Of a stretch of 64,000 nucleotides of DNA, positions 1 to 64,000 are shown piece by piece. The stretch covers positions 124,001 through 188,000 of the forward strand of contig CAMCMB010000001.1 in NCBI GenBank assembly GCA_945875845.1, read 5' to 3'. Position 1 is the first letter of the stretch. Each line of letters opens with the position of its first letter. The position numbers were made by a program, and so were the translations under genes. Below the pieces are notes generated by a model, which saw nothing but the letters and a program-made list of their open reading frames with translations, ran no database searches and was not told where the DNA came from. Source of the stretch: Pirellula staleyi DSM 6068. Its GTDB lineage: Bacteria; Planctomycetota; Planctomycetia; Pirellulales; Pirellulaceae.

Positions 1-285
1 CATGGCGTTGATGGTCGTTCCGCCTCCAACCACTTTTCCCTGGTTGAACGTGATCTGCCGCCCGCCCAAACCTGGCTGGGCTTCCGTCGAAAACTTCCAG
101 TCCAGAGCAGACCCCCACAACCGAACAAAACCGCCGATGTCGGCGATGTTGGGGTCGGTAGCTGGACCTCCCGCCTCAAGCACCATCACACGCGTCCCTG
201 GCTTAGCGCTGAGCCGGTTGGCAACAACACTCCCAGCGGCACCGCACCCTACGACGACATAATCCATTGATTCTTCCGATGCCAT
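1..285 (-). CDS. GMC-family oxidoreductase, N-terminal part (cut by window edge)
   Basis: The first 95 residues of a flavoenzyme of the glucose-methanol-choline family are visible; the rest lies beyond base 1. The N-terminus has the dinucleotide-binding signature VVVGCGAAGSVVANRL, followed by VMVLEAGG (end of the second strand, the FAD ribose-binding acid) and the family's GKVVGGGTTINAM segment, the FAD-contacting GMC signature. ATG at 285 gives a short lead; a second ATG at 267 (MDYVVVG) is equally possible. Family members oxidise alcohols with FAD, but the substrate cannot be read from this part. It lies downstream of, and in the same direction as, two SnoaL-like genes and a ThDP decarboxylase-like gene, so a shared catabolic role is plausible. 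Confidence 0.9.
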   Translation of the reverse strand, partial: MASEESMDYVVVGCGAAGSVVANRLSAKPGTRVMVLEAGGPATDPNIADIGGFVRLWGSALDWKFSTEAQPGLGGRQITFNQGKVVGGGTTINAM

Positions 286-431
286 TTCTTGATCCCCAAC
301 ACTACACTTTAACTGACAATTCGAAGGTAATAAGCAATTGACAATTCGGCGCGAACAAGTCGTGTTTGAAAGCGACGAACATGGACTCTCTCGCCTATTA
401 AACGCACAGAATGCGATTAGTCCTCAATTTC

Positions 432-821
432 TTATCCAGTCTTATGAGCAAAGCTGTAATGAACGGCGATCTTCCCATGGCGAAGATACCAGCCGTCGCC
501 TACCACCCACCTGCCCGTTTGGGAGGTGAAGGTTGCCTGAAAGAAAACCGACTCATCTGTCCCAGCAAATTGGTCTATGGACTCAACCTGGATTGATCCA
601 TGCCAGGCAAGATACTTCTTAAAGAATTCCTTGAGCGCCGGACGACCACGCACGATATGGGGCGGCGGAGTATCCAACATGTCAAAGGGGGAAATCAGAA
701 CTCCATCTTCGGCGTATTGGTTGTCGATCATGCCGTCGACATCGTTGCGCAGAATATAGTCCATCTGCTTTTCATAAAACTTTCGTGTCTCCGAAGCCTC
801 TTCATAGTTGGTAACGTCCAT
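432..821 (-). CDS. SnoaL/NTF2-like domain protein
   Basis: A 129-residue single-domain protein with the alpha+beta cone pattern of the SnoaL/NTF2 superfamily: an N-terminal helix (RKFYEKQMDYILRNDVDGMI), then YAEDGVLISPF, a loop with a GRPALKEFFKKYL helix, and C-terminal strands (SVFFQATFTS, RWVVGDGWYLRHGKIAVHY). The family includes polyketide cyclases, dehydratases and ketosteroid-isomerase-like enzymes as well as non-enzymatic members; no substrate can be assigned. Start ATG at 821 has GGGA six bases upstream. It lies between the GMC oxidoreductase and a second SnoaL-like gene on the same strand, separated from the latter by about 200 bases in which I see no gene. Confidence 0.75.
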   Translation of the reverse strand: MDVTNYEEASETRKFYEKQMDYILRNDVDGMIDNQYAEDGVLISPFDMLDTPPPHIVRGRPALKEFFKKYLAWHGSIQVESIDQFAGTDESVFFQATFTSQTGRWVVGDGWYLRHGKIAVHYSFAHKTG

Positions 822-1027
822 CGTTCATCCCATGGAATTGAAGTTTGCAGCGTTGTCAAGAACCACGGTTGGTCCTTACGGTATAAAACTGTTTGACGCG
901 GTAGCTCGTAACTTCCGAAATTTCTTTCGGCTATTTGAATTTGTACGACTCGCCGCAATGATAACTCGCCTAGACTTGAGCCGTGTCGACTCGTGGATAC
1001 GCAGTCGCGTAAAGCAACCGCTCAACG

Positions 1028-1480
1028 TTAAAGAGTTGCAAATCCAGGCGCGTACTTGAATGGCTCAACAGTTGCGTTGTAACTGACGATCTCCAGTTTG
1101 TAGGAGTTTTTTGTCGATGGTCTTATGGTCCAGCGTTGCGTGGCATCCATCGAGACGCGTTTGCTTTTAGCCGCAGGCGGCTCCCACCAACTTGCCTGCC
1201 AGCCGACGACGATGTCAACCACAGCCAACTCACCGGTGATATTCGCCTTCACACTTTGAACATTATGATTTTCGTCGAAGAACAGGTTCGTAACGCGGTG
1301 GTACCACTTTTTGAAACTCGCAGTATCCCGAATCGCACCGTCTGGAAAATCCATTTTTAAACCCGCGTCAGCAAGATACGACGAGATTTCTTCAAGTGGC
1401 ACATGAAAGTCCAACGCACGAAACCAGACGGCGACGAAATCGATTATTTGTTTTTCGTTCAATGATATCAGTTCGGTCAT
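1028..1480 (-). CDS. SnoaL/NTF2-like domain protein
   Basis: About 150 residues with the same fold pattern as the next gene downstream: an N-terminal helix region (EKQIIDFVAVWFRALDF), a short acidic stretch (LADAGLKMDFPDG), SFKKWYHRVTNLFFD, then strands including ELAVVDIVVGWQASWWEP and QRWTIRPS. I chose ATG at 1480 over the GTG at 1492 because GGAG sits six bases before it. It begins 53 bases after the stop of the ThDP enzyme gene on the same strand, so it is probably co-transcribed. Function is unknown beyond the superfamily; a small-molecule isomerase, dehydratase or cyclase role would fit the neighbours but is inference. Confidence 0.75.
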   Translation of the reverse strand: MTELISLNEKQIIDFVAVWFRALDFHVPLEEISSYLADAGLKMDFPDGAIRDTASFKKWYHRVTNLFFDENHNVQSVKANITGELAVVDIVVGWQASWWEPPAAKSKRVSMDATQRWTIRPSTKNSYKLEIVSYNATVEPFKYAPGFATL

Positions 1481-1533
1481 GCGTTTCTCCACGAAGTTAA
1501 ATTTTCAGTCGGATCACAGTTGTTCCGTCCCTC

Positions 1534-3240
1534 TCATTGACCACAGCGGACGCCGATCAATTCAGGGTGAACGTCACCCTCGATCGCAACGTCCAACAGG
1601 AACGGACCTTGGTGCTGCAGGGCTTGACGAATTGCCGGGCCAACCTGATCGACGGTCTCGATCCGTACGGCTTCCATTCCCATTCCCCGCGCTAAATCAA
1701 CGAAACGAAGTTCCGGTTTCGATAAGTCGAAGCTCAGAGGATAATCCCGAGGAGTCATTCCTCGTTCTTTCCAGTACGCTAACATGTTCACTTGCAGCAG
1801 GCGGTATGATCGATTGTTGCAGATGACAAATTTAGCGTCCACTTTATGCCGCACCGCCGTCCAGAGACTTTGGATGGTATACATCGAGCCGCCATCCCCA
1901 CTGAAGCCGATGACCGTCTTGTCCGGGTTGGCTAACTTGACGCCAATTGCACCCGGTAGACCGACTCCCAGTGAGCCGCCGCGACTTTGGAAATAGTGCC
2001 TCGGTCGCGTTGGTGCAAAGTACCGAGTCAACGCAGGCGAATTCGTCAACGCTTCGTCGAAAATCATCGTGTCGGCAGGCAACTGCGCCACGAGTTCCTC
2101 CATGAATCGTGAGAATCGAAGAGGCGTCGCGTCCCGAGCAACACGGTCAGCCTCAAGTTCGGTTGCTAGTCGAGATGCTTTCGCCGCGCCGATCATCATG
2201 GCACGTTGACTCGCAGCCTGCTTTTGAGCCGGGGTCATCGTACGTTCCAGCGCATCAGCTAATACAGCGAGCGTTAACTTCGGGTCGCTAACGATCCCCA
2301 AATCGACGGGATGGTTCTTTGCAATTTCGTAAGCGTTCAAATCAATATGAATCGACTTGGCGGTCGGGGCGAAGACGTTATCCAGGTCGGGAAAGACTTC
2401 CGGCACGATGTAAGTACCGCAGATCAGATTCACATCCCCTTTTTGCAGCGTTGGGCGGCTGGCATAGCCGAACATGTGCCCGGTCGACCCTTGAAATAAG
2501 GGGTGACTCAAGGCGATGTTCAGTTCGCCGGAATCAACTCCCCAGACTTCGCCTCCTAACAACTCGGCAACCCGTGTCAGTTCGGGCTGTGCGTGCGAAA
2601 AAGCAACTCCGTCACCCACGTAAAGCATCGGCGTTTGAGCTGAAGCAAGAATGCGAGCCGCCTCGGTTACCACCGCGGGATCGGGAATCACACGCGTTGA
2701 AGGAATCGAGGTGGGCCGGATTTCTTCCACTGCGGGAGCATCCAGCACATCCAACGGTAAACAAACGTAAACAGGCCCCATCGGCGGGGTGATCGCAATT
2801 TTGATCGCCCGTCTTACTATTCGCAGGAGCGATGACGGGTCGAGCACCATCGTCGACCATTTGGTAACTGGCCGGGCAAACGCCACCAAGTCGCCAGCCA
2901 TTTGTGAATCCATCGATTGATACTTGACGCCCGCATCGCCGCCAAGCACGACCAAAGGCGAATGACCTCGATAAGCCTGATACAAAGCCCCGATCGAATT
3001 GCCCAATCCCGGCGTGCTGTGGATCTGCACGACTGCAGGCTTGCCAGACGCTCTCGCGTAACCATCGGCCGTCAATACGGCGATGGATTCCTGAAGCGTC
3101 AAAATGTACTTCAACTGCGGAAAATCCCAGAGTGCATCGAGGAAGCCCTCCTCGACGGTCCCCGGATTTCCAAAGATGTGATCAACGCCATCCGCAATCA
3201 GTTGTTCTAGCAGAGCATATCGCCCGGATTTAATAGTCAT
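1534..3240 (-). CDS. Thiamine-diphosphate-dependent enzyme, benzoylformate decarboxylase-like
   Basis: A full-length (about 570 aa) three-domain ThDP enzyme. The N-terminal PYR domain has FGNPGTVEEGFLDAL, the catalytic Glu in LTLQESIAVLTADGYA, and IHSTPGLGNSIGAL. This last segment matches the LHSAAGTGN region of benzoylformate decarboxylase, including its active-site His. The C-terminal domain has the ThDP/Mg motif (GFSGDGGSMY ... ICNNRSY). The NPGS serine of classical benzoylformate decarboxylase is Thr here. Alternatives are an acetolactate-synthase-like or oxalyl-CoA/aryl-2-oxoacid decarboxylase specificity. ATG at 3240 has AAAGG seven bases upstream; an ATG two codons earlier (3246) is too close to that site. 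It starts about 30 bases after the DJ-1-like gene. Confidence 0.88.
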   Translation of the reverse strand: MTIKSGRYALLEQLIADGVDHIFGNPGTVEEGFLDALWDFPQLKYILTLQESIAVLTADGYARASGKPAVVQIHSTPGLGNSIGALYQAYRGHSPLVVLGGDAGVKYQSMDSQMAGDLVAFARPVTKWSTMVLDPSSLLRIVRRAIKIAITPPMGPVYVCLPLDVLDAPAVEEIRPTSIPSTRVIPDPAVVTEAARILASAQTPMLYVGDGVAFSHAQPELTRVAELLGGEVWGVDSGELNIALSHPLFQGSTGHMFGYASRPTLQKGDVNLICGTYIVPEVFPDLDNVFAPTAKSIHIDLNAYEIAKNHPVDLGIVSDPKLTLAVLADALERTMTPAQKQAASQRAMMIGAAKASRLATELEADRVARDATPLRFSRFMEELVAQLPADTMIFDEALTNSPALTRYFAPTRPRHYFQSRGGSLGVGLPGAIGVKLANPDKTVIGFSGDGGSMYTIQSLWTAVRHKVDAKFVICNNRSYRLLQVNMLAYWKERGMTPRDYPLSFDLSKPELRFVDLARGMGMEAVRIETVDQVGPAIRQALQHQGPFLLDVAIEGDVHPELIGVRCGQ

Positions 3241-3270
3241 TATCATACCTTTCGAGCATTGGAAGCCGTA

Positions 3271-4125
3271 TCACCAACCATATCGTTTGAGATCGTGCTC
3301 CAACACTTTCAGCATCAGTTCGCCCACTAATTTGGAATCTTGGGTTGAACGTCCGGTGAGGAAGGGGTAATCCAGAATTGTGGAGACGGTGTGGCCAACG
3401 CCACCGTGATACTGACCGTCCGGCCCAACCGCATCCCGCAAGATGTATTCCAAGGGATAGAATGGAGGCCCCATGTTCGCTGAAGTGCCCATCGGCTTGC
3501 CTTCGAAATCGTACATCTGCGCAAAGCCGGTGCCATCTTTGTAATCATATTCGCGAGCGTGACCGGTGACGTGCTTACCCCAGATGATACTCTTACGATC
3601 CGTCCAATCGCGGGCAAAGGCCAAACACGTCACGCAGTAACATTCTGCCGCAATCAGCTTTCCTTTCGCAAGAAATCCCAGGATCACGTCGTGGAGACGC
3701 TCGTTATTGACCATATCGACCATCGGTCCAGAACCACCCGGAAGCAACAAGGCATCGTACCTGTCGAGTTCGTCCCAACAAGCACTCCGTCTGCTGTGAT
3801 ACTCCTCAAGTGCGTGGCCAAAGTTGGGACTGTTGAAATAGGGCTGCGCGGGAAACCATGTCGACAAATTAATCGGTTTGGCGAGCAGGTCGGATTGATC
3901 GATCTCTGTGGTTCGCTTGGCGTAGTGCGCATCAGTCACAACTTTGTCGAGGGGTGGATCAAAATACCCTTCCTGCATGCTGGGTGGCAACGCGGGTGGC
4001 TTGCGACCAAAGGCGGTCATGAAGTCGACCGTGTAACCTGCACTGACCAAAACATCGTATGGGCCAACGAGTTCTTCTCCCCAGTAACCCCACTCGGAAA
4101 TCATACACAGAATACGTTTCGACAT
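3271..4125 (-). CDS. DJ-1/PfpI-type class I glutamine amidotransferase-like protein
   Basis: A 284-residue DJ-1/PfpI superfamily protein. It opens with KRILCMISEWGYWGEELVGP, has LLLPGGSGPMVDM before the nucleophile elbow, and KLIAAECYCVTCLAFARD, where the first Cys of ECYC occupies the conserved nucleophile position. A later GHAREYDY / GVGHTVSTILDYPFLTGR region resembles the C-terminal part of related hydrolases. Superfamily roles include glyoxalase III, chaperone-like deglycase and intracellular protease activities; which applies is unknown. The longer open frame to 4401 is not used: ATG at 4125 has AAGGAG seven bases upstream and is where similarity begins. It is directly followed by the ThDP enzyme gene. 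Confidence 0.85.
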   Translation of the reverse strand: MSKRILCMISEWGYWGEELVGPYDVLVSAGYTVDFMTAFGRKPPALPPSMQEGYFDPPLDKVVTDAHYAKRTTEIDQSDLLAKPINLSTWFPAQPYFNSPNFGHALEEYHSRRSACWDELDRYDALLLPGGSGPMVDMVNNERLHDVILGFLAKGKLIAAECYCVTCLAFARDWTDRKSIIWGKHVTGHAREYDYKDGTGFAQMYDFEGKPMGTSANMGPPFYPLEYILRDAVGPDGQYHGGVGHTVSTILDYPFLTGRSTQDSKLVGELMLKVLEHDLKRYGW

Positions 4126-4339
4126 AACCTGCTCCTTGCTGCAATCAATACCATGGCTCCAACCCGTTGTGGCTAAAGCATCAATGGAATGCGTGATGTG
4201 GAAGTTGAATTGGAAATGGTAGAATTGAAATGGGCTTCTACCGTGGTCTACGTGTGTGTCACTCCCAGGTTTCACTTCGCTGGGATTGTCCTTGATGAAC
4301 AGCAACCCACAAGTGGCGATCTGGTGGCGATTACGTCGA

Positions 4340-5236
4340 TCAAGTGGAAACTCTTTTGGCCGTCGTCCGATTGAAGGCCAGGTTCGATGGGGAAGCATCA
4401 CGAAGTTGCCAGCGAACGCCGTCTCCGAGGCCGTTGCCGTGAAAGCTCATCAGACAGTTGATCTGGCTGCGATTGAGTCGGTTGATGACATCGTGCAGTC
4501 GAGTTCGCGCGTCGACATTGCGAAAATTCGGGAGCGGATCATCAATCTGAGCGGGCCAACCTTCTTCGGCAAATGCCGAAAGGATCAATTCCTGATTCCG
4601 CGCCGGCACGCGAAACCGCTTAACGATCACTCCTCCCAGACTCAATTCACGTCGCGTCGCGTCGTAGCTTGGTTTCAGTGGAATCCTGTGAGAGTCTTCG
4701 CTTAATCTCAATAGTTCCGCGATCTCAGGACTGCCCGTCGTGTCTGCAAGAAACTGAAAAAGCATTGGCAAAAAACATTGTTCGAGCCACACATGCAAAA
4801 TCGCAATAAATTCGGCTGTCAACGGCTCCGAAATCCGGCATCCAACCGCTTCTTTTCTCTGAGAAAGCCAGTTGCTCAAAATATGGTTTAGGTCATCACA
4901 GGTCAGGTTGTCAAAAGTCTCATCGCCGAGCGTAGCGAACGACTTGCCTGCCAGAGGATCATTGTATTCCACTTCGAGCAAGTTTGAGATTTCGGGAACG
5001 CCATCGATCCCTCGCAGTGATTCTTGGACCATTTGCTTTTGATAGAAGGAATCGACTTTGCCTTGAAGGATGATTTTTCCCGGCTGACTCTCCAAGAAAA
5101 CATCTCGACATACACCAAACGCGTTGCAGCGGATCGCCGCATCAATTCGATGCAATAATGGTTCAGGTTGCAGGTGTCTTACTCCAGTAGGAAGTGGAAT
5201 TTCCGTTGGACAGTTTACCATAAATTTTTGCCTCAT
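4340..5236 (-). CDS. BON-domain protein with conserved planctomycete C-terminal domain
   Basis: Roughly 300 residues. The first third resembles a BON domain (RIDAAIRCNAFGVCRDV ... GKIILQGKVDSFYQKQMV), a periplasmic or phospholipid-binding fold, but no signal peptide is visible. The last third (LGGVIVKRFRVPARNQELI ... EEGWPAQIDDPLP ... RLHDVINRLNRSQ) resembles a domain I remember from many planctomycete proteins. Its even helices and closing strands look like a winged-helix or small nucleic-acid-binding unit; this is from memory and unproven. The start is uncertain: ATG at 5236, or ATG at 5221, which has GAGG nine bases upstream. The GTG at 5329 is unlikely. Gaps of about 210 bases on one side and 160 on the other hold no gene I can see. 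Confidence 0.6.
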   Translation of the reverse strand: MRQKFMVNCPTEIPLPTGVRHLQPEPLLHRIDAAIRCNAFGVCRDVFLESQPGKIILQGKVDSFYQKQMVQESLRGIDGVPEISNLLEVEYNDPLAGKSFATLGDETFDNLTCDDLNHILSNWLSQRKEAVGCRISEPLTAEFIAILHVWLEQCFLPMLFQFLADTTGSPEIAELLRLSEDSHRIPLKPSYDATRRELSLGGVIVKRFRVPARNQELILSAFAEEGWPAQIDDPLPNFRNVDARTRLHDVINRLNRSQINCLMSFHGNGLGDGVRWQLRDASPSNLAFNRTTAKRVST

Positions 5237-5502
5237 CCGCAGAATCTGTGGGTTCGTTTTGGCTCCGGAAGGTTGCCAAGTTGATGATACAGTGCCGTTG
5301 TGATGGTTTCTAAGTCCTTGAATCCACACGCTTTTTTCATGGACTTAAGACCTTGCTAAAAGAATATTTCTAACGAAACGGATTCAATGCTCCTAACCCT
5401 CGTTATTAAGATCGCAAAAGAATCCGTGTTCGCGACACGGTTTCGCAGAAACATTTAAAAAACGAAAAATTACCTCCGAAATTTTCCCGTGAGGCTAGTT
5501 CA

Positions 5503-5874
5503 TTGACTGACGTCCAATGGGATGCAAACGTGGTGTGTCCCTTTGATCCCCACCCCGCCTTCAACATCGCCCAATTCGCTTACATGGTCAAGAAAATGGC
5601 CAGCCTCCGCGAAGGGGACGGCACTCTGCTCGACAACTGCATCATGATGTGGGGCTCTGGACTCGAAGACGGCGACAAACACTCCCGCGCCAACCTCCCC
5701 TTCATCATCGCCGGCAAAGGCGGGGGTACGATCAACACGGGACGCTTTCTGCCAGACACCAAGGGCAATCAAGGCGACCTGCTCACCACAATCCTAGCCT
5801 GCGCAGGCATCCCGCTCGATCGGCCCATCGGCATCGCGACCAAACAAATCCAAGAGATGACCCACCATCTCTAA
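5503..5874 (+). pseudogene. Remnant: C-terminal part of a DUF1552 protein
   Basis: About 120 residues match the end of DUF1552 proteins, Tat-exported planctomycete proteins normally over 400 aa: [66 protein letters not shown] and a final AGIPLDR segment. The usual N-terminal Tat leader and central domain are absent. The reading frame begins only at a TTG (5503) and there is no DUF1552 sequence in the 160 bases before it, so this is most likely a truncated relic. Its normal partners (DUF1549/DUF1553 or DUF1592/DUF1588 cytochrome proteins) are not adjacent. Confidence 0.8.
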
Positions 5875-5888
5875 CCAACCATGTTGAC

Positions 5889-6026
5889 TCATGGTCGATG
5901 TTCCTCGTGGCTGGTTAACTTTGCTCCATCGATTCCGAAGAGACTCGATGAGCTTCGTTGTTCGTCGATTTCACGGCGGAAGCTACGGTAGCGGATATAA
6001 AGTGCTACAAGGGCGATGATCAGCAT
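5889..6026 (-). CDS. Possible small membrane protein (45 aa)
   Basis: This short frame starts at ATG 6026: MLIIALVALYIRYRSFRREI, one hydrophobic segment followed by a basic patch, then a Ser-rich polar tail ending at TGA 5889-5891. The hydrophobic stretch continues upstream in frame (LGQNTLRFLA) to a stop at about 6092, so a non-ATG start could make it longer. Topology would be a single-span protein with its C-terminus in the cytoplasm. There is no recognisable family and no clear ribosome site. It lies between the DUF1552 remnant and a repeat cluster, so it could be a relic. Low confidence. Confidence 0.25.
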   Translation of the reverse strand: MLIIALVALYIRYRSFRREIDEQRSSSSLFGIDGAKLTSHEEHRP

Positions 6027-6128
6027 GATCGCAAGAAATCGAAGTGTGTTTTGGCCCAGCGTGAGTAGCGTAAAAGGTGTTCGAGTTTAGCTTAGTGATG
6101 AATGGACTAAAGGCTGTTTATTCTCAAT

Positions 6129-6142
6129 GGGGGCCAGCCCCC
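6129..6142. repeat. G/C palindrome GGGGGCCAGCCCCC
   Basis: A perfect 6-base inverted repeat around CA, followed by a further C run (AAACCCCCGGG). I see no gene between 6030 and 6300. It looks like an interspersed intergenic palindrome rather than a terminator, as no T tract follows. Confidence 0.5.
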
Positions 6143-6305
6143 AAACCCCCGGGATTTGTCGCATTGTGGTCAAAGGCAAGTTAAAGGAGTGGCAAACCAG
6201 CTGCAACATAAATCGATTTGCAATTCAACATGTTGTTCCCTTTTTCATTTGCAAAAATGTTTTGGCAATCCGCAGTTAGACGAGCAGCAGATTGCAGTAT
6301 CCCGA

Positions 6306-6449
6306 CCCGAAGCATAACGGCTTGTTGCCTTAATGGTACGACGGACTTCCTAGTCCGTCGAATTCCCCATTGACGGACTAGGAAGTCCGTCGTACCGCCC
6401 TTACCCAATAACGACTTCACTAAAGCAACGAGCCGTCACGTATCGGGTT
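6306..6449. repeat. Nested palindromic element, copy A
   Basis: The core at 6335-6398 is a near-perfect palindrome (GGTACGACGGACTTCCTAG and its reverse complement around GTCCGTCGAATTCCCCATTGACGGAC). It is bracketed by terminal inverted repeats ACGGCTTGTTGCCTTA (6317) and TAAAGCAACGAGCCGT (ending 6436). Outside these lie ACCCGAAGCATAACGG and CCGTCACGTATCGGGT, the two arms of a second palindrome. Related copies occur near 21.2, 24.4, 25.9 and 28.5 kb. It encodes no transposase; it is MITE-like or REP-like. The rest of the gap to 6658 shows no gene. Confidence 0.85.
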
Positions 6450-6658
6450 ATGATTGGTAGTTTTCAGTCCGCCGATCGTCTAAGTACTGTCTCACGGAAA
6501 CGAGCGAAGTCTATGCCCAAAGAAGCCGAGTCGCCCATCAGCGTCAAGAATTCGCCCTAATTTTATTTCAAAAGTCAACGCAACTCGACTTGGTTTGCTA
6601 GACTCTTTGGTGCATTCAACTGTTTTCGTTTAGGCATCCACTTTCGAGGATTACTGCA

Positions 6659-8473
6659 ATGGGACGTAGAATTGGATTGGCTTTGTTTTTGATTTTGTGT
6701 TTTGCGAATACGAAAACAAGTGGGCAGGTGGTTGAGTTTCTCGATCAAAATTGGAATGAAGACACTCGCCAAAAATTCTATACGACTAGCCAAGGATCAA
6801 GATTGTTGCCATACAAATGGTTCTTGGCATTGGAAAGGAAGGACTCTACCGAACTTTTTTCGGGAGCTCCTTTGAAAGAGCTAGGATTCTTGCCAAACGC
6901 TACGAGCACAGCAAACCCAGATGGTTTACCCGTTGGTTTTGTTCAAGATGAAGACTGGGCTGGAAAACGGTATCTAGGATTGACCTGCGCGGCCTGTCAT
7001 ACAAGTCTAATCAAGTTCAAGACCAAGACATTGCAGATCGATGGAGGGCCAACACTTGCGGATACTTGGGGACTGCTTCAAGGAATCGGCGAGTCGCTCA
7101 ATGCAACCCAACAGAACGCTGCGAAATGGTCGCGATTTGAAGCAAAAGTTCTGGGGACTGGAGCTTCCGAATCGGACAGGCAGGTTTTGAAGGAAGAATA
7201 TGTTGCGTTTCTTAGCTACTTCAACGCGTTTGTTGATGCTAGCCGAACGCCCCACCTCTGGGGACGGGGACGCCTGGATGCGTTCGGGATGATCTTCAAC
7301 CGCGTTTCATCGATTGACTTAGACCTTCCGCAAAATTCGGCACCACCGGATGCGCCCGTGTCGTTTCCCTTTCTTTGGGGAACTTCCTGGGAAAATCAAG
7401 TGCAATGGAACGGTTCAGCCCCCAACACAAACGACATTGAACGATTAGGCAGAAACATCGGTGAAGTGCTTGGGGTATTCGCTCAAACGGATCTTGAAAA
7501 AGCATCTATCCTTAGGCCTTACTATCGCACGAGTACACGTCGAGTCAATCAGTTGCGATTAGAGAATTGGTTAAAAGTGCTTTGGTCCCCACAGTGGCCG
7601 CGGCAACTCGAGGACTTAGATGAAGTTAAGGTTTCTGCCGGACGAAAGCTATTCGCAGACAATTGCGTTCGGTGTCATGAGGTTGTCCCGCACAAAGAAC
7701 AAGATCGGCCAGTGATCGTTGCAATGACACCATTGTCCGAGGTCAAGACGGATCCGCGAACCGCGACCAATGCAGCGACGCGGGTTTCCGTCACTGGAAG
7801 ATTGGAAGGTTCAAATCTGCCAGGTTTGGATCCTCTACCAAACAAGGTTGCCACAGGTGCACTCGTTCAGAATGTAGCAAGAGGAGCCCTACTTAGCCCG
7901 TTCCGAGATGTCGACCAGAGCGAGTTCAAGTTGACCAGCCTGTTTCAAGTCAAAGACATTATTAAGAAACTGGATTCGCAACGAATTACCGACAAAGACT
8001 TAGCCGATTTTTTGAGCGAACTTGGACAAACCCAGGAACAAGTTGCAGTGCTCGTCAAACAATTCGAGGCCAAGTCGCTCAAGTACATCAACGACTTACG
8101 AATCACCTCAGATCCATCGCCTGAAGTGGCCAATTCGGCGCTGAGATCGGCTGCCGTTGCAACCAAGGAACGAATATTGGCTTACAAAGGGAGGCCGCTC
8201 GATGGCATTTGGGCAACTGCTCCTTATCTACACAATGGTTCCGTCCCAAATCTCTATGAACTCCTGTTGCCAGCGGACGAACGCACCAAGCAGTTCCATG
8301 TAGGGAACATCGAATTCGATAGCAAGAAAGTTGGCTTCAAGACGGAAGCAGGTCCAGGGACGACCTTGCTTGATACAACGTTACCTGGCAACAGGAACAC
8401 AGGCCACGATATGTATGGCAACTTTAACGAGAGTGAACGCTGGGCTTTGGTTGAGTACATGAAATCCCTTTAG
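6659..8473 (+). CDS. Dihaem c-type cytochrome, RoxA-like/MauG-related
   Basis: A 604-residue exported protein: an N-terminal signal peptide (about residues 1-22), then two c-haem attachment sites, CAACH at 110-114 and CVRCH at 336-340. The C-terminal half has the segment GRPLDGIWATAPYLHNGSVP, typical of dihaem proteins of the cytochrome c peroxidase/MauG/RoxA superfamily. Its length and haem spacing resemble RoxA-like proteins (rubber oxygenases) more than the 300-350 aa peroxidases. The substrate is unknown; it should be periplasmic and take part in redox or oxygenase chemistry. ATG at 6659 has GAGG nine bases upstream. It stands alone between repeat regions and appears monocistronic. Confidence 0.85.
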   Translation: MGRRIGLALFLILCFANTKTSGQVVEFLDQNWNEDTRQKFYTTSQGSRLLPYKWFLALERKDSTELFSGAPLKELGFLPNATSTANPDGLPVGFVQDEDWAGKRYLGLTCAACHTSLIKFKTKTLQIDGGPTLADTWGLLQGIGESLNATQQNAAKWSRFEAKVLGTGASESDRQVLKEEYVAFLSYFNAFVDASRTPHLWGRGRLDAFGMIFNRVSSIDLDLPQNSAPPDAPVSFPFLWGTSWENQVQWNGSAPNTNDIERLGRNIGEVLGVFAQTDLEKASILRPYYRTSTRRVNQLRLENWLKVLWSPQWPRQLEDLDEVKVSAGRKLFADNCVRCHEVVPHKEQDRPVIVAMTPLSEVKTDPRTATNAATRVSVTGRLEGSNLPGLDPLPNKVATGALVQNVARGALLSPFRDVDQSEFKLTSLFQVKDIIKKLDSQRITDKDLADFLSELGQTQEQVAVLVKQFEAKSLKYINDLRITSDPSPEVANSALRSAAVATKERILAYKGRPLDGIWATAPYLHNGSVPNLYELLLPADERTKQFHVGNIEFDSKKVGFKTEAGPGTTLLDTTLPGNRNTGHDMYGNFNESERWALVEYMKSL

Positions 8474-8475
8474 TC

Positions 8476-8539
8476 AAAGTAGTAGGCACATTCCATGTGC
8501 CGTCCACAAAGTAGTAGGCACATTCCATGTGCCGTCCAC
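8476..8539. repeat. Two tandem 32-bp hairpin units downstream of the dihaem cytochrome gene
   Basis: Two identical 32-base units (8476-8507 and 8508-8539) begin three bases after the stop codon. Each contains GGCACAT TCC ATGTGCC, a 7-bp stem with a 3-base loop. No T tract follows, so if it ends transcription it is not a classical intrinsic terminator. A further imperfect hairpin (GGCACGGCGGAGCGTGCC) follows near 8571. No gene is visible from 8474 to 8707. Confidence 0.85.
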
Positions 8540-8707
8540 CTAGAATCCCGGCAAAAGCTTGAATGCGAACGGCACGGCGGAGCGTGCCTGCACCTTTTGT
8601 CGGCCGTGTCTCGCGTAGCGATTCGCATCCATTGAGCTGGAATCGCTTTGAACATCCATGAAAAACGATTGTTCTGAGGTTGCTCCGGTCGTCCGGACCT
8701 TGGAAAA

Positions 8708-10156
8708 CTAACTTCGCGTTTTGAGATGCGCGCGCCAATAATGTACCGTCTTTGCAACGGATGTAATCACATTCTTGATTTCACGCTTGATCGTAAACTC
8801 CGGTCCAGCGGGAACAAAGAGAATTTCTTTCTCGCGCCGAACCATCACGTTTTCGACAATGATCGCTCGCATTAGCCACACGGCCATAGCTTCATCATCG
8901 CACAAAATCCCTACCCAGCCAAGCGATTCCGATTCCATGGTCTTCAATTGCGTAACCAATTCGATTCCCCGGCGAATCTCGTTGGCGACTCCTTGGTAGG
9001 CGTCGCGATCTTGAAGGACTTGTTCGCGTGAAATCGCTTCTAAAAGCCTACCGCGATGCGGCGGCCCGCCTGCCATTGCAAGATCGCAAAAGCTGGTCCA
9101 AAGTTCATCCCATGGCACAAGTCCATCTGCATTAAACTCGAGTGCCCTCGAACCCATCGATTGACTGCGAACGGTGTCTGTGCGTCCTTGATACTCAGAT
9201 GGAAGATTCGAATCGATTCTTTGATCGAGCGACATCAAGTCAAATCGAAATAGACTACGGTCTTGATCACTTTCAGAAGCCGCTACGGCAAAGTAGCGAC
9301 CGATCGGTCGCGATGCTAGCGCATCCAAGTATTTCTCCAACAACATATGAATCGCGATCGGATGATCCAACAATCTGAGCGGTTCGGGCATTTGATTCGA
9401 TAGGCGATCCCAAAACCAACCATTGGCGGGCTCCAAAACGGGCATGTCGAGCGCATGCAATTGACCGATCGTGCGGAAAAGTTCTGAGACTTTTTCTTGA
9501 TCGAGCCTCCAACCAAGCAAAACGACTTGATTGATCTGGTCGCAGTCTATCTGATTGAACACCTGAGCTATGTTAGGACGTTCTGCCTGCATGAATGCAT
9601 AGCGTATCGCCAATCCCGAATCCTGCTGTAACATCTCGTGCGATAAACACGCCAATTCGACGCCTGTCGTTCTCGATTCGCAGGTTGTTGCACCGCCATC
9701 CGAGACCAAAAGCAATGCTTTTTTCTGAGGCGGTTTGGACGGATGGTTCAATGCGGTCGCTTGGTTTATCGCGGTCACATTGTCGCAGATAGATGTTAGG
9801 AGAAGATTGCTCCAGTCCGCTATGTTCCATTCGCGAGCGACATGAATTGCAGTCTGAATATGTTCTTGATGTGACCATGCGATTGCCGTTTTCAGGCCGA
9901 GAATGTCATATGGTTCAAGACCAATCGGAATCACTACGACTCGTAGAAAACCACGCTCGCGATATTCTTTGACGAGCGACTCCAGCGTTTCCGAACGTTC
10001 CTCGAAATCGAGTCCGCGCAACAGGATAACCGGGTGACACAATCGCGTTGCTAGACGGTCTGCAACACCTTGCCATTGCACCAAAGAAGCCATGATGAGT
10101 GGCGTTTGCAATTCCAGAATTACAACAGTTTTCAATTCAGCTTCGTTTGAGTCCAT
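8708..10156 (-). CDS. CbiX/SirB-like protein with C-terminal extension, apparently without chelatase histidines
   Basis: A 482-residue protein. The first 240 residues contain two half-domains resembling the CbiX/SirB chelatase fold (VVILELQTPLIM ... FLRVVVIPIGLEPYDI, and KKALLLVSDGGATTCESRTT ... NQVVLLGWRL). The metal-binding histidines expected at the ends of the first and fourth strands (HGS and the later H-x-x-x-D) are not present where I would expect them, so chelatase activity is doubtful. The C-terminal 150 residues carry LAMAGGPPHRGRLLE and LGWVGILCDDEAMAVWLMRA, a conserved-looking region I cannot name. It starts 24 bases after the GT39 gene on the same strand, suggesting co-transcription with the glycosyltransferases. 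Function unknown. Confidence 0.55.
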   Translation of the reverse strand: MDSNEAELKTVVILELQTPLIMASLVQWQGVADRLATRLCHPVILLRGLDFEERSETLESLVKEYRERGFLRVVVIPIGLEPYDILGLKTAIAWSHQEHIQTAIHVAREWNIADWSNLLLTSICDNVTAINQATALNHPSKPPQKKALLLVSDGGATTCESRTTGVELACLSHEMLQQDSGLAIRYAFMQAERPNIAQVFNQIDCDQINQVVLLGWRLDQEKVSELFRTIGQLHALDMPVLEPANGWFWDRLSNQMPEPLRLLDHPIAIHMLLEKYLDALASRPIGRYFAVAASESDQDRSLFRFDLMSLDQRIDSNLPSEYQGRTDTVRSQSMGSRALEFNADGLVPWDELWTSFCDLAMAGGPPHRGRLLEAISREQVLQDRDAYQGVANEIRRGIELVTQLKTMESESLGWVGILCDDEAMAVWLMRAIIVENVMVRREKEILFVPAGPEFTIKREIKNVITSVAKTVHYWRAHLKTRS

Positions 10157-10180
10157 CCACGGAATGATATTCCGGTTTCT

Positions 10181-11953
10181 CTATCGCATCAATGATGGAT
10201 CGCCTAAAACAACCAAATCGTCGCGACCCGGGAATTGAGCGACTCGTTCGATTACCGCATTGCGCTCCTGCAAGTAGGGCTCTATCTGCGAATAATGACT
10301 CTCTGTGGTTATCAGAACCGAGTTGGAATTTGCGTTGGCTTTCTCAATCGCTTCGGCTGGCGAGTCGCAAAAGTTGATTTCTTGCCCCAGATAGAAGACC
10401 ATTGTCGGGCGATAATGGCCCAAGATGGTGACCTGAGCGCCCTCGTTGGCGATTCGGGCTTTTAGATTCTCGGCAAGCATTTGAGACGACTGCAATCGAT
10501 CAAGCTCGGGTGCAACAACCTGACTCAAGATCGCGATTAACGACGTAGCCGCAACGACGAAGGCTCCTGCTGCCCAACTTGTTTTCTTGCAACAAAGAAA
10601 GGACCAACCAAGAACCCCAAAGACCGCCAGTGGCAATCCTGCCATGCCAAGCCATGCCAACCTTCGCTGAATCAATGGATCCACGTTGAGTCGCCCAAGG
10701 ACTGTTTGGCCCTGAAACTCAATCCAAGCGAGTGCAGGCAATCCGCAAACGAGTCCCACGCCAACTCCGATCAACAGCAACCAGCCTGCATGGAGCCAAA
10801 ACGTATTGACACTCGTTGCGTCGCGAGACCAAGTTGCAAAGTACCGCCCAACGATGATGGCGAGAGCGGGATAAGCCGGCAAAACATAGTTCGGAAGTTT
10901 TGTGCTCGCGAGCGAAAAGATCACCAAATAGACCGCTACCCAACAGGTCACAAATCGAATCGCAGAGGAATGGCTGGCGAGCTTGGATTGTGCAACCCAA
11001 GTCATCACGGTGGGGACCGCAAATGCAGACCAAGGATACAAACCGATAAGGCAAGCAACGATATAGTAGTACGCCGGACCACTGTGGTTGTCCATCGCGC
11101 TCGAAAAGCGGCCCATGTGATGCACGCCAATAAATTCGCGAAGGAATGCACCCTCGGTTTTCCATTGCACAAGCAGGTACCACGGAGCCGCGACCACCGA
11201 GACAGCAAGGATGGCTGTGAGGGGCCGCATCTTCCAAACTGTCTTGAAAAACGGCACTGGAGAGTACGGCCACAGTCCCCTGGCAATGCGTTTCAATCGC
11301 GACACTCCGAAAGGTGGCACCGTTGGCTGTTCCGTCAATAAAAACAGGCCGATGACGGCCGTCGGAAAAAGGAAGCCAATAGGGCCTTTCGTCAAAACGG
11401 CGAGCCCCATCACCGCATACGCAGCAAGCCAAACCCGCCAAGGGATGGCGGCCAGCCTCTGGTCACGCGTCGCGCCTGGCACCGAAAAGTAACTGCGACT
11501 CCAAACAAAAAGGGCGACGACCGTGAAGAACGTAAGATGAGCATCCGCCGTGGCGGAGCGAGCGACCGTTGCAAACAGAAAGCACGATCCGATTGCCAAA
11601 CCAGCAAACAACCCGGTCGCCGCATCAAATAATCTACGTGCCATCGCGTACGTCGCCAGGATCGTCAGGATACCGAAGACGCTAGAACAAAAGCGTGCAC
11701 CTAGTTCAGTAACACCAAAGGCATGGTACCCGAGCATCATTCCCCAATACATCATGGGTGGTTTGTGCCCGAACAGCTTTCCGTTGAAGGTCGGTGTGAT
11801 CCAGTCATTGCGGGCAACCATTTCGGCGGCTGCCGTCGCGTAATACCCTTCGTCTTGATCCCACAGGTGCGTGTTCCCAAGTTGTACCATTAGCAGGACT
11901 ACGCCTACTGCTAGCAAGCCAATCTGTTGCGCATAGTCCCATCGTCCAGTCAT
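10181..11953 (-). CDS. GT39-family (ArnT/PMT-like) membrane glycosyltransferase
   Basis: A 590-residue polytopic membrane protein of the dolichyl/undecaprenyl-phosphate-sugar transferase type. The first periplasmic loop has WDQDEGYYATAAAEM (the acidic DE pair) and GHKPPMMYWGMM, as in ArnT-like enzymes. About 11-13 hydrophobic segments follow (for example ILTILATYAMA, VMGLAVLTKGPIGFLFPTAV, LPNYVLPAYPALAIIVGRYF), with a small C-terminal soluble tail. It should transfer a sugar from a polyprenyl-phosphate donor to lipid or protein on the outer face. ATG at 11953 lies two bases after the stop of the GT2 gene, implying translational coupling; the frame upstream to 12073 overlaps that gene and is not used. 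Confidence 0.88.
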   Translation of the reverse strand: MTGRWDYAQQIGLLAVGVVLLMVQLGNTHLWDQDEGYYATAAAEMVARNDWITPTFNGKLFGHKPPMMYWGMMLGYHAFGVTELGARFCSSVFGILTILATYAMARRLFDAATGLFAGLAIGSCFLFATVARSATADAHLTFFTVVALFVWSRSYFSVPGATRDQRLAAIPWRVWLAAYAVMGLAVLTKGPIGFLFPTAVIGLFLLTEQPTVPPFGVSRLKRIARGLWPYSPVPFFKTVWKMRPLTAILAVSVVAAPWYLLVQWKTEGAFLREFIGVHHMGRFSSAMDNHSGPAYYYIVACLIGLYPWSAFAVPTVMTWVAQSKLASHSSAIRFVTCWVAVYLVIFSLASTKLPNYVLPAYPALAIIVGRYFATWSRDATSVNTFWLHAGWLLLIGVGVGLVCGLPALAWIEFQGQTVLGRLNVDPLIQRRLAWLGMAGLPLAVFGVLGWSFLCCKKTSWAAGAFVVAATSLIAILSQVVAPELDRLQSSQMLAENLKARIANEGAQVTILGHYRPTMVFYLGQEINFCDSPAEAIEKANANSNSVLITTESHYSQIEPYLQERNAVIERVAQFPGRDDLVVLGDPSLMR

Positions 11954-11955
11954 AC

Positions 11956-13005
11956 TTAACCTGCCCGCCCAATTCGTCCCACGGTTTCGCGGGCGGCATC
12001 CAATCGGTAGATGTGTGGGGTTTCGTTCAAGGTTGAGTCTGGGGGATTGATCCAGACCACGCGATGCGCGCAACCGGAGGCTTCGATGTTGACCGAGTCT
12101 CCGAGAACATAGAGCGGACGTTGCTTGGCTTCATCGTAGATGCGACCGACATAGTCTCCAACCAATCCGACAGCAGTGAGTGTCGCACCGTTGAATAGCA
12201 ATTGAATGCAGACGAGCGAACTCCAGCCAGGTGCGGTAGATTTGACAAAAAGAGCGGCGTAAATAGCATACATCGAGTAAGCGAGTCCGATGGATGTCAA
12301 CGCAATTCCGGCTGTTAGACAGAGTCTCAGTGGCATGGCTGAAAACGAGGAGATGGCCGTCCAGGCTAGCTTTGCCAATTTCCAAGGTGGATACTTGGTT
12401 TCGCCGGCCGCTCGCGCCGGCCGATGGAAGCGAACGATGGTTTCTCGCAATCCAAGCCAAGCGACCAAACCTCGCATGAAGCGGTGTTGTTCCCTAAATT
12501 TCCGTATCGCGTGTACGGCTCCCCGACTGAACAATCGAAAGTCGCCGACTTGCGGCGGCAACCTCTCGTCGACCGCCTTGCGCATGAATGCATAAAAAGC
12601 GGATGCGGTCGCTTTTTTGAAAACACTTTCCCCATCGCGCGAGATTCGTTGTGTGGAGACGACGTCGAAGCCTTGCTTGAATTGCTCGACCATGGTCACC
12701 AGCAATTCCGGCGGATCTTGCAGATCGGCATCCATGACAACCACCGCGTCACCGTTGGCGAAGTCGAGTCCAGCGGTGATGGCGGCTTGTTGACCAAAGT
12801 TGCGGCTAAAACCGAGAACTTTGACGCGACTATCCTGTTCGGCCGCGGCGTTGAGGATGGAACGGGTGGTATCCCGACTGCCATCATCGATAAAGATCAG
12901 TTCGTACTCGCAATCGATCCGTGCAAGGACGGACGGGAGTGCTTCGAATAGAGCGGGCAATACTTCTTGCTCGTTGTAAACCGGCAGTACAATGGACAGA
13001 AGCAT
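11956..13005 (-). CDS. GT2-family polyprenyl-phosphate glycosyltransferase (DPM1/GtrB-like)
   Basis: A 349-residue glycosyltransferase. The GT-A domain opens with LLSIVLPVYNEQEVLPAL, continues with FIDDGSRDTT and VVVMDADLQDPPEL (the DxD-bearing region), then QVGDFRLFSR and the FMRGLVAWLG segment, which are typical of enzymes that charge undecaprenyl or dolichyl phosphate. Two membrane helices follow (residues about 235-290: LCLTAGIALTSIGLAYSMYA and IQLLFNGATLTAVGLVGDYV), as in GtrB/ArnC. It probably makes the lipid-linked donor used by the coupled GT39 enzyme. ATG at 13005 has GAGG nine bases upstream; the TTG at 13101 is rejected. Confidence 0.9.
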   Translation of the reverse strand: MLLSIVLPVYNEQEVLPALFEALPSVLARIDCEYELIFIDDGSRDTTRSILNAAAEQDSRVKVLGFSRNFGQQAAITAGLDFANGDAVVVMDADLQDPPELLVTMVEQFKQGFDVVSTQRISRDGESVFKKATASAFYAFMRKAVDERLPPQVGDFRLFSRGAVHAIRKFREQHRFMRGLVAWLGLRETIVRFHRPARAAGETKYPPWKLAKLAWTAISSFSAMPLRLCLTAGIALTSIGLAYSMYAIYAALFVKSTAPGWSSLVCIQLLFNGATLTAVGLVGDYVGRIYDEAKQRPLYVLGDSVNIEASGCAHRVVWINPPDSTLNETPHIYRLDAARETVGRIGRAG

Positions 13006-13188
13006 GGCGGTCGCCTCGTAGGTGACAGGGTTGTTTGCGAGGAATTCGCGGAAAAACTCCTTGAGAATGGATGGATAGCGAATTGAGCGGTTCCGGGTCA
13101 AGATCTGCTGCCCCGATGGCTCGGAATGAAAGCTTTCCTAAACAGGCTTGCTCGATCCTCACCTGATGGTGTAGATTAACCATTGGAA

Positions 13189-13270
13189 GGAGGATAGCCG
13201 AATGGTTAGGAACCTGATTCGAAATCAGGCGCCGGGAAACCGGTTGAGGGTTCGAATCCCTTGTCCTCCG
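13189..13270 (+). tRNA. tRNA-Ser (anticodon CGA)
   Basis: The acceptor stem GGAGGAT pairs with GTCCTCC, with discriminator G at 13270. The anticodon arm is CCTGA-TTCGAAA-TCAGG, giving anticodon CGA. The long variable arm (GCCGGGAAACCGG) is the class II feature of tRNA-Ser. The T loop is GGG-TTCGAATCC. CCA is not encoded. It lies beside a degraded island (13.4-14.1 kb), as is common for tRNA genes used as insertion sites. Confidence 0.93.
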
Positions 13271-13415
13271 TTGATGAACTAAGCCGCAAGGTACCGCACG
13301 AAGCCGCATTTTCCATAGGAATCTTGCGGCTTTCTGTTTTTCCCCACTCGTCTAGATTTGGGTTTAGTTTCGCACCTGCAAGCGCCGTCTGCGCCGTCAA
13401 GCAATGACCCTGGTG

Positions 13416-13476
13416 TTTGTTTTTCAGCCACGGAGTGGCGGCAGGAGGTAGCCATGGGCGTCAGCCCAAGGAACAA
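13416..13476. repeat. Interspersed repeat, copy 1 (CAGCCACGGAGTGGCGG type)
   Basis: TTTTTCAGCCACGGAGTGGC is followed by AGCCATGGGCGTCAGCCCAAGGAACAA. It is closely similar to the sequence at 13775-13839; both contain two small hairpins (GCCACGGAGTGGC and GGGC..GCCC). The two copies flank the remnant gene end at 13.6-13.75 kb. Confidence 0.8.
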
Positions 13477-13494
13477 GGCGACCGATTGTGATTC

Positions 13495-13620
13495 AGTCCT
13501 GAAGGGACGACATGAGTTGGGGAGTTCGTGTCGTCCCGTTGGGACTCAACAGGATGTCGGACCGCTTACCACGGGCTCGCGCCCGTGGCTACAAAATGCC
13601 GTCCCGTTGGGACTAAATCG
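13495..13620. repeat. Hairpin-rich repeat region
   Basis: Three elements are visible. GGGACGACATGA with TCGTGTCGTCCC forms a stem at 13506-13540. GTCCCGTTGGGACT occurs twice (around 13535 and 13601). CCACGGGC-TCGC-GCCCGTGG forms a perfect 8-bp stem at 13569-13588. These look like interspersed palindromes rather than a gene. Confidence 0.7.
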
Positions 13621-13624
13621 CACT

Positions 13625-13749
13625 TTGAGCCATATGACAACCCGAGCTGGCCAAAATATGCTGTCACCACCAAGCAGATCCTTGCGGAACGAGATTGTGA
13701 AGCGGCTCAGCTTGACGCGTTCTTGAAGGAGCTGGGATACAACCAATGA
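13625..13749 (+). pseudogene. Remnant: C-terminal end of an unidentified protein, possibly a type I restriction-modification subunit
   Basis: In frame with the stop at 13747-13749 are about 38 residues of protein-like sequence (YDNPSWPKYAVTTKQILAER ... LDAFLKELGYNQ), starting right after repeat DNA. Its stop overlaps an ATG (ATGA at 13746) that opens MKRSEFIGSEF before a second repeat copy takes over. This overlap looks like the junction of two operon genes. Together with the YgjP-like fragment just downstream, which often accompanies type I restriction genes, it suggests the end of an hsdM or hsdS-like gene. That assignment is inference with low confidence; the degraded character is clearer. 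Confidence 0.4.
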
Positions 13750-13774
13750 AGCGATCCGAATTCATCGGCAGTGA

Positions 13775-13839
13775 GTTTTGTGTTTCAGCCACGGAGTGGC
13801 GGATTGAGGAAGCCATGGGCATTAGCCCATAGAACAAAG
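13775..13839. repeat. Interspersed repeat, copy 2 (CAGCCACGGAGTGGCGG type)
   Basis: TTTTGTGTTTCAGCCACGGA, then AAGCCATGGGCATTAGCCCATAGAACAAAGC, parallels 13416-13476. It interrupts the short frame that starts at 13746 and ends just before the metallopeptidase fragment. Confidence 0.8.
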
Positions 13840-13852
13840 CTTTCAGGCGAAG

Positions 13853-14116
13853 ATGGACGTGGAGCCTAGGTCCATGAAGGTCATCGACCTCAAGCATCAG
13901 TGGGCATCCTGCACACCGGGCGGCAATCTGAACTTCCACAGGAAGTGCATGATGGCCCCGCTGACGGTCATCGACTACATCGTGGTCCATGAACTTGCCC
14001 ATTTGCTTTACTCGAACCACACAGCGGCGTTCTGGAACCAAGTGGACAAGGTAATGCCGGACTTCCAGGAACGGAAAGACTGGTTGCGAGCCAATGGAGC
14101 GGGGATGGACTTGTGA
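13853..14116 (+). pseudogene. Remnant: C-terminal half of a YgjP/DUF45-type zinc metallopeptidase
   Basis: 87 residues match the end of YgjP-like (DUF45, M48-related) proteins: DLKHQWASCTPGGNLNFHRK, then the zinc-binding motif HELAHLLYSNHTAAFW, then VMPDFQERKDWLRANG at the C-terminus. The usual 130-150 N-terminal residues are missing and are replaced by an interspersed repeat immediately upstream. The zinc site itself is intact, so a short translated product cannot be excluded, but truncation is the simpler reading. In other genomes this family is often encoded beside type I restriction genes. Confidence 0.75.
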
Positions 14117-14235
14117 ACGAGAGTCGCTGCCAGCAGAGTTGCGAGTTGCCTGCAACATTTTGTAAAACGGATGCCGGGTGCAAACTTCGTTGAAGAGCTT
14201 TCTTTTTGGGAGTCTTGTTCCGTCACAAGCAGGCA

Positions 14236-14348
14236 ATCCCCCCCGAGGTAGTTTTCGTCCCTCGTCCCGGTACTCCGGTGAGACGGGTCGGGGGGTGACT
14301 AGCGACTAGCGGTTAGCTGTTAATGGCTAGCTAATAGTTAACAGCTAA
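14236..14348. repeat. Inverted repeats between the island and the esterase-DUF1080 gene
   Basis: TTAGCTGTTAA (14313-14323) and TTAACAGCTAA (14338-14348) form a perfect 11-bp stem. Upstream, CCCCCCGAGG and the GGTCGGGGGG run form a second partial inverted pair. The stem lies 11 bases beyond the stop of the minus-strand gene ending at 14360 and could help end its transcript, though no T tract follows. Confidence 0.6.
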
Positions 14349-14359
14349 TTCGCGACACC

Positions 14360-15832
14360 TTACTTTGGCATGAGCTCTTCGATGACGATATCTTTGTAGC
14401 GGACGATGGAGGTTGCGTTGCCGTGGATCTGCACGGCGATCATGCCCGTTTCATCCATCCCTGGCTCGGTTTCTGTGAAGTCCACTGTCTGGACGCCGTT
14501 GAGCCACAGTTGAATTCGAGGCCCTTCGGCTCGGATGCGGTAATCGTTCCATTCGCCCAATGGCTTGCGGACTTTCTCGAGCACTTCTTTCGAAGGTTGC
14601 ATCAGCATTTTATTGCGGCGACTCTCATCGTATAACGCTCCGTCAAATCCAGCACCAAGGTCCGCTTGATATCCAGAAACTTCATGATGGTTCGGTATGC
14701 GTTTCGAACGAAACTGTACGCCGCCGTTGACGAAGCCTTCGGTTCCTTCCAGCTTCCACTTCAGCGACAATTCGAAGTTCCGATAAGATTTCGTTGTCGC
14801 CAGGAAATCGTTCTTTTCTTGCTTCTTGTCGAGTGAGCCAGCCGTTAGCGCCCCATCGACGATTCGCCAGACTGTTCCCGTATCGCCTTCCCATCCGTTG
14901 AAGGTTTTTCCGTCAAACAACCGCACAGGTTCCGCACGCAGATACCCTGAGTCACGCAACCAATCGGCCAGACGAAGATGCCATGTGGACACAGGTCGTT
15001 CGGACTCTCGAATTCCGTAGCCATGACCACCGCGAGCGTAAACATGCAACTCCGCCGGAACACCTGCTTGTTTTAATGCAATGAACAACGAAGCGGCTTG
15101 CACTCCACGAAAAGAGTCGTCCGCGGTGACCGCTAGAAACATGGGTGGCGTTTCCGGGGTGACTTTCACTAGAGAGCCGAGAGCGACTTCCGTCCGATCG
15201 TTGTACTTTTCGCCAAGGTAAGCCGCATAAATGGGACATAGGAAATTCGGCTTACAACTTTGTTCATCTATGGCATCGCGCGAAGCATAGCTTGCAGGGT
15301 CACCCTGTAGGCCGGTCATGATCGTCAAATGCCCTCCAGCGGAGAAGCCTAGCACCCCAACGCGATTCTTGTCGATGCCCCATTCCTCAGCTTGAGCTCG
15401 CATTAGGCGAACCGCACGCTGAGCATCCTGCAAGGCTTCGCGGTGCGGTTCGTCCGGATCGCGACGTGGCACTCGGTATTTCAGGACGCCCGCAGTCACA
15501 CCTTGCGTGTTCAGCCATTTCGCGACTTCTAATCCTTCCTTGTTCCATGCCAAACCGTTGTAGCCGCCCCCTGGGCAGATAATCATGCCGCATCCATTTG
15601 CGACTTCGGCAGGCGCTCGATAAACCGTCAGCGATGGGGTCTCCACTAGATTGATACGCTCTAGATCGTTAGCGTTGGCTTTGAGCTGCGCTATTTTTTC
15701 CGGAGTCAGTGGCTTGGCTCCGGCAGGAAGCCCTTGCGGCCAAAGAATTGTTTCCGACGGTTCGTCCGCCATTAAACGCCAAGGGGTCATCAACGCAAAT
15801 GCGACGACCAAAAGAAAGGAGAGAGTTTTCAT
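14360..15832 (-). CDS. Secreted esterase/lipase-like hydrolase fused to a DUF1080 domain
   Basis: A 490-residue exported protein. The signal peptide spans residues 1-22 (KTLSFLLVVAFALMTPWRLMA). Residues about 30-300 form an alpha/beta hydrolase of the acetyl-esterase/BD-FAE type: oxyanion region MIICPGGGYNGLAW, nucleophile elbow GVLGFSAGGHL and the histidine region ARGGHGYG. Residues about 305-490 form a DUF1080 (3-keto-disaccharide hydrolase/LamG-like) domain: LFDGKTFNGWEG, KLEGTEGFVNGGVQFRSKR, GEWNDYRIRAEG and a final VRYKDIVIEEL. It likely acts on carbohydrate esters or keto-sugars outside the cytoplasm. Its start is 19 bases downstream of the end of the large gene at 15852 on the same strand. 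Confidence 0.88.
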   Translation of the reverse strand: MKTLSFLLVVAFALMTPWRLMADEPSETILWPQGLPAGAKPLTPEKIAQLKANANDLERINLVETPSLTVYRAPAEVANGCGMIICPGGGYNGLAWNKEGLEVAKWLNTQGVTAGVLKYRVPRRDPDEPHREALQDAQRAVRLMRAQAEEWGIDKNRVGVLGFSAGGHLTIMTGLQGDPASYASRDAIDEQSCKPNFLCPIYAAYLGEKYNDRTEVALGSLVKVTPETPPMFLAVTADDSFRGVQAASLFIALKQAGVPAELHVYARGGHGYGIRESERPVSTWHLRLADWLRDSGYLRAEPVRLFDGKTFNGWEGDTGTVWRIVDGALTAGSLDKKQEKNDFLATTKSYRNFELSLKWKLEGTEGFVNGGVQFRSKRIPNHHEVSGYQADLGAGFDGALYDESRRNKMLMQPSKEVLEKVRKPLGEWNDYRIRAEGPRIQLWLNGVQTVDFTETEPGMDETGMIAVQIHGNATSIVRYKDIVIEELMPK

Positions 15833-15851
15833 GAATGTCGTACCTTGAGTG

Positions 15852-18800
15852 TCACCTTTTTTGAGAAACGTTTTGAGTCAAATTCGGCCAATCCAAATGC
15901 TGGTGAAGGAATTCGAATGTCCCCTCGCCGTTGATGCTGTGGCCTCCTTGAAAGAACTCGATCGCAACGCGATCGGATAGACCAAATTGTGCGTAAAGCC
16001 AGCGGACTTTGGCAAACTCATGCGCTACCCACTGGTCGCGCCCCACCCCATCGTTGTGTCCACGCTCGACCATAAAGGGTCGTGGAAACATCAAGTAAGC
16101 CATCTCTGCGTAGTCGAAGGTTGACCCCAAGTTCCAATAGGGCATCTCCCATTCGATGGTATTCATAAAACTGAATGGCTGATCGGTGGAGGCCACTTTG
16201 CGTGTCCACTGGTTGAAATCGCCGGAGCAGATCGACAAACAGTACTTCTCCAAGATCGTTGGGACTCGCACCGCCGTCTCGCCTCCATAACTGAGCCCGT
16301 AAAATGCGATCCTGTTTCCATCGACGAACGGCAATGAGTCAAGCCACTTTAACGTTTGATCATGGGACGCAACGATGAAGGAAAACAAGGTGCAGCCCAT
16401 CGATTTTGCTTTTCGGTCGAGCCAGCGATATTCGTCCTCCCCTCGATAAAGATTGTGTGGGGCGAAGGTGATGAATCCCCGATTGGCTAACTCGGCCGCG
16501 AAGTTGTTGTACGCCGATTGGTTCGCATCGATCGTGTCCCTTGGTACCCCGTTTCGTCCATGTTGGCAAACCACGACGGGACGTTTCTCGCTTGGCTTGA
16601 GGTCCTTGGGGAGCAGCAAGACACCCCAGGCAAAAAGTTGATCGTGAACGTCCAGTACAACGTCGTAAGCGACCCATTTGTCTGTCTCGAGTACCTTGCG
16701 AGTCCGTGCGTTGGGAGGGAGAAATTCCGCATCGAAGCGGCCAATGGCCTCGTCCTGAAAACGTTTCCGAACGTCCTTGGACGCAGCAATAAAGGAATCT
16801 GGACTTGTCAACGCATGTTTGCGTTCCGTACTCCATCCGCGTTTCGTAAAGTCCGGCATCAGCTTGAACAAAAACGACTGGTCACGCAAATGCTCAGATT
16901 GCTGAACAAGCGATTGAATGTGCGTTTCCAATTGAGCAACACAGCGTCGCTGTCGATCCGCGATTTGTTTCTCTGCTCCGAGACGTTTGTCGACCAAGTG
17001 CTCGGATTTGGCCGGCTCGGATTTGGCCGGCTCGGATTTGGCCGGCTCAGATTTGGCCGGCTCAGATTTGGCCGGCTCAGATTTGGCCGGCTCAGATTTG
17101 GCTGGCTCGGAAGTTTTCGGCCCGAAATGCTTTAGAAAGGTAGAGACCGCTTCGGCGGACCAGGGACCGATGGTTTCGTTTTTGTTTCCCACGATCAACG
17201 TCGGTGGCGATGCGTCGGTTCTCTCACGGATATGACCCAATTCGGATTTTACGCGAGAGAACTCAGGTGTCTTGATTTCCCCTTTGTGCCCGGTAATGGT
17301 CGGGAATTCGCTATGTTCGACGATAAGCTTGCGCGGCAATATCAACGATGCGACTTCGGCGTTACCGTGGGCATGCGCTCGTTGCCAAATGTTGCGATAG
17401 ATCGGTTCGGACCAACTGGAATTGCTTGAGTCAAAATAGCCACTGATCAATACATTCTCAATGCGTGTATCGAGTGCCGCGGCGTGCATGGCAATCATAC
17501 CCCCTTCGCCGTACCCGACGACTCCAATGCGTTGCTGCTCAGCCTTGCGACTCGCAAACCAATCCACTGCGGCCAGAACGCGTTGAATGTCGTAACCGAC
17601 CACATGTCGGCCCATGTGAAATGCTTGACGATGAATCCATTCGCGTTCCGTCATGTCCGCACGTCGAAGCCGTTCCTCGTCGGTTGCCAGTTTCGATCGG
17701 CTTACAATCGTCGGTATCAGCAAATCAAAACCTTGGTTCGCAAGCTGCATTGCGATCTGTTTGCCGACATTGATTCCATCGGCCAGCCCGAGCAATTGTT
17801 CGGGCGTTTGGTCCGCATCGGGAATGACAACACACATGCCATTGGCTTTCACTCGCTGTTGGACGAACAATCCTTCGCCAAAAATGTTGCCCAGCACGGG
17901 CCAACGGACCTGATAAATAGCGAAGGATTCGGTTTGCGCAACCAGAGCTGGATTGTCATCGTCACCGTATCGTTCCAGGCGTGGCGGCAACCGGTCTTCT
18001 ACGACACCTAGAACTTTTTGCAGTTCTGTACGTTGCAGCTCTTGTTGCTTCTCTGTTGAGATCGACAGTTTGTGCCGAGATGTGTTCGCCTGGTCTATCT
18101 GTTTTTCGATGAATCGATGCGCACCAAACATCAGTCGACCGGAAAGGTCTGACTCCGGCCATTCGAGCGGTTGGGTTCCGACGAGAGATTCAACTTTGGT
18201 GACCTGGCGTTCGGGCAATGAGAGCAGCAAACATATCGTCGCCCAAGAGGTCGCTGACGTTGAGATAAACTGATCCTTGCCATGTGGAAAACCCGACTCA
18301 AAATAAGTTTGAAAGGGTTTGCTTCGACTGACCACGTGCCAAGAGCCGTTCGCGTGTTGCGAGGTTAAGAGAAATTGAATGCCGCGTTGCCAGACCACAT
18401 CCTCGACGCTCATCCCAGACCGGTTCAATGCGTAGAGAACGGTGCCTGCCGCATAGGCATCACTCGCCATACCTTTCAATTGAGCCCAGCCACCATCCTC
18501 GCGTTGGGAATCCTTGAATTGCGCCATCATGGTCTGACGAAATTCGAGAGGCAAATCTACGAACTGCGCGGACAGCATGCAAAAGACTTGATCCTCAGTA
18601 TCGTTGGGCACCTCCGTGCTCAACCACTTCGCCGCATTGATCTTGGCCGATTCTATTCTCGCCGAGTCGGCTTCGCGACCGAACGCAGCCAGAGCGCGCA
18701 GCGCGAGATACGTGGTCGTAAAATGACTGGCTTCCGACGGTGGGCGATCGCTCGAGGTTTTCCAAAACCCCTTATCGCTTTGACTGGTCAACAACCATTC

Positions 18801-19229
18801 GACCACGGCATCGGTAACGTCGTCCGCCTCTCGTCCTCCATCTTCCAGCGTCCACAGCGCGTAGCCGGCAGTATCGACTCCACCTCCTTGCCCTTTTCCA
18901 TCTCGATAGTTTTCACGGCCGCGTTTTAAGTGAGCGTACGTATGTTCGATTTGTCGCTCCAAATTGGACGGGTCCGAATGGAAGCCGCGTTTTTTCGCTT
19001 CGACGAAGGCGAGAACCGGCATTGCTTGGCTATGGCAAGTGAAGCATTGCCGTTGCTCAGCCGAACCCGCCGAGGCGCGTTCCAATAGCGGGAGTGCGCG
19101 CTCCACGCTGCTTCTCACGTCCATTTCTTTGTAATGGGGGCTTTCCGCAGCCACCCTCGATGCAATCGTCAACAACCAAAAAACCATCAATAACGATGCG
19201 AGCGCAAGGAGTTTGCTGAAGGCGGACAT
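15852..19229 (-). CDS. Large exported multidomain protein: haem c motif, cyclase-like repeats and two alpha/beta hydrolase domains
   Basis: 1,125 residues from ATG 19229 (GGAAAG upstream); the open frame to 19424 is not needed. Order: signal peptide (1-28); one CxxCH (CFTCH, 62-66); a helical region like squalene-hopene cyclase/prenyltransferase repeats (about 70-355; DTAGYALWTLEDGG, EDGGWAQLKG, HANGSWHVV); then a first alpha/beta hydrolase-like domain. Its elbow reads VGYGEGGMIAM, with Gly where the Ser nucleophile should be. A linker of seven SEPAK pentapeptides follows. The second hydrolase domain has HGRNGVPRD, the Ser elbow FYGLSYGGETA and His in GGHSINGEG. It is probably a periplasmic carbohydrate-esterase-like enzyme; the fusion is known to me only in outline from planctomycetes. 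Confidence 0.8.
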   Translation of the reverse strand: MSAFSKLLALASLLMVFWLLTIASRVAAESPHYKEMDVRSSVERALPLLERASAGSAEQRQCFTCHSQAMPVLAFVEAKKRGFHSDPSNLERQIEHTYAHLKRGRENYRDGKGQGGGVDTAGYALWTLEDGGREADDVTDAVVEWLLTSQSDKGFWKTSSDRPPSEASHFTTTYLALRALAAFGREADSARIESAKINAAKWLSTEVPNDTEDQVFCMLSAQFVDLPLEFRQTMMAQFKDSQREDGGWAQLKGMASDAYAAGTVLYALNRSGMSVEDVVWQRGIQFLLTSQHANGSWHVVSRSKPFQTYFESGFPHGKDQFISTSATSWATICLLLSLPERQVTKVESLVGTQPLEWPESDLSGRLMFGAHRFIEKQIDQANTSRHKLSISTEKQQELQRTELQKVLGVVEDRLPPRLERYGDDDNPALVAQTESFAIYQVRWPVLGNIFGEGLFVQQRVKANGMCVVIPDADQTPEQLLGLADGINVGKQIAMQLANQGFDLLIPTIVSRSKLATDEERLRRADMTEREWIHRQAFHMGRHVVGYDIQRVLAAVDWFASRKAEQQRIGVVGYGEGGMIAMHAAALDTRIENVLISGYFDSSNSSWSEPIYRNIWQRAHAHGNAEVASLILPRKLIVEHSEFPTITGHKGEIKTPEFSRVKSELGHIRERTDASPPTLIVGNKNETIGPWSAEAVSTFLKHFGPKTSEPAKSEPAKSEPAKSEPAKSEPAKSEPAKSEPAKSEHLVDKRLGAEKQIADRQRRCVAQLETHIQSLVQQSEHLRDQSFLFKLMPDFTKRGWSTERKHALTSPDSFIAASKDVRKRFQDEAIGRFDAEFLPPNARTRKVLETDKWVAYDVVLDVHDQLFAWGVLLLPKDLKPSEKRPVVVCQHGRNGVPRDTIDANQSAYNNFAAELANRGFITFAPHNLYRGEDEYRWLDRKAKSMGCTLFSFIVASHDQTLKWLDSLPFVDGNRIAFYGLSYGGETAVRVPTILEKYCLSICSGDFNQWTRKVASTDQPFSFMNTIEWEMPYWNLGSTFDYAEMAYLMFPRPFMVERGHNDGVGRDQWVAHEFAKVRWLYAQFGLSDRVAIEFFQGGHSINGEGTFEFLHQHLDWPNLTQNVSQKR
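17002..17110. repeat. 15-bp in-frame minisatellite (SEPAK linker)
   Basis: About seven units of TCGGATTTGGCCGGC / TCAGATTTGGCCGGC lie inside the large minus-strand gene, coding for the repeated pentapeptide SEPAK between its two hydrolase domains. The unit length is a multiple of three, so gain or loss of units would change linker length without a frameshift. Only one third-codon-position base (G/A) varies among most units. Confidence 0.95.
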
Positions 19230-19330
19230 GATTGCTTTCCATCGGGGACAAATTCTCAAATCGAATGGGTATTCAAGTATAGCTGTAATTGGCTTAATGG
19301 CATCACTTTCGGTTCGAACCAATGTTTTTG

Positions 19331-19415
19331 TAGCGGAGCGGCGCGAGCCGCCCGGTGAATTCCCAAGTAATTTGCGAATCCACACCGGACAGCTTGCGCT
19401 GTTCCGCTGCAAAGT
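19331..19415. repeat. Inverted pair of an interspersed repeat (TAGCGGAGCGGCGCGAGCCG type)
   Basis: TAGCGGAGCGGCGCGAGCCG plus CCCGGT (19331-19356) and ACCGGACAGCTTGCGCTGTTCCGC (from 19384) are imperfect reverse complements about 30 bases apart. A third related copy lies between trpB and trpA (27512-27541). It sits between the convergent-free gap of the sulfatase stop and the large gene start, a 200-base gap with no other gene. Confidence 0.75.
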
Positions 19416-19451
19416 GAGTGACATTGGGTATTGGCTGGATACGCGGCTGGT

Positions 19452-21050
19452 TCATGGCTGAATCGGAGTTGTTTCGAAATCCGAATCCAGTACCCAATTG
19501 GTATTCATCCGTTCGCCTCGCATGAAGCGTTCGTAAAAGCCTCGAGTGCTCGGATTGGAATGCGGGTACTCGTCAAATACCTTGCCGTTGCCAAACATGC
19601 GAGGGTCTTCTTGTTTGCGAAGTTGGTCCTCCATTCGTACCTGCAACCTTTTCAATTGACTTGCTGATGAATCGAGCGATGCAATATTGTTCACACAGTC
19701 AGGATCGCTCGCCAAATCGTAAAGCTCCTCCTCCGGACGTTTTCCGAAACAAAGAGACCAGTGCGGTGACGTACCAGCCAGTCGACGTGTGTTGAGAATG
19801 GACGTCTTCGTCGCTCCGGCATCGCAGTTCAAATAGCCCGTTTCCGGATTGCATGCCGGCCATCGGTCCGGTTCAAAGTTATGTAGGTATAACGTATCGC
19901 GCGTTATCATTCCGCGAATCGGATAGCCCTCATCGTTGGGTCTGCCAATATCGTGACGCTCCATTCCGATCAATACGTGGTCACGATTGGGATTCGACGC
20001 GTCTGACGCCGAATGAAAGAGATCCGTCAAGCTTACGCCGGATGTTGCAGCCATTTTCGTCGTCTCCCAATTCAGACCCGCGACCTCAATGATTGTAGGT
20101 GCGAGGTCGATGAAACTCACAAGGTCGTTAATGACTCTGCCGGGTGAACCAATTTGGTTCTTCCACATCATTGCCATCGGGACGTGATTGGACGCTTCAT
20201 AAGCACCTCCTTTGCCGCGAGGGAAAGGCATGCCATGATCCGAGGTTACGATGATGAGCGTATTGTCGAGCAATCCTCGCCGACGGAGTGAGTCTAGCAT
20301 TCGTCCAAGGTGCGAATCGAAGTGCTCAATTTCTACGGCATAATCAAGCATGTCGTTTCGAACGTTTTCATTGTCGGGCCAATAACTCGGCACCCGCTCG
20401 ATATCTTGCAGTGATTTACCCCCCTTATTCACACCCGATCCGAACTCATACTCGCGATGAGGTTCGATAGCTCCATACCAAAAGCACCATGGGGCGCCGT
20501 TGGGCGTTGCATCCAGAAAGTCGTCGAAATTGGCTGCATAGTCGTTTTTCCCAATTCCAGTCGTGGGTGGCTTCGCAGTCCGAGCGTTAAACGCTTTGCC
20601 AGTCATTTGCCGTGGCTTGCCATTGATATCGACTGCGACGCCCGGCCCCCAACCCTTGGCGGTGTGTCCCATGTGCCAACCATTCCTGCTCAAGACTTCT
20701 GGCCAACCCGTAAACTCGCTGGGGAAAAAGCAAAGATGGTTTGCTGCTTCCTTCAATTGCCAAGAATTTCGTCCCGTCAAAATGCAAGCGCGAGACGGAG
20801 CGCACTTTGCGTTGGGCGTATACGCTCGCTGGAACAGTAATCCTTCCGAGGCAACTTTGTCGAACGCGGGGGTCTTGGTCCATTTGCATCCGTAAGCGCT
20901 TGCGTGCCCGAACCCCCAGTCATCTGCGATTGCAAACAGGATGTTGGGGGGTGATGCCTCGTTGGAGCAAGCCGTGCTTTGGATCCATGCGGCCGAAAGA
21001 ATCGCAAGCCCCAGTACGGTTCCAAAACGGTCTGTTCGTAGGTTTCTCAT
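19452..21050 (-). CDS. Exported formylglycine-dependent sulfatase
   Basis: A 532-residue sulfatase of the arylsulfatase/alkaline-phosphatase superfamily. The signal peptide spans about residues 1-29. Metal ligands are in [11 protein letters not shown] (D43, D44). The active site CAPSR at 83-87 is the C-x-P-S-R consensus whose Cys is converted to formylglycine, with LTGRNSW following. Further ligands are in [15 protein letters not shown]. The C-terminal third contains [15 protein letters not shown], typical of family members acting on sulfated glycans. Marine planctomycetes carry many of these for sulfated polysaccharide breakdown; the exact substrate cannot be told. The maturing enzyme gene is not in this window. 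ATG at 21050 has AGGAGA 13 bases upstream. Confidence 0.92.
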
Positions 21051-21168
21051 AGAGCCACTCGATTCTCCTAGGTTGAGGCTGTGAATTTATTATCTTCGAC
21101 TTTCGTTCCTGGGGCTGTGAATGAATGGATGGACCACTTTTCGGCGGCAGTTTGGCAACCCGTGCCCG

Positions 21169-21335
21169 TAAGCGAGGAGACGACTACAATCCCTCGCTTA
21201 CCAGCTTGTTGATTTAAAGGTACGACGGACTTCCTAGTCCGTCGAATTCCCCATTGACGGACCTGGAAGTCCGTCGTACCGCCCTTACCCAATAACGACT
21301 TCACTAAAGCAACAATCCGTTACGCGTCGGGTTAC
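21169..21335. repeat. Nested palindromic element, copy B
   Basis: An outer palindrome (GTAAGCGAGG ... ATCCCTCGCTTAC, 21169-21202) is interrupted in its right arm by a MITE-like element (21203-21316: AGCTTGTTGATTTA, palindromic core GGTACGACGGACTTCC ... GGAAGTCCGTCGTACC, then TTCACTAAAGCAACAA). The outer sequence resumes as CCGTTACGCGTCGGGTT (21317-21333). It is the same composite as at 25879-26060, there in the opposite orientation. The 21051-21979 gap contains no gene I can support. Confidence 0.85.
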
Positions 21336-21539
21336 CAAGCGAATTAATTCACAGTCTCTCTAGACGTAGACTTTAACAAATTGGGTAACTCAGTGCGCGT
21401 CACCTCCCCGGTCCGACCACTCAGCAAAATGGAAAGTTCTCTCCGAACTCAGCGATTGCTGCGGCTTAATTTCGCATTCTGCGGGGAGCGTGTTTTCGGG
21501 GGATGATGCGCTTTTACAACCAATTCATTGCTCGCTCGT

Positions 21540-21740
21540 GAGGGTGAGGCCACTCCTCTCAACGTGTTTTCCTCGACTTTGCCCAATCCATTCATTGCTT
21601 GGGTGGGTGAGGCTCCTGCCGAACCATGGCGTATTAAGCTCGGCAGGAGCCTCGCCCTCCCGATGGTTTCCGATGGTTTCCGATGGTTTCCGATGGTTTG
21701 ACATGGGAAAGATGTTTGGAGGGGTGGCGTAAGTCTCTGC
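21540..21740. repeat. Long imperfect hairpin with a second hairpin and a GATGGTTTCC tandem inside
   Basis: The outer arms GTGAGGCCACTCCTCTCAAC (about 21545) and GAAAGATGTTTGGAGGGGTG (about 21707) are imperfect reverse complements; the same pair occurs at 31951-32077. Inside lies GGGTGAGGCTCCTGCCGA / TCGGCAGGAGCCTCGCCC (21605-21657), a family also found at 24383-24521 and 57111-57171. Four copies of a CGATGGTTTC unit (21661-21700) follow. It lies about 240 bases before ndk. Confidence 0.8.
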
Positions 21741-21979
21741 CTGGCGTACTGGGGGCGAAAACAACCTTAAGGAGTGTTTTGCAGAAGCTGGTTTAGCGTT
21801 AGCGACTATTCGTTACGATTCAACCGGTCGAGTCCATTGAATGGTTGGCGATTCTATGTTCGCTCGGCATTTCAGCGACGCCAGCATCAGTGGTTTTGAT
21901 CTAGCCACAAACGCGAAAATCGAGAGAATTCAAGACTGTGCGTTGGCGGTCCGTCCTTGTTGTGTTCTTCAGGTAAATT

Positions 21980-22441
21980 ATGCAAAAGACTCTTGTCCTA
22001 CTCAAACCAGACTGCGTGGAACGTCGATTAATCGGCGAAATTATTGGGCGATTGGAGCGCAAAGGACTCAATGTCATCGCAATGAAGATGTTGCGAGTGA
22101 CACCGGAGTTGTCTAAGCAGCACTATGCAGAGCACGTTACCAAACCCTTTTATCCAAATCTCGAGGAGTTCATTACGTCCTCACCGATTGTTGCGATGGC
22201 GGTTGAGGGTCTTGAAGTGATCCGAGTCGTACGAGAAATGCTTGGGGCTACCAACGGACTCAAAGCGGCTCCAGGTACCATTCGAGGTGACTTTTCAAGC
22301 TCGCGTCAAATGAACCTTGTTCACGCGTCGGACAGCGAAGAGTCTGCTGTGCGTGAACTAGCACTCTACTTTCAACCGAACGAAATCTGCACATACACCC
22401 CAACCTTGGTTGGTAGTTTCCGTGCTGGCGACGAATCCTAA
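21980..22441 (+). CDS. ndk: Nucleoside diphosphate kinase
   Basis: A 153-residue enzyme that equilibrates nucleoside di- and triphosphates in the cytoplasm by a phospho-histidine ping-pong. It has TLVLLKPDCVERRLIGEI at the N-terminus, KGLNVIAMKMLRVT, HYAEHVTKPFYP, the APGTIRGDF loop, and the active-site histidine in NLVHASDSEESA. Length is normal for the family. The start ATG at 21980 has AGGT five bases upstream. It lies about 60 bases before typA on the same strand; co-transcription is possible. Confidence 0.97.
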   Translation: MQKTLVLLKPDCVERRLIGEIIGRLERKGLNVIAMKMLRVTPELSKQHYAEHVTKPFYPNLEEFITSSPIVAMAVEGLEVIRVVREMLGATNGLKAAPGTIRGDFSSSRQMNLVHASDSEESAVRELALYFQPNEICTYTPTLVGSFRAGDES

Positions 22442-22501
22442 AACCTGTTTCGAACTCAAATCACCTAGCACAGCGCTTCCTTAAACAACCGAACAATCCC
22501 A

Positions 22502-24331
22502 ATGCGTCGCAACGACATCCGAAATATTGTCATCATCGCTCACGTCGACCACGGCAAAACCACCATGGTCGATTGTTTGCTCAAGCAGAGCGGTCAATAT
22601 CGCGATTCGCAGCTTCAAGGAACCTGTATTCTCGACAGCAACGATCTTGAAAAAGAACGCGGCATTACGATTCTGTCAAAGAATATCGCAATCGAGTACA
22701 AGGGCGTGAAGATCAACTTGATCGACACCCCTGGTCACGCGGACTTCGGAGGTGAAGTGGAACGCGTCGTTCGAATGGCCGATGGAGCCTTGGTCTTGAT
22801 GGATGCTTCGGAAGGGCCGATGCCGCAGACGCGATTTGTTCTTTCGAAAGCCCTCGAACAGGGCGTCAAGCCGATCGTCGTCATCAACAAGATCGATCGA
22901 CCCGACGCGCGATGCAACGAAGTCATCGAGGAAGCGCTGATGCTGCTCGTCGACTTAGGTGGCGAGCACTTCATGGACCATTTTGACATCATTTTTGCCT
23001 CGGGACGAAGCGGCTATGCCACGCTTGACTGGAAGGTTCCGGGAGAAAACATGGTGCCGTTGCTCGACATGATCCTTGAAAAAATCCCTGGACCGGAGGT
23101 CGAGCCAGACGCACCATTGCAAATGCTGGTCACCAATTTGGACTGGTCGGACTACGTTGGCCGGATTGCGATCGGTAGAATTCAGTGCGGGACCATGAGG
23201 AAGGGACAAACGGTTGACTTGGCCAAAGACGAAGGACGTGTCGTACCGGCCACAATCGCCAATCTTCAGATTTTCGATAAACTCGGTCGAATCGATACCG
23301 AAATGGCATCGGCCGGGGACATCGTCGCCGTGGTTGGCCTGACGGATATCGAAATTGGCGACACGATTTGCAATCGAGGAGAACTCAACGCTCTTCCTCG
23401 ACTGCGTGTCGACGAACCAACCTTGGAAATGATATTCAGCGTGAATACTTCTCCATTGGCAGGCCGTGATGGCAAATACGTAACGACCCGCCAATTGAAA
23501 GCTCGCCTTGAAAAAGAGCTTGAGCGTAATGTGGCCTTACGTGTTCGACCGTTAGAGGGTACCGAAGCGTTTGCGGTACGAGGCCGAGGTGTTTTGCATT
23601 TGTCCGTGCTGATCGAGACCATGCGTCGCGAAGGCTATGAGATGAGCGTCAGCAAGCCGAGGGTTGTATTGAAGCAAATCGATGGCAAGCTTCAGGAACC
23701 TTACGAAGTGTTGAATGTCGAGGTGCCGACGGACAAGGTTGGACCGATCATGGAATTGGTTGGCAATCGACGTGGGATACTCGACGAGATGACACCGCGT
23801 GGGGAATACACTTTATTGCGGTTCTCAATCCCAGCCCGTGGACTGATCGGCGTGAGAACGAAAATGCTCAACGCGACCCAAGGCACAGCCATCATTCACC
23901 ATCGCTTTTCGGGCTATCAGCCAATGGAAGCAGACTTGCCTCGGCGTGCAAACGGTGTTCTTGTATCGATGGTACCAGGCCGAGCGATCCCTTACACTCT
24001 GTTTGCATTGCAAGACCGTGCGGAACTCTTTGTTGCACCGGGGGACGACGTCTACGAAGGTATGGTGGTTGGTGAAAACGCTCGTGACAACGATTTGTGT
24101 GTGAACCCGACCAAAGAAAAGAAATTGACCAACGTTCGAGCAGCAGGTAGCGATGAGAACATCATCCTCAAGCCGCACCGTCAGATTTTTCTCGAAGCGG
24201 CTCTTGAGTACATTGAAGACGATGAATTGGTGGAAGTAACGCCCAACATCATTCGCATCCGAAAAGTGTTCTTGCGTGAAAACGAGCGTCGTCGACAGAC
24301 GAAATCACCCGGCGAGTTGGCTATCGGTTAG
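22502..24331 (+). CDS. typA: Ribosome-associated GTPase TypA/BipA
   Basis: A 609-residue translational GTPase of usual TypA length. GTP-binding motifs: G1 AHVDHGKTT, the G2 region RGITILSKN, G3 DTPGHADFGGEVERV, G4 NKIDRPDAR. Then domain II (YVGRIAIGRIQCGTMRKGQ), EF-G-like domains III and V (LEKELERNVALRV, GRGVLHLSVLIETMRREGYE, GRRGILDEMTPRG in context), and the BipA-specific C-terminal domain (NDLCVNPTKEKKLTNVRAAG). It acts on the ribosome in assembly and stress adaptation. No frame disruption is seen. Confidence 0.97.
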   Translation: MRRNDIRNIVIIAHVDHGKTTMVDCLLKQSGQYRDSQLQGTCILDSNDLEKERGITILSKNIAIEYKGVKINLIDTPGHADFGGEVERVVRMADGALVLMDASEGPMPQTRFVLSKALEQGVKPIVVINKIDRPDARCNEVIEEALMLLVDLGGEHFMDHFDIIFASGRSGYATLDWKVPGENMVPLLDMILEKIPGPEVEPDAPLQMLVTNLDWSDYVGRIAIGRIQCGTMRKGQTVDLAKDEGRVVPATIANLQIFDKLGRIDTEMASAGDIVAVVGLTDIEIGDTICNRGELNALPRLRVDEPTLEMIFSVNTSPLAGRDGKYVTTRQLKARLEKELERNVALRVRPLEGTEAFAVRGRGVLHLSVLIETMRREGYEMSVSKPRVVLKQIDGKLQEPYEVLNVEVPTDKVGPIMELVGNRRGILDEMTPRGEYTLLRFSIPARGLIGVRTKMLNATQGTAIIHHRFSGYQPMEADLPRRANGVLVSMVPGRAIPYTLFALQDRAELFVAPGDDVYEGMVVGENARDNDLCVNPTKEKKLTNVRAAGSDENIILKPHRQIFLEAALEYIEDDELVEVTPNIIRIRKVFLRENERRRQTKSPGELAIG

Positions 24332-24382
24332 TGGCCTTTGGGCCAACATCTTGGCGATGCCCAATCGATAGGCAAATGGTTC

Positions 24383-24521
24383 GGGAGGGCGAGGCTCCTG
24401 CCGAGCTTGCGGGCTGTTGATTTCGTGAAGTCGTTATTGGGTAAGGACTAGGATGTCCGTAGCACCATTAAATCAACAGCCCGCTTGAGATGTCGTTGTT
24501 CGGCAGGTGCCTCACCCTCCC
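24383..24521. repeat. Nested palindromic element, copy C: one hairpin inserted in another
   Basis: The outer arms GGGAGGGCGAGGCTCCTGCC (from 24383) and GGCAGGTGCCTCACCCTCCC (24502-24521) form one hairpin family. In its loop sits a 76-base element with perfect 15-bp terminal inverted repeats, GCGGGCTGTTGATTT (24409-24423) and AAATCAACAGCCCGC (24470-24484). This is a shortened version of the MITE-like elements at 6.3, 21.2, 25.9 and 28.5 kb, having lost most of the central palindrome. It lies between typA and the cysteine desulfurase gene. Confidence 0.88.
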
Positions 24522-24597
24522 GGACGATGGATGGGTCGAGCAATGTCGATGAAAACATGTTAGTGAGATGGTCTTAGGAACTTAGTGGTTTCCACAA

Positions 24598-25788
24598 ATG
24601 TCTATCTACCTCGATAACCATGCGACCACTCGCATTGATCCCGCCGTGATTGACGTCATGGTTCGCATGATGGAGACAAATTATGCCAACCCCGGGAGTA
24701 CGACCCACGAGGCCGGTAGATTGGTAAGTGGACTGGTTGCGGATGCGACTCAAAGCATCGCGTCGCACTTCCATGCAGATCCGGATGAGATCATCGTTAC
24801 AAGCGGAGCAACGGAGAGCAACAACCTGGCACTTTTCGGTGTTGCTATGCATCCCAAGCAAACGCGACGTCGCATTGTTTCCGCCGTCACCGAGCACCGG
24901 GCAATTTTGGATCCGTTAGTCCAACTCGAAAAACATGGCTTCGAAGTCATCCGACTACCGGTTTTCCCAAACCAGCATCCGTTTGCAGGTGGAATCGACT
25001 TGTCTTTAGCAGCTGAGTCCATCAATGAAGATACTGCGATCGTCAGCATCATGCTGGCGAACAACGAGATAGGAACCATTCAGCCATTGGCTGAGCTTGC
25101 TAAACTATGTCAGCGATGGGGGGTTCCGTTGCATACCGATGCAACCCAAGCCGCTGGGCGTATGCCTATGGACGTCCAAGCGATGGGAGTCGATCTACTA
25201 AGCTTTTCCTCGCACAAATTCTATGGTCCGAAAGGGATTGGCGGTCTTTTCGTTCGTCAGTCGCCCGCGGCAGTCCGCATTCAAGCTCAAATTGTTGGCG
25301 GTGGTCAGCAGTTTAACTTGAGGTCAGGAACTCTCAACAGCGTTGGAATCGTGGGAATGGCGAAAGCACTGGAAGTCGTTGAGTCAAACTTGCTCGCGGA
25401 AATGCCGCAGCAAGCCTACTTAAGGAACTTGCTTTGGGAGTTATTGAATGAACGGATTGACGGTCTAATACTCAACGGCCCGGTTTGGAATGCCATGGCT
25501 CCAAGGGAATCGACTCGGCTCGTGAACAATCTCAACGTGTGTTTTCCAAAAGTGGAGGGTCAATCGTTGATGTTGGAAGTGCCCGATTTGGCGGTGAGCA
25601 GCGGAAGTGCTTGCACGTCGGTGGAGCCTCATCCGAGCCACGTTTTGAGGGGTATCGGGTTGAGCGAGGATCAAGCCAGAGCAAGTTTGCGTTTTGGGAT
25701 TGGCAGATTCAATACCGAAGCAGAAATTCGTAAGACTGCGGAATGGATTGGCAAGGCGCATGCAAAACTTGCCGCGTTTGCTGCTTGA
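24598..25788 (+). CDS. Cysteine desulfurase (IscS/NifS family)
   Basis: A 396-residue PLP enzyme that takes sulfur from cysteine for Fe-S clusters and thiolation. The N-terminus SIYLDNHATTRIDP is the family hallmark; GATESNNLALFG binds the cofactor phosphate; HTDATQAAGR follows; the PLP lysine is in SFSSHKFYGPKG; the catalytic cysteine loop reads SSGSACTSVEP, the IscS-like long-loop type. Length fits IscS/NifS. No iscU or other isc/suf genes lie beside it, so the subtype (general IscS or a specialised copy) remains open. It is bounded on both sides by palindromic repeats. Confidence 0.93.
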   Translation: MSIYLDNHATTRIDPAVIDVMVRMMETNYANPGSTTHEAGRLVSGLVADATQSIASHFHADPDEIIVTSGATESNNLALFGVAMHPKQTRRRIVSAVTEHRAILDPLVQLEKHGFEVIRLPVFPNQHPFAGGIDLSLAAESINEDTAIVSIMLANNEIGTIQPLAELAKLCQRWGVPLHTDATQAAGRMPMDVQAMGVDLLSFSSHKFYGPKGIGGLFVRQSPAAVRIQAQIVGGGQQFNLRSGTLNSVGIVGMAKALEVVESNLLAEMPQQAYLRNLLWELLNERIDGLILNGPVWNAMAPRESTRLVNNLNVCFPKVEGQSLMLEVPDLAVSSGSACTSVEPHPSHVLRGIGLSEDQARASLRFGIGRFNTEAEIRKTAEWIGKAHAKLAAFAA

Positions 25789-25878
25789 CCGAGGTATCCT
25801 CAGGGTCGACAATAGTAGACCTTGAACAGCTTAGGTAGCAGTGCCATTCAAGCGATTGTCGCCCGGGCCGGGATAACT

Positions 25879-26062
25879 CGAAGCGTAAGGGCTTGTTGAT
25901 TTAGTGATGTCCTTATTGGTTAAGGGCGGTATGACGGACTTCCAAGTCCGTCAATGGGGAATTCGACGGACTAGGAAGTCCGTCGTACCATTAAATCCGC
26001 AAGCCGGTAAGCGAGGGATTGCAGTTGGTCCCTCGCTTACCGGCTCCGTTACGCATCGGGTT
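25879..26062. repeat. Nested palindromic element, copy D (inverted relative to B)
   Basis: CTCGAAGCGTAAGG is followed by the MITE-like element (about 25890-26004; GCTTGTTGATTTAGTG, core palindrome, ending ACCATTAAATCCGCAAGC). Then comes a perfect 15-bp stem, CCGGTAAGCGAGGGA (26004-26018) and TCCCTCGCTTACCGG (26029-26043), and CCGTTACGCATCGGGTT. The reverse complement matches the composite at 21169-21335, with the MITE in the other arm of the outer palindrome. No gene is visible in 25789-26189. Confidence 0.87.
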
Positions 26063-26189
26063 GTCAAAATGCAAAGCAAAAGTAGTCCATCCAAAAATTT
26101 CGAGTCTGGGCGACTTTCGCAACTGTCGAATCGTACATTTATTTATTTATCGAACGGTGTTCTCCTTCCTTCAATGATCTAGAGATCAA

Positions 26190-27437
26190 ATGAGCCTTGC
26201 TCCATCCTCACACATGGTAAATCGTTCTGTTGAGACGACTGCCACTAAACAAGTCCCTGATCTCAACGGTCGCTTCGGCGACTTTGGCGGCCGCTATGTT
26301 CCCGAGACGCTGACACGCGCGTTGGACGAGTTGATCGTGGCCTACAATCAGGCCATGCAAGATCCGGATTTTCATGCCGAGCTGAACGAGTTGCTGCACC
26401 GATTTGTCGGCCGGCCTTCCCCGCTGTACCATGCAAAACGCTTAAGCAAGCAGTTAGGCGGAGCTCAAATTTGGTTGAAGCGCGAAGATCTCAATCACAC
26501 GGGTGCTCACAAAATCAACAACACTCTTGGCCAAGCCTTGCTGACGCTTCGCATGAAAAAGACACGTGTGATCGCCGAGACGGGTGCAGGTCAGCACGGT
26601 GTAGCATCGGCAACAGCCTGTGCGCACTTTGGCCTGCCCTGTGTTGTCTACATGGGTTCAGAGGACGTAAGGCGTCAGAAACCCAATGTGTTTAGCATGC
26701 GATTGATGGGTGCTGAAGTGCGGCCAGTTGAGAGTGGATCACGGACATTGCGGGATGCTGTGAATGAAGCGATGCGGGACTGGATGTCGAGTGTCGAAAA
26801 CACACACTACATTATTGGTTCTGTCATCGGCCCTCATCCCTTTCCTATGATGGTCCGTGATTTTCAGAGCGTCATTGGTCGCGAATGCCGTGAGCAGTGC
26901 CTAAGCTCATTCGGTAGGCTGCCTGACACGATCGTGGCTTGCGTCGGTGGAGGTAGTAATGCTGCTGGCATGTTCTATCCATTCGTAGACGACCGCAGTG
27001 TTCGTTTGATTGGCGTTGAGGCAGGAGGACGCGGTGCGACGCCGGGCGAACACGCATCTCCGTTGAGCTATGGTTCGCCGGGCGTCCTTCATGGTTCTTA
27101 CAGCTATGTCATGCAAGACGAAGATGGCCAGACGAGCGATGTTCATTCGATGTCAGCAGGATTGGACTATCCTGGAGTTGGGCCTGAACACAGTTATTGG
27201 AAAGACTCCCAACGGGTTGAGTACACTTCATGTCGAGATGACGAAGCCTTGGGGGCATTTGACTTCTTGGCACGCAACGAAGGGATACTAACTGCGTTGG
27301 AAACGTGTCATGCGGTAGCGAAGGCTGCGGAAACTGCCAAGACGATGACACCGGACCAGCATCTTGTTATTTGCCTTTCGGGGCGAGGCGACAAGGACGC
27401 TGCCGAGTTGGCTCGACTCCGCGGTCAAGAATGGTAG
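26190..27437 (+). CDS. trpB: Tryptophan synthase beta chain
   Basis: A 415-residue PLP enzyme joining indole and serine to make tryptophan, in complex with TrpA. Features: [15 protein letters not shown] near the N-terminus, the PLP lysine in [32 protein letters not shown], the phosphate-binding [29 protein letters not shown], and CLSGRGDKD near the end. About 27 extra N-terminal residues precede the conserved start; ATG at 26190 is used, though an ATG at 26214 is possible. trpA follows on the same strand after about 190 bases rather than overlapping it. Confidence 0.97.
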
Positions 27438-27511
27438 AATTCAACAGCTTTCGAAACAACGTATTTCCGGTATGTTAGTCGTGTCTAAGCTGTGAATCGA
27501 TTCTGTTGACT

Positions 27512-27541
27512 CACCGGACGGCTCGCGCCGTTCCGCTACCA
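27512..27541. repeat. Interspersed repeat between trpB and trpA
   Basis: CACCGGACGGCTCGCGCCGT plus TCCGCTACC is the reverse complement of the repeat arm at 19331-19356. It contains the small stem GGCTCGCGCC. It occupies the unusually long spacer between trpB and trpA. Confidence 0.75.
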
Positions 27542-27630
27542 AATGATAGCGGCAGGGCGCAATCCCTCAGGTGATGAATCGGCCAGCCAAAATTTTTATC
27601 CTGCACAGCCGTTTGAGAGCGTACTATTTG

Positions 27631-28440
27631 ATGACAGCGATCGATGATTTGTTTGTTCGGCTTAAATCGCAGGGCAAAAAGGCGTTCATGCCATTTGTCA
27701 CTGCGGCAGACCCAAACCTTGGCTTCACAAGACAAGTGTTGCGAAAGCTAGACCAATTGGGCTGTTCGATGGCAGAAGTTGGAATCCCTTATAGCGATCC
27801 GATCGCAGACGGACCCGTCATTCAAGCGTCCTATACGCGAGCATTGGCGACCAAGGTCAAACTGAAAGACATATTTAACGAGATCGCAGCGGAGCGTGCC
27901 AATCTCAGCATGCCATTGGTTTCAATGGTGAGCTATGCAATTATTCATCGCCAAGGCCCGCAATGTTATGTGGATGCAGCCCTCGCGGCAGGTTTTTCCG
28001 GCGCAATTGTACCGGACCTTTTGGTGGAGGAAAGCGGGGCATTGGCCCGCATTTGTCATGCGAACAACTTCAATTTAATCCAGTTGGTGACGCCTACTAC
28101 GCCGCGCGATCGGGCTCTCAAAATCGCGGAGCATTCCAGCGGTTTCCTCTATTTCGTAAGTGTCACGGGGATTACTGGCGAAAGAACCGAACTTCCCCCA
28201 GACTTGGTTGATCGCGTGTCTTGGCTGCGTGAACGAACACCGCTCCCAATTTGCATCGGTTTTGGGATTTCTAAGCCAGAACATGTTCGCTTACTCGCCC
28301 CGGTGTCCGATGGACTCATCGTAGGTTCGGCGATTGTCAGGATGATGGAACAGGCGGCGAAATCGGAACAGGAAGCGTTGAAATCGATCGAGGAACTCGT
28401 CTCAAGCTTGATCTCTGCAATGGATGAGAACGCGGTCTAA
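27631..28440 (+). CDS. trpA: Tryptophan synthase alpha chain
   Basis: A 269-residue TIM-barrel enzyme that splits indole-3-glycerol phosphate and passes indole to TrpB. KKAFMPFVTAADPN opens the barrel. The catalytic Glu lies in MAEVGIPYSDPIADGPVIQ with the catalytic Asp in the same segment (IADGP). GAIVPDLLVEE, LIQLVTPTTP, FLYFVSVTGITGER and the phosphate-binding PICIGFGISKPEH and IVGSAIV follow. ATG at 27631 (MTAIDDLFVRL) is chosen over the frame's earlier ATG at 27571, since similarity begins there. The stop codon TAA merges with a repeat end (AAATCAACAGCCC). Confidence 0.96.
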   Translation: MTAIDDLFVRLKSQGKKAFMPFVTAADPNLGFTRQVLRKLDQLGCSMAEVGIPYSDPIADGPVIQASYTRALATKVKLKDIFNEIAAERANLSMPLVSMVSYAIIHRQGPQCYVDAALAAGFSGAIVPDLLVEESGALARICHANNFNLIQLVTPTTPRDRALKIAEHSSGFLYFVSVTGITGERTELPPDLVDRVSWLRERTPLPICIGFGISKPEHVRLLAPVSDGLIVGSAIVRMMEQAAKSEQEALKSIEELVSSLISAMDENAV

Positions 28441-28576
28441 ATCAACAGCCCACCAGCGGCGTGTTGCTTTAATGGTACGACGGACTTCCTAGTCCGTCGA
28501 ATTCCCCATCGACGGACTTGGAAGTCCGTCAAGCCGCCCTTAACCAATAACGACTTCACTAAATCAACAAGCCGCT
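28438..28576. repeat. Nested palindromic element, copy E
   Basis: A solo end TAAATCAACAGCCC begins at the trpA stop (28438). The full element follows at 28455-28576: AGCGGCGTGTTGCTTTAATG, core palindrome GGTACGACGGACTTCC ... GGAAGTCCGTC, and TTCACTAAATCAACAAGCCGCT. Outer ends AGCGGC and GCCGCT pair. The rest of the gap to the RND gene at 28703 shows no gene. Confidence 0.85.
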
Positions 28577-28702
28577 AGCGAGTTGCGGCTGATTCGGCAC
28601 GATGGTACTGGGTTTCACAGCGGAAACGCGTCTCTGTTGTGCTTCACAGCAAGTACAATAGGGTCAATTCCCGCCTTACTCCTCCCGCCTTAGGAAATTA
28701 TT

Positions 28703-31700
28703 TTGTACTGGCTCGCTGAAATTTGCGTTAAGCGTCCTGTTTTCGCGCTGATGTTGGTGATGGCGCTAGTCGTCGCTGGGGTAGTCGCGTTTCCGACACT
28801 TGGGATCGATCGTTTTCCACGAACGGATCTTCCAACTGTTTTCGTTCGTACCAATTATCCAGGTGCGGCATCTCAAGAAGTGGAATCCGAAGTTTCCCAA
28901 GTCATCGAGGACGCGGTTTCAACCGTCGCTGGCATCGAGGAATTGAGAAGCATTTCGAACGATGGTAGCTCTTTGGTATTGATCACCTTTTCGCTTGATC
29001 GAGAAATCGACGCGGCAGTGCAAGACGTTCGGGATGCCGTCTCTGCGGTTTCCAACCGATTGCCGCGTACGGTTGATCCATCGATTGTTCAAAAATCCGA
29101 TATCGACTCTTCGCCTGTAATGACGATCGCAGTTTCTGGCGAAAAGTCACCAAGCGAGCTTTTTCTTCTTGCGGACCGATACGTCAAGGGAGTGATCGAG
29201 TCCAGTCCCGGCGTCGGTCAAGTCACCATTTCTGGCGCAGCCGACCGTGCGATCAAGGTCAACATTGATGCCAAGCGTCTTGCCGCCTATCAGTTATCCA
29301 TCGCGCAAGTACGCGATGCGTTGGCCCGTCAGAATGCCGAGGTGCCAGGCGGACGAGTGGACGAAGGTTTGCGAGAACGCACACTTCGAACGCTTGGGAG
29401 AGTATCGGATGCGAAGGACTTCCCGGAGTTGGTGATCGATACCATCGGAGGTGCATCCATTCGATTGGCTGATTTAGGCGAAGTCGTTGACGGAACCAAG
29501 GAGGTTCGCACTATGGCGAGACTCGACGGCAAGCCGACGGTGACACTCAGTGTACAACGACAATCGGGGGAAAATACGGTCAATGTGATTGCGGGGGTGA
29601 AGGAACGCCTCAAGCGAAGTCGAGCCTTGCTGCCCGAGGACGTTCGTGTCGCGATCATTCAGGATCAGTCACGCTATATCTTGTCTGCATTGCATGAAAT
29701 CGAAAACCACTTGGTGTCCGGATCGATTCTCGCTTGCATCACTGTTTTGCTGTTTATGCGATCCTGGCGTTCGACGCTGATTGCATCCGTCGCGATACCC
29801 GCTTCGATCATCGCGACTTTTGCGTTCATGAAAGCGTTTGGTTTTACGCTCAACAATGTCACGATGCTAGCACTCGTTTTGATGGTTGGAGTGGTTATTG
29901 ACGACGCGATCGTGGTACTGGAGAACGTGTACCGTTGTATTGAAGAGGAGGGGATGGATCCGATTCAAGCATCGATCGTGGGGACGAAAGAGATCGGATT
30001 GGCCGTATTAGCCACGACCGTTTCCTTGGTTATTGTTTTCTTACCGGTTTCGTTTCTATCGAGCGTAACGGGGCGGATGCTTTTCGAATTCGGCGTGACG
30101 GCGACGGTTGCGATATTGGTTTCCATGGTGATCAGTTTTTCATTGACACCCATGATGTGCAGCATTTTGCTGAAACCCAAAAAAGAGGGGAGCCAAGAGC
30201 ACAACCAGAAGACTTCTCGGCAAAAAGGCTTCTATCACTGGGTAGAGGTCGGATACATGGCTTCGTTGCGACTCGCGCTCAAATACCGATTTTTGACATT
30301 GTTGTTATGCATTGCGACCATCCTCGCGAATATCCCGCTTTATGGTTGGGTTCGGCAAGACTACATTCCGACCAATGTTGACGAGTCCGAATTCGAAATC
30401 AGCGCTAACGCCAAAGAAGGGGCAACTGTTCTATCGATGAACGGGGCGCTCAAGCAAATCGAAGACAAGGTAAGTGAGGTCGAGGGCGTCGAATTGATAC
30501 TGTCATCGATCGGTACGCGTGGGTTTGGCGGTGTCAACAGCGGAAGTATTTTTGTTCGCTTGACCGACTCGCCAAAACGCTCATTCTCGCTAGAAAGGCT
30601 GTTTTTCGAAACGATCAAAGGACAGCCAAGGAAGGCCTTCGAAGGCAACTTCAGTCAACAACAGAAGATGACTGAGATTCGGAAACTGCTCAAATCCGTT
30701 CCCGATGTTCGAGTCTCCATCCGAAACTTAACCTCACTCAGGCAGGGTGCCAATGTTGACATCGATTTCTCGATCACCGGGCCTGATATTCAAGAGCTTT
30801 CCGACTTCAGCGAACGACTCAGAAAAAAAGCGATGGAGCTTCCAGGCATTGTGGACGTAGATACCACCTTGCGTTTAGACAAGCCGGAGTTGCTCGTCAC
30901 GATTGATAGGGAGCGAGCAGCAGCCTTGGGAGTTTCGGTTCAAGAAATCGCAGATACGTTGAAGATTGCGGTCGGAGGTGATGACCGCGTTTCTCGCTAT
31001 CGAGACTCGAGTGTGGATGATGCCTACGATGTTGAGTTGCGATTGGTGGGCGTTGATCGACGGGATGTCGATTCGATTTCTCAGCTCTACGTTCGGACCA
31101 ACCCAGCCGCCGGTCGCCCTATTTCCATTGCGGGCAATCAAACGGGAATACCGCTTCCTAGCAAGACCAACTTGACTCGGATCGACAATGTGGTTCGATT
31201 TAGTTTTGGCGATGCATCTGCTCGCATCGATCGATTGGATCGGCAAAGAATGGTTTCGATTCGAGCCAATATTTCGACGGGTTACGCCTTGGCGGATCGC
31301 GTCCAAGCGTTACGGGCTTTGGCGGTGGAAGTAGGGGTGCCGCCGGGATTCGAAACGCGAGTGCTCGGGCGCGGAAAGGAATTGGAACGGACATTGAGCG
31401 AGTTTCGATGGACATTCCTGCTGAGCTTCATTTTCATGTACATCGTACTTGCGGCTCAATTCGAACACCTTGCTCATCCCTTTACGATTCTCTTCACGCT
31501 TCCACTTTCGGTACCTTTCGGACTGATCAGTTTGTATTTGGGAAACGAAACGCTCAACGTATATTCAGCCCTTGGCGTTCTCGTGTTGTTCGGCGTCGTC
31601 AAGAAAGCTGCAATCTTGCAAGTTGACTGCACGAACGCATTGCGACGCAAAGGAGTGGAACGAGAGACAGCGATTCTACAAGCCAATCGCGATCGATTGA

Positions 31701-31954
31701 GACCGATCTTGATGACAACGATATCGTTCGTCGCCGGATTGATACCTTTGCTTGTTGCGAACGGACCTGGCGCGGAAGAACGTCGTTCGATTGCGGTACT
31801 CGCATCGGGTGGGCAAACCCTGTCCCTATTGTTGACGTTGCTAGCTGTACCTGTTTTGTACACTTACCTAGATGATTTGAGTCTGTTGTTCAAAAAGAAG
31901 CCCGCCCAGTCGAATTCCGAACTTGCCCAACCCATTGAAAGTGTGGGAGTGTGA
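28703..31954 (+). CDS. RND-family efflux transporter (AcrB/MdtB-like)
   Basis: A 1,083-residue inner-membrane proton-driven pump of the hydrophobe/amphiphile efflux type. It starts YWLAEICVKRPVFALMLVMA. The porter domain and duplicated TM bundles are complete. TM4 carries the paired aspartates in VVIDDAIVVLENVYRC, and TM10 the lysine region GVVKKAAILQVDCTNALRRK. The start is TTG at 28703 with AGGA seven bases upstream; no in-frame ATG precedes the conserved N-terminus. No membrane-fusion protein or outer-membrane channel gene is adjacent, so its partners must be elsewhere. The TGA stop falls at the beginning of a repeat arm (GTGAGGCCAC). Confidence 0.95.
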   Translation: MYWLAEICVKRPVFALMLVMALVVAGVVAFPTLGIDRFPRTDLPTVFVRTNYPGAASQEVESEVSQVIEDAVSTVAGIEELRSISNDGSSLVLITFSLDREIDAAVQDVRDAVSAVSNRLPRTVDPSIVQKSDIDSSPVMTIAVSGEKSPSELFLLADRYVKGVIESSPGVGQVTISGAADRAIKVNIDAKRLAAYQLSIAQVRDALARQNAEVPGGRVDEGLRERTLRTLGRVSDAKDFPELVIDTIGGASIRLADLGEVVDGTKEVRTMARLDGKPTVTLSVQRQSGENTVNVIAGVKERLKRSRALLPEDVRVAIIQDQSRYILSALHEIENHLVSGSILACITVLLFMRSWRSTLIASVAIPASIIATFAFMKAFGFTLNNVTMLALVLMVGVVIDDAIVVLENVYRCIEEEGMDPIQASIVGTKEIGLAVLATTVSLVIVFLPVSFLSSVTGRMLFEFGVTATVAILVSMVISFSLTPMMCSILLKPKKEGSQEHNQKTSRQKGFYHWVEVGYMASLRLALKYRFLTLLLCIATILANIPLYGWVRQDYIPTNVDESEFEISANAKEGATVLSMNGALKQIEDKVSEVEGVELILSSIGTRGFGGVNSGSIFVRLTDSPKRSFSLERLFFETIKGQPRKAFEGNFSQQQKMTEIRKLLKSVPDVRVSIRNLTSLRQGANVDIDFSITGPDIQELSDFSERLRKKAMELPGIVDVDTTLRLDKPELLVTIDRERAAALGVSVQEIADTLKIAVGGDDRVSRYRDSSVDDAYDVELRLVGVDRRDVDSISQLYVRTNPAAGRPISIAGNQTGIPLPSKTNLTRIDNVVRFSFGDASARIDRLDRQRMVSIRANISTGYALADRVQALRALAVEVGVPPGFETRVLGRGKELERTLSEFRWTFLLSFIFMYIVLAAQFEHLAHPFTILFTLPLSVPFGLISLYLGNETLNVYSALGVLVLFGVVKKAAILQVDCTNALRRKGVERETAILQANRDRLRPILMTTISFVAGLIPLLVANGPGAEERRSIAVLASGGQTLSLLLTLLAVPVLYTYLDDLSLLFKKKPAQSNSELAQPIESVGV

Positions 31955-32090
31955 GGCCACCCCTGGTAACATGTTTTCCTCGACTTTGCCCAATCCATTC
32001 CTCGCCCTCCCATTGGTTTCCAATGCATTCGCCATTGCAAAGATGTTTAGAGCGGTGGCCTCGCCCTCCCAATGATTCGGGGCGAAAGAC
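31950..32090. repeat. Imperfect long hairpin overlapping the RND stop codon
   Basis: GTGAGGCCACCCCTGGTAAC at 31951 and the arm AAAGATGTTTAGAGCGGTGG near 32040-32060 are imperfect reverse complements, as at 21540-21740. The segment TTTTCCTCGACTTTGCCCAA is shared exactly with that copy. It lies between the convergent RND and Hsp70-family genes and could serve as a two-way end of transcription, but lacks a T tract. Confidence 0.8.
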
Positions 32091-32109
32091 GAACGAACCC
32101 CAACTAGGG

Positions 32110-33888
32110 CTATTCGCGAATATTGAGTTCGAGCTTCCAATGCTGGTCGTTCCGCGTGCACTTGCACCACAATTCAAAGACTCCGAGTTCGGTTATCTTG
32201 CTTTGAAATCGCACTGGTATGATTTGCTCCCCGCCGCTTCCCGATAACTCGACTTCAAGCGGGGAGGTCTCGAGCAATTCATCTACATCCCACGTACGCA
32301 GATAGGTACCCGGTTTATCTTGTTTGCGAACCGTGCTTGAAAAAAATCGAAACCGCGCCCGCTGTCCGATTTTGAGGCCGACCTCTCTGCTGGCCACGTC
32401 CACTTGAGACCCTTCCTCCATTCCTTGGGGTACGACACATAACGCTTGGAGTGGCCGAGCCATTCCGGGGATTGCAGGCCCCGAGCTTTCGATTCCGATG
32501 TAGTAGCTGCGGGCTGTTCCCCCTCGGATGCGAATCCCACCATGCCGTTTTGCCCAAGCATAGTATGCGGCCCCACAAGCGACGGCTTGATCCAAATCCT
32601 CGACGCCACCTAGTACGGTTGGCTGTTCTTTATCCTCGTTCCATGAAGAAATGGTTTTCAACAGGCGTGCGCGAAATGCATCGGCGTTGAAGACACCACC
32701 ATTGAATAAGAGATGCGTCAATCGCGTTGGCCTCTCATCGCAGAATGGCAAGTGATCGGCAAGAAATGCAGCGATGTGTTTGGTGATGGCTGTGTCGGAT
32801 TCAAACGACAATCCCATCTCTTGAAAACCGCTTGCCCCGTCGCGAAGAGGCTTGTCGTCTTTCTTAATTACCGGGAAAAAGCCATCAATGAGGGCCGATT
32901 CCACCAGTGACTTCGGCAATTCAATCGACACCGTACCGCCGATCAACTTGCTACCACGACCGAGAATACTTAACGGGTAAGAATCTGGCGATGATTTACC
33001 CTCAAGAAGTTTTTCCTTGGCGATACGACAGGAATGCCAAAGGGACACAGATTGCCAAGCGTTGAGCTTTGTCCCCTTCTCCGCGAAAAGCGTTGAAGCC
33101 ATGTGAGCCAGTGTCAGGTCCATGTTGTCGCCGCCGATAAGCAAGTGGTTGCCTACCGCCAAACGATTCATATGAAGCTCTCCATTCTCGCTTTGCACTT
33201 GGACCAGAGTCAAATCGGTTGTTCCACCGCCCACATCGCAAACCAACAGTACATCCTGCTCATGCAGGGATTTGCGCCACTGTTGACCGTGAGCATGGAT
33301 CCAATTGTATAACGCCGCTTGCGGTTCTTCCAAAAAAACAAAGTCCGATGGAAATCCAGCGGCCATGGCTGCTTGTCGTGTAAGCTCGCGAGCGACTAAA
33401 TCGAAAGACGCGGGCACGGTAAGAACGACTTGCTGCTCTGAGAATGGTGCATCCGCAAACTCCAATTGCCAAGCGTCCACGAGGTGCATTAAGTATGCCG
33501 TCGTTGCTTGGACGGGTGAAACGTACGAAATCTCCGCATCCGATTCCCAAGGAAGGATTGGCGATTGCCTGTCGATTCGCTTATTGCATAACCAGCTTTT
33601 GGCAGCCGCAACGACTCGCTCCGGCTGTTCACTTGCCACGCGCCTTGCATACTCACCCGCAATTCCCATGCTGCTTCGAATACCTGGCAGCTGGAAAGCG
33701 GGGTCCTCCAACGATGCCGCCAGGAACAAAAACGACGGCAACGAGAGCTTTCGTTCGACGGTTCCTGGGGCGACAAGTTGTGGGATCGGCAGTACGGCAA
33801 TCAACGGTTCCTCTTCGTCGATTGGCGCAAACGCCAAGACCGAATTGGTAGTTCCTAAATCGATTCCGATACAATACTGAGACGGCAT
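32110..33888 (-). CDS. Hsp70-family ATPase with divergent C-terminus
   Basis: A 592-residue protein with an Hsp70/actin-like nucleotide-binding domain: phosphate-1 CIGIDLGTTNSVLAFAP at the N-terminus, FLEEPQAALYNWI, phosphate-2 LLVCDVGGGTTDLTLVQV, and FNGGVFNADAFRARLL in the adenosine region. The C-terminal part after about residue 410 does not look like the canonical DnaK substrate-binding domain and lid, and there is no EEVD-like or acidic tail. Planctomycetes carry several such Hsp70-like genes apart from dnaK. The start at ATG 33888 matches where the fold begins. It lies 28 bases downstream of the Gfo/Idh/MocA gene. Client and partners are unknown. Confidence 0.85.
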   Translation of the reverse strand: MPSQYCIGIDLGTTNSVLAFAPIDEEEPLIAVLPIPQLVAPGTVERKLSLPSFLFLAASLEDPAFQLPGIRSSMGIAGEYARRVASEQPERVVAAAKSWLCNKRIDRQSPILPWESDAEISYVSPVQATTAYLMHLVDAWQLEFADAPFSEQQVVLTVPASFDLVARELTRQAAMAAGFPSDFVFLEEPQAALYNWIHAHGQQWRKSLHEQDVLLVCDVGGGTTDLTLVQVQSENGELHMNRLAVGNHLLIGGDNMDLTLAHMASTLFAEKGTKLNAWQSVSLWHSCRIAKEKLLEGKSSPDSYPLSILGRGSKLIGGTVSIELPKSLVESALIDGFFPVIKKDDKPLRDGASGFQEMGLSFESDTAITKHIAAFLADHLPFCDERPTRLTHLLFNGGVFNADAFRARLLKTISSWNEDKEQPTVLGGVEDLDQAVACGAAYYAWAKRHGGIRIRGGTARSYYIGIESSGPAIPGMARPLQALCVVPQGMEEGSQVDVASREVGLKIGQRARFRFFSSTVRKQDKPGTYLRTWDVDELLETSPLEVELSGSGGEQIIPVRFQSKITELGVFELWCKCTRNDQHWKLELNIRE

Positions 33889-33916
33889 AGGGCGGATGGT
33901 GAAGGCTGGCAACGAA

Positions 33917-35056
33917 TCAATAGGAATCAACCGAAGCCCACTGGCGTTTCTTGGCGCTATCGAGAACCGCATCGCAGACTTTTTGCGTTTCTAAGGCATC
34001 CCGGAACGACGGATGAGCGGGCTCGCCCGTTTCCAGACTCTTTACGAAATCTGCCACTTGGTGAATGAATGAATGCTCATAGCCGATTTGCAAGCCTGGC
34101 ACCCACCAATTTCCCATGTACGGTTGGTTTCCATCCGATACGTGAATGCTCCTCCAACCTCGGACAATGGATTCATCGGAATGATCAAAGTACTTAAGCC
34201 TGTGCAGATCATGCAGGTCCCATGCAATGCTCGCGTGTTCCCCATTGATCTCAAGCGTATAAAGTGCCTTGTGTCCGCGGGCGTAACGCGTTGACTCGAA
34301 CAATCCAAGGGAACCGTTCTTAAAGTGGCAAAAAAACGTACAAGCGTCATCAATCGAAACGGGTTGCTTCAAACCCGTTTCGGAATGAACACGTTCCTTC
34401 ACAAAAGTTTCGGTCATCGCGGAAACGTCCTGGATGGATCCGTTGAGCCACAAGGCTGTGTCGATGCAATGCGCCAACAAGTCACCTGTCACTCCGCTAC
34501 CAGCAGCCTCTGCATCCAAACGCCACGTTCCCGCGCCACCTTGTGGAACATCCGCATTGATCGTCCAGTCCTGCAGAAAGTTGGCACGATAGTGAAAGAT
34601 TCGTCCAAGCTTTCCTGAATCGATAATTTGTTTTGCCAAGGTAACGGCTGGAACGCGTCGGTAGTTGTACCAAACCATGTTGGCAACTCCGGCCTTCTCC
34701 ACCGCTTGGCACATCTCTTCTCCTTCGGTCGCGTTCATCGCCAAAGGCTTTTCGCACAGTATCATCTTGCCCGCCTTTGCGGCTTCGATTGCAATCTCTT
34801 TGTGGATGTTGTTGGGAGTGCAGATATCGATAGCATCGATATCGTTACGCTTCAACATTTTCCGCCAGTCGGTCTCGATCGATTCATACCCCCAGTTGCT
34901 TGCAAAGGACTGAGCCTTGTCTGCATTACGGGCGCAAAGCGCCTTTAATACGAGTTTGGTTTGACTGGGGAAAAAATGGTTTGCTTGGGCGTATGCATTT
35001 GAGTGAGCTTTGCCCATAAAACCATAGCCTATCATTCCAATGCGTAATTCTTTCAT
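33917..35056 (-). CDS. Gfo/Idh/MocA-family NAD(P)-dependent oxidoreductase
   Basis: 379 residues. The N-terminal Rossmann domain begins [20 protein letters not shown] (G-x-G-x-x-G); [19 protein letters not shown] and the hallmark [13 protein letters not shown] follow. The C-terminal substrate domain includes [17 protein letters not shown], where the His is at the usual active-site position. The family oxidises sugars, inositols or amino-sugar derivatives. ATG at 35056 is the start of similarity; upstream is an unusual CAACA-rich leader. It forms a minus-strand unit with a TIM-barrel epimerase and a PMI-like cupin upstream, pointing to sugar or polyol catabolism. Confidence 0.92.
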
Positions 35057-35063
35057 GTTCGTT

Positions 35064-35100
35064 CTTGTGTTGTTGTTGTGTTGTTGTTGTGTTGTGTTTT
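35064..35100. repeat. Low-complexity CAACA/TTGTTG tract in the leader of the dehydrogenase gene
   Basis: On the plus strand: TTGTGTTGTTGTTGTGTTGT and further TTG units; on the coding (minus) strand this is a CAACAACAACACA leader ending about 8 bases before ATG 35056. No clear Shine-Dalgarno site is present, so an unstructured leader may assist initiation. Slippage could change its length. Confidence 0.8.
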
Positions 35101-35165
35101 CAGGTTGCCGAGTTTCCGAGCCCCTCGGAGAAGGACTGCTAGAGAGCAAAGCGGTACAAAAATTG

Positions 35166-36197
35166 TTACCAACCATGCGCGTTTCGCACGCGAATCATTT
35201 TGTCCAAGATCTGATTCCAGGTGTCGGGCGTCTCTAGCATCGCATTTGGGAACATGCATCCATCCCAGCAGATATGCTTGATTCCTCGCGCGGCTGCATC
35301 CTTAAGCCAATAGCCTGCACAACGCACAATGTCGAGTTTGCCGTTTGGATCATCCGCGGGACAGTGCTTGCCCGTCTTGTCATGGTCACCCGCGCCATGG
35401 ACGTTACCATCGTTTTGAGCGACGTGGAAGTCGATGGTCCAAGGGCGGAGTTTGTCCGTCATTTTTTCGTAGGCTGCGTAGAAATCGGACTCCGTATATC
35501 CTTCATGCAATAGGGCGTATTCCGGGGCGTTATAACCCATCAAGTAGAGATAGGTGTGAGCCATATCGGCTTGAAAGCCGAATGCATCCGGCATGCCGAC
35601 ACCCTCAAGTACGTCGAGCATGTCGCGCCAACTATGCATGCCCGCCCAGCAGATTTCTCCTTCGGCGGCCAAGCGTTGCCCATGATCTTTTGCAATCTTG
35701 GCGGCTTCCTGAAAGGTATCGATGATGGTTTGCGTGTTGGCCTTTTTATCTTGTCGCCATTTTTCGATTCCGAACTCTGCGCTGTCGACTCGAATCACAC
35801 CGTATTTGCGAATACCATGCTTCTCGAAGACACCAGCGATTCGGCAGGCCATTCGAACGGCCGTAAGAAATTTTTCGCGAGCTTCCGCATTTCCCATGGC
35901 GGAATCCCCCACGGTTCCCGGCCAAACCGGGGCGACCAGCGAGCCGACTGCAAATCCGTGACTTGCAATCAAATCGGCAATGCGAGTCAGTTCCGAGTCG
36001 CTTGCATTCGGATCTGTGTGAGGGAAAAACAGGAAATAGTCGATGCCATCAAATTTATGGCCGTCCACGTTCGCGGCTGCAGTCAGTTCCAGCATTCGCT
36101 CAAGACTGATCGGTGGTTCTTGGCCGGGACCATCACCTTTACCGACTAAACCTGGCCACATGGCATTGTGGAGTTTGGGGGAGGATTTTACTGACAT
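35166..36197 (-). CDS. Sugar phosphate isomerase/epimerase (xylose isomerase-like TIM barrel)
   Basis: A 343-residue protein of the AP-endonuclease-2/xylose-isomerase-like TIM-barrel family: [69 protein letters not shown] (Glu ligand), [16 protein letters not shown] (Asp and His), [16 protein letters not shown] (His) and [16 protein letters not shown]. The spread of acidic and His residues at strand ends suits a divalent-metal isomerase. Substrate unknown; the neighbours (Gfo/Idh/MocA enzyme 109 bases downstream, PMI-like cupin 128 bases upstream, same strand) suggest a common sugar pathway. Confidence 0.9.
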
Positions 36198-36325
36198 TTT
36201 AGCTCCGGTTCCTGGGTTGGTTGACTTGCAAATAAAGGGATCTTCTCACGTCGACGTGGAGCTTCGAATCTAAGCAATCCGAAGCCCAGCTTGTGTGCGT
36301 CGGGAGAAGGATCGAACAATCGCAC

Positions 36326-37591
36326 TTACGCTTGGTTCTTCCAAGCTCCATTTTTGGGCATATTCGTATGCGCGTCGGGGCCAAAGTAGCGAAGACCAAC
36401 GAGCGGTTCGCTGCCCGTGTTTTCGATTTCCACTCCGCGGGCCGAAATGTCGTGGCTGATGAAAACTTCGTCCTCGGTGTTTTGACCAAATCGAATCATG
36501 GCAGGCGTTTGGAGAGCGAGTTTGCCGATCCGCCCCTTGCCCTGCACCGTTATCCAACCGCTCGCAGCGTTGTCTTTAAGGATGCATTTCGCGCCCGGTT
36601 CGACAGTCAGTTCCTTTGCACTAAAAAGCTGTGCGCTGTCGATCGACCCGTAGACAATCCACTTGTCCGTGTATCCATCCCCGCTCTTGATCGGATCGAC
36701 GATCGGTTCTATGTAGTTACTGTCCTTGAAGTGAGTGTCTACATTCTTATCCCAATCCAACTGGCCAATGATGAAATCCAAGTCCTGATGTTTTTCAGGT
36801 GGCATGTCTTTGACGAGCAGAGACCAAGGAACATAGCGTCCTTCCACAATCGATTGATACATGCCGAACACGTCGCTGCCCCACTGTGGTTCATAGGTGC
36901 ACAACGAGCCCGGAGCGTGCAATACTCCCGGCGGTATCAACCAACCGGTTCCTCGCTTAAGCCTGTACGCTCGCGACAGGTCGAGGATTCCGTTATCCCC
37001 TTTGTTCCAATTTTCAAGACAACGGCGAAGGTCTTGTTTCGTCGTGCCGGGTTCTAAGCCCATAAACGTGTAGGAGAAATTGTTGTCCACGTTGTTGTAT
37101 TGAGGTGGGAAATAATAACTCTCAGGTTTGCCTTCCTGACCGACTAGTTGAGCATCTTTCTGCGACTGATGCATGTGATGGGGGATTGGACCCATGTTGT
37201 CGAAGAATTTGGAATAAACAGGCCAGCGAGAGTATTTCTTGAATATGGGGGCTCCCACCAATTTCGTTCCCTGTTCCGCCACTGCATCTTTCAGCAAGAA
37301 CTTCTTTCCCTCGAACAGGCAAAAACTGAGCCCTTCATGCCATACTCGCCCCTCGTTGGCAGCCTCTGTCGTGCTTGAAAACCAACGCTCGTCAATGCCG
37401 CCTCGATTGGCGCCAAATGCATAGAGGTCACCTGGGAAGAGTTTGATTCGTCTGCCGGGATGAAGAAAACTGCGAGGAACCCATGTCGGCGTCAATCGCA
37501 GCAGACCATCGCCGGCATCCAGTGCTTGGCTCAAGACCTTTGCAACGTTGTCCGTGGAGACCATTCCTTCATCCAAACCTGTACCAGACAT
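36326..37591 (-). CDS. Mannose-6-phosphate-isomerase-like cupin protein
   Basis: About 420 residues with a class I PMI-like cupin arrangement: IPHHMHQSQKDAQ holds an H-x-H style metal motif with a following acidic residue, YKLKRG-type strands precede WLIPPGVLHAPGSLCTYEPQ (the distal cupin His typical of PMI), and a second jelly-roll region follows (LTVEPGAKCILKDN, AMIRFGQ). Overall similarity to true ManA is loose, so a sugar isomerase or a metal-cupin of another kind are both possible. The start is uncertain: ATG 37591, a GTG at 37603, or ATG 37552 or nearby. It is the first gene of the minus-strand sugar cluster and is transcribed divergently from the outer-membrane protein gene at 37795. 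Confidence 0.7.
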   Translation of the reverse strand: MSGTGLDEGMVSTDNVAKVLSQALDAGDGLLRLTPTWVPRSFLHPGRRIKLFPGDLYAFGANRGGIDERWFSSTTEAANEGRVWHEGLSFCLFEGKKFLLKDAVAEQGTKLVGAPIFKKYSRWPVYSKFFDNMGPIPHHMHQSQKDAQLVGQEGKPESYYFPPQYNNVDNNFSYTFMGLEPGTTKQDLRRCLENWNKGDNGILDLSRAYRLKRGTGWLIPPGVLHAPGSLCTYEPQWGSDVFGMYQSIVEGRYVPWSLLVKDMPPEKHQDLDFIIGQLDWDKNVDTHFKDSNYIEPIVDPIKSGDGYTDKWIVYGSIDSAQLFSAKELTVEPGAKCILKDNAASGWITVQGKGRIGKLALQTPAMIRFGQNTEDEVFISHDISARGVEIENTGSEPLVGLRYFGPDAHTNMPKNGAWKNQA

Positions 37592-37794
37592 TCCGTAACT
37601 CACAATTCAATAGTTGGGGAAACCCTAATGGAGCAAACGCCCTATTCTGGCGATTGCTCCTCCATTACCGATCCATTTAGGCTCTGTTGTATTCCGCATA
37701 ACGCTAGCTTTCAAGGTGTCGTTCCACTTTACTCGCTACGGAATGTCTCTAGAAAGCTAGGCCCAAACCCGATAGTTTACCCGAGAGGTACCGA

Positions 37795-38907
37795 ATGACG
37801 GAATATTCCAAAAAATTGATTCATCCAAGTATTTGGTTTTGGGGACTTTCGTTTTTCTACGGGTCGATTTGCCTCGCGATGACTGGATCCGTGATGAACG
37901 CCCAAGAGTTGCCTCAAGGGAATTACGAGTCTTTTTCGATCCCACCAGCGGCAGGGAGCCCAGAGGGTTTGCCGCGAGTACGCAGCTTGGGCAAGCTTGT
38001 TTCCATCGAAGGGGAAGTCGGCGACGCACGCATGGTTCGGGAAATTCAAGGGACCGACGATGAATCTGAATTTGTGACCGAATTTCCATTGGGTTTTGAT
38101 CCTGAATCCCAGGCGAACCAATTCAAACTCCCAAAGCTATCTTATTTTTATCACGAGCCTTACAGCAATTATAGAACAGACGAAAGCTGGTTTGATTATC
38201 TTCCGGGGGACGGAGATCAATTTGGCTGGCTCTCGCTCGGATCGGCCCCCTACGAAAAACGGGGCTACGGCTCTGGTTTTTCCACGGCCGTCAACATTCA
38301 TCTTCTGTCTGGTCCGATCGCCGTGGCTTTGCCCCCCAGATTGTATGACTTCTCGTTGGGATACCAAACTCGGGGACGGATTCACGATGTGATGAGTTAT
38401 GATTTGGCGGCGACGATTGGAGTGTTCAGCGACTTTGAAGACAGTGCTCGAGACGGTGTGCGGTTCCCCGGCCATGCCGTCGGAATGCTTCACTCGACTC
38501 CAGAAGTGGATGTGGTTTTTGGAATCGACTATTTGAGTCGTGACGACATCAAACTGCTGCCTGTCATGGGTCTTTCGTGGCGTCCAAAATCGATGGAGAG
38601 CATGCGCTTCGATCTTGTGTTTCCCAGGCCTCGAATGGACTATACCTTGGGTCATGGGCACAAAGCGTATGTTGCAGGTCGGCTGGGGGGCGGAACTTGG
38701 GATATCGAGTTTCCAAACAACGATAACGACGTAATGACATACCGCGATCTTCAACTGGTCGTTGGCTTAGAACGACGCAAAGCGAATGGAAATTTGTCAG
38801 CCTGGGAGTTTGGTTACCTATTTGATCGCCAAGTGGATTTCCGAACGCTTACCGGTGAAACGCACTTTGACGACGCGTTCCTGTTTCGAATCGTCGCGCG
38901 AAAATAG
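37795..38907 (+). CDS. Probable outer-membrane beta-barrel protein (DUF6268-like)
   Basis: 370 residues: an N-terminal hydrophobic export signal (WFWGLSFFYGSICLAMTGSV, residues about 15-34), a poorly conserved loop region rich in Ser/Pro/Glu, then from about residue 115 alternating amphipathic strands (AVNIHLLSG, YDFSLGYQTRGRI, YDLAATIGVFSD, VDVVFGIDYLS, MRFDLVFPRPRMDYTL, FGYLFDRQVDFR) ending FLFRIVARK, as in planctomycete outer-membrane-like proteins. I cannot assign a function. ATG at 37795 has AGAGGT five bases upstream. It ends five bases before the end of the oppositely oriented speA gene. Confidence 0.65.
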   Translation: MTEYSKKLIHPSIWFWGLSFFYGSICLAMTGSVMNAQELPQGNYESFSIPPAAGSPEGLPRVRSLGKLVSIEGEVGDARMVREIQGTDDESEFVTEFPLGFDPESQANQFKLPKLSYFYHEPYSNYRTDESWFDYLPGDGDQFGWLSLGSAPYEKRGYGSGFSTAVNIHLLSGPIAVALPPRLYDFSLGYQTRGRIHDVMSYDLAATIGVFSDFEDSARDGVRFPGHAVGMLHSTPEVDVVFGIDYLSRDDIKLLPVMGLSWRPKSMESMRFDLVFPRPRMDYTLGHGHKAYVAGRLGGGTWDIEFPNNDNDVMTYRDLQLVVGLERRKANGNLSAWEFGYLFDRQVDFRTLTGETHFDDAFLFRIVARK

Positions 38908-38912
38908 TTTGG

Positions 38913-40814
38913 CTATTCCAAATAGGTCGTCCCGAGTGCAGCTGCGTTGTACTGATCGATGAGTTTTTGAGCCTTGTCGCTATCGCAGGAGCCGGCAGCA
39001 ACCATTTGATGCATGCGATTTGCAAACGCGCCTTGCAGATGTTGGGATTCATAACGTGCGGTCGTCACCATATCGACAATGCGACTACCGTGAACGATCT
39101 TGGATACATGAAATCGGCCGTCCGACTCCATGAACACCTGAGCTTCGTTGGGGATTCCAAATAAGTTGTGGCACGAACCCATCACTTCTTGATAGGCTCC
39201 AAGTAGAAACAGACCAAGGTAGTACTCTTGGTTTTCTCGCCACTGCGGCAATTCCAGCGTTTCTTTGACATCTTTCTGGTCCACGAACTTGTCAATTTTT
39301 CCGTCGGAATCGCAAGTTACGTCTACTAAAGTCGCAAAGTCGACTTTCGATTCTTGAAGTCGATGAAGCGGGATGACAGGAAACAACTGACCGATCGCCC
39401 ATGAATCCGGAGCGGATCGGAAGAGCGAAAAATTGCATAGATATTTCGCGGCAAGCACTCGCTTAACGTCTTCGAATTCCTCGTTGGGAACGCGAGCAAG
39501 TTCGGACTCTTTGAGCGCCCGAGCGCAGACTTCCCAATAGAGTACCTCCCCTTTGGCTCGATCCTCGAGGGAAATCAATCCAAGATTGAATTGAGTATGA
39601 AGCTCATCTTTGTGTTCGACAGCATCATGATAGTATTCGACGTAATTTTTCCCATTGATCTCGTCGCATAGCCCCTTCAATTCCGTGATGACTTGTGGAT
39701 CATCGCCATCGATCTCAATCTCAGGTTGATCGTCTGCAAACGTCTCAATCTCCTCTCGGATCGAAACGACCAAGACCGTATGGTAGGCAGTCATCATGCG
39801 TCCGCTCTCAGTGACTAGGTTTGGATGCGGCACATTCTCTTCATCGCAAACACTCTTGACCGTGTAGACAACATCGTTCACAAATTCTTGGACGGTGTAA
39901 TTCATGGAAGATTCAAAACGGGTTTTTGACCCGTCGTAATCAACCCCCAATCCACCGCCAATGTCGAGAAAGTCTACGGCTAATCCGGTTTGGCGAATCT
40001 TCGCATAAACACGAGCCGCCTCCTTCATCGCATTTTTGACGCGTTTGATGTCGGTAATTTGGGAGCCGATGTGGAAGTGCAGGAGTTTGAAATTGTGCTC
40101 CATTTTGTTTTCTCGGAGCAATCGAACGCATTGGATAATTTCCGAGGTAGTTAACCCGAACTTGGCTGAGTCCCCGCCGGAACTAGCCCATTTTCCCGAG
40201 CCACGTGAGTAAAGTTTGGCCCTCAATCCAATCCATGGACAAACGCCTACGTCGCTTGCGACTCGCAAGAGCATTTTAAGCTCGTTGAGTTTTTCGACAA
40301 CAATGACAACACGCTTACCCGATTGGACTGCCAAGGATGCCAGCTTGCAAAACGCCTCGTCTTTAAAGCCATTGCAAATGAGCAAAGAGTCCGGAGTTTG
40401 CTCTTGCGCAACCGCAGCGTAAAGCTCCGGCTTCGAACCGCATTCCAGGCCGACCCTGCATCGATCACTATCCTTCAGGAATTCCTCGACGACTTCACGA
40501 CGAGGATTCACCTTCATTGGAAACACAGGATAGTGTTTGCCGTCGTAGTTAAACTGCGCAATCGCGTCGCTGTACGCTTTCGTCAGTGTCCTGAGTTGGT
40601 TGGTCAATATTTGCGGAAAGCGAAGCAAGATAGGGAGTTGAAGCTTTTTGTCGCGGACCAAATGATCGATCAACTGCTTGAGATCGACATAGCGTGGGTC
40701 CTGAGCATTCGGACGAGCAATGACATTACCCTGGTTGTTGACATCGAAGTATCCAGCTGACCAATTTTCGATTCCATACGTTGTGTGAATACGCTGAATC
40801 GTTTCGTCATTCAT
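38913..40814 (-). CDS. speA: Biosynthetic arginine decarboxylase
   Basis: About 633 residues, matching SpeA length (E. coli 658). It is a fold type III PLP enzyme converting arginine to agmatine, the first step of this putrescine route. It has GIENWSAGYFDVNNQGNV near the start, the PLP lysine in FPMKVNPRREVVEEFL, GLECGSKPEL, FHIGSQITDIKRVKNA, DIGGGLGVDYDGS, LVTESGRMM, and near the C-terminus ELPQWRENQEYYLGLFLLGAYQE. The start is taken at ATG 40814 (GGAAAG about 11 bases upstream); an ATG at 40844 is an alternative. It lies 140 bases downstream of the exopolysaccharide-locus phosphodiesterase-like gene on the same strand. Confidence 0.95.
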   Translation of the reverse strand: MNDETIQRIHTTYGIENWSAGYFDVNNQGNVIARPNAQDPRYVDLKQLIDHLVRDKKLQLPILLRFPQILTNQLRTLTKAYSDAIAQFNYDGKHYPVFPMKVNPRREVVEEFLKDSDRCRVGLECGSKPELYAAVAQEQTPDSLLICNGFKDEAFCKLASLAVQSGKRVVIVVEKLNELKMLLRVASDVGVCPWIGLRAKLYSRGSGKWASSGGDSAKFGLTTSEIIQCVRLLRENKMEHNFKLLHFHIGSQITDIKRVKNAMKEAARVYAKIRQTGLAVDFLDIGGGLGVDYDGSKTRFESSMNYTVQEFVNDVVYTVKSVCDEENVPHPNLVTESGRMMTAYHTVLVVSIREEIETFADDQPEIEIDGDDPQVITELKGLCDEINGKNYVEYYHDAVEHKDELHTQFNLGLISLEDRAKGEVLYWEVCARALKESELARVPNEEFEDVKRVLAAKYLCNFSLFRSAPDSWAIGQLFPVIPLHRLQESKVDFATLVDVTCDSDGKIDKFVDQKDVKETLELPQWRENQEYYLGLFLLGAYQEVMGSCHNLFGIPNEAQVFMESDGRFHVSKIVHGSRIVDMVTTARYESQHLQGAFANRMHQMVAAGSCDSDKAQKLIDQYNAAALGTTYLE

Positions 40815-40956
40815 TGATCTTGGCTTTCCCGAGAAGATGGTCATTTGCAAACGTACGAGCTATCCGGACGATCTAGAATTCTAACGCGTTAGCGTCCCAG
40901 CACTAGCAGGCAAAAAGGAAAGTCTCTTTTTTTGGAGAACGAGTTGTCCTTGGGAT

Positions 40957-42237
40957 TTATCTGCCGGTTAAACGTCGAATGTAGTCTTTAAAGAGCAGCA
41001 TATTTTCTGGAGCATTCGGACCAATGATGAGCGGCCCTTGTCCAGAAGTTGGGCGGAGGCCATGACTTCCTTGTACCAAGCTTGCATCGAGCGGAATTAC
41101 GTCCATTTTGTAACGAAATCCCAGTTTCTTTTGAGTAAGGCGAACCAAGGCTCGCATCTTGGATGACATAAACAACTCGACCGGATCGTAGCCTGGCTTT
41201 CGGTGGATATCGACCGTTCTCGCAAAGTCCGGGGCTTGCGAATCGTTCCTCCAGTAATAGTAGTTAAACCACGCGTTCTCCTCAGCCAAAACGATCCATT
41301 CACCGCTACGAGGATGATCGAGATCGAGTTCGCTTGGGTGGACTACCGAGGCGACTCCTTCGAGCGATTGCACAAGACTACGTATCTCCGCCTTTCTAGC
41401 GTGGTCGCGCACATATAGATGTGCAACTTGGTGATCGACCACTGCGAATGCATCCGAGTCCCCTGGCAACATCACTTCGCCAAACGGACCGTTTCTTACC
41501 GCCAGCAAACCTGCGTGCCGCAACGCCTGGTTTATCGACACGGTCTTACTCACGGGAACGAGACCATATTCCGAAACAACGATCGGGATGGCGCCAACGG
41601 ATTGCGCTGCTTCGATAACAATAGCGGCACATCGATCTACTTCCGCCACCCTCGCCATATCCGGTGCCGCAAACCGTTGGAAGTCGTAGTCTAGATGGGG
41701 CAGATAGGTGAGAGTCAGTTCTGGAGCATTCTTCCTAAGAACCAACGCAGTAGCTTTCGCAATCCATTCCGTAGCCGGCAATCCAGCGTGTGGCCCCCAG
41801 AATGAAAAAAAGGGAAAGGGGCCGAGGTTTTTTGTGAGTTCGCAATCTGTCTTGTCGAGGACGTCGAATACTTTCGAGCCGTCACATCCATAATGCGGTT
41901 TGGGCGTTACGCTCCAGCGGACGGGGGCATGTTGGTTGAACCACCAAAAAAGCTTGGCTGTTTCAATGCCCTCATAGAGCAATTGGCTCGATTGAATCAG
42001 ACTATTGGCTTGCTGCCAAAACCGGATCTCTGCGGTATCGCGAAAGTACCAACCATTGCCGACCACTCCATGCTGACTCGGAGGCAACCCAGTCAACATT
42101 GTCGCTTGGGAAGTGCACGTTACCGCTGGGTAGGGAGCCATCCAAGGGACAGCCGCACCCAACTGGCGTATGTTCGGTGCATGCTGCAGCAGATCGGGAG
42201 TTAGACCAACTACGTTTAGGACACAAACTCGAGACAC
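40957..42237 (-). CDS. Type I phosphodiesterase/nucleotide pyrophosphatase-like protein
   Basis: A 426-residue member of the alkaline-phosphatase superfamily. RVCVLNVVGLTPDLL opens the fold. AVTCTSQATMLTGLPPSQHG holds the nucleophile Thr/Ser region and the T-G-x-x-P-x-x-H-G motif of phosphodiesterase/pyrophosphatase enzymes. YLPHLDYDFQRFA and IPIVVSEYGLVPVS supply metal-ligand regions (the second usually D-H-G; here SEYG, so one metal ligand may differ). No signal peptide. The start is GTG at 42237. It lies 22 bases after the BY-kinase gene, so it is probably part of the exopolysaccharide operon; its substrate could be a nucleotide-sugar or other phosphodiester. Confidence 0.82.
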   Translation of the reverse strand: MSRVCVLNVVGLTPDLLQHAPNIRQLGAAVPWMAPYPAVTCTSQATMLTGLPPSQHGVVGNGWYFRDTAEIRFWQQANSLIQSSQLLYEGIETAKLFWWFNQHAPVRWSVTPKPHYGCDGSKVFDVLDKTDCELTKNLGPFPFFSFWGPHAGLPATEWIAKATALVLRKNAPELTLTYLPHLDYDFQRFAAPDMARVAEVDRCAAIVIEAAQSVGAIPIVVSEYGLVPVSKTVSINQALRHAGLLAVRNGPFGEVMLPGDSDAFAVVDHQVAHLYVRDHARKAEIRSLVQSLEGVASVVHPSELDLDHPRSGEWIVLAEENAWFNYYYWRNDSQAPDFARTVDIHRKPGYDPVELFMSSKMRALVRLTQKKLGFRYKMDVIPLDASLVQGSHGLRPTSGQGPLIIGPNAPENMLLFKDYIRRLTGR

Positions 42238-42259
42238 ATGAGCTCTTGGGAATGTGGAA

Positions 42260-44683
42260 TTAAGACTTGACTTCTAGCTTCTTCGGAGAGGACTTGGGAA
42301 TAGAATCTTGAAAGTAGTCATTCCCAAGAGAATTACCGCCGTAGTAACCTCCGTACTGATAGGTTGAGCCATACCCATACCCACCGTATCCACTCTTGCC
42401 GTATCCTGCTCCGCGTCCGCTGCTGTAATTGTCGTAGCGGTATCCACCGTAACCATAAGAATTGCCGCCGACGCCAATACCGTTGACAACAACCCCAACC
42501 ATATTTGCATTGATGGCATGGAGCATTTGAGCTGCCCGCGATGCAATGGGCCGCAAGTTGCGTCTCAGTCGGATCGTAAGAAGGACACCATCCACGTGAC
42601 TGGCCACGTTGGCAGGATCGCTGACCGCGAGCACAGGTGGAGTATCGATAATGACGAAATCGAAACTGCTTCTCAATTTCGAGACTAAATCACCAAACAA
42701 TTCGCTAGAAAGAAGCTCAGCAGGATTGGCTGGTCGCCGTCCACAAGTCAACGCAGAAAGATTCTCGATGGTGGTTTGCTGAATCGCATCCTGCATTTCG
42801 ACTTTACCGCCGATCACCTGAACGAATCCAATGTCCGATTCGAGACCAAAGATTTTTGCGACACGGGGACGTCGAAAATCGCAATCCACGAGGCATACTC
42901 GGCGGCCTGACTGAGCGATGGACACGGCAATGTTCGCTGCAATCGTTGATTTGCCGTCGCCCGGTACTGGACTGGTAACCTGAAGGACTTTGACACCGCT
43001 CTGTTGACAAGAAAAAAACAAGGCCGTTCGAATGCCGCGGAACGCTTCGCTGATCGGGGCCCGGTTTTTGTGCAGTGTGACAATGGAGCTGTCCACCTTT
43101 TCATCGATTCGATCTGCTCGCGAAATGACGGCCAGGGGCACATGGCCGAGAATGGGCATCCCCAAGTCCATCGAGATTTCATCCGGGTTGCGATAGGATC
43201 GATCCGCCAACTCCAACAAGTAAGCCAAGCCTGAGAAGCATGCGAAGCCGAAGAAGCCACCAATTGCAACGAACTGAAACCAAAAGGGCCCATCGAACAA
43301 CCCGATTGTTGGCATGTCGAGCGTGACCACCTTCTTTCTACCAATATCCGATCCAAGGTTGATCTTTGTCAGGCTATCCGTGATTTGAGTTGAAAATTGA
43401 CTGAGGGCCTCTAGGTCGGCTAAGCTGATTGCATAGTCGCTGATACTGGCCGCGTTCTCTAGCATCCGAGGGCGAAGCGACTCCAGTTCGATAAGATAAT
43501 CATTTTGCTCAAATTTTAGCTTCTGCAACAACTCCTCCGACGCACCGCAAGCAATATTTAAGCGACCTTCAAGTGTGGGAGTATCGGCTTTGTTGGTCCC
43601 AAACTCCTCTTCGTTCGCTTGGAGTCGTGATTTCTGCCTCGCAAGTTCGGTTTCCAAATTCGACAATCGTTGCTTAACAACCACCACGCTCGGGTGCGAA
43701 TCGCCGAGCGATTGCTCATTCAGAAGCAAAAGTTGCGATCGTAGGGGGATGACTTTTTCTTGCTCAAAGAGCTCGATCTTATTTGTCTCGCTCCTAATGA
43801 AGTCTTGCTGAGACCTTAAGCCACTATCGTCTTTTAATCCCGAATCGTCTGTCGCGTTAATGACCAAACGAAGCAACTGCTCAACCGGGCGTTTCGATGT
43901 CCGCCCATCTTCCACTTGCTTTAGAACAGCCTCGATGCTTCGCCGTTTCCCATCGATGACTCGAATTTTTTCATTGATATCCAAAACGGTATCCGCTACG
44001 GGATCGTGTGGCTTCCCATCCTTGAAAATCAAATTGGTATTCTTTTTGACTTTGCTAGCCTCTTCGTTTGCTTTCCTTCGATTGGCGTCATATTTGTCGC
44101 TTAATTTCATCAACTCGGAAACGGCTTGTTCGGTATAGGTCTTAAGATTTCCTGTTACGAATTGCTCGTAGCCACTTACCACCGCCTGGACGACGTCACT
44201 CGATAATTCTGCATCGTTCGTTGTTACACCGATTCTGAGTATGTCGCTATTGAGGTCGTTCGAACCGAGCTTGGCTTCCAAAAGTTTGGGTGATAGCAAC
44301 CACCGAACAATGTCATCCTCAGACTTTCCTTCCAGTTTTCGGTGCTGGGTCAAGCGACCCAATTCGATAGCCTTTTTCAAAACCGCTGAACTTTTGATAA
44401 CTGCCAGCTCGTCGCTTCGGGATTTTGAATCCAACTGTTGACCATAGGTCTGAGAAATCGGAATCATCGCGTTTGGGGAAACGACTTGGATTTGCGCAAC
44501 GGCCTTATACTTTTCGGGCAGTTGCCCCCAGTACAGGAAGCCCAGGGTTGCACCGATCAACGAGCCAAGAATGGGCAACCATTTCCACCTTATCAGTATT
44601 TTGACCAAGTCGGGATTTGCAGGCCCAGATTGCGGCGTGAGCGTCGGGATGCTTGGGCTGTCTTGGGAAGGTCTAACGTCCAT
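42260..44683 (-). CDS. Polysaccharide chain-length regulator with BY-kinase domain (Wzc-like)
   Basis: 807 residues in one chain. The N-terminal Wzz domain is followed by TM1 (WLPILGSLIGATLGFLYWG, about 34-52), a long periplasmic coiled-coil part (about 170-430), and TM2 (FQFVAIGGFFGFACFSGLAY, about 468-487). The cytoplasmic tyrosine autokinase has Walker A SPVPGDGKSTIAANIA, Walker A' VCLVDCDFRRPRV and Walker B FVIIDTPPVLAVSDP. The C-terminal tail is extremely Gly/Tyr-rich (GYGKSGYGGYGYGSTYQYGG and similar), much longer than a usual tyrosine cluster. It controls chain length and export of exopolysaccharide together with the Wza-like and Wzy-like proteins nearby. Confidence 0.94.
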   Translation of the reverse strand: MDVRPSQDSPSIPTLTPQSGPANPDLVKILIRWKWLPILGSLIGATLGFLYWGQLPEKYKAVAQIQVVSPNAMIPISQTYGQQLDSKSRSDELAVIKSSAVLKKAIELGRLTQHRKLEGKSEDDIVRWLLSPKLLEAKLGSNDLNSDILRIGVTTNDAELSSDVVQAVVSGYEQFVTGNLKTYTEQAVSELMKLSDKYDANRRKANEEASKVKKNTNLIFKDGKPHDPVADTVLDINEKIRVIDGKRRSIEAVLKQVEDGRTSKRPVEQLLRLVINATDDSGLKDDSGLRSQQDFIRSETNKIELFEQEKVIPLRSQLLLLNEQSLGDSHPSVVVVKQRLSNLETELARQKSRLQANEEEFGTNKADTPTLEGRLNIACGASEELLQKLKFEQNDYLIELESLRPRMLENAASISDYAISLADLEALSQFSTQITDSLTKINLGSDIGRKKVVTLDMPTIGLFDGPFWFQFVAIGGFFGFACFSGLAYLLELADRSYRNPDEISMDLGMPILGHVPLAVISRADRIDEKVDSSIVTLHKNRAPISEAFRGIRTALFFSCQQSGVKVLQVTSPVPGDGKSTIAANIAVSIAQSGRRVCLVDCDFRRPRVAKIFGLESDIGFVQVIGGKVEMQDAIQQTTIENLSALTCGRRPANPAELLSSELFGDLVSKLRSSFDFVIIDTPPVLAVSDPANVASHVDGVLLTIRLRRNLRPIASRAAQMLHAINANMVGVVVNGIGVGGNSYGYGGYRYDNYSSGRGAGYGKSGYGGYGYGSTYQYGGYYGGNSLGNDYFQDSIPKSSPKKLEVKS

Positions 44684-44950
44684 TGCGAAATCTTAAGGTT
44701 GGATAAAGGAATTGCTAAACAATCAGTATATCTTAGGCGACCGGGCGAATCATTCCAGTGAGAGGGTCGGGTCCAGCCAGAAAATAACCAAATGTGGGGT
44801 AGATGAGGGCCCTCGGGACTTTGCGTCGCGCAAACAAGTTTCGTGTGCGCATCCGCCAGTTGGATGAGCGGCACGCAGACAGAGAACGGGCCACCCAATT
44901 TCAAGGTAGATTTCAAAAGGCCGCCAGCCTTAGTCTGATTTGCGTGTCAA

Positions 44951-47863
44951 CTAAGGCACACTTAAAAGCATCGTGATTTGCTGTCCAAGGTCTTTCACCT
45001 CTTGGTCAGCCGGAGCCAGCACTCTGGCTTCTTTCCAGAGACTTTCCGCTTCAGAAACTTCTGACATGTCTAAACATTTTCGGGCTAAGCGACACATCAA
45101 CTTGACGTTATTTTTTTCCAGTTTTTTCGCTTCCCGTAAGTGTTCGACCTCTTCCCTTGAATCACCTAACGCTTTGCAGGCGTCCGCCAGCATGACTTCC
45201 TTGAGAAATCTCCTTATTGGAGCTTTCGCAATCAATTCCGAAGCCCTCTCCCACAATCGTCGGTACGTTTCCGGAAACTTGTCCTCTTGAAAGACGCGTA
45301 TCGCCAAGTCCTGCATCACATCGTACCGCTGTGGGAAGAGATCGACCGATATTCCTTCGTCCTTTTGCTCGCTTGCCACTGCCATGGCAACATTTAGGTA
45401 GCTTGAGGGATTTGACTTCATAGCCTGGATTCGAATCTCCTCCCGATGTTTGGAATCCAGTTGATCTCGAAATATCATGGAATTCGTCAGCAAGTGTTGC
45501 GAATTGTGACGCGACAACTGATTAAAGGCGGGAAGTAACACCGCCATTTCCTCCGGCGCGCAAGTCATGTTGGAAAAAGTTCGCCCGAATGCCAAACGCC
45601 AGTCAAGCGGAGATTTTGCATGGCCGCGGGCGTATAAGTTTGCGGCCGTTTCGAGGCGCGCAAGGGCTTTCTCATATTCCTCCTTGGCATTCGCGTCGTC
45701 TTCCTTCTTACTGAATTGTTGCGCGATTTGTCCGGTCACCTTTTTGGCCTCATCAAATTGTTCTTGTTTCTTGAGATTGTTTAGATGCGTTAAAACTAAA
45801 TGCAACAGAAGCGGTGAGGTACTCGCCCACTCCGCTGCCCCTGTACTCTGGGGAGGGATTTCAATCCATTTGAATTGGCTCATCTGGTAGTCGTGGATGA
45901 TTCCATCCGCGAGTACTCGCATGGCGATTGGATTGTTGGCAATGTTTTGTTCTTTGGACGACCAAATCGATGCGAGCTTGCGCACTCGATCTGACGATTC
46001 ATTATTAAGTGGCACTGCCTCAGTATGTGGCAATGCATCGAGTTCTTTCGACTTTGCCGCCAACGATTCCGAAAGTGACATGGATAGTAGCGAACCCAAC
46101 GTGCAATAAATTACGATGCCCACGGAAATCGATACCGCAATACCCACGAGCCCGTTTCGAACCCACGTCAGGGGTTGAACAGGAATGTATTCCTGGAGGC
46201 TGCGACTTGATCTGCTCGTTCCCCGTTTTGCGGCCCGCAGAATCGCAGCCGATGCAAGTGCGCCCTGAACCGATCCAAGCAATAAGCAAGTGGGCACAAA
46301 AAGAGCTGGCAAAATGATTGCAAAATCCACTACGGAATGAAGCGCTTGGCTAAATAACAGGTAGGCTCCCGCCAGCTTGCTTGGAAACGAGGCACTCCAG
46401 TTCTCCGTGGGGATATTTCTCTGAATTCCGATCAAGATCGCGATCAGTGCGAAAATCATCGAAGCAATGCCGAGGAAACCCATTTCTACCGCACACTGTG
46501 CGTAAAGGCTCTCGGCGTGATAAAACCAAACCGGGAACGAGGGTTCTTGGAAGGGCAGATAAGCAAAATGAAAAGTGCCGAGCCCACTACCAAACAAGCC
46601 AAAAAATTGTGCCGCCTTCCAAGCGATAGACCATATGTACGCCCGGCCTTGTCGGAACTCTACTTCCAAGTCGATATCTGTCAGGCTTTCTATCCTTGCG
46701 TAGGCTTGATCGTCAAGCTGAAATCCAATCAAGCACGCAATGGTCGCAGCACTGAACGCGACCACGATCGCGAAACTGCCTCGGCTTTTGTCTTTGGTAT
46801 TCGCGATAACAGCCGCAGCTACGGTGGCCGCCAGGGCGCTTACAACGGCGCCTCGGCAAAGACTAATCACGAGCGATGAAACGATGGTTACTAAACAAAG
46901 CATCGATGCGATTTGCGGTGTGTTCAAGTCCGCCAACAGATCCTCAGTGGCCCCACGGATCTTCAATAGAAGCGTTGAATCAGGAAACCGATAGCGAACA
47001 TCATTGGAGTTCCGTTGAGTGTTGAGCAAGGTCCATCCAAGTAACCCAAGGCATCCGGCGATGCAGACGTTTAAATATCCTCCGGCCGAATTTTTGGACA
47101 CAAAAGTGGCGTAGGAGTTTCCTGTGGTGAGGCCTAGGAAGTTCACAGCCTTGTATGAGAGCGCACCTTGAATTCCGACAAAGGCAATGGTGACACCAAT
47201 AAAAGTCAACGTACCAAAAAGCCAGATTTGTTTGTTCGGCTCTGAGAATACCATTCGGCCTACCCAAACCAACAGTCCGCACAGTAAAAGCGAAGGAAAT
47301 GCAGCCTTCGTATGGAGCGGCTCAATACTGATTGCAAGTGTCTGGTCTTCTGCTGGAATGTTCCGAAGATCACACGGTAGGGATTTCGGATTCGATGCGC
47401 TGGCACTGACGGTAGTCTTCGTCAAGATGCCCTTCTCAATTTCAGAAGGTGCACTGGAAATGCCCAAAGTCCATCGTTGCAAATGAACGGATGGAGGAGC
47501 GTATCCTTTGCCCTGCCAAGAAAACACGGACAAGGACTGAGCAAATGCGAATAGGCCAAACGCAAACAAAACCCATGTCAACCAAGGTACACGGCAGTCT
47601 CCCGTTTTGCTCGCAGTACTGACTATACAATGCACAGCAATCAAGAATGATAAAACCACGGACGCCGCAAAAAGAAAGTATTGCCCATGCCAGGTTGCGC
47701 ATCCAAAATACCATGGCACCGCCAACAGGAGCAACAATACGAAGACTCTCAAGCTCCACGCGGAGAAGTCCACGCTCCGAATACGATTTTGACTGGAATT
47801 CGACCTTGCCGATTTTGAATCGGAATTTCGCGGCGACGTGCGGGAACGACTGTGACTTGGCAT
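44951..47863 (-). CDS. O-antigen ligase/Wzy-like polymerase with C-terminal TPR-like region
   Basis: About 970 residues. Residues 30-560 contain some 12 hydrophobic segments, with the long periplasmic loop and signature region SSLVISLCRGAVVSALAATV (the RG motif of Wzy_C/O-antigen ligases). LFGSGLGTFHFAYLPFQEPS and YHAESLYAQCAVEMGFLG, typical of the catalytic loop, follow. The last 350 residues are helical repeats (EEYEKALARLETAANLYARG, HLREAKKLEKNNVKLMCRLA) consistent with TPRs. It probably polymerises or ligates exported polysaccharide. ATG at 47863 is used rather than TTG 47872. It precedes the BY-kinase gene on the same strand; the 267 bases between them hold no visible gene. Confidence 0.88.
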   Translation of the reverse strand: MPSHSRSRTSPRNSDSKSARSNSSQNRIRSVDFSAWSLRVFVLLLLLAVPWYFGCATWHGQYFLFAASVVLSFLIAVHCIVSTASKTGDCRVPWLTWVLFAFGLFAFAQSLSVFSWQGKGYAPPSVHLQRWTLGISSAPSEIEKGILTKTTVSASASNPKSLPCDLRNIPAEDQTLAISIEPLHTKAAFPSLLLCGLLVWVGRMVFSEPNKQIWLFGTLTFIGVTIAFVGIQGALSYKAVNFLGLTTGNSYATFVSKNSAGGYLNVCIAGCLGLLGWTLLNTQRNSNDVRYRFPDSTLLLKIRGATEDLLADLNTPQIASMLCLVTIVSSLVISLCRGAVVSALAATVAAAVIANTKDKSRGSFAIVVAFSAATIACLIGFQLDDQAYARIESLTDIDLEVEFRQGRAYIWSIAWKAAQFFGLFGSGLGTFHFAYLPFQEPSFPVWFYHAESLYAQCAVEMGFLGIASMIFALIAILIGIQRNIPTENWSASFPSKLAGAYLLFSQALHSVVDFAIILPALFVPTCLLLGSVQGALASAAILRAAKRGTSRSSRSLQEYIPVQPLTWVRNGLVGIAVSISVGIVIYCTLGSLLSMSLSESLAAKSKELDALPHTEAVPLNNESSDRVRKLASIWSSKEQNIANNPIAMRVLADGIIHDYQMSQFKWIEIPPQSTGAAEWASTSPLLLHLVLTHLNNLKKQEQFDEAKKVTGQIAQQFSKKEDDANAKEEYEKALARLETAANLYARGHAKSPLDWRLAFGRTFSNMTCAPEEMAVLLPAFNQLSRHNSQHLLTNSMIFRDQLDSKHREEIRIQAMKSNPSSYLNVAMAVASEQKDEGISVDLFPQRYDVMQDLAIRVFQEDKFPETYRRLWERASELIAKAPIRRFLKEVMLADACKALGDSREEVEHLREAKKLEKNNVKLMCRLARKCLDMSEVSEAESLWKEARVLAPADQEVKDLGQQITMLLSVP

Positions 47864-48303
47864 TTTTCCCAAAAATCTTAGAGGAAACGTTTATAAGGCA
47901 GTTGGAAGACTGAGATATCCTAACCCCAAGCACGAGATTAGCACAAAAGATGTGGGTAAAGATGATTCGCGCACGCTTCGGGTTGAAATTAGCACCTTTC
48001 TATCCGCCATTCGCCTCAACGAACTGTCAGTTTCATTAACAAAGGTCAAATCCCGAGCGGTTCCGAATGCAATCGAAGGATTCTGGTTGCAATCAAGGAT
48101 CGCTAGCTTTGTAACTGCGATAAGCATTGCTGTCGTTTTATCAAATTCAACAGGCAAAGTCGTTGTTGCCCTAACATTCATTAAATTTGGTACGCCGTAG
48201 TGTCGATACCCTCCCACGGGGAGTTGAATTTGAGCCGACCATATGCGTGCTTGGCCAATTGTCACCTAGTTCCCGAAATCAAAGATTACATTGGGGGATC
48301 GGT
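47864..48303. promoter_or_regulatory. Divergent intergenic region between the two halves of the exopolysaccharide locus
   Basis: 440 bases separate the minus-strand ligase gene from the plus-strand lipoprotein gene, so promoters for both must lie here. I do not see a confident -35/-10 pair or a clear operator. The region is AT-richer than its surroundings (for example AACATTCATTAAATTTGGTA). A GTG-initiated frame at 47952-48200 is not convincing as a gene. Confidence 0.4.
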
Positions 48304-48990
48304 ATGTCGGTCAAGTACACTGAGCAGTCGAATTTGCGCCGAAAGCAAGGTTGGATCCAGGCAACTGGAAATCGACTTGCCTTATTATTCGTGCTGGCTT
48401 CCGCCACAATACAGTTCACGGGCTGCACGGCGTGGACCGGAATCAACAATAGCTGGAAATACAACGGCTACTGGAACAATACCATGATGGGGCAACGCAA
48501 CAGGTCGAGCGCCTCAAAAGCATGGCATTCTCGCAAACATCACTTCTGTAACGAAAAGTATCTTAAAGAATTCTCCGCAGGATTCAAAGCGGGATACGCA
48601 GACGTGGCCGATGGCGGAACAGGTTGCTCACCGGCGTTTCCACCCCGTGAATACTGGGGCTGGAAGTACCAATCGTGCGAAGGGCAAGCTCGCGTTGCAG
48701 CTTGGTTTTCCGGATTTCCGCACGGTGCTCGAGCGGCTGAAGAAGAAGGAATTGGTACCTGGACTCAGATCCAAACGTCATCCAATATTCAACACGAGTA
48801 CGCAAACAGCGGAATGCTGAACAAATCGGCCGCCGGTATGTATCCAGTCGCTCAATCTGCCATTCCCAATGGAATGCCCTCTCGCGAATCCAACGCTCAA
48901 CCGCCGATCGATTTGGGACAAACCTATCCCGTTTCGATCGGTGAAGAGCAATATGAAGTAACCAACATGCCATTGCTCGTTCAACAATAG
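48304..48990 (+). CDS. Predicted lipoprotein of the exopolysaccharide locus
   Basis: 228 residues. The N-terminal export signal ends in a lipobox-like FTGCTAW (Cys at about 39), so membrane anchoring by lipidation is likely. The mature part has KAWHSRKHHFCNEKYLKEF, FKAGYADVADGGTGCSPAFP, PPREYWGWKYQSCEG and WFSGFPHGARAAEEEG. I recall similar small proteins beside polysaccharide-export genes in other planctomycetes, but the function is not known. ATG at 48304 with GGGGGATCGG upstream is chosen over the frame opening at 48187. The Wza-like gene follows after about 105 bases on the same strand. Confidence 0.75.
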   Translation: MSVKYTEQSNLRRKQGWIQATGNRLALLFVLASATIQFTGCTAWTGINNSWKYNGYWNNTMMGQRNRSSASKAWHSRKHHFCNEKYLKEFSAGFKAGYADVADGGTGCSPAFPPREYWGWKYQSCEGQARVAAWFSGFPHGARAAEEEGIGTWTQIQTSSNIQHEYANSGMLNKSAAGMYPVAQSAIPNGMPSRESNAQPPIDLGQTYPVSIGEEQYEVTNMPLLVQQ

Positions 48991-49096
48991 TCTTGCGTTC
49001 ATCTTCATTGCGTTATGCGAAAGCATACCATACATACAAATCATCAGCACTGCATATCTTAAGGATCAACGCCAATTGGCGTACGAGGTAATAATT

Positions 49097-50497
49097 ATGT
49101 CTATGGAATGGAATCCAGTGACGCTCGTCGACTCATCAAAGAGACCTGAGCGAATTCTCAGGCGCCTGATCAGATATCTTTCGTTTACGAGCTTGCTGGC
49201 TGCTGGCGCGTTAAACATAGGTTGCACTGCCCTGACCCAGCCTATCAGCGGTATACCTGTAAGGCGATTGCCGCCTCAGTTCTTGGCTCAGTCTAAGAAC
49301 AACTTGGTTCCGCTCGATCCCTCTCGGTTGACCCAAGAACCTCCTCGGCAATATCTGGTGGACAAGGGAGATATCCTCGGAATCTATATCGAAGGTGTGT
49401 TGCCCTACACCGATTCGGATAAACCACCTACACCACCTCCCGTCAATTTCCCAACGGCAGAAAGTACGCTTGATCCCTCCTTGGGGTATCCAATCGTTGT
49501 TCAAGAAAACGGTACCATCGCATTGCCATCCATTGAACCGATCAAGGTCAAAGGGTTGACACTCGAGCAAGTGACGGAACTCATTCGTAAAGCGTATTTG
49601 GACGCCAGAATTTTTACAAACCCCGCACGATTACGACCGATCGTAACGATGCTGAAGGAGCGAACCTACAATGTCGTCGTAGTGCGACAGGATGTGGGAA
49701 CTCAATCCCAAGGGGGGGGTGGGGGAGGGGGCAGAGGAGCGTACAATCGCGGGTCTGACCAAAGTGCATCGGGAAGTATGATCCACTTGCCTGCCTATCA
49801 AAACGATGTGCTCCACGCACTCATGTCCTCCGGCGGTCTGCCTGGTATCAACGCCAAGAATGAGATCAAGATCTTGCGTGCTACGAAAGCGGACCAGAGA
49901 AAACGCGATGAATTCATTCAGCAGTTTAACCAACAGTATTTGTCCAATCCAAATCCTTGCTGTTGCCCTCCACCCTTGCCGGATGATCCCAGCTTGCTCA
50001 GGATTCCGATGCGATTGCCACCAGGAGTCGTTCCATCATTCCTACAAGAAGATATCATTCTGGAGGAAGGCGACGTGGTTTACATCGAATCCCGTGAAGC
50101 GGAAGTCTTCTACACCGGCGGATTGCTGCCCGGCGGAGAATGGTTGATCCCTCGCGATTATGACCTAGACGCTTTAGGGGCCATGGCACTCTCCGGAACG
50201 GGTTTAGGATCGAAGAATCAGGCTGGTGGTGGTGGTGGTATGGGGGGCGGTATCGTTGGCATGGCATTTGTGCCACCAGGGGAACTGTACATCCTACGAA
50301 AGACACCATGCAATGGACAAGTCACGATTTTGGTTGACCTTGCGAAAGCAACTACGGATCCTCGCGAACGGCCACTCATCATGCCAGGCGACACCCTCAT
50401 CCTCCGATACAAACCTTGTGAAGAGATACTGAACTTTAGCGTTGGAGCCTTCTTCACCTTCGGAGTCCAATACGCCCTTCAAGGTGGAGCACGGTAA
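49097..50497 (+). CDS. Polysaccharide export lipoprotein (Wza-like)
   Basis: 466 residues. The signal region ends in a lipobox LNIGCTALTQ. A Poly_export domain follows (RQYLVDKGDILGIYIEGVLP ... YPIVVQENGTIALPSIEPIKVKGLTLEQVTELIRKAYLD) and two SLBB-like segments (VVVVRQDVG ... LPAYQNDVLHALMSSGGLPG, and EDIILEEGDVVYIESREAEVFYTGGLLPGGEW). Two glycine runs interrupt the C-terminal half (seven Gly at about residue 215 and GGGGGMGGG at about 380). It should form the outer-membrane export channel for the polysaccharide handled by the nearby Wzc/Wzy proteins. Start ATG 49097 with GAGGT eight bases upstream is preferred to TTG 49076. Confidence 0.9.
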   Translation: MSMEWNPVTLVDSSKRPERILRRLIRYLSFTSLLAAGALNIGCTALTQPISGIPVRRLPPQFLAQSKNNLVPLDPSRLTQEPPRQYLVDKGDILGIYIEGVLPYTDSDKPPTPPPVNFPTAESTLDPSLGYPIVVQENGTIALPSIEPIKVKGLTLEQVTELIRKAYLDARIFTNPARLRPIVTMLKERTYNVVVVRQDVGTQSQGGGGGGGRGAYNRGSDQSASGSMIHLPAYQNDVLHALMSSGGLPGINAKNEIKILRATKADQRKRDEFIQQFNQQYLSNPNPCCCPPPLPDDPSLLRIPMRLPPGVVPSFLQEDIILEEGDVVYIESREAEVFYTGGLLPGGEWLIPRDYDLDALGAMALSGTGLGSKNQAGGGGGMGGGIVGMAFVPPGELYILRKTPCNGQVTILVDLAKATTDPRERPLIMPGDTLILRYKPCEEILNFSVGAFFTFGVQYALQGGAR

Positions 50498-50519
50498 CGG
50501 TTGAAGTTGAAAAAGAACG

Positions 50520-50549
50520 AGGGCGCTCGAGTTCGAGCGCCCTTTTTTT
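50520..50549 (+). terminator. Intrinsic terminator after the Wza-like gene
   Basis: AGGGCGCTCGA (50520-50530), then GT, then TCGAGCGCCCT (50533-50543) form a perfect 11-bp stem running straight into a TTTTTTT tract (50543-50549). This is the clearest rho-independent terminator in the window and marks the end of the lipoprotein-export transcript. Confidence 0.95.
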
Positions 50550-50665
50550 GTGGATGGACCGAACCGTCCCTCTTTTTTACGAGTGCACGTCACGTAAGGC
50601 CGGGATACAATAGAATGGTCGTTGGTATCTAGACTCTTCCCACCGTTCCCTAGCTTGCATTCCCC

Positions 50666-53600
50666 ATGCTGACGAATATTCTTCTCCACCGTGCCCTATT
50701 GGTTTTCTCAACGGTACTCGCCTGTTCCTGTGAGGCCGCCTATTCAGCCGATAATGACTTGAATCCGGCCAAGGTTGACTTCAAAACCGATATACGGCCC
50801 ATTCTCTCGAATCGATGCTTCGCATGTCATGGCCCCGATGAGGCTCGCGTTGAATCGGGGCTTCGACTCGACCTGCCTGAATCCGCTACAGCCCCCTCCG
50901 ACTCAGGCTCCATCGCCATCGTTCCCGGCAATGTCGAAAAGTCCGAACTGATTCGCCGAATCACGTCTGGCGATGAAAGCGAACGAATGCCTCCTCCTCA
51001 CTTTGGCGCGAAGCTGACCGAAGGAGAAGCCAAGCTCATCCAAACCTGGATCGCTTCGGGGGCCACTTTTTCCAAGCACTGGTCGTTCGATCCCATTCAA
51101 AAAATTGAGATCGCTCCGATGCCTGAGACCGTAGCGTTCCCCAATTGGCAATATTCGCCCATCGATCGACTCGTTTTGAAGAAACTGGAAGATCGGGGCT
51201 GGACTCCCTCCACGCAAGCAGAACCAGAGACGCTCTTGCGCCGCATGTCATTGGATTTGACTGGGCTACCCCCCTCGCTCGAACAGCAAGCATCGTTTGT
51301 TTCTAATTTTAGCGAGCTCGCTTACGAACAACGTCTCGACGAACTGCTCGCTTCTCCCGCCTTCGGTGAACATTGGGGGCGCAAGTGGCTGGATCTTGCA
51401 CGCTACGCTGACTCGGCCGGCTATGCGGACGATCCTCAGCGTACCATTTGGGCTTATCGCGATTGGGTCATTCGTTCTCTCAACCAAGGTATGCCATTCG
51501 ACCAGTTCACGATCGAACAACTTGCAGGCGACCTATTGCCTAACCCCACAGACGAACAACGCGTCGCTACCGCTTTTCACCGCAACACATTGACCAACAA
51601 TGAGGGCGGAACCAATGACGAAGAGTTCCGCAACGTCGCGGTGGTGGATCGAGTGAATACCACCATGGCTGTTTGGATGGGCGTGACCATGGCCTGTGCT
51701 CAATGCCACAGCCACAAGTTCGATCCTATCTCGCACAAAGAGTACTTTCAAGTCATGGCGATCTTCAATCAAACCGAAGACGCCGATCGAGCCAACGAAA
51801 GCCCTACTCTAAACTTCTACACGCCGGAACAACGCCGCGAGCGAGAAGATTCACAACGCGAACTCGCTGAAACCGAAATGCAGTTAATCGCGCCAGATGA
51901 CTCTCTGAAACTGGAACAAGCCGATTGGGAAACGCCTTTGCGAAAACCGCTTGCATGGCTACCCATCCAACCCGAATCCGCCAAGGCAAAATCGAAGTCC
52001 CCGATCGTCATCAACGAGAATGGCAGCCTCCGGGTCGACACTATTTCGGATACGGACACGTATACCCTCGAGCTTCCCTTAAACGGTGATACCCCCTTGG
52101 ATAAAATCACCGGCCTGCAAATTCGCAGCATCCCAGACCCTGCCTTGCCAAACGGCGGTGCTGGAATCGGCGATGGAAATTTTGTCATTACCAACATCGC
52201 GGCATCTCTGGTTGCACAAAAAACGGATTCGATCCAAGCTCGCTTTGTCCGAGTGGAATTGAACGGGCAAGACAAGATCCTTTCGCTAGCGGAAGTCCAA
52301 GTGTTCGCAAATGGAACGAACGTCGCGACCACCGGCAAAGCCTCGCAGAGTAGCACAGCCTTCGATGGTCCAGCCGAACTTGCGATCGATGGAAAGACAA
52401 CCGGCGTTTTTACTGACAAATCGACCACCCACACCGCAACGAGTTCATCGCCATGGTGGGAACTCGATCTCGGGAAAGCAACCGCGATCGACAAAGTGGA
52501 CGTTTGGAGCCGAACCGACGGCGACTTGTTTACTCGGCTTGCCGGCGCTAAAGTTCTCGTGCTTTCCGAGGATAGAACGACACTTTGGGAGTCTTCGATC
52601 GATAAGCCGAAAGGGAACCAGTCCTACGAGATTCGACCCTCCGTGGAGATTTCGTTGCTAGCGGCCAACGCCGACTTCGCGCAAGAGGGATTCGCACCCC
52701 AAAACGTTCTTGATCAAGATGCAAAGTCAGGCTGGGCAGTGGGTGGAGCTATCGACAAGCCTCATCAGCTAAATATTTCAATCGATCAAGACGGACTACG
52801 AAAGCGAACTCTTGCCGACCCGTTGCTCGATGATCGATCGATTCAGTTGACGCTCAAGTTTGAATCTCAAACGAGACAAGCTGTCCTGGCTAGCTTTGCA
52901 ATAAGTCTGAGCACCGACGAGCGAGTGAATCGGATGATCGGTCTCCCTGCCTCGATAGCCAAATTGCTCGCCTCGGATCCAGCTTCCCTATCGGCAGAGG
53001 AAAAGAGCTCTCTCCATGTCTATTATGTCTCAAAGATAACGCCGAGCCGACAGTCCCTTCGAAAGTCTCGCGATGCACTCGCCAAAACACTTGCTGAGAT
53101 CAAGCCGACGACAACGGTCCCCATCCTGAAGGAACTTGCCTCAAACAAGCGTCGTGCAACCAACATTCAACTGCGTGGTAATTACAAGATTCACGGAGAA
53201 TTGGTAACTGCCAAAGTGCCTTCCGCATTCCATGCGTGGACCCCAGACACATCCGGTAGCGAAGGTGAAAAGCCCGAAATGGATCGACTGCAGTTCGCGC
53301 GATGGCTGATGCAGTCGGACAACCCGCTTACGGCCCGCGTTTTGGCCAACCGATACTGGGAGAATTTCTTTGGTGTGGGCATTGTCCGCACGAGCGAAGA
53401 ATTCGGCTCGCAAGGGGATTTGCCGAGCAATCCTGAGTTGCTGGATCATTTGGCGAGCGATTTGATTCACAGCGGCTGGGATACCAAACGCTTTATCCGA
53501 AACATTATGATGTCTGCGGCTTACCGCCAACGGTCCTACGTATCTCAAAAGCGTTATGAAGAGGATCCCGAAAATATTTTTGTGTCCCGCGGTCCACGAT

Positions 53601-54229
53601 TCCGTGTTTCCGCCGAGCAGGTTCGCGACATGGCGTTGAGTTCGGCTGGAATGTTGTCGCATCGTATGTTCGGACCGCCAACTCGACCACCTCAACCCTC
53701 GCTGGGTTTGACCGCCGCCTTTGGTAGCAAAACAGATTGGGATGCCAGCAAAGGAGAGGATCGATTTCGCCGAGGTCTCTATACGCTGTGGCGCCGTTCC
53801 AATCCCTATCCCTCCATGGCCGCGTTCGACGCACCCAACCGCGAAGTCTGTGTGCTCAGACGCGACCGAACCAACACTCCCTTGCAAGCCTTGGTGACAT
53901 TAAACGACCCCGCTTACGTTGAGGCCGCTCAAGGGCTTGCACGGAGGATAGCCCTTTATGAACTCCCCACGGGCTCCCTGCAGCAACGCATCGAACTATT
54001 GTTTCAGCTCGCACTTTCGCGTCATCCCAGCCAACCCGAATTGAATGCGATCATTAGACTGTTGGAAGAGTCTCGCGCAGACCTAGCCAGTAATCCCGAA
54101 CGCGCCGCAAAGCTTGCGACCGATCCATTAGGCCCATTACCTGCGGGCGCTGATCCGGTCGAGTTGGCAACGTGGACAACGATTTGCAATGTCGTCCTGA
54201 ACCTCGACGAGTTCCTGATGACGCCTTAG
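50666..54229 (+). CDS. PSD1 protein: planctomycete cytochrome c, DUF1549, F5/8-type C-like and DUF1553 domains
   Basis: 1,187 residues, exported (signal peptide 1-27). Order: PSCyt1 haem-like motif RCFACHGPDEARVESGLRLD (about 51-70) with GEAKLIQTWIASGA; DUF1549/PSCyt2 (ETLLRRMSLDLTGLPPSLEQ, FGEHWGRKWLDLARYADSAG) with CAQCHSHKFDPISHKEYF; a central insert with a discoidin-like stretch (QSSTAFDGPAELAIDGKTTG); and C-terminal DUF1553/PSD1 (LTARVLANRYWENFFGVGIV, SNPELLDHLASDLI). Such proteins occur mainly in planctomycetes and are probably periplasmic, perhaps in glycan breakdown, but no enzymatic role is established. The DUF1501 gene follows on the same strand, the usual pairing. Confidence 0.95.
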   Translation: MLTNILLHRALLVFSTVLACSCEAAYSADNDLNPAKVDFKTDIRPILSNRCFACHGPDEARVESGLRLDLPESATAPSDSGSIAIVPGNVEKSELIRRITSGDESERMPPPHFGAKLTEGEAKLIQTWIASGATFSKHWSFDPIQKIEIAPMPETVAFPNWQYSPIDRLVLKKLEDRGWTPSTQAEPETLLRRMSLDLTGLPPSLEQQASFVSNFSELAYEQRLDELLASPAFGEHWGRKWLDLARYADSAGYADDPQRTIWAYRDWVIRSLNQGMPFDQFTIEQLAGDLLPNPTDEQRVATAFHRNTLTNNEGGTNDEEFRNVAVVDRVNTTMAVWMGVTMACAQCHSHKFDPISHKEYFQVMAIFNQTEDADRANESPTLNFYTPEQRREREDSQRELAETEMQLIAPDDSLKLEQADWETPLRKPLAWLPIQPESAKAKSKSPIVINENGSLRVDTISDTDTYTLELPLNGDTPLDKITGLQIRSIPDPALPNGGAGIGDGNFVITNIAASLVAQKTDSIQARFVRVELNGQDKILSLAEVQVFANGTNVATTGKASQSSTAFDGPAELAIDGKTTGVFTDKSTTHTATSSSPWWELDLGKATAIDKVDVWSRTDGDLFTRLAGAKVLVLSEDRTTLWESSIDKPKGNQSYEIRPSVEISLLAANADFAQEGFAPQNVLDQDAKSGWAVGGAIDKPHQLNISIDQDGLRKRTLADPLLDDRSIQLTLKFESQTRQAVLASFAISLSTDERVNRMIGLPASIAKLLASDPASLSAEEKSSLHVYYVSKITPSRQSLRKSRDALAKTLAEIKPTTTVPILKELASNKRRATNIQLRGNYKIHGELVTAKVPSAFHAWTPDTSGSEGEKPEMDRLQFARWLMQSDNPLTARVLANRYWENFFGVGIVRTSEEFGSQGDLPSNPELLDHLASDLIHSGWDTKRFIRNIMMSAAYRQRSYVSQKRYEEDPENIFVSRGPRFRVSAEQVRDMALSSAGMLSHRMFGPPTRPPQPSLGLTAAFGSKTDWDASKGEDRFRRGLYTLWRRSNPYPSMAAFDAPNREVCVLRRDRTNTPLQALVTLNDPAYVEAAQGLARRIALYELPTGSLQQRIELLFQLALSRHPSQPELNAIIRLLEESRADLASNPERAAKLATDPLGPLPAGADPVELATWTTICNVVLNLDEFLMTP

Positions 54230-54315
54230 TCAGGATTGACAGGCTGGAAGCCTATCCCACTAAAACGATCCTCCATGTTCAATTTCCTTGACGAAAACAC
54301 CATCGGTCACCAACC

Positions 54316-55758
54316 ATGCATTCCATTTTTGAACAACATCTTGCACTTAGAACGCGTCGTTATTTTCTAGGACAAGCATCGTCCGGACTTGGTGCCTTTG
54401 CGTTATCCGGTCTAATGGGCTCACAGAGCTCGCTAGCGGCGGATTCACTGGCTGCCCACTTGCCGCATTTTGCACCCAAGGCCAAACGGGTCATTTACCT
54501 TCACATGACCGGCTCTCCCCCTAACTTGGATTTGTTCGATTACAAGCCAAAGCTGATTGAACTCAACGGTCAGGATGCGCCGGACTCGGTGCTCAAGGGC
54601 AGGGAATTCGCTTTCACGACCGGTGTTCCAAAGTTGCTTGGTACTTCGCACAAGTTTGTTGCTTCGGGTCAGTCTGGAGTGATGTTGTCGGACTGCTTGC
54701 CGCATCTGCAGGGTGTCGCAGACCGATTGTGTCTTGTACACAGCATGCATACCGATCAATTCAATCATGCTCCTGCTGAACTGTTGGTGTATACCGGCTC
54801 ACCGCGAAGCGGACGACCTTCGTTTGGCTCTTGGGTTACCTATGGACTTGGCAGCGAAAACGAGAACCTTCCATCCTTTGTGGTTTTGATCAGCAGTGGC
54901 GTTCAACCGAATGGCGGAAAGAGTTCATTTGGCAGCGGATTCCTTCCGAGCATTTATCAAGGAGTTCAATGCCGTTCGCAAGGGGAACCCGTTTTGTTTG
55001 CATCCGATCCACCAGGAATGGACCGCAGTTTGCGTCGGAAAACACTCGATACCCTCAGCGAACTCAACGCAATCCAGGCACAGGAACTCGGTCACCCTGA
55101 GACACAAACGCGGATCGCACAATACGAACTCGCATACCGTATGCAGACAAGCGTCCCGGAAGTGATGGACATTTCACGCGAGTCACAGGAAACGTTGGAT
55201 GCGTATGGTGCCAAGGTCGGGGCCGCGAGCTTGGCTAACAATTGTTTGCTTGCGAGACGTTTGGTCGAGTCTGGCGTGCGATACGTTCAACTCTTTGATT
55301 GGGGATGGGATTTTCATGGGACCGGGCCGTCGGAAGATATCCGAGATGGATTGACCAAGAAGTGTGAAACGATGGATCGCCCAGTGGCAATGCTCATCAA
55401 GGACTTAGAACAACGCGGCCTGCTCGATGAAACACTGGTCGTTTGGGGCGGTGAGTTTGGCCGAACGCCCTTTCGCGAAGGCCGCACCGCCGTAGGTGCC
55501 CAGCTCGGTCGCGACCACTATCCAGATTGCTTTACGATGTTTATGGCAGGCGGAGGAACCAAAGGTGGATTCGACTATGGAAGTACGGATGAACTTGGGT
55601 TCTCGATCGTGGACAAGCCAGTGCATGTCCATGATCTGCAAGCGACTTGGTTGCATTTGCTTGGTTTTGATCACACCAAGCTAACGTTTCGCTTTCAAGG
55701 GCGAGACTATCGGCTCACGGACGTGCATGGGAAAGTCGTTACCGAACTCATCGCGTAA
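54316..55758 (+). CDS. DUF1501 protein with twin-arginine leader
   Basis: 480 residues. The N-terminus has a Tat-like motif RTRRYFLGQASSGLGAFALS. The body matches DUF1501, a family with an alkaline-phosphatase/sulfatase-like fold: RVIYLHMTGSPPNLDLFDYK, LVHSMHTDQFNHAPAELLVY, RLVESGVRYVQLFDWGWDFH, LVVWGGEFGRTPF and the final DLQATWLHLLGFDHTKLTFR with FQGRDYRLTD. No Cys/Ser formylglycine motif is present. It pairs with the PSD1 gene 86 bases upstream, as in many planctomycetes. A 15-bp inverted repeat with a T-run follows the stop. Confidence 0.93.
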   Translation: MHSIFEQHLALRTRRYFLGQASSGLGAFALSGLMGSQSSLAADSLAAHLPHFAPKAKRVIYLHMTGSPPNLDLFDYKPKLIELNGQDAPDSVLKGREFAFTTGVPKLLGTSHKFVASGQSGVMLSDCLPHLQGVADRLCLVHSMHTDQFNHAPAELLVYTGSPRSGRPSFGSWVTYGLGSENENLPSFVVLISSGVQPNGGKSSFGSGFLPSIYQGVQCRSQGEPVLFASDPPGMDRSLRRKTLDTLSELNAIQAQELGHPETQTRIAQYELAYRMQTSVPEVMDISRESQETLDAYGAKVGAASLANNCLLARRLVESGVRYVQLFDWGWDFHGTGPSEDIRDGLTKKCETMDRPVAMLIKDLEQRGLLDETLVVWGGEFGRTPFREGRTAVGAQLGRDHYPDCFTMFMAGGGTKGGFDYGSTDELGFSIVDKPVHVHDLQATWLHLLGFDHTKLTFRFQGRDYRLTDVHGKVVTELIA

Positions 55759-55809
55759 TCAGACGGACGCTGCCAGACGCCCGAGCGCCCCCAAGCGAAA
55801 AACAGGAAC

Positions 55810-55855
55810 CACGAAAGGCACGAACGAATACAGGAGTTTTTTCGTGCCTTTCGTG
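55810..55855. repeat. Inverted repeat between DUF1501 gene and convergent hypothetical gene
   Basis: CACGAAAGGCACGAA (55810-55824) and TTCGTGCCTTTCGTG (55841-55855) form a perfect 15-bp stem with a 16-base loop. T runs lie beside it (TTTTTT before 55841) but not in terminator position. It may block transcription from both convergent genes. Confidence 0.7.
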
Positions 55856-55918
55856 CCTTTCCTGGTTGAAAAAGGACGATCCGTGATCTGGGTTGCAACG
55901 TACTGCTGACGTCCTCCG

Positions 55919-56941
55919 TTAGCCCTTGAATTTGGCCGCAATGCCCAATCCTTCTCCTACTTGGGCTTGGCACAAAAGTTCACCGAAGACTAGGAGCCAT
56001 GTGACCAACTGGGGATCGGATTGAAAACAACAATCCAGTTTTCGACGCAGATCGACTAGTCCGCATGTTCCGCGTTTCAAACGCTTGCGTCGACAATAGA
56101 TGATCGGCCAGACCGTAGTCCAAATACCTTGAAAGACCGAGGAACAATTCAGTCCTTGCCCATCCAAGACAGCTAGATGGAGAGGTTCCAGCGATGGAAC
56201 GGATTCGCACCAAGACGACCAATCCCCCTGAGGGATAGCGCTGCCAGACGCTTTCTTGCGTTGCTTCGCAAATCGTTCGTCCGCCGATTGAAGAGTCAAT
56301 AGAGCGTTTTCCTCGGTAGATTTCCATTCCGGTCGCGAAACGTAAATGGGCTCCTCAACCGTTTCGATCATGGTCGACTGTCCGTCGATCGAAAATGTCC
56401 ACACACCATCGGCCCAGTTGTTGGCTTTCCAACTCGCTTTTGTTTTCAATTCAAGCATGGCTTTGCCTGAGGATTCCATCGTAAACCCCACAGGTGCATT
56501 GGCTCCTTGTCGAGCCACTCGACGTTGCCAGCTGACAAAGTCCCCACTGAGGATTCTCATGGTTACGTTGGTGGACCAATCATGAATGCCCATTGCATCG
56601 GCCCACGATTTGGAATCCTCGATGGACGGAGGAATCGATTGCTCGATCGTAAAGACATCGGTACTGTCCAAAATCCAGTGCAGTTGCATCGACGGAATCA
56701 TGCTGAGCAACCACTTCATATCATTTTCGATTCCAAACTTCCAAAGCGAATCGATCGATGACTCGAGCGTATCTGCCTTCTCGCGAATCGTAGTCAAGCT
56801 ACAAATCGTATCAATCCAGTCCAAATGTTTCTTCGAATTCAGACGTGATTGTTGAATGATTGAATCGTTCACGCCCATCAACGCTTGTAGCCAACCTGAG
56901 TTGGCGTAGTCTTGTTCGGAAGGCGAGAGGGCTTGTGACAT
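55919..56941 (-). CDS. Hypothetical protein, no recognised domain
   Basis: 340 residues with no signal peptide and no family I recognise. Mixed helix and strand content: N-terminal helices (NDSIIQQSRLNSKKHLDWID), a central segment with strands (SWQRRVARQGANAPVGFTME, ADGVWTFSIDGQSTMIETVE) and a helical, cysteine-bearing C-terminus (IIYCRRKRLKRGTCGLVDLR, LVTWLLVFGELLCQAQVGEG). Codon use looks like the neighbours and the frame is long and uninterrupted, so I regard it as real. It is convergent with the DUF1501 gene and separated by 295 bases with repeats from the DUF3500 gene upstream on the same strand. Confidence 0.6.
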   Translation of the reverse strand: MSQALSPSEQDYANSGWLQALMGVNDSIIQQSRLNSKKHLDWIDTICSLTTIREKADTLESSIDSLWKFGIENDMKWLLSMIPSMQLHWILDSTDVFTIEQSIPPSIEDSKSWADAMGIHDWSTNVTMRILSGDFVSWQRRVARQGANAPVGFTMESSGKAMLELKTKASWKANNWADGVWTFSIDGQSTMIETVEEPIYVSRPEWKSTEENALLTLQSADERFAKQRKKASGSAIPQGDWSSWCESVPSLEPLHLAVLDGQGLNCSSVFQGIWTTVWPIIYCRRKRLKRGTCGLVDLRRKLDCCFQSDPQLVTWLLVFGELLCQAQVGEGLGIAAKFKG

Positions 56942-57110
56942 CAGTTCTCCGTGCGAAATTTCGGGACAGCAAATATGGGTATCCCTACAATCTAGCAGTA
57001 CCGCACGCCATTCGAACAGATCAAAGTCAAATGTTACCTAATTGCTGAGGTTGAAGTTTTCCAGGCCCCGTAAGAGTTCGGGATCAACCACGAACGGATT
57101 GACAAGGAAT

Positions 57111-57215
57111 GGGAGGGCGAGGCTCCTGCCGAGCTTACGACGCAAAGGTTCGGCAGGAGCCCCACCCTCCCGGCACGAATCATACCGGCACGAATCATAC
57201 CGGCACGAATCATAC
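57111..57215. repeat. Hairpin of the GGGAGGGCGAGGCTCCTGCC type plus three 15-bp tandem units
   Basis: GGGAGGGCGAGGCTCCTGCC (from 57111) and GGCAGGAGCCCCACCCTCCC (ending 57170) form a long stem, related to those at 21605 and 24383. Immediately after it, CGGCACGAATCATAC occurs three times perfectly (57171-57185, 57186-57200, 57201-57215). The rest of the gap shows no gene. Confidence 0.88.
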
Positions 57216-57236
57216 CGCCGCTCGCATTATGGCCAA

Positions 57237-58268
57237 CTACGCGTTTAGTTTTACGCTGGGGTCGTCCGCAATGTTGACCCATACGTGCACGTGAGGCGCA
57301 CCACGGAAGTGCCATACAAAACTTGGACCTTCTAGTCGCCAATTGTCCCAGACTTTGTCGTTGCCCGTGTCATCGTCGGTGTAGAAAGCCATTCGCAGGC
57401 TCTCAAGCCCTCCCTGCCGATCGATGCACATTTTCACTTCGTCCCGATCCGCAGATCGAAACGGTGCTATTAGTTTAGCGAGAGCTTCCACCAACACTTG
57501 CCTTTGATCGCTGGAGAGTTCGCTCACCGGCAACCCGGGTATGCTGGCGCTCTTACCTCGAAAAGCGACCGCATCTTCGTTTGGCGTTTCGTCTATTTCC
57601 GCAAGTTTGCGTTGTTTGCCGTCGAGAGTCTTGTACACCGAGTTGGCAGCAACCGCTTGTTCCCAAAAAACATTGCCTGGATGGTCCGCTAGTTCTTGGT
57701 CACGGCCAGCAGCGTGTCCATAAAAAATGGGGCCACCAAAGGCAACGTGGTCGGTCGTATTGCCATCGCAACGAAGCGTCGTATGCCGACCGGTTAAGAC
57801 GAACTCAAACTTGTCGCTCCCTGGCGTACCAAAGATTGCAGCGCTCTGAGCCTTGCCAAATCCACCCATATCATCCATGAGTTGTTTGTCAAACTTGGCA
57901 TGCCAATCGGGATGAATGATCCCTTCAAAAATAGATCGGACCAGGGCGCGTTGCTCCGGTGTGTAAAAATCGCTATTGATGGTTTGATCGGTAATTTTCC
58001 AATTGTTTTCGACACGCGTTCTGAGCAAACCGCGTTTCTTGTCCATGTGATCCCAATCGAAGCACATGGCATTCTTTTGTTGAGCGGACAGCGTCTGGTA
58101 GAAGACTTTCACGAGGGTTTCCGGGGCTTTATCGATCTTGTCCAGTCGCTCATCCGCCAGGGCTTGAAGTGCAGATCCGCTTAAGGCAGTTGCTCCGACA
58201 GTACCGGCTGTTGACTTCAGGAACCAACGGCGATCGACAGGTCGCAGCAGGGGACGATTCGTATTCAT
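57237..58268 (-). CDS. DUF3500 protein with twin-arginine leader
   Basis: 343 residues. The N-terminus DRRWFLKSTAGTVGATALSG is a Tat-type export signal. The body matches DUF3500: FYQTLSAQQKNAMCFDWDH, KWKITDQTI-like region, QLMDDMGGFGKAQSAAIFG, FEFVLTGRHTTLRCDGNT, VAFGGPIFYGHAAGRD, HPGNVFWEQAVAANSVY, and a C-terminal PSFVWHFRGAPHVHVWVNI with His residues that could bind metal. Family function is unknown to me; it is exported folded, which suggests a cofactor or metal. It is last of a minus-strand group with the cyanophycinase-like remnant, DUF1549/DUF1553 and DUF1501 genes. Confidence 0.9.
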   Translation of the reverse strand: MNTNRPLLRPVDRRWFLKSTAGTVGATALSGSALQALADERLDKIDKAPETLVKVFYQTLSAQQKNAMCFDWDHMDKKRGLLRTRVENNWKITDQTINSDFYTPEQRALVRSIFEGIIHPDWHAKFDKQLMDDMGGFGKAQSAAIFGTPGSDKFEFVLTGRHTTLRCDGNTTDHVAFGGPIFYGHAAGRDQELADHPGNVFWEQAVAANSVYKTLDGKQRKLAEIDETPNEDAVAFRGKSASIPGLPVSELSSDQRQVLVEALAKLIAPFRSADRDEVKMCIDRQGGLESLRMAFYTDDDTGNDKVWDNWRLEGPSFVWHFRGAPHVHVWVNIADDPSVKLNA

Positions 58269-58437
58269 TGAGAGGAACTCCGTACTCGGGTTAAGAAACC
58301 AGGATCGATTCGAGGACTCAAATGTTCCCGAATGGCACGCTTAGGTACCCTCTTCAATGTAGCAAGTTGCGATAGGGAACACAAATTTGGCTCGGACTTG
58401 GACGTTGGTCTTTTCAAATAATTGATTGGGATCGCGA

Positions 58438-58911
58438 TTAGTTCGTGGTTTCCGCATTGTTGGTCTGCGTGACAATACGATTCCAGCGATCTTGCGGTAA
58501 CTTGCTACCAGATGGGTGACGCGATGTTTTTAGGCCTTTAAACTGCATGGGGAAGAGTCCTACTTGCTCTGCCGATACCGCTTGGCTGAAATCCTTGTTC
58601 GAATCCGAGCGAAACAAGTAGACGGAACCGCTGCCGAAGACTTGCATCCCTTCTCGACTTAACAAGATTCCTGTGGCTTCATCGATGCCAATTCCAACGC
58701 GATCCGGGAACCGCTCAACGGCATGCGCGAGCCTTTCGAATCGTCCTCGTTGCGAGAAATGTTGGTCGATTCCACATCGACTTCCAAAACGTGAAGTCTC
58801 CATGGTCCGACCGAGGTGATGCCACTGAACCCCGGACTGTCCCATCAGCATCGGAGTTGGGAGGCATACGGCTGCTATGGTGCATGTGGCGAGGCTGGTT
58901 CGCTTTATCAT
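58438..58911 (-). pseudogene. Cyanophycinase-like (peptidase S51) gene with its middle missing
   Basis: 157 residues. The first 24 are a normal signal peptide (MIKRTSLATCTIAAVCLPTP ...). From about residue 45 the sequence matches the C-terminal third of exported cyanophycinase-like peptidases: GIDQHFSQRGRFERLAHAVE, DRVGIGIDEATGILLSREGM and QVFGSGSVYLFRSD. The expected 180-200 residues between, including the nucleophile Ser loop (G-T-S-A-G type), are absent, and only 37 bases separate this gene from the one upstream, so they are not hidden in another frame. An in-frame internal deletion is the likely cause; the product would lack activity. Confidence 0.75.
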
Positions 58912-58948
58912 GGAATGCCGCTAATTGAATTCCACTAAATGAATGCCA

Positions 58949-61498
58949 CTAGTGGTTGAACAAGAATTCTTTGCAGTTCAAAATGGCCCAAACCAAATCT
59001 TGATATGCTTCTTGCTTGTTTTCCTTTTTATCGAGGTAAGCCAAAGCCGCCTGGAGTTCCTTCTCGGTTGGCAATCGCGAAAAGGCCCTCAAATACACCT
59101 CCCCAATATTCTCATCGTGGGAGCTTGTGCCTTTGCTGAGAACTTGCGGCAACGCGTTTGCTTCCCCGAGCTTGGCAATCAGTTCTTTTGAATTCGCAAA
59201 GTGCAGACTCTGAGCCAGTGTGGATTCGTTGGATCGTTCGCACTCACACGCGGTGGTTGCCTCAGGGCGACCAAACACAGTCAAGAAATAGGATCGAAAA
59301 GACGAGTCTGGCAAGGCCGCAGCTCGGGTGTTTTCGGGCATCGAATCAAAAGCGGTGGATGTGCCTGTAAACTGATCCACGCTATCGAGGATTTCTTCGG
59401 CACCTAGTCTCTTGGGGTAGTGTCGCGAGTTGCATTTTCGATCGCGTAAATTTTCGCCGTTGGGTTCCGTGTCTAACTGATACACACGCGAGTTGCAAAT
59501 CGATCGAATCAATGCCTTGAGGTCGTAACTGGACTGAGTGAGTTGGTCCGCAAGTGCATCGAGGAGTTCCGGATTGGAGGGTGGATTGGTTACGCGCATA
59601 TCGTCTTCTGGTTCAACAAGGCCTCTACCCATGAAGTGTTTCCAGTAGCGATTCGCGATCGACTTGGCAAAGAATCGATTTTGTTTGTCTACCATCCAGT
59701 CGACAAGAGCTTCTCGAGGGTCACGCTGGTCTGAATCCTCGATCACAGGTCCATCCAGTCCGGCAGGCTTTAGAGATTCGCCGGTTTTGGGATGGGACGC
59801 TCGCGGTGCTCCCATGGATGTGAAGACAACCGTTTCATCCGGGGACTGCCCGGCCTTTGTTTTGACTTGAGAAAAGAAAGAGGCCATTTGGAAATAGTCT
59901 TTTTGCGCCCATTTTTCAAATGGGTGATGGTGGCATCGAGCGCATTGAATGCGTTGGCCGAGAAACAACTGCGAGGTATCTTCGAGTCTGCTAAAAGTGT
60001 CTGCAACTTGACGATACCAAACAACGGGCGGGTGAACGTCCATGGCCCCAGATGCAGCGACGATGTCTCGTACGAACTCATCAAACGGACGATTGTTCGC
60101 GATTTGCTCTCGAATCCACCGGTGGAACGCAAAAGAGCCTGCTTTTTGGCCCGGGTTGTCCCGACGGTTCCTCAAGATCAGCATCCACTTGTTTGCAAAG
60201 TGTTCCGCATAGTTCTCGCTGCTCAGCAAGTACTCAATCCATTCTCCTCGCTTCCCGGCGGATGGGTTGCTCCCGAATTGTTTGATCTCAGCTAACGTCG
60301 GTAGCTGACCTGTTAAATCGAGCGTGACGCGTCTTAGAAAAGTATTGTCATCACAAACATTGGAAATCGGAATATTCAGACTCTTGAGTTGGGCAATGAC
60401 CGCAGCATCGATCGGATTGGTTGGTTCTGGCCATTGGTTTTGGCCTTCGAGAATGGGCACGCTCGCTCGAAACACAGCGACTTGACCTTGAAATCGAGCC
60501 ATCACAGCGACTTCGCCGGCCAGCGATTTGATCGAAACGAGGCCGCGCTTTGTTACATCTGCCATTTCGGTGTCGTTGCTCTCGAACTGAACCGCAGCGG
60601 TAACGTCCTGCTGTTGACCGTCCGAATAGAGAGCGATTACCGCAATCTGTTGTTCGCTCGCAGGCCGCATACGCCGTTGTTCTGGAACGACTTTGATCTC
60701 AACCACGCGAGGATCGTCGGCCTTACCAGGCATCATTCCCTGCTCAATCCAGCGTCGCAAAATGCGGTATTCTTGGGAGTTCATTTCCAATCTCTGCCCG
60801 CCACCATGCGGGCTTGCGTTGATCGATTTGGTGAGCAATAAACTGGAGTCGGGAGAAGCCTGAGAAAGTCTACGGCCTCTCGACTCTTTCACGAGATGTT
60901 CGTAATCCTCGTTCGGTTCGAAGCCCAACAGGGAAAGTTTGAAACCATTTTGACCCGCGGCTTTGCCATGGCAACCGCCGCCATTACAGCCGTGCTTGGT
61001 GAAAATCGGAATCACTTGATTCGGGAAACTTACGAGTGGATTTTCGTCCCACTGGGTTACTTCAATCGTAAGGCTGGACGAGGTCCCGGTAGGCGTGCTG
61101 GCAACGAGGGTTGCGGTCCCGTTTTGCAATGGAGAAATCACTCCTTCCGCGTCGACACTGGCCACTTGGGCGGGCGAGACCTGAAAGTTGACAGATCGAG
61201 TGATGTCAATTTCGTAGCCTTCGGAATCGACACCTGTGACTAAACACTGGTAACGAGCATCGCTACCTCGCAGAACGATTTTTGAATTTTCGTCCGAGCC
61301 TTTGGCGTGTGTTCCGAATTCAAAATGGACCGAGCGCACGCCTTTTGCGGGCTTCTCATCCCCTTCTGCGGGCTTCTCATCGGCATTTGCGGAAGGAATT
61401 CCAATCGAACAAGCGAGGAGCAAAGCAGCGAGCACGAGATTCGCGAGGAGGGTTCGCTCCCGACAAAAACATGAATTTGCAGAGGACTTGTAGGGCAT
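58949..61498 (-). CDS. DUF1549/DUF1553 protein with Ig-like domain
   Basis: 849 residues, exported (hydrophobic segment about 17-38, then a duplicated DEKPAEG/DEKPAKG stretch). A BIG2-like Ig domain (about 86-148) precedes an unusual cysteine motif FTKHGCNGGGCHGKAAGQNG (C-x4-C-H), then a second Ig-like part (about 270-345), DUF1549 (FLRRVTLDLTGQLPTLAEIK, YAEHFANKWMLILRNRRDNP) with CARCHHHPFEKWAQKDYF, and DUF1553 (FAKSIANRYWKHFMGRGLVE, SNPELLDALADQL). It is the second PSD1-type gene of the window but of different architecture from the 50.7 kb one. It begins 10 bases after the DUF1501 gene upstream, clearly an operon. Confidence 0.93.
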   Translation of the reverse strand: MPYKSSANSCFCRERTLLANLVLAALLLACSIGIPSANADEKPAEGDEKPAKGVRSVHFEFGTHAKGSDENSKIVLRGSDARYQCLVTGVDSEGYEIDITRSVNFQVSPAQVASVDAEGVISPLQNGTATLVASTPTGTSSSLTIEVTQWDENPLVSFPNQVIPIFTKHGCNGGGCHGKAAGQNGFKLSLLGFEPNEDYEHLVKESRGRRLSQASPDSSLLLTKSINASPHGGGQRLEMNSQEYRILRRWIEQGMMPGKADDPRVVEIKVVPEQRRMRPASEQQIAVIALYSDGQQQDVTAAVQFESNDTEMADVTKRGLVSIKSLAGEVAVMARFQGQVAVFRASVPILEGQNQWPEPTNPIDAAVIAQLKSLNIPISNVCDDNTFLRRVTLDLTGQLPTLAEIKQFGSNPSAGKRGEWIEYLLSSENYAEHFANKWMLILRNRRDNPGQKAGSFAFHRWIREQIANNRPFDEFVRDIVAASGAMDVHPPVVWYRQVADTFSRLEDTSQLFLGQRIQCARCHHHPFEKWAQKDYFQMASFFSQVKTKAGQSPDETVVFTSMGAPRASHPKTGESLKPAGLDGPVIEDSDQRDPREALVDWMVDKQNRFFAKSIANRYWKHFMGRGLVEPEDDMRVTNPPSNPELLDALADQLTQSSYDLKALIRSICNSRVYQLDTEPNGENLRDRKCNSRHYPKRLGAEEILDSVDQFTGTSTAFDSMPENTRAAALPDSSFRSYFLTVFGRPEATTACECERSNESTLAQSLHFANSKELIAKLGEANALPQVLSKGTSSHDENIGEVYLRAFSRLPTEKELQAALAYLDKKENKQEAYQDLVWAILNCKEFLFNH

Positions 61499-61508
61499 AT
61501 CTTGGACC

Positions 61509-62861
61509 TTATATCAATTCTCGGATGGGTTCGTGATCGACTAAGAATTGTGGCCGACCGGTAGGATCTACAAGCGTTGTTTTGGCGACGTTGATTCCCA
61601 TGTTATGATAGAGCGTCGCAATGACTTCTTGGGCATGGACGGGCCGAAGCGTTGCATATTCACCCAGCCGGTTGGTTGCACCGATGGCTTGGCCGGCGCG
61701 GATGCCTCCCCCTGCCATGAAGGCGCAACTGACTTGAGACCAGTGGTCTCTACCCCCTTCTTTATTGATTTTTGGAGTGCGACCGAATTCGCCCCAAACG
61801 ATGATACTGACATCGTCCAGCATGCCTCTCGAATCCAAATCCTCGATGAGTGCACTTAAGCATTGATCGAGTTTGCCTCCGTGGTCCCGAACCATATCGG
61901 CGTTTTTGCCGTGGCTATCCCATCGGCCGAAACTCAAGCTGACGACGCGGACGCCGGCCTCGATCAATCGTCGCGCGACTAGCAAATGATCGTTGCGTGT
62001 GGCTACGCCGTCGTATTGGAATTGATAGGGTTTGCCATCTCCATAGCGAGCAACCACAGCCGGATCTTCTTTGGATAAGTCGAGTGCATCCACTAATTTG
62101 CTGCTCGTCAAAACATCCAAAGCGCGTTGACTGAAGGCATCCATCCCTTCGATCACCCCAGAATTATCGATGTCGCGCCGCATACCGTCGAGACTCGTCA
62201 ACAATTGCTTTCGATCTTGGAGTCGGTCAAGCGAAACTCCGTTGAGTTTCATGTTCTCAATCCCGGGCCCATCTGGTTTGAAAGCGGAATGCGACGCGCC
62301 TAAGAAACCAGGCCCCCCGCAATCCGACCATTGAACGTGCTGGGATTTTTCTGCCAGTCCGACAAAGGACGGTATGGCTGGGTCGGCGGGACCATAGATC
62401 TTGGAGATGGCTGCACCCATCGACGGGCGGCCGCCCAAGGAACGTAGGTCTTCTGTTTGCCAACCGCTCATGCACTGAAACGACTCATGACGGTCTTTGC
62501 ATCCGACGATCGATCGAATCACGACCGCTTTGTCCATGACCTGCGCCAACTTTGGAAAGACCTCGCAGATTTCAATGCCCGGTACCTTTGTCGGTATAGG
62601 CCGAAACTCTCCACGAATTTCGGAAGGAGCATCGGTTTTGATTTCCCACATGTCTTGATGAGGTGGTCCACCACCCAGGAAAATCTGAATAATGGCTTTG
62701 TGCTTGTTGCTTTTCCCTTGGGCTGCTTCCGCCCGCAGGATGTCGCTCAACCCGAAAGCGGTGGCGCCAAAGCTCATGCCGCCAATCTTCAGAAACGAGC
62801 GACGCGACTCGCGATCACAATAACTGTTCGGAGCTCCATGCTGACCTAGGATCGACAACAT
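61509..62861 (-). CDS. DUF1501 protein with twin-arginine leader
   Basis: 450 residues. The Tat motif is ESRRSFLKIGGMSFGATAFG. The body is DUF1501: IIQIFLGGGPPHQDMWEIKT, FPKLAQVMDKAVVIRSIVGC, ARRLIEAGVRVVSLSFGRWDSHGK, IIVWGEFGRTPKINKEGGRD and AQEVIATLYHNMGINVAKTT before a final region with DPTGRPQFLVDHEPIRELI. It heads the minus-strand operon DUF1501, DUF1549/DUF1553, cyanophycinase-like remnant. The gene at 54316 is a paralogue. The 313 bases between its start and the DnaJ-type gene are a divergent promoter region without a visible gene. Confidence 0.93.
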   Translation of the reverse strand: MLSILGQHGAPNSYCDRESRRSFLKIGGMSFGATAFGLSDILRAEAAQGKSNKHKAIIQIFLGGGPPHQDMWEIKTDAPSEIRGEFRPIPTKVPGIEICEVFPKLAQVMDKAVVIRSIVGCKDRHESFQCMSGWQTEDLRSLGGRPSMGAAISKIYGPADPAIPSFVGLAEKSQHVQWSDCGGPGFLGASHSAFKPDGPGIENMKLNGVSLDRLQDRKQLLTSLDGMRRDIDNSGVIEGMDAFSQRALDVLTSSKLVDALDLSKEDPAVVARYGDGKPYQFQYDGVATRNDHLLVARRLIEAGVRVVSLSFGRWDSHGKNADMVRDHGGKLDQCLSALIEDLDSRGMLDDVSIIVWGEFGRTPKINKEGGRDHWSQVSCAFMAGGGIRAGQAIGATNRLGEYATLRPVHAQEVIATLYHNMGINVAKTTLVDPTGRPQFLVDHEPIRELI

Positions 62862-63174
62862 AGTGATGGCCGTTTTGGGGGTAAGAGGTGGTGGGCTGGA
62901 CTTAGCAAAGCTTGGGAGCCTGCTAGCATTTGTGGGAGGGGGTTTTTAACTCGAAGTCATTTCCCGTAAACATTGAGTCAGTTGGGGGACTTAGAATACT
63001 CCATTACTGTAGCATAAAAGTCAATCCGCGTGTGGTATTTGTGCGCGACGCTTGCCTTTTGTGGCCGGCTTGCGGACAACCTAGGGGTTTGCCCTGGGTA
63101 TTGCCCAAGAAACAGTTAAAATGGGGGGACAGGCTACTTGGCAGCCAGCGAGACTACAACGCACGGAAATAACG

Positions 63175-64000
63175 ATGGCAAGTGATTATTACAAGGTGTT
63201 AGGGATCGACCGGACAGCATCTGCCGAGGAAATTTCCAAGGCATATCGCAAACATGCGCGGAAGCATCATCCCGATTTGAACCCAGATGATAAAAACGCC
63301 AAAAAGCGGTTTCAGGAGGTTCAGCAAGCTTACGATTGTCTAAACGACCTTGAGAAGCGGAAGTTGTATGATCAATTTGGATCCGACTATGAGCAATTGG
63401 GAGGCAAAAATCCGTTCGCAGGTGGACACCCGCGTGGAACGCCGGGTGGTGGTCCAGGCGGTCAGGGGTTCGATTTCGGAGACATTTTCGGCCAAGGTGC
63501 TGCGGGTAGTGTCGACTTAGGCGATCTATTTCGACAGTTCGGAGGTGGTGGTAGCGGACCCCATCGAACACGTCGGGCCGCACCGGCCAAAGGCCAAGAC
63601 ATTTCAGCCGAAATTGCGGTACCATTGAAAACCATCATTCAAGGGGGTGAAACTCAAATCCAACTTGAGCATGACGGTAGGATGGAATCGATCGCGGTCA
63701 AAATTCCAGCCGGTATCGAACCCGGTAAAAAAATAAGGTTGAGGGGCCAGGGACAACCTGTCGCAGGTGGCAAGTCCGGTGATCTACTTCTCAAGATCAA
63801 CGTCGAATCCCATCCATTCTTCAAGATTGCCGGGAAAAATCTGGAATTGAGACTTCCCATCTCGATCCCGGAAGCCATTGAAGGGGCTCGAATCGACGTT
63901 CCGACCCCCTCGGGAACCGTGACACTCAAGATCCCACCGATGAGCAACAGCGGGAAAAAGCTTCGGATCAAAGGCCAAGGGCTAAAAAGTGCCGACGGCA
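63175..64000 (+). CDS. DnaJ/CbpA-type co-chaperone (cut by window edge)
   Basis: The first 275 residues are visible. The J domain DYYKVLGIDRTASAEEISKA has the H-P-D motif in HARKHHPDLNPDD. A Gly-rich linker follows (GGGPGGQGFDFGDIFGQG). The C-terminal peptide-binding domains begin at about residue 140 (DISAEIAVPLKTIIQGGETQ, VKIPAGIEPGKKIRLRGQGQ, ELRLPISIPEAIEGARIDVP). No CxxCxGxG zinc-finger repeats are present, so it is a type B (CbpA/DnaJ2-like) partner of Hsp70. ATG at 63175 is preceded by ACGGAAATAACG, a weak ribosome site. It is transcribed divergently from the DUF1501 gene. Confidence 0.95.
   Translation, partial: MASDYYKVLGIDRTASAEEISKAYRKHARKHHPDLNPDDKNAKKRFQEVQQAYDCLNDLEKRKLYDQFGSDYEQLGGKNPFAGGHPRGTPGGGPGGQGFDFGDIFGQGAAGSVDLGDLFRQFGGGGSGPHRTRRAAPAKGQDISAEIAVPLKTIIQGGETQIQLEHDGRMESIAVKIPAGIEPGKKIRLRGQGQPVAGGKSGDLLLKINVESHPFFKIAGKNLELRLPISIPEAIEGARIDVPTPSGTVTLKIPPMSNSGKKLRIKGQGLKSADG

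Follow-up and report, generated by a model that had tools for sequence, protein, structure and literature searches.

A palindrome within a palindrome in Pirellula staleyi: probable insertion of an IS1182-related MITE into a dispersed hairpin

Between typA and a cysteine desulfurase gene of Pirellula staleyi DSM 6068, one palindrome sits inside the loop of another. We analysed the surrounding 64,000-nucleotide stretch of DNA (the window), together with the rest of the genome and its relatives, and conclude that the inner palindrome is very probably a MITE, a non-autonomous element that belongs to an insertion sequence of the IS1182 family, inserted with a 4-bp target duplication and with a preference for palindromic repeats. 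Direct support comes from the ends of the element, its target duplication, empty sites, relatives that carry a transposase gene between matching ends, and tetraloop insertions by one such element in the relative G130.

Results

Anatomy of the nest

The nest lies in the gap between the end of typA at 24331 and the start of the cysteine desulfurase (nifS) gene at 24598, whose protein has its nearest named records in the Pirellula MAGs Tobar2m-G36 (89%) and Loclat bin-05000 (73%). The nested palindromes at 24383–24521 match in sequence what a preliminary description had reported. Their parts are as follows.

24337..24583, no strand: segment absent from the typA–nifS gap of the relatives G014 and G016, containing the outer repeat and the inner element (alignment)
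24383..24404, + strand: outer hairpin, left arm (sequence, arm pattern search)
24406..24409, no strand: target duplication CTTG, left copy (4/4 bases agree)
24410..24483, − strand (strand of the family model): inner unit, a copy of the 118-bp MITE minus 44 bp (profile search)
24410..24423, + strand: terminal inverted repeat CGGGCTGTTGATTT
24470..24483, − strand: terminal inverted repeat CGGGCTGTTGATTT
24484..24487, no strand: target duplication CTTG, right copy (4/4 bases agree)
24500..24521, − strand: outer hairpin, right arm (sequence, arm pattern search)

The inner unit is 74 bp long, has perfect 14-bp ends (CGGGCTGTTGATTT/AAATCAACAGCCCG) and is flanked by direct copies of CTTG. It had been described as 76 bases with 15-bp ends (24409–24484); the inverted-repeat ends hold, whereas the extent does not, because the G and C of the fifteenth pair belong to the two CTTG copies. 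Relative to its family, this copy is missing 44 bp of the core, and the profile search picked it up as two halves. The CTTG lies at the stem-loop border of the outer hairpin, where 2 of 8 flanking positions pair.

The inner element belongs to a family of 118-bp MITEs

The P. staleyi genome (G000) comprises 7,009,265 bases in 149 contigs. We ran a profile search over 61 stretches of it totalling 1,239,000 bases, window included; eight of the 61 (L198, L199 and L214–L219) had been picked for holding end matches, so that the sample was not blind. The search returned 136 matches over both strands, which reduced to 71 distinct matches and to 62 with both ends. The nine that were left out for want of a second end include the two halves of the copy in the nest. 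For the analyses of insertion sites we also left out four of the 62 whose lengths differed (76, 123, 125 and 127 bp), leaving 58 sites.

The full-length element measures 118 bp, and 58 of the 62 both-ended copies are 117–118 bp long; the element is bounded by 14-bp terminal inverted repeats and carries no gene. The four bases on either side agreed at all four positions in 32 copies, at three in 16, at two in seven, at one in six and at none in one; the commonest duplications were CTAG (11), GTGA (4), GTAA (3), TTAC (3), CCAG (2), CAAG (2) and TCAC (2). Four full-length copies lie in the window, in agreement with the earlier report of the inner element elsewhere in it with a fuller core.

6318..6435, + strand: full-length inner MITE (1/4 agreement between the four bases on either side)
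21202..21319, + strand: full-length inner MITE in repeat B, TTAC duplication
25889..26006, − strand: full-length inner MITE in repeat B, TTAC duplication
28457..28574, + strand: full-length inner MITE, CCAG/CTAG, beside an end-like remnant of another copy (28439–28453)

With up to 2 mismatches allowed, a 15-base end pattern matched the genome at 200 places (reversed pattern, 13); in the window alone, at up to 3 mismatches, it matched 10, compared with a mean of 2.34 and a maximum of 6 in shuffled sequences. Stop-to-stop ORFs of at least 150 codons cover 86% of the sample, yet only 3 of the 62 MITE midpoints fall in them. The family thus has what defines a MITE: a short, gene-less body with terminal inverted repeats, a target duplication, empty sites and, in relatives, an autonomous partner with the same ends. 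As the 118-bp element has no transposase gene, we class it as an IS1182-related MITE and not as an IS1182 element.

The outer hairpin is itself a dispersed repeat

The outer unit is a dispersed 61-nt hairpin. When up to 3 mismatches are allowed, its 24-base arm matches the genome 480 times and the reversed pattern not once. The preliminary description had pointed to an outer hairpin without the inner unit at 57111–57171; this is indeed the case, and the window holds a second such copy.

57111..57171, + strand: outer hairpin without the inner element
21601..21661, − strand: outer hairpin without the inner element, within a larger inverted repeat (about 21538–21729)
31945..32070, no strand: larger inverted repeat without most of the 61-nt hairpin

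The 61-nt hairpin is frequently nested in turn in an inverted repeat of 182–184 bp, as at about 21538–21729, both ends of which start with the same GGGAGGGCGAGG; allowing up to 6 mismatches, we counted 8 full pairs. Alignment of outer copies showed that they have the flanks of this larger repeat in common, which makes it a second level of nesting. A target duplication at the larger repeat was sought in nine cases and found in 1 of 9 at 2 bases and in 0 of 9 at 3 to 8 bases.

The inner element occupies an outer hairpin at two loci, the one in the window and one on contig C45 of the same genome. Genome-wide, the joint CTGCCGAG-CTTG-inner was found at three places with at most 1 mismatch (once in the window, twice in C45) and at two further places with 3 mismatches, both of which lack the outer arm. 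At the C45 locus (L198:7268–7620), the inner element and an outer half-hairpin form a tandem duplication.

Several tandem arrays were seen in passing. A 32-bp array at L064:13801–13925 has grown from an outer half-arm; in the window, the 15-base unit GGCACGAATCATACC is repeated three times in tandem at 57172–57216, adjoining the empty outer hairpin, a 15-bp array of the GCTCGGATTTGGCCG type occupies 16985–17126, and a perfect 32-bp duplication lies at 8475–8538.

Filled and empty sites

Within the genome, the best pair of filled and empty sites is L199 10060–10176 and L206 2631–2729, which agree at 95% over 99 bp; CTAG occurs twice in the filled site and once in the empty one. Matches that span the rejoined site were found for 39 of the 58 MITE sites and for 43 of 620 random positions, the 39 being an upper bound since some hit neighbouring or tandem inner copies. 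The alignment of filled and empty sites that the preliminary description had proposed as a check thus shows a target duplication (CTAG at L199/L206, and CTTG with 4/4 agreement at the nest).

Two relatives preserve the gene order of this region. Contig C22 of G014 aligns with the window from 14.36 to 48.28 kb at 81–91% identity, and the alignment breaks at 21083–21741, 24337–24583, 25834–26165, 28413–28610 and 31906–32107; at these breaks G014 has about 95 bases (24337), about 2.9 kb of other sequence (28413–28610) and about 113 bases (31906). The alignment of contig C219 of G016 spans 14362 to 26365 and shares the first three of these breaks. The whole nest is absent from both relatives, and 51.9 kb of G014 and G016 together gave no match to the inner profile or to the outer-arm, core and B patterns. 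The nest therefore either arose after the split from G014 and G016 or was lost in both.

We hold with high confidence, from comparison of these sequences, that the inner unit entered the outer hairpin as a nested insertion. The earlier suggestion that it is or was mobile gains support from its defined ends, the 4-bp duplication, the filled and empty sites, and the relatives in which matching ends enclose a transposase gene.

Target sites in the genome

Beyond the outer hairpin, many copies lie in two other repeats, which we call B (CCCGAMGCGTRAGCGAGGG, one arm of a larger hairpin) and C (CAGCCGGAACGCG-CTAG-CGTCCGG). With fuzzy classes that allowed 5 mismatches in 20 for B and 8 in 24 for C, 30 of the 58 sites fell in B and 16 in C; the outer hairpin accounted for 2, and 10 lay elsewhere.

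At offsets 1–3 just outside the duplication, 78, 76 and 48% of 46 sites had complementary bases. Over 10 offsets the flanks paired at a mean of 0.437; the corresponding values were 0.258 for 1,764 CTAG sites and 0.249 for random ones. When flanks were shuffled between partners the mean was 0.376 and the largest value 0.502, a range that includes the real value; this shuffle is weak either way, because members of the same repeat family have flanks in common. We restricted the dyad table to the 31 sites whose duplication is 4/4. Stems of at least 2 bp were present at 12 of the 13 in B and at 7 of the 9 in C, but at neither of the 2 outer-hairpin sites and at none of the 7 others, against a null of 6.7% of 39,059. 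Since stems are confined to B and C, the dyad preference in this genome rests on those two repeats.

Partner elements in relatives

PF05598 had no match in the P. staleyi genome, and the IS1182 model NF033551 matched only a C-terminal fragment at 95.5 bits, below its curated cut-off of 270 bits, which we used for every IS1182 call; the assembly thus holds no intact transposase of this kind. Other candidates in the genome were set aside: no pair of inner ends surrounds the DDE_Tnp_1 genes (5 matches), and the longer end pairs in the sample connect ends that belong to different MITEs, or involve weak end-like matches. By eye, we recognised no transposase ORF in L281, L262, L275 and L289.

The ends are widespread. 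At up to 1 mismatch, the end pattern was found in 82 of 199 genomes of the bacterial family, a survey that counts ends and so mixes MITEs with IS; it matched 454 times in the P. staleyi genome. Counts for the reversed pattern in this survey were 0 or 1. Of 27 genomes of the genus, four contain a longer right end, sought as a 29-mer with up to 3 mismatches (147, 20, 12 and 1 matches). Some match to NF033551 occurs in 14 of the 27.

Five relatives have a transposase above the NF033551 cut-off accompanied by ends of this kind. G130 (312.5 bits) carries three identical 1,795-bp IS1182 copies with ends CGGGCTGTTGATTTATTC and duplications GTAA, TTAC and GTCA, and G234 (336.2 bits) a 1,987-bp element with ends CGGGCTGTCGGTTTAGTG and a CTAG duplication. 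The other three are of the same genus as P. staleyi: G012 (343 bits) has a 1,856-bp element with ends CGGGCTGTCTATTTAGT and a CTTG duplication; G007 (352.8 bits) a 1,786-bp element with ends CGGCTCGTTGCTTTAAT whose flanks, GTAA and TCAC, are no duplication; and G011 (335.4 bits) one end, CGGGCTGTTGATTTAGTG, 87 bases ahead of a 531-aa transposase ORF, around which a second end was not found. The 14-bp end is identical to that of the inner MITE in G130 and in G011 (one end) and differs at two positions in G234 and G012. In G020, an IS1182 gene above the cut-off has no such ends around it. These matches give us fairly high confidence that an IS1182-family transposase is the mobiliser of the inner MITE, and the copies in the P. 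staleyi genome would then have been moved by such an enzyme.

Other elements with such ends were noted along the way. Contigs stop 117–125 bases inside elements with these ends (L271–L274 and L279; genomes G108, G029 and G073), which suggests that longer, collapsed IS copies are missing from these three assemblies. Other cores occur between the same kind of ends in L269 and L270 (G014), L276 (G023) and L268 (G020), and some of these elements enclose B-type hairpins, so that one set of ends goes with many cores. A 1,772-bp end pair in G197 turned out to be a different IS, of the DUF772 type, between two MITE pieces. Seventeen copies of another DUF772 IS occur in G197 (L294, L298 and L301–L315), with 1,532 bp between TAGGCTGTGAATTTT ends in three measured copies; its left flank is the B-like motif ACCCGCN in 14 of 17, and many copies apparently have a 3-bp duplication.

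Loop insertion in G130

The three G130 copies sit in ccgttggc[GTAA]gccaacgg, ccggcggc[TTAC]accgccgg and ccggcggc[GTCA]gccgccgg, where the flanks pair at 8, 7 and 8 of 8 positions. All three targets are copies of one dispersed palindrome, of which 400 kb of G130 contain 8 empty copies; the loops of these differ, and one has coordinately changed arms (GTTGGC/GCCAAC). Among 11,966 sites of nine matching tetranucleotides in the same 400 kb, full 8/8 pairing is seen at 5 and pairing of at least 7 at 13. The pairing and the empty copies indicate that the duplicated bases are the tetraloop of the hairpin, exactly so in two insertions; in the third, a single base on either side of them is unpaired. 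We found no other elements with paired ends and a duplication of at least 3/4 in 400 kb of G130. The IS sites in G234 and G012 pair weakly (3/8 and 4/8), which limits the demonstration of loop insertion to one element and one repeat family; as a general rule, structure-guided loop insertion has our moderate confidence.

Alternative explanations

The nest could be a single composite palindrome whose outer and inner parts were amplified together, without any insertion. It is true that the window and C45 share the outer position and the orientation of the inner unit, C45 being a tandem duplication of the inner element and an outer half. The preliminary description had held that the two would be one unit if every outer copy contained the inner unit at the same place; the 1.239-Mb sample has 47 outer hairpins without it against the two loci with it, and the inner family also occupies two other repeat families and further sites, with duplications of its own. 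We therefore regard a composite unit as extremely improbable. A retained function of the nest, as an RNA or as a terminator in the typA–nifS gap, deserves somewhat more weight, although we still think it improbable: the nest folds far more stably than shuffled DNA (z = −9.66), the family is intergenic (the 3 of 62 midpoints given above), and the gap region has 2 terminator-like matches, one of them within the nest, against 0.2 in shuffles, but both syntenic relatives do without the nest, and it reaches no Rfam family at the gathering score (a single match, E 0.9).

Two further readings concern how the inner unit spreads. Copies hosted by B and C may have multiplied chiefly through amplification of those repeats, in which case the preference for palindromes in the P. 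staleyi genome would be overstated. By our permissive match 46 of the 58 sites lie in B or C, and in some B hairpins, such as L062 and L210, both arms are filled. Set against this are the use of both arms and both orientations, the variety of duplications (GTGA, GTAA, TTAC, TCAC and CTAG), a B-like repeat in G197 that hosts MITEs of a different core between ends of this kind, and the targeting of a different palindrome by the G130 IS; we think such hitch-hiking unlikely as the main route, though it is the most serious of these alternatives. Far less credible is mobilisation by a RAYT, a REP-type Y1 transposase, despite 19 Y1_Tnp matches in the genome and an abundance of palindromes there. Inner ends lie near 1 of the 19 Y1_Tnp loci and outer arms near 2. 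Pattern matches near them fall below expectation for the outer repeat (3 observed, 6.5 expected), the core (4, 10.2), repeat C (0, 1.35) and the larger outer repeat (0, 2.1); only repeat B exceeds it (4, 1.25), with all four at L044 (G000:C21). No RAYT gene was seen between the 14-bp ends, and long terminal inverted repeats with a 4-bp duplication are features of DDE-type elements, which counts against a RAYT. The preliminary description had proposed a search for a RAYT with matching ends; what we found is no association with the outer or the inner repeat, and the evidence points to IS1182 instead.

Discussion

In the mechanism that we favour, insertion of an IS1182-related MITE, a transposase would bind the ends of the inner element and join each to one strand of the target, with the joints staggered by 4 bases; repair would duplicate the bases between the joints, CTTG in the nest. 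Palindromic repeats would be favoured as targets. In the most clear-cut case, the joints would flank the tetraloop of a hairpin, so that the duplicated tetranucleotide is the loop, and the transposase may recognise the extruded hairpin itself. At the nest, the element would have entered an abundant hairpin in its loop region; as this hairpin already lay within a larger inverted repeat, the outcome would be a Russian-doll palindrome whose inner copy at some time lost 44 bp of its core.

A broader proposal is that IS1182 transposases of the Pirellulaceae recognise extruded hairpins and join the element ends on either side of the tetraloop, the duplication being the loop. Dispersed palindromes would then serve as landing pads, and palindromic MITEs, in some genomes with such sites inside them, would build nested palindromes in genome after genome. 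We put this forward tentatively, as a possibility to which we give slightly less than even weight. The G130 insertions provide a testable case for structure-guided DDE transposition. They also suggest how nested palindromes between planctomycete genes may originate, and they offer a partner transposase for the inner MITE family, the ends of which are found in many genomes of the Pirellulaceae.

A MITE within a repeat is ordinary in kind; its partner and its target rule are unusual. Bacterial MITEs such as RUP, NEMIS and Nezha, as presented in the available text of PMC3733652, are likewise short and gene-less, with inverted-repeat ends and a partner IS in relatives, whereas the inner family is partnered by IS1182 and prefers other palindromic repeats. 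In a search of the mainly open-access literature on repeats and MITEs of Pirellula and planctomycetes and on IS1182 targets, including the available portions of PMC9208149 and PMC3733652, we found no description of the inner family.

As a dispersed extragenic palindrome, the outer hairpin resembles REP/BIME and RAYT-linked repeats. In REP/BIME-RAYT systems, however, a RAYT adjoins the repeats, and neither the outer nor the inner repeat showed such an association. IS1397 reportedly also inserts into REP palindromes. IS1397 and ISPpu9 belong to another transposase family and are not known to have the kind of ends and duplication of the inner element. Insertion into dispersed palindromes is likewise described for ISPpu9 in the portion of PMC8450116 available.

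The closest comparison is with IS1272 of staphylococci, whose transposase is of the same family (NF033551) as the partner IS and whose targets are inverted repeats, potential stem-loops. According to the accessible parts of PMC5678879 and PMC4923244, the IS1182-family element IS1272 and its composite use hairpins without a fixed sequence as targets, deleting stem-loop sequence and forming no duplication; 3 of 13 targets of older IS1272 copies seemed non-palindromic, and other IS1182 members target palindromes according to a review cited there. Whereas IS1272 removes the stem-loop without a duplication, here the stem is kept and 4 bp are duplicated, which sets these insertions apart from the IS1272 type. 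As far as the available text of PMC5678879 goes, its model includes a possible pathway c: were the element joined on the 5′ side of the loop, the loop would be duplicated. What is seen in G130 agrees with that sketch: the hairpin is kept and its four-base loop duplicated, an outcome that the model, in the text available, draws but does not demonstrate.
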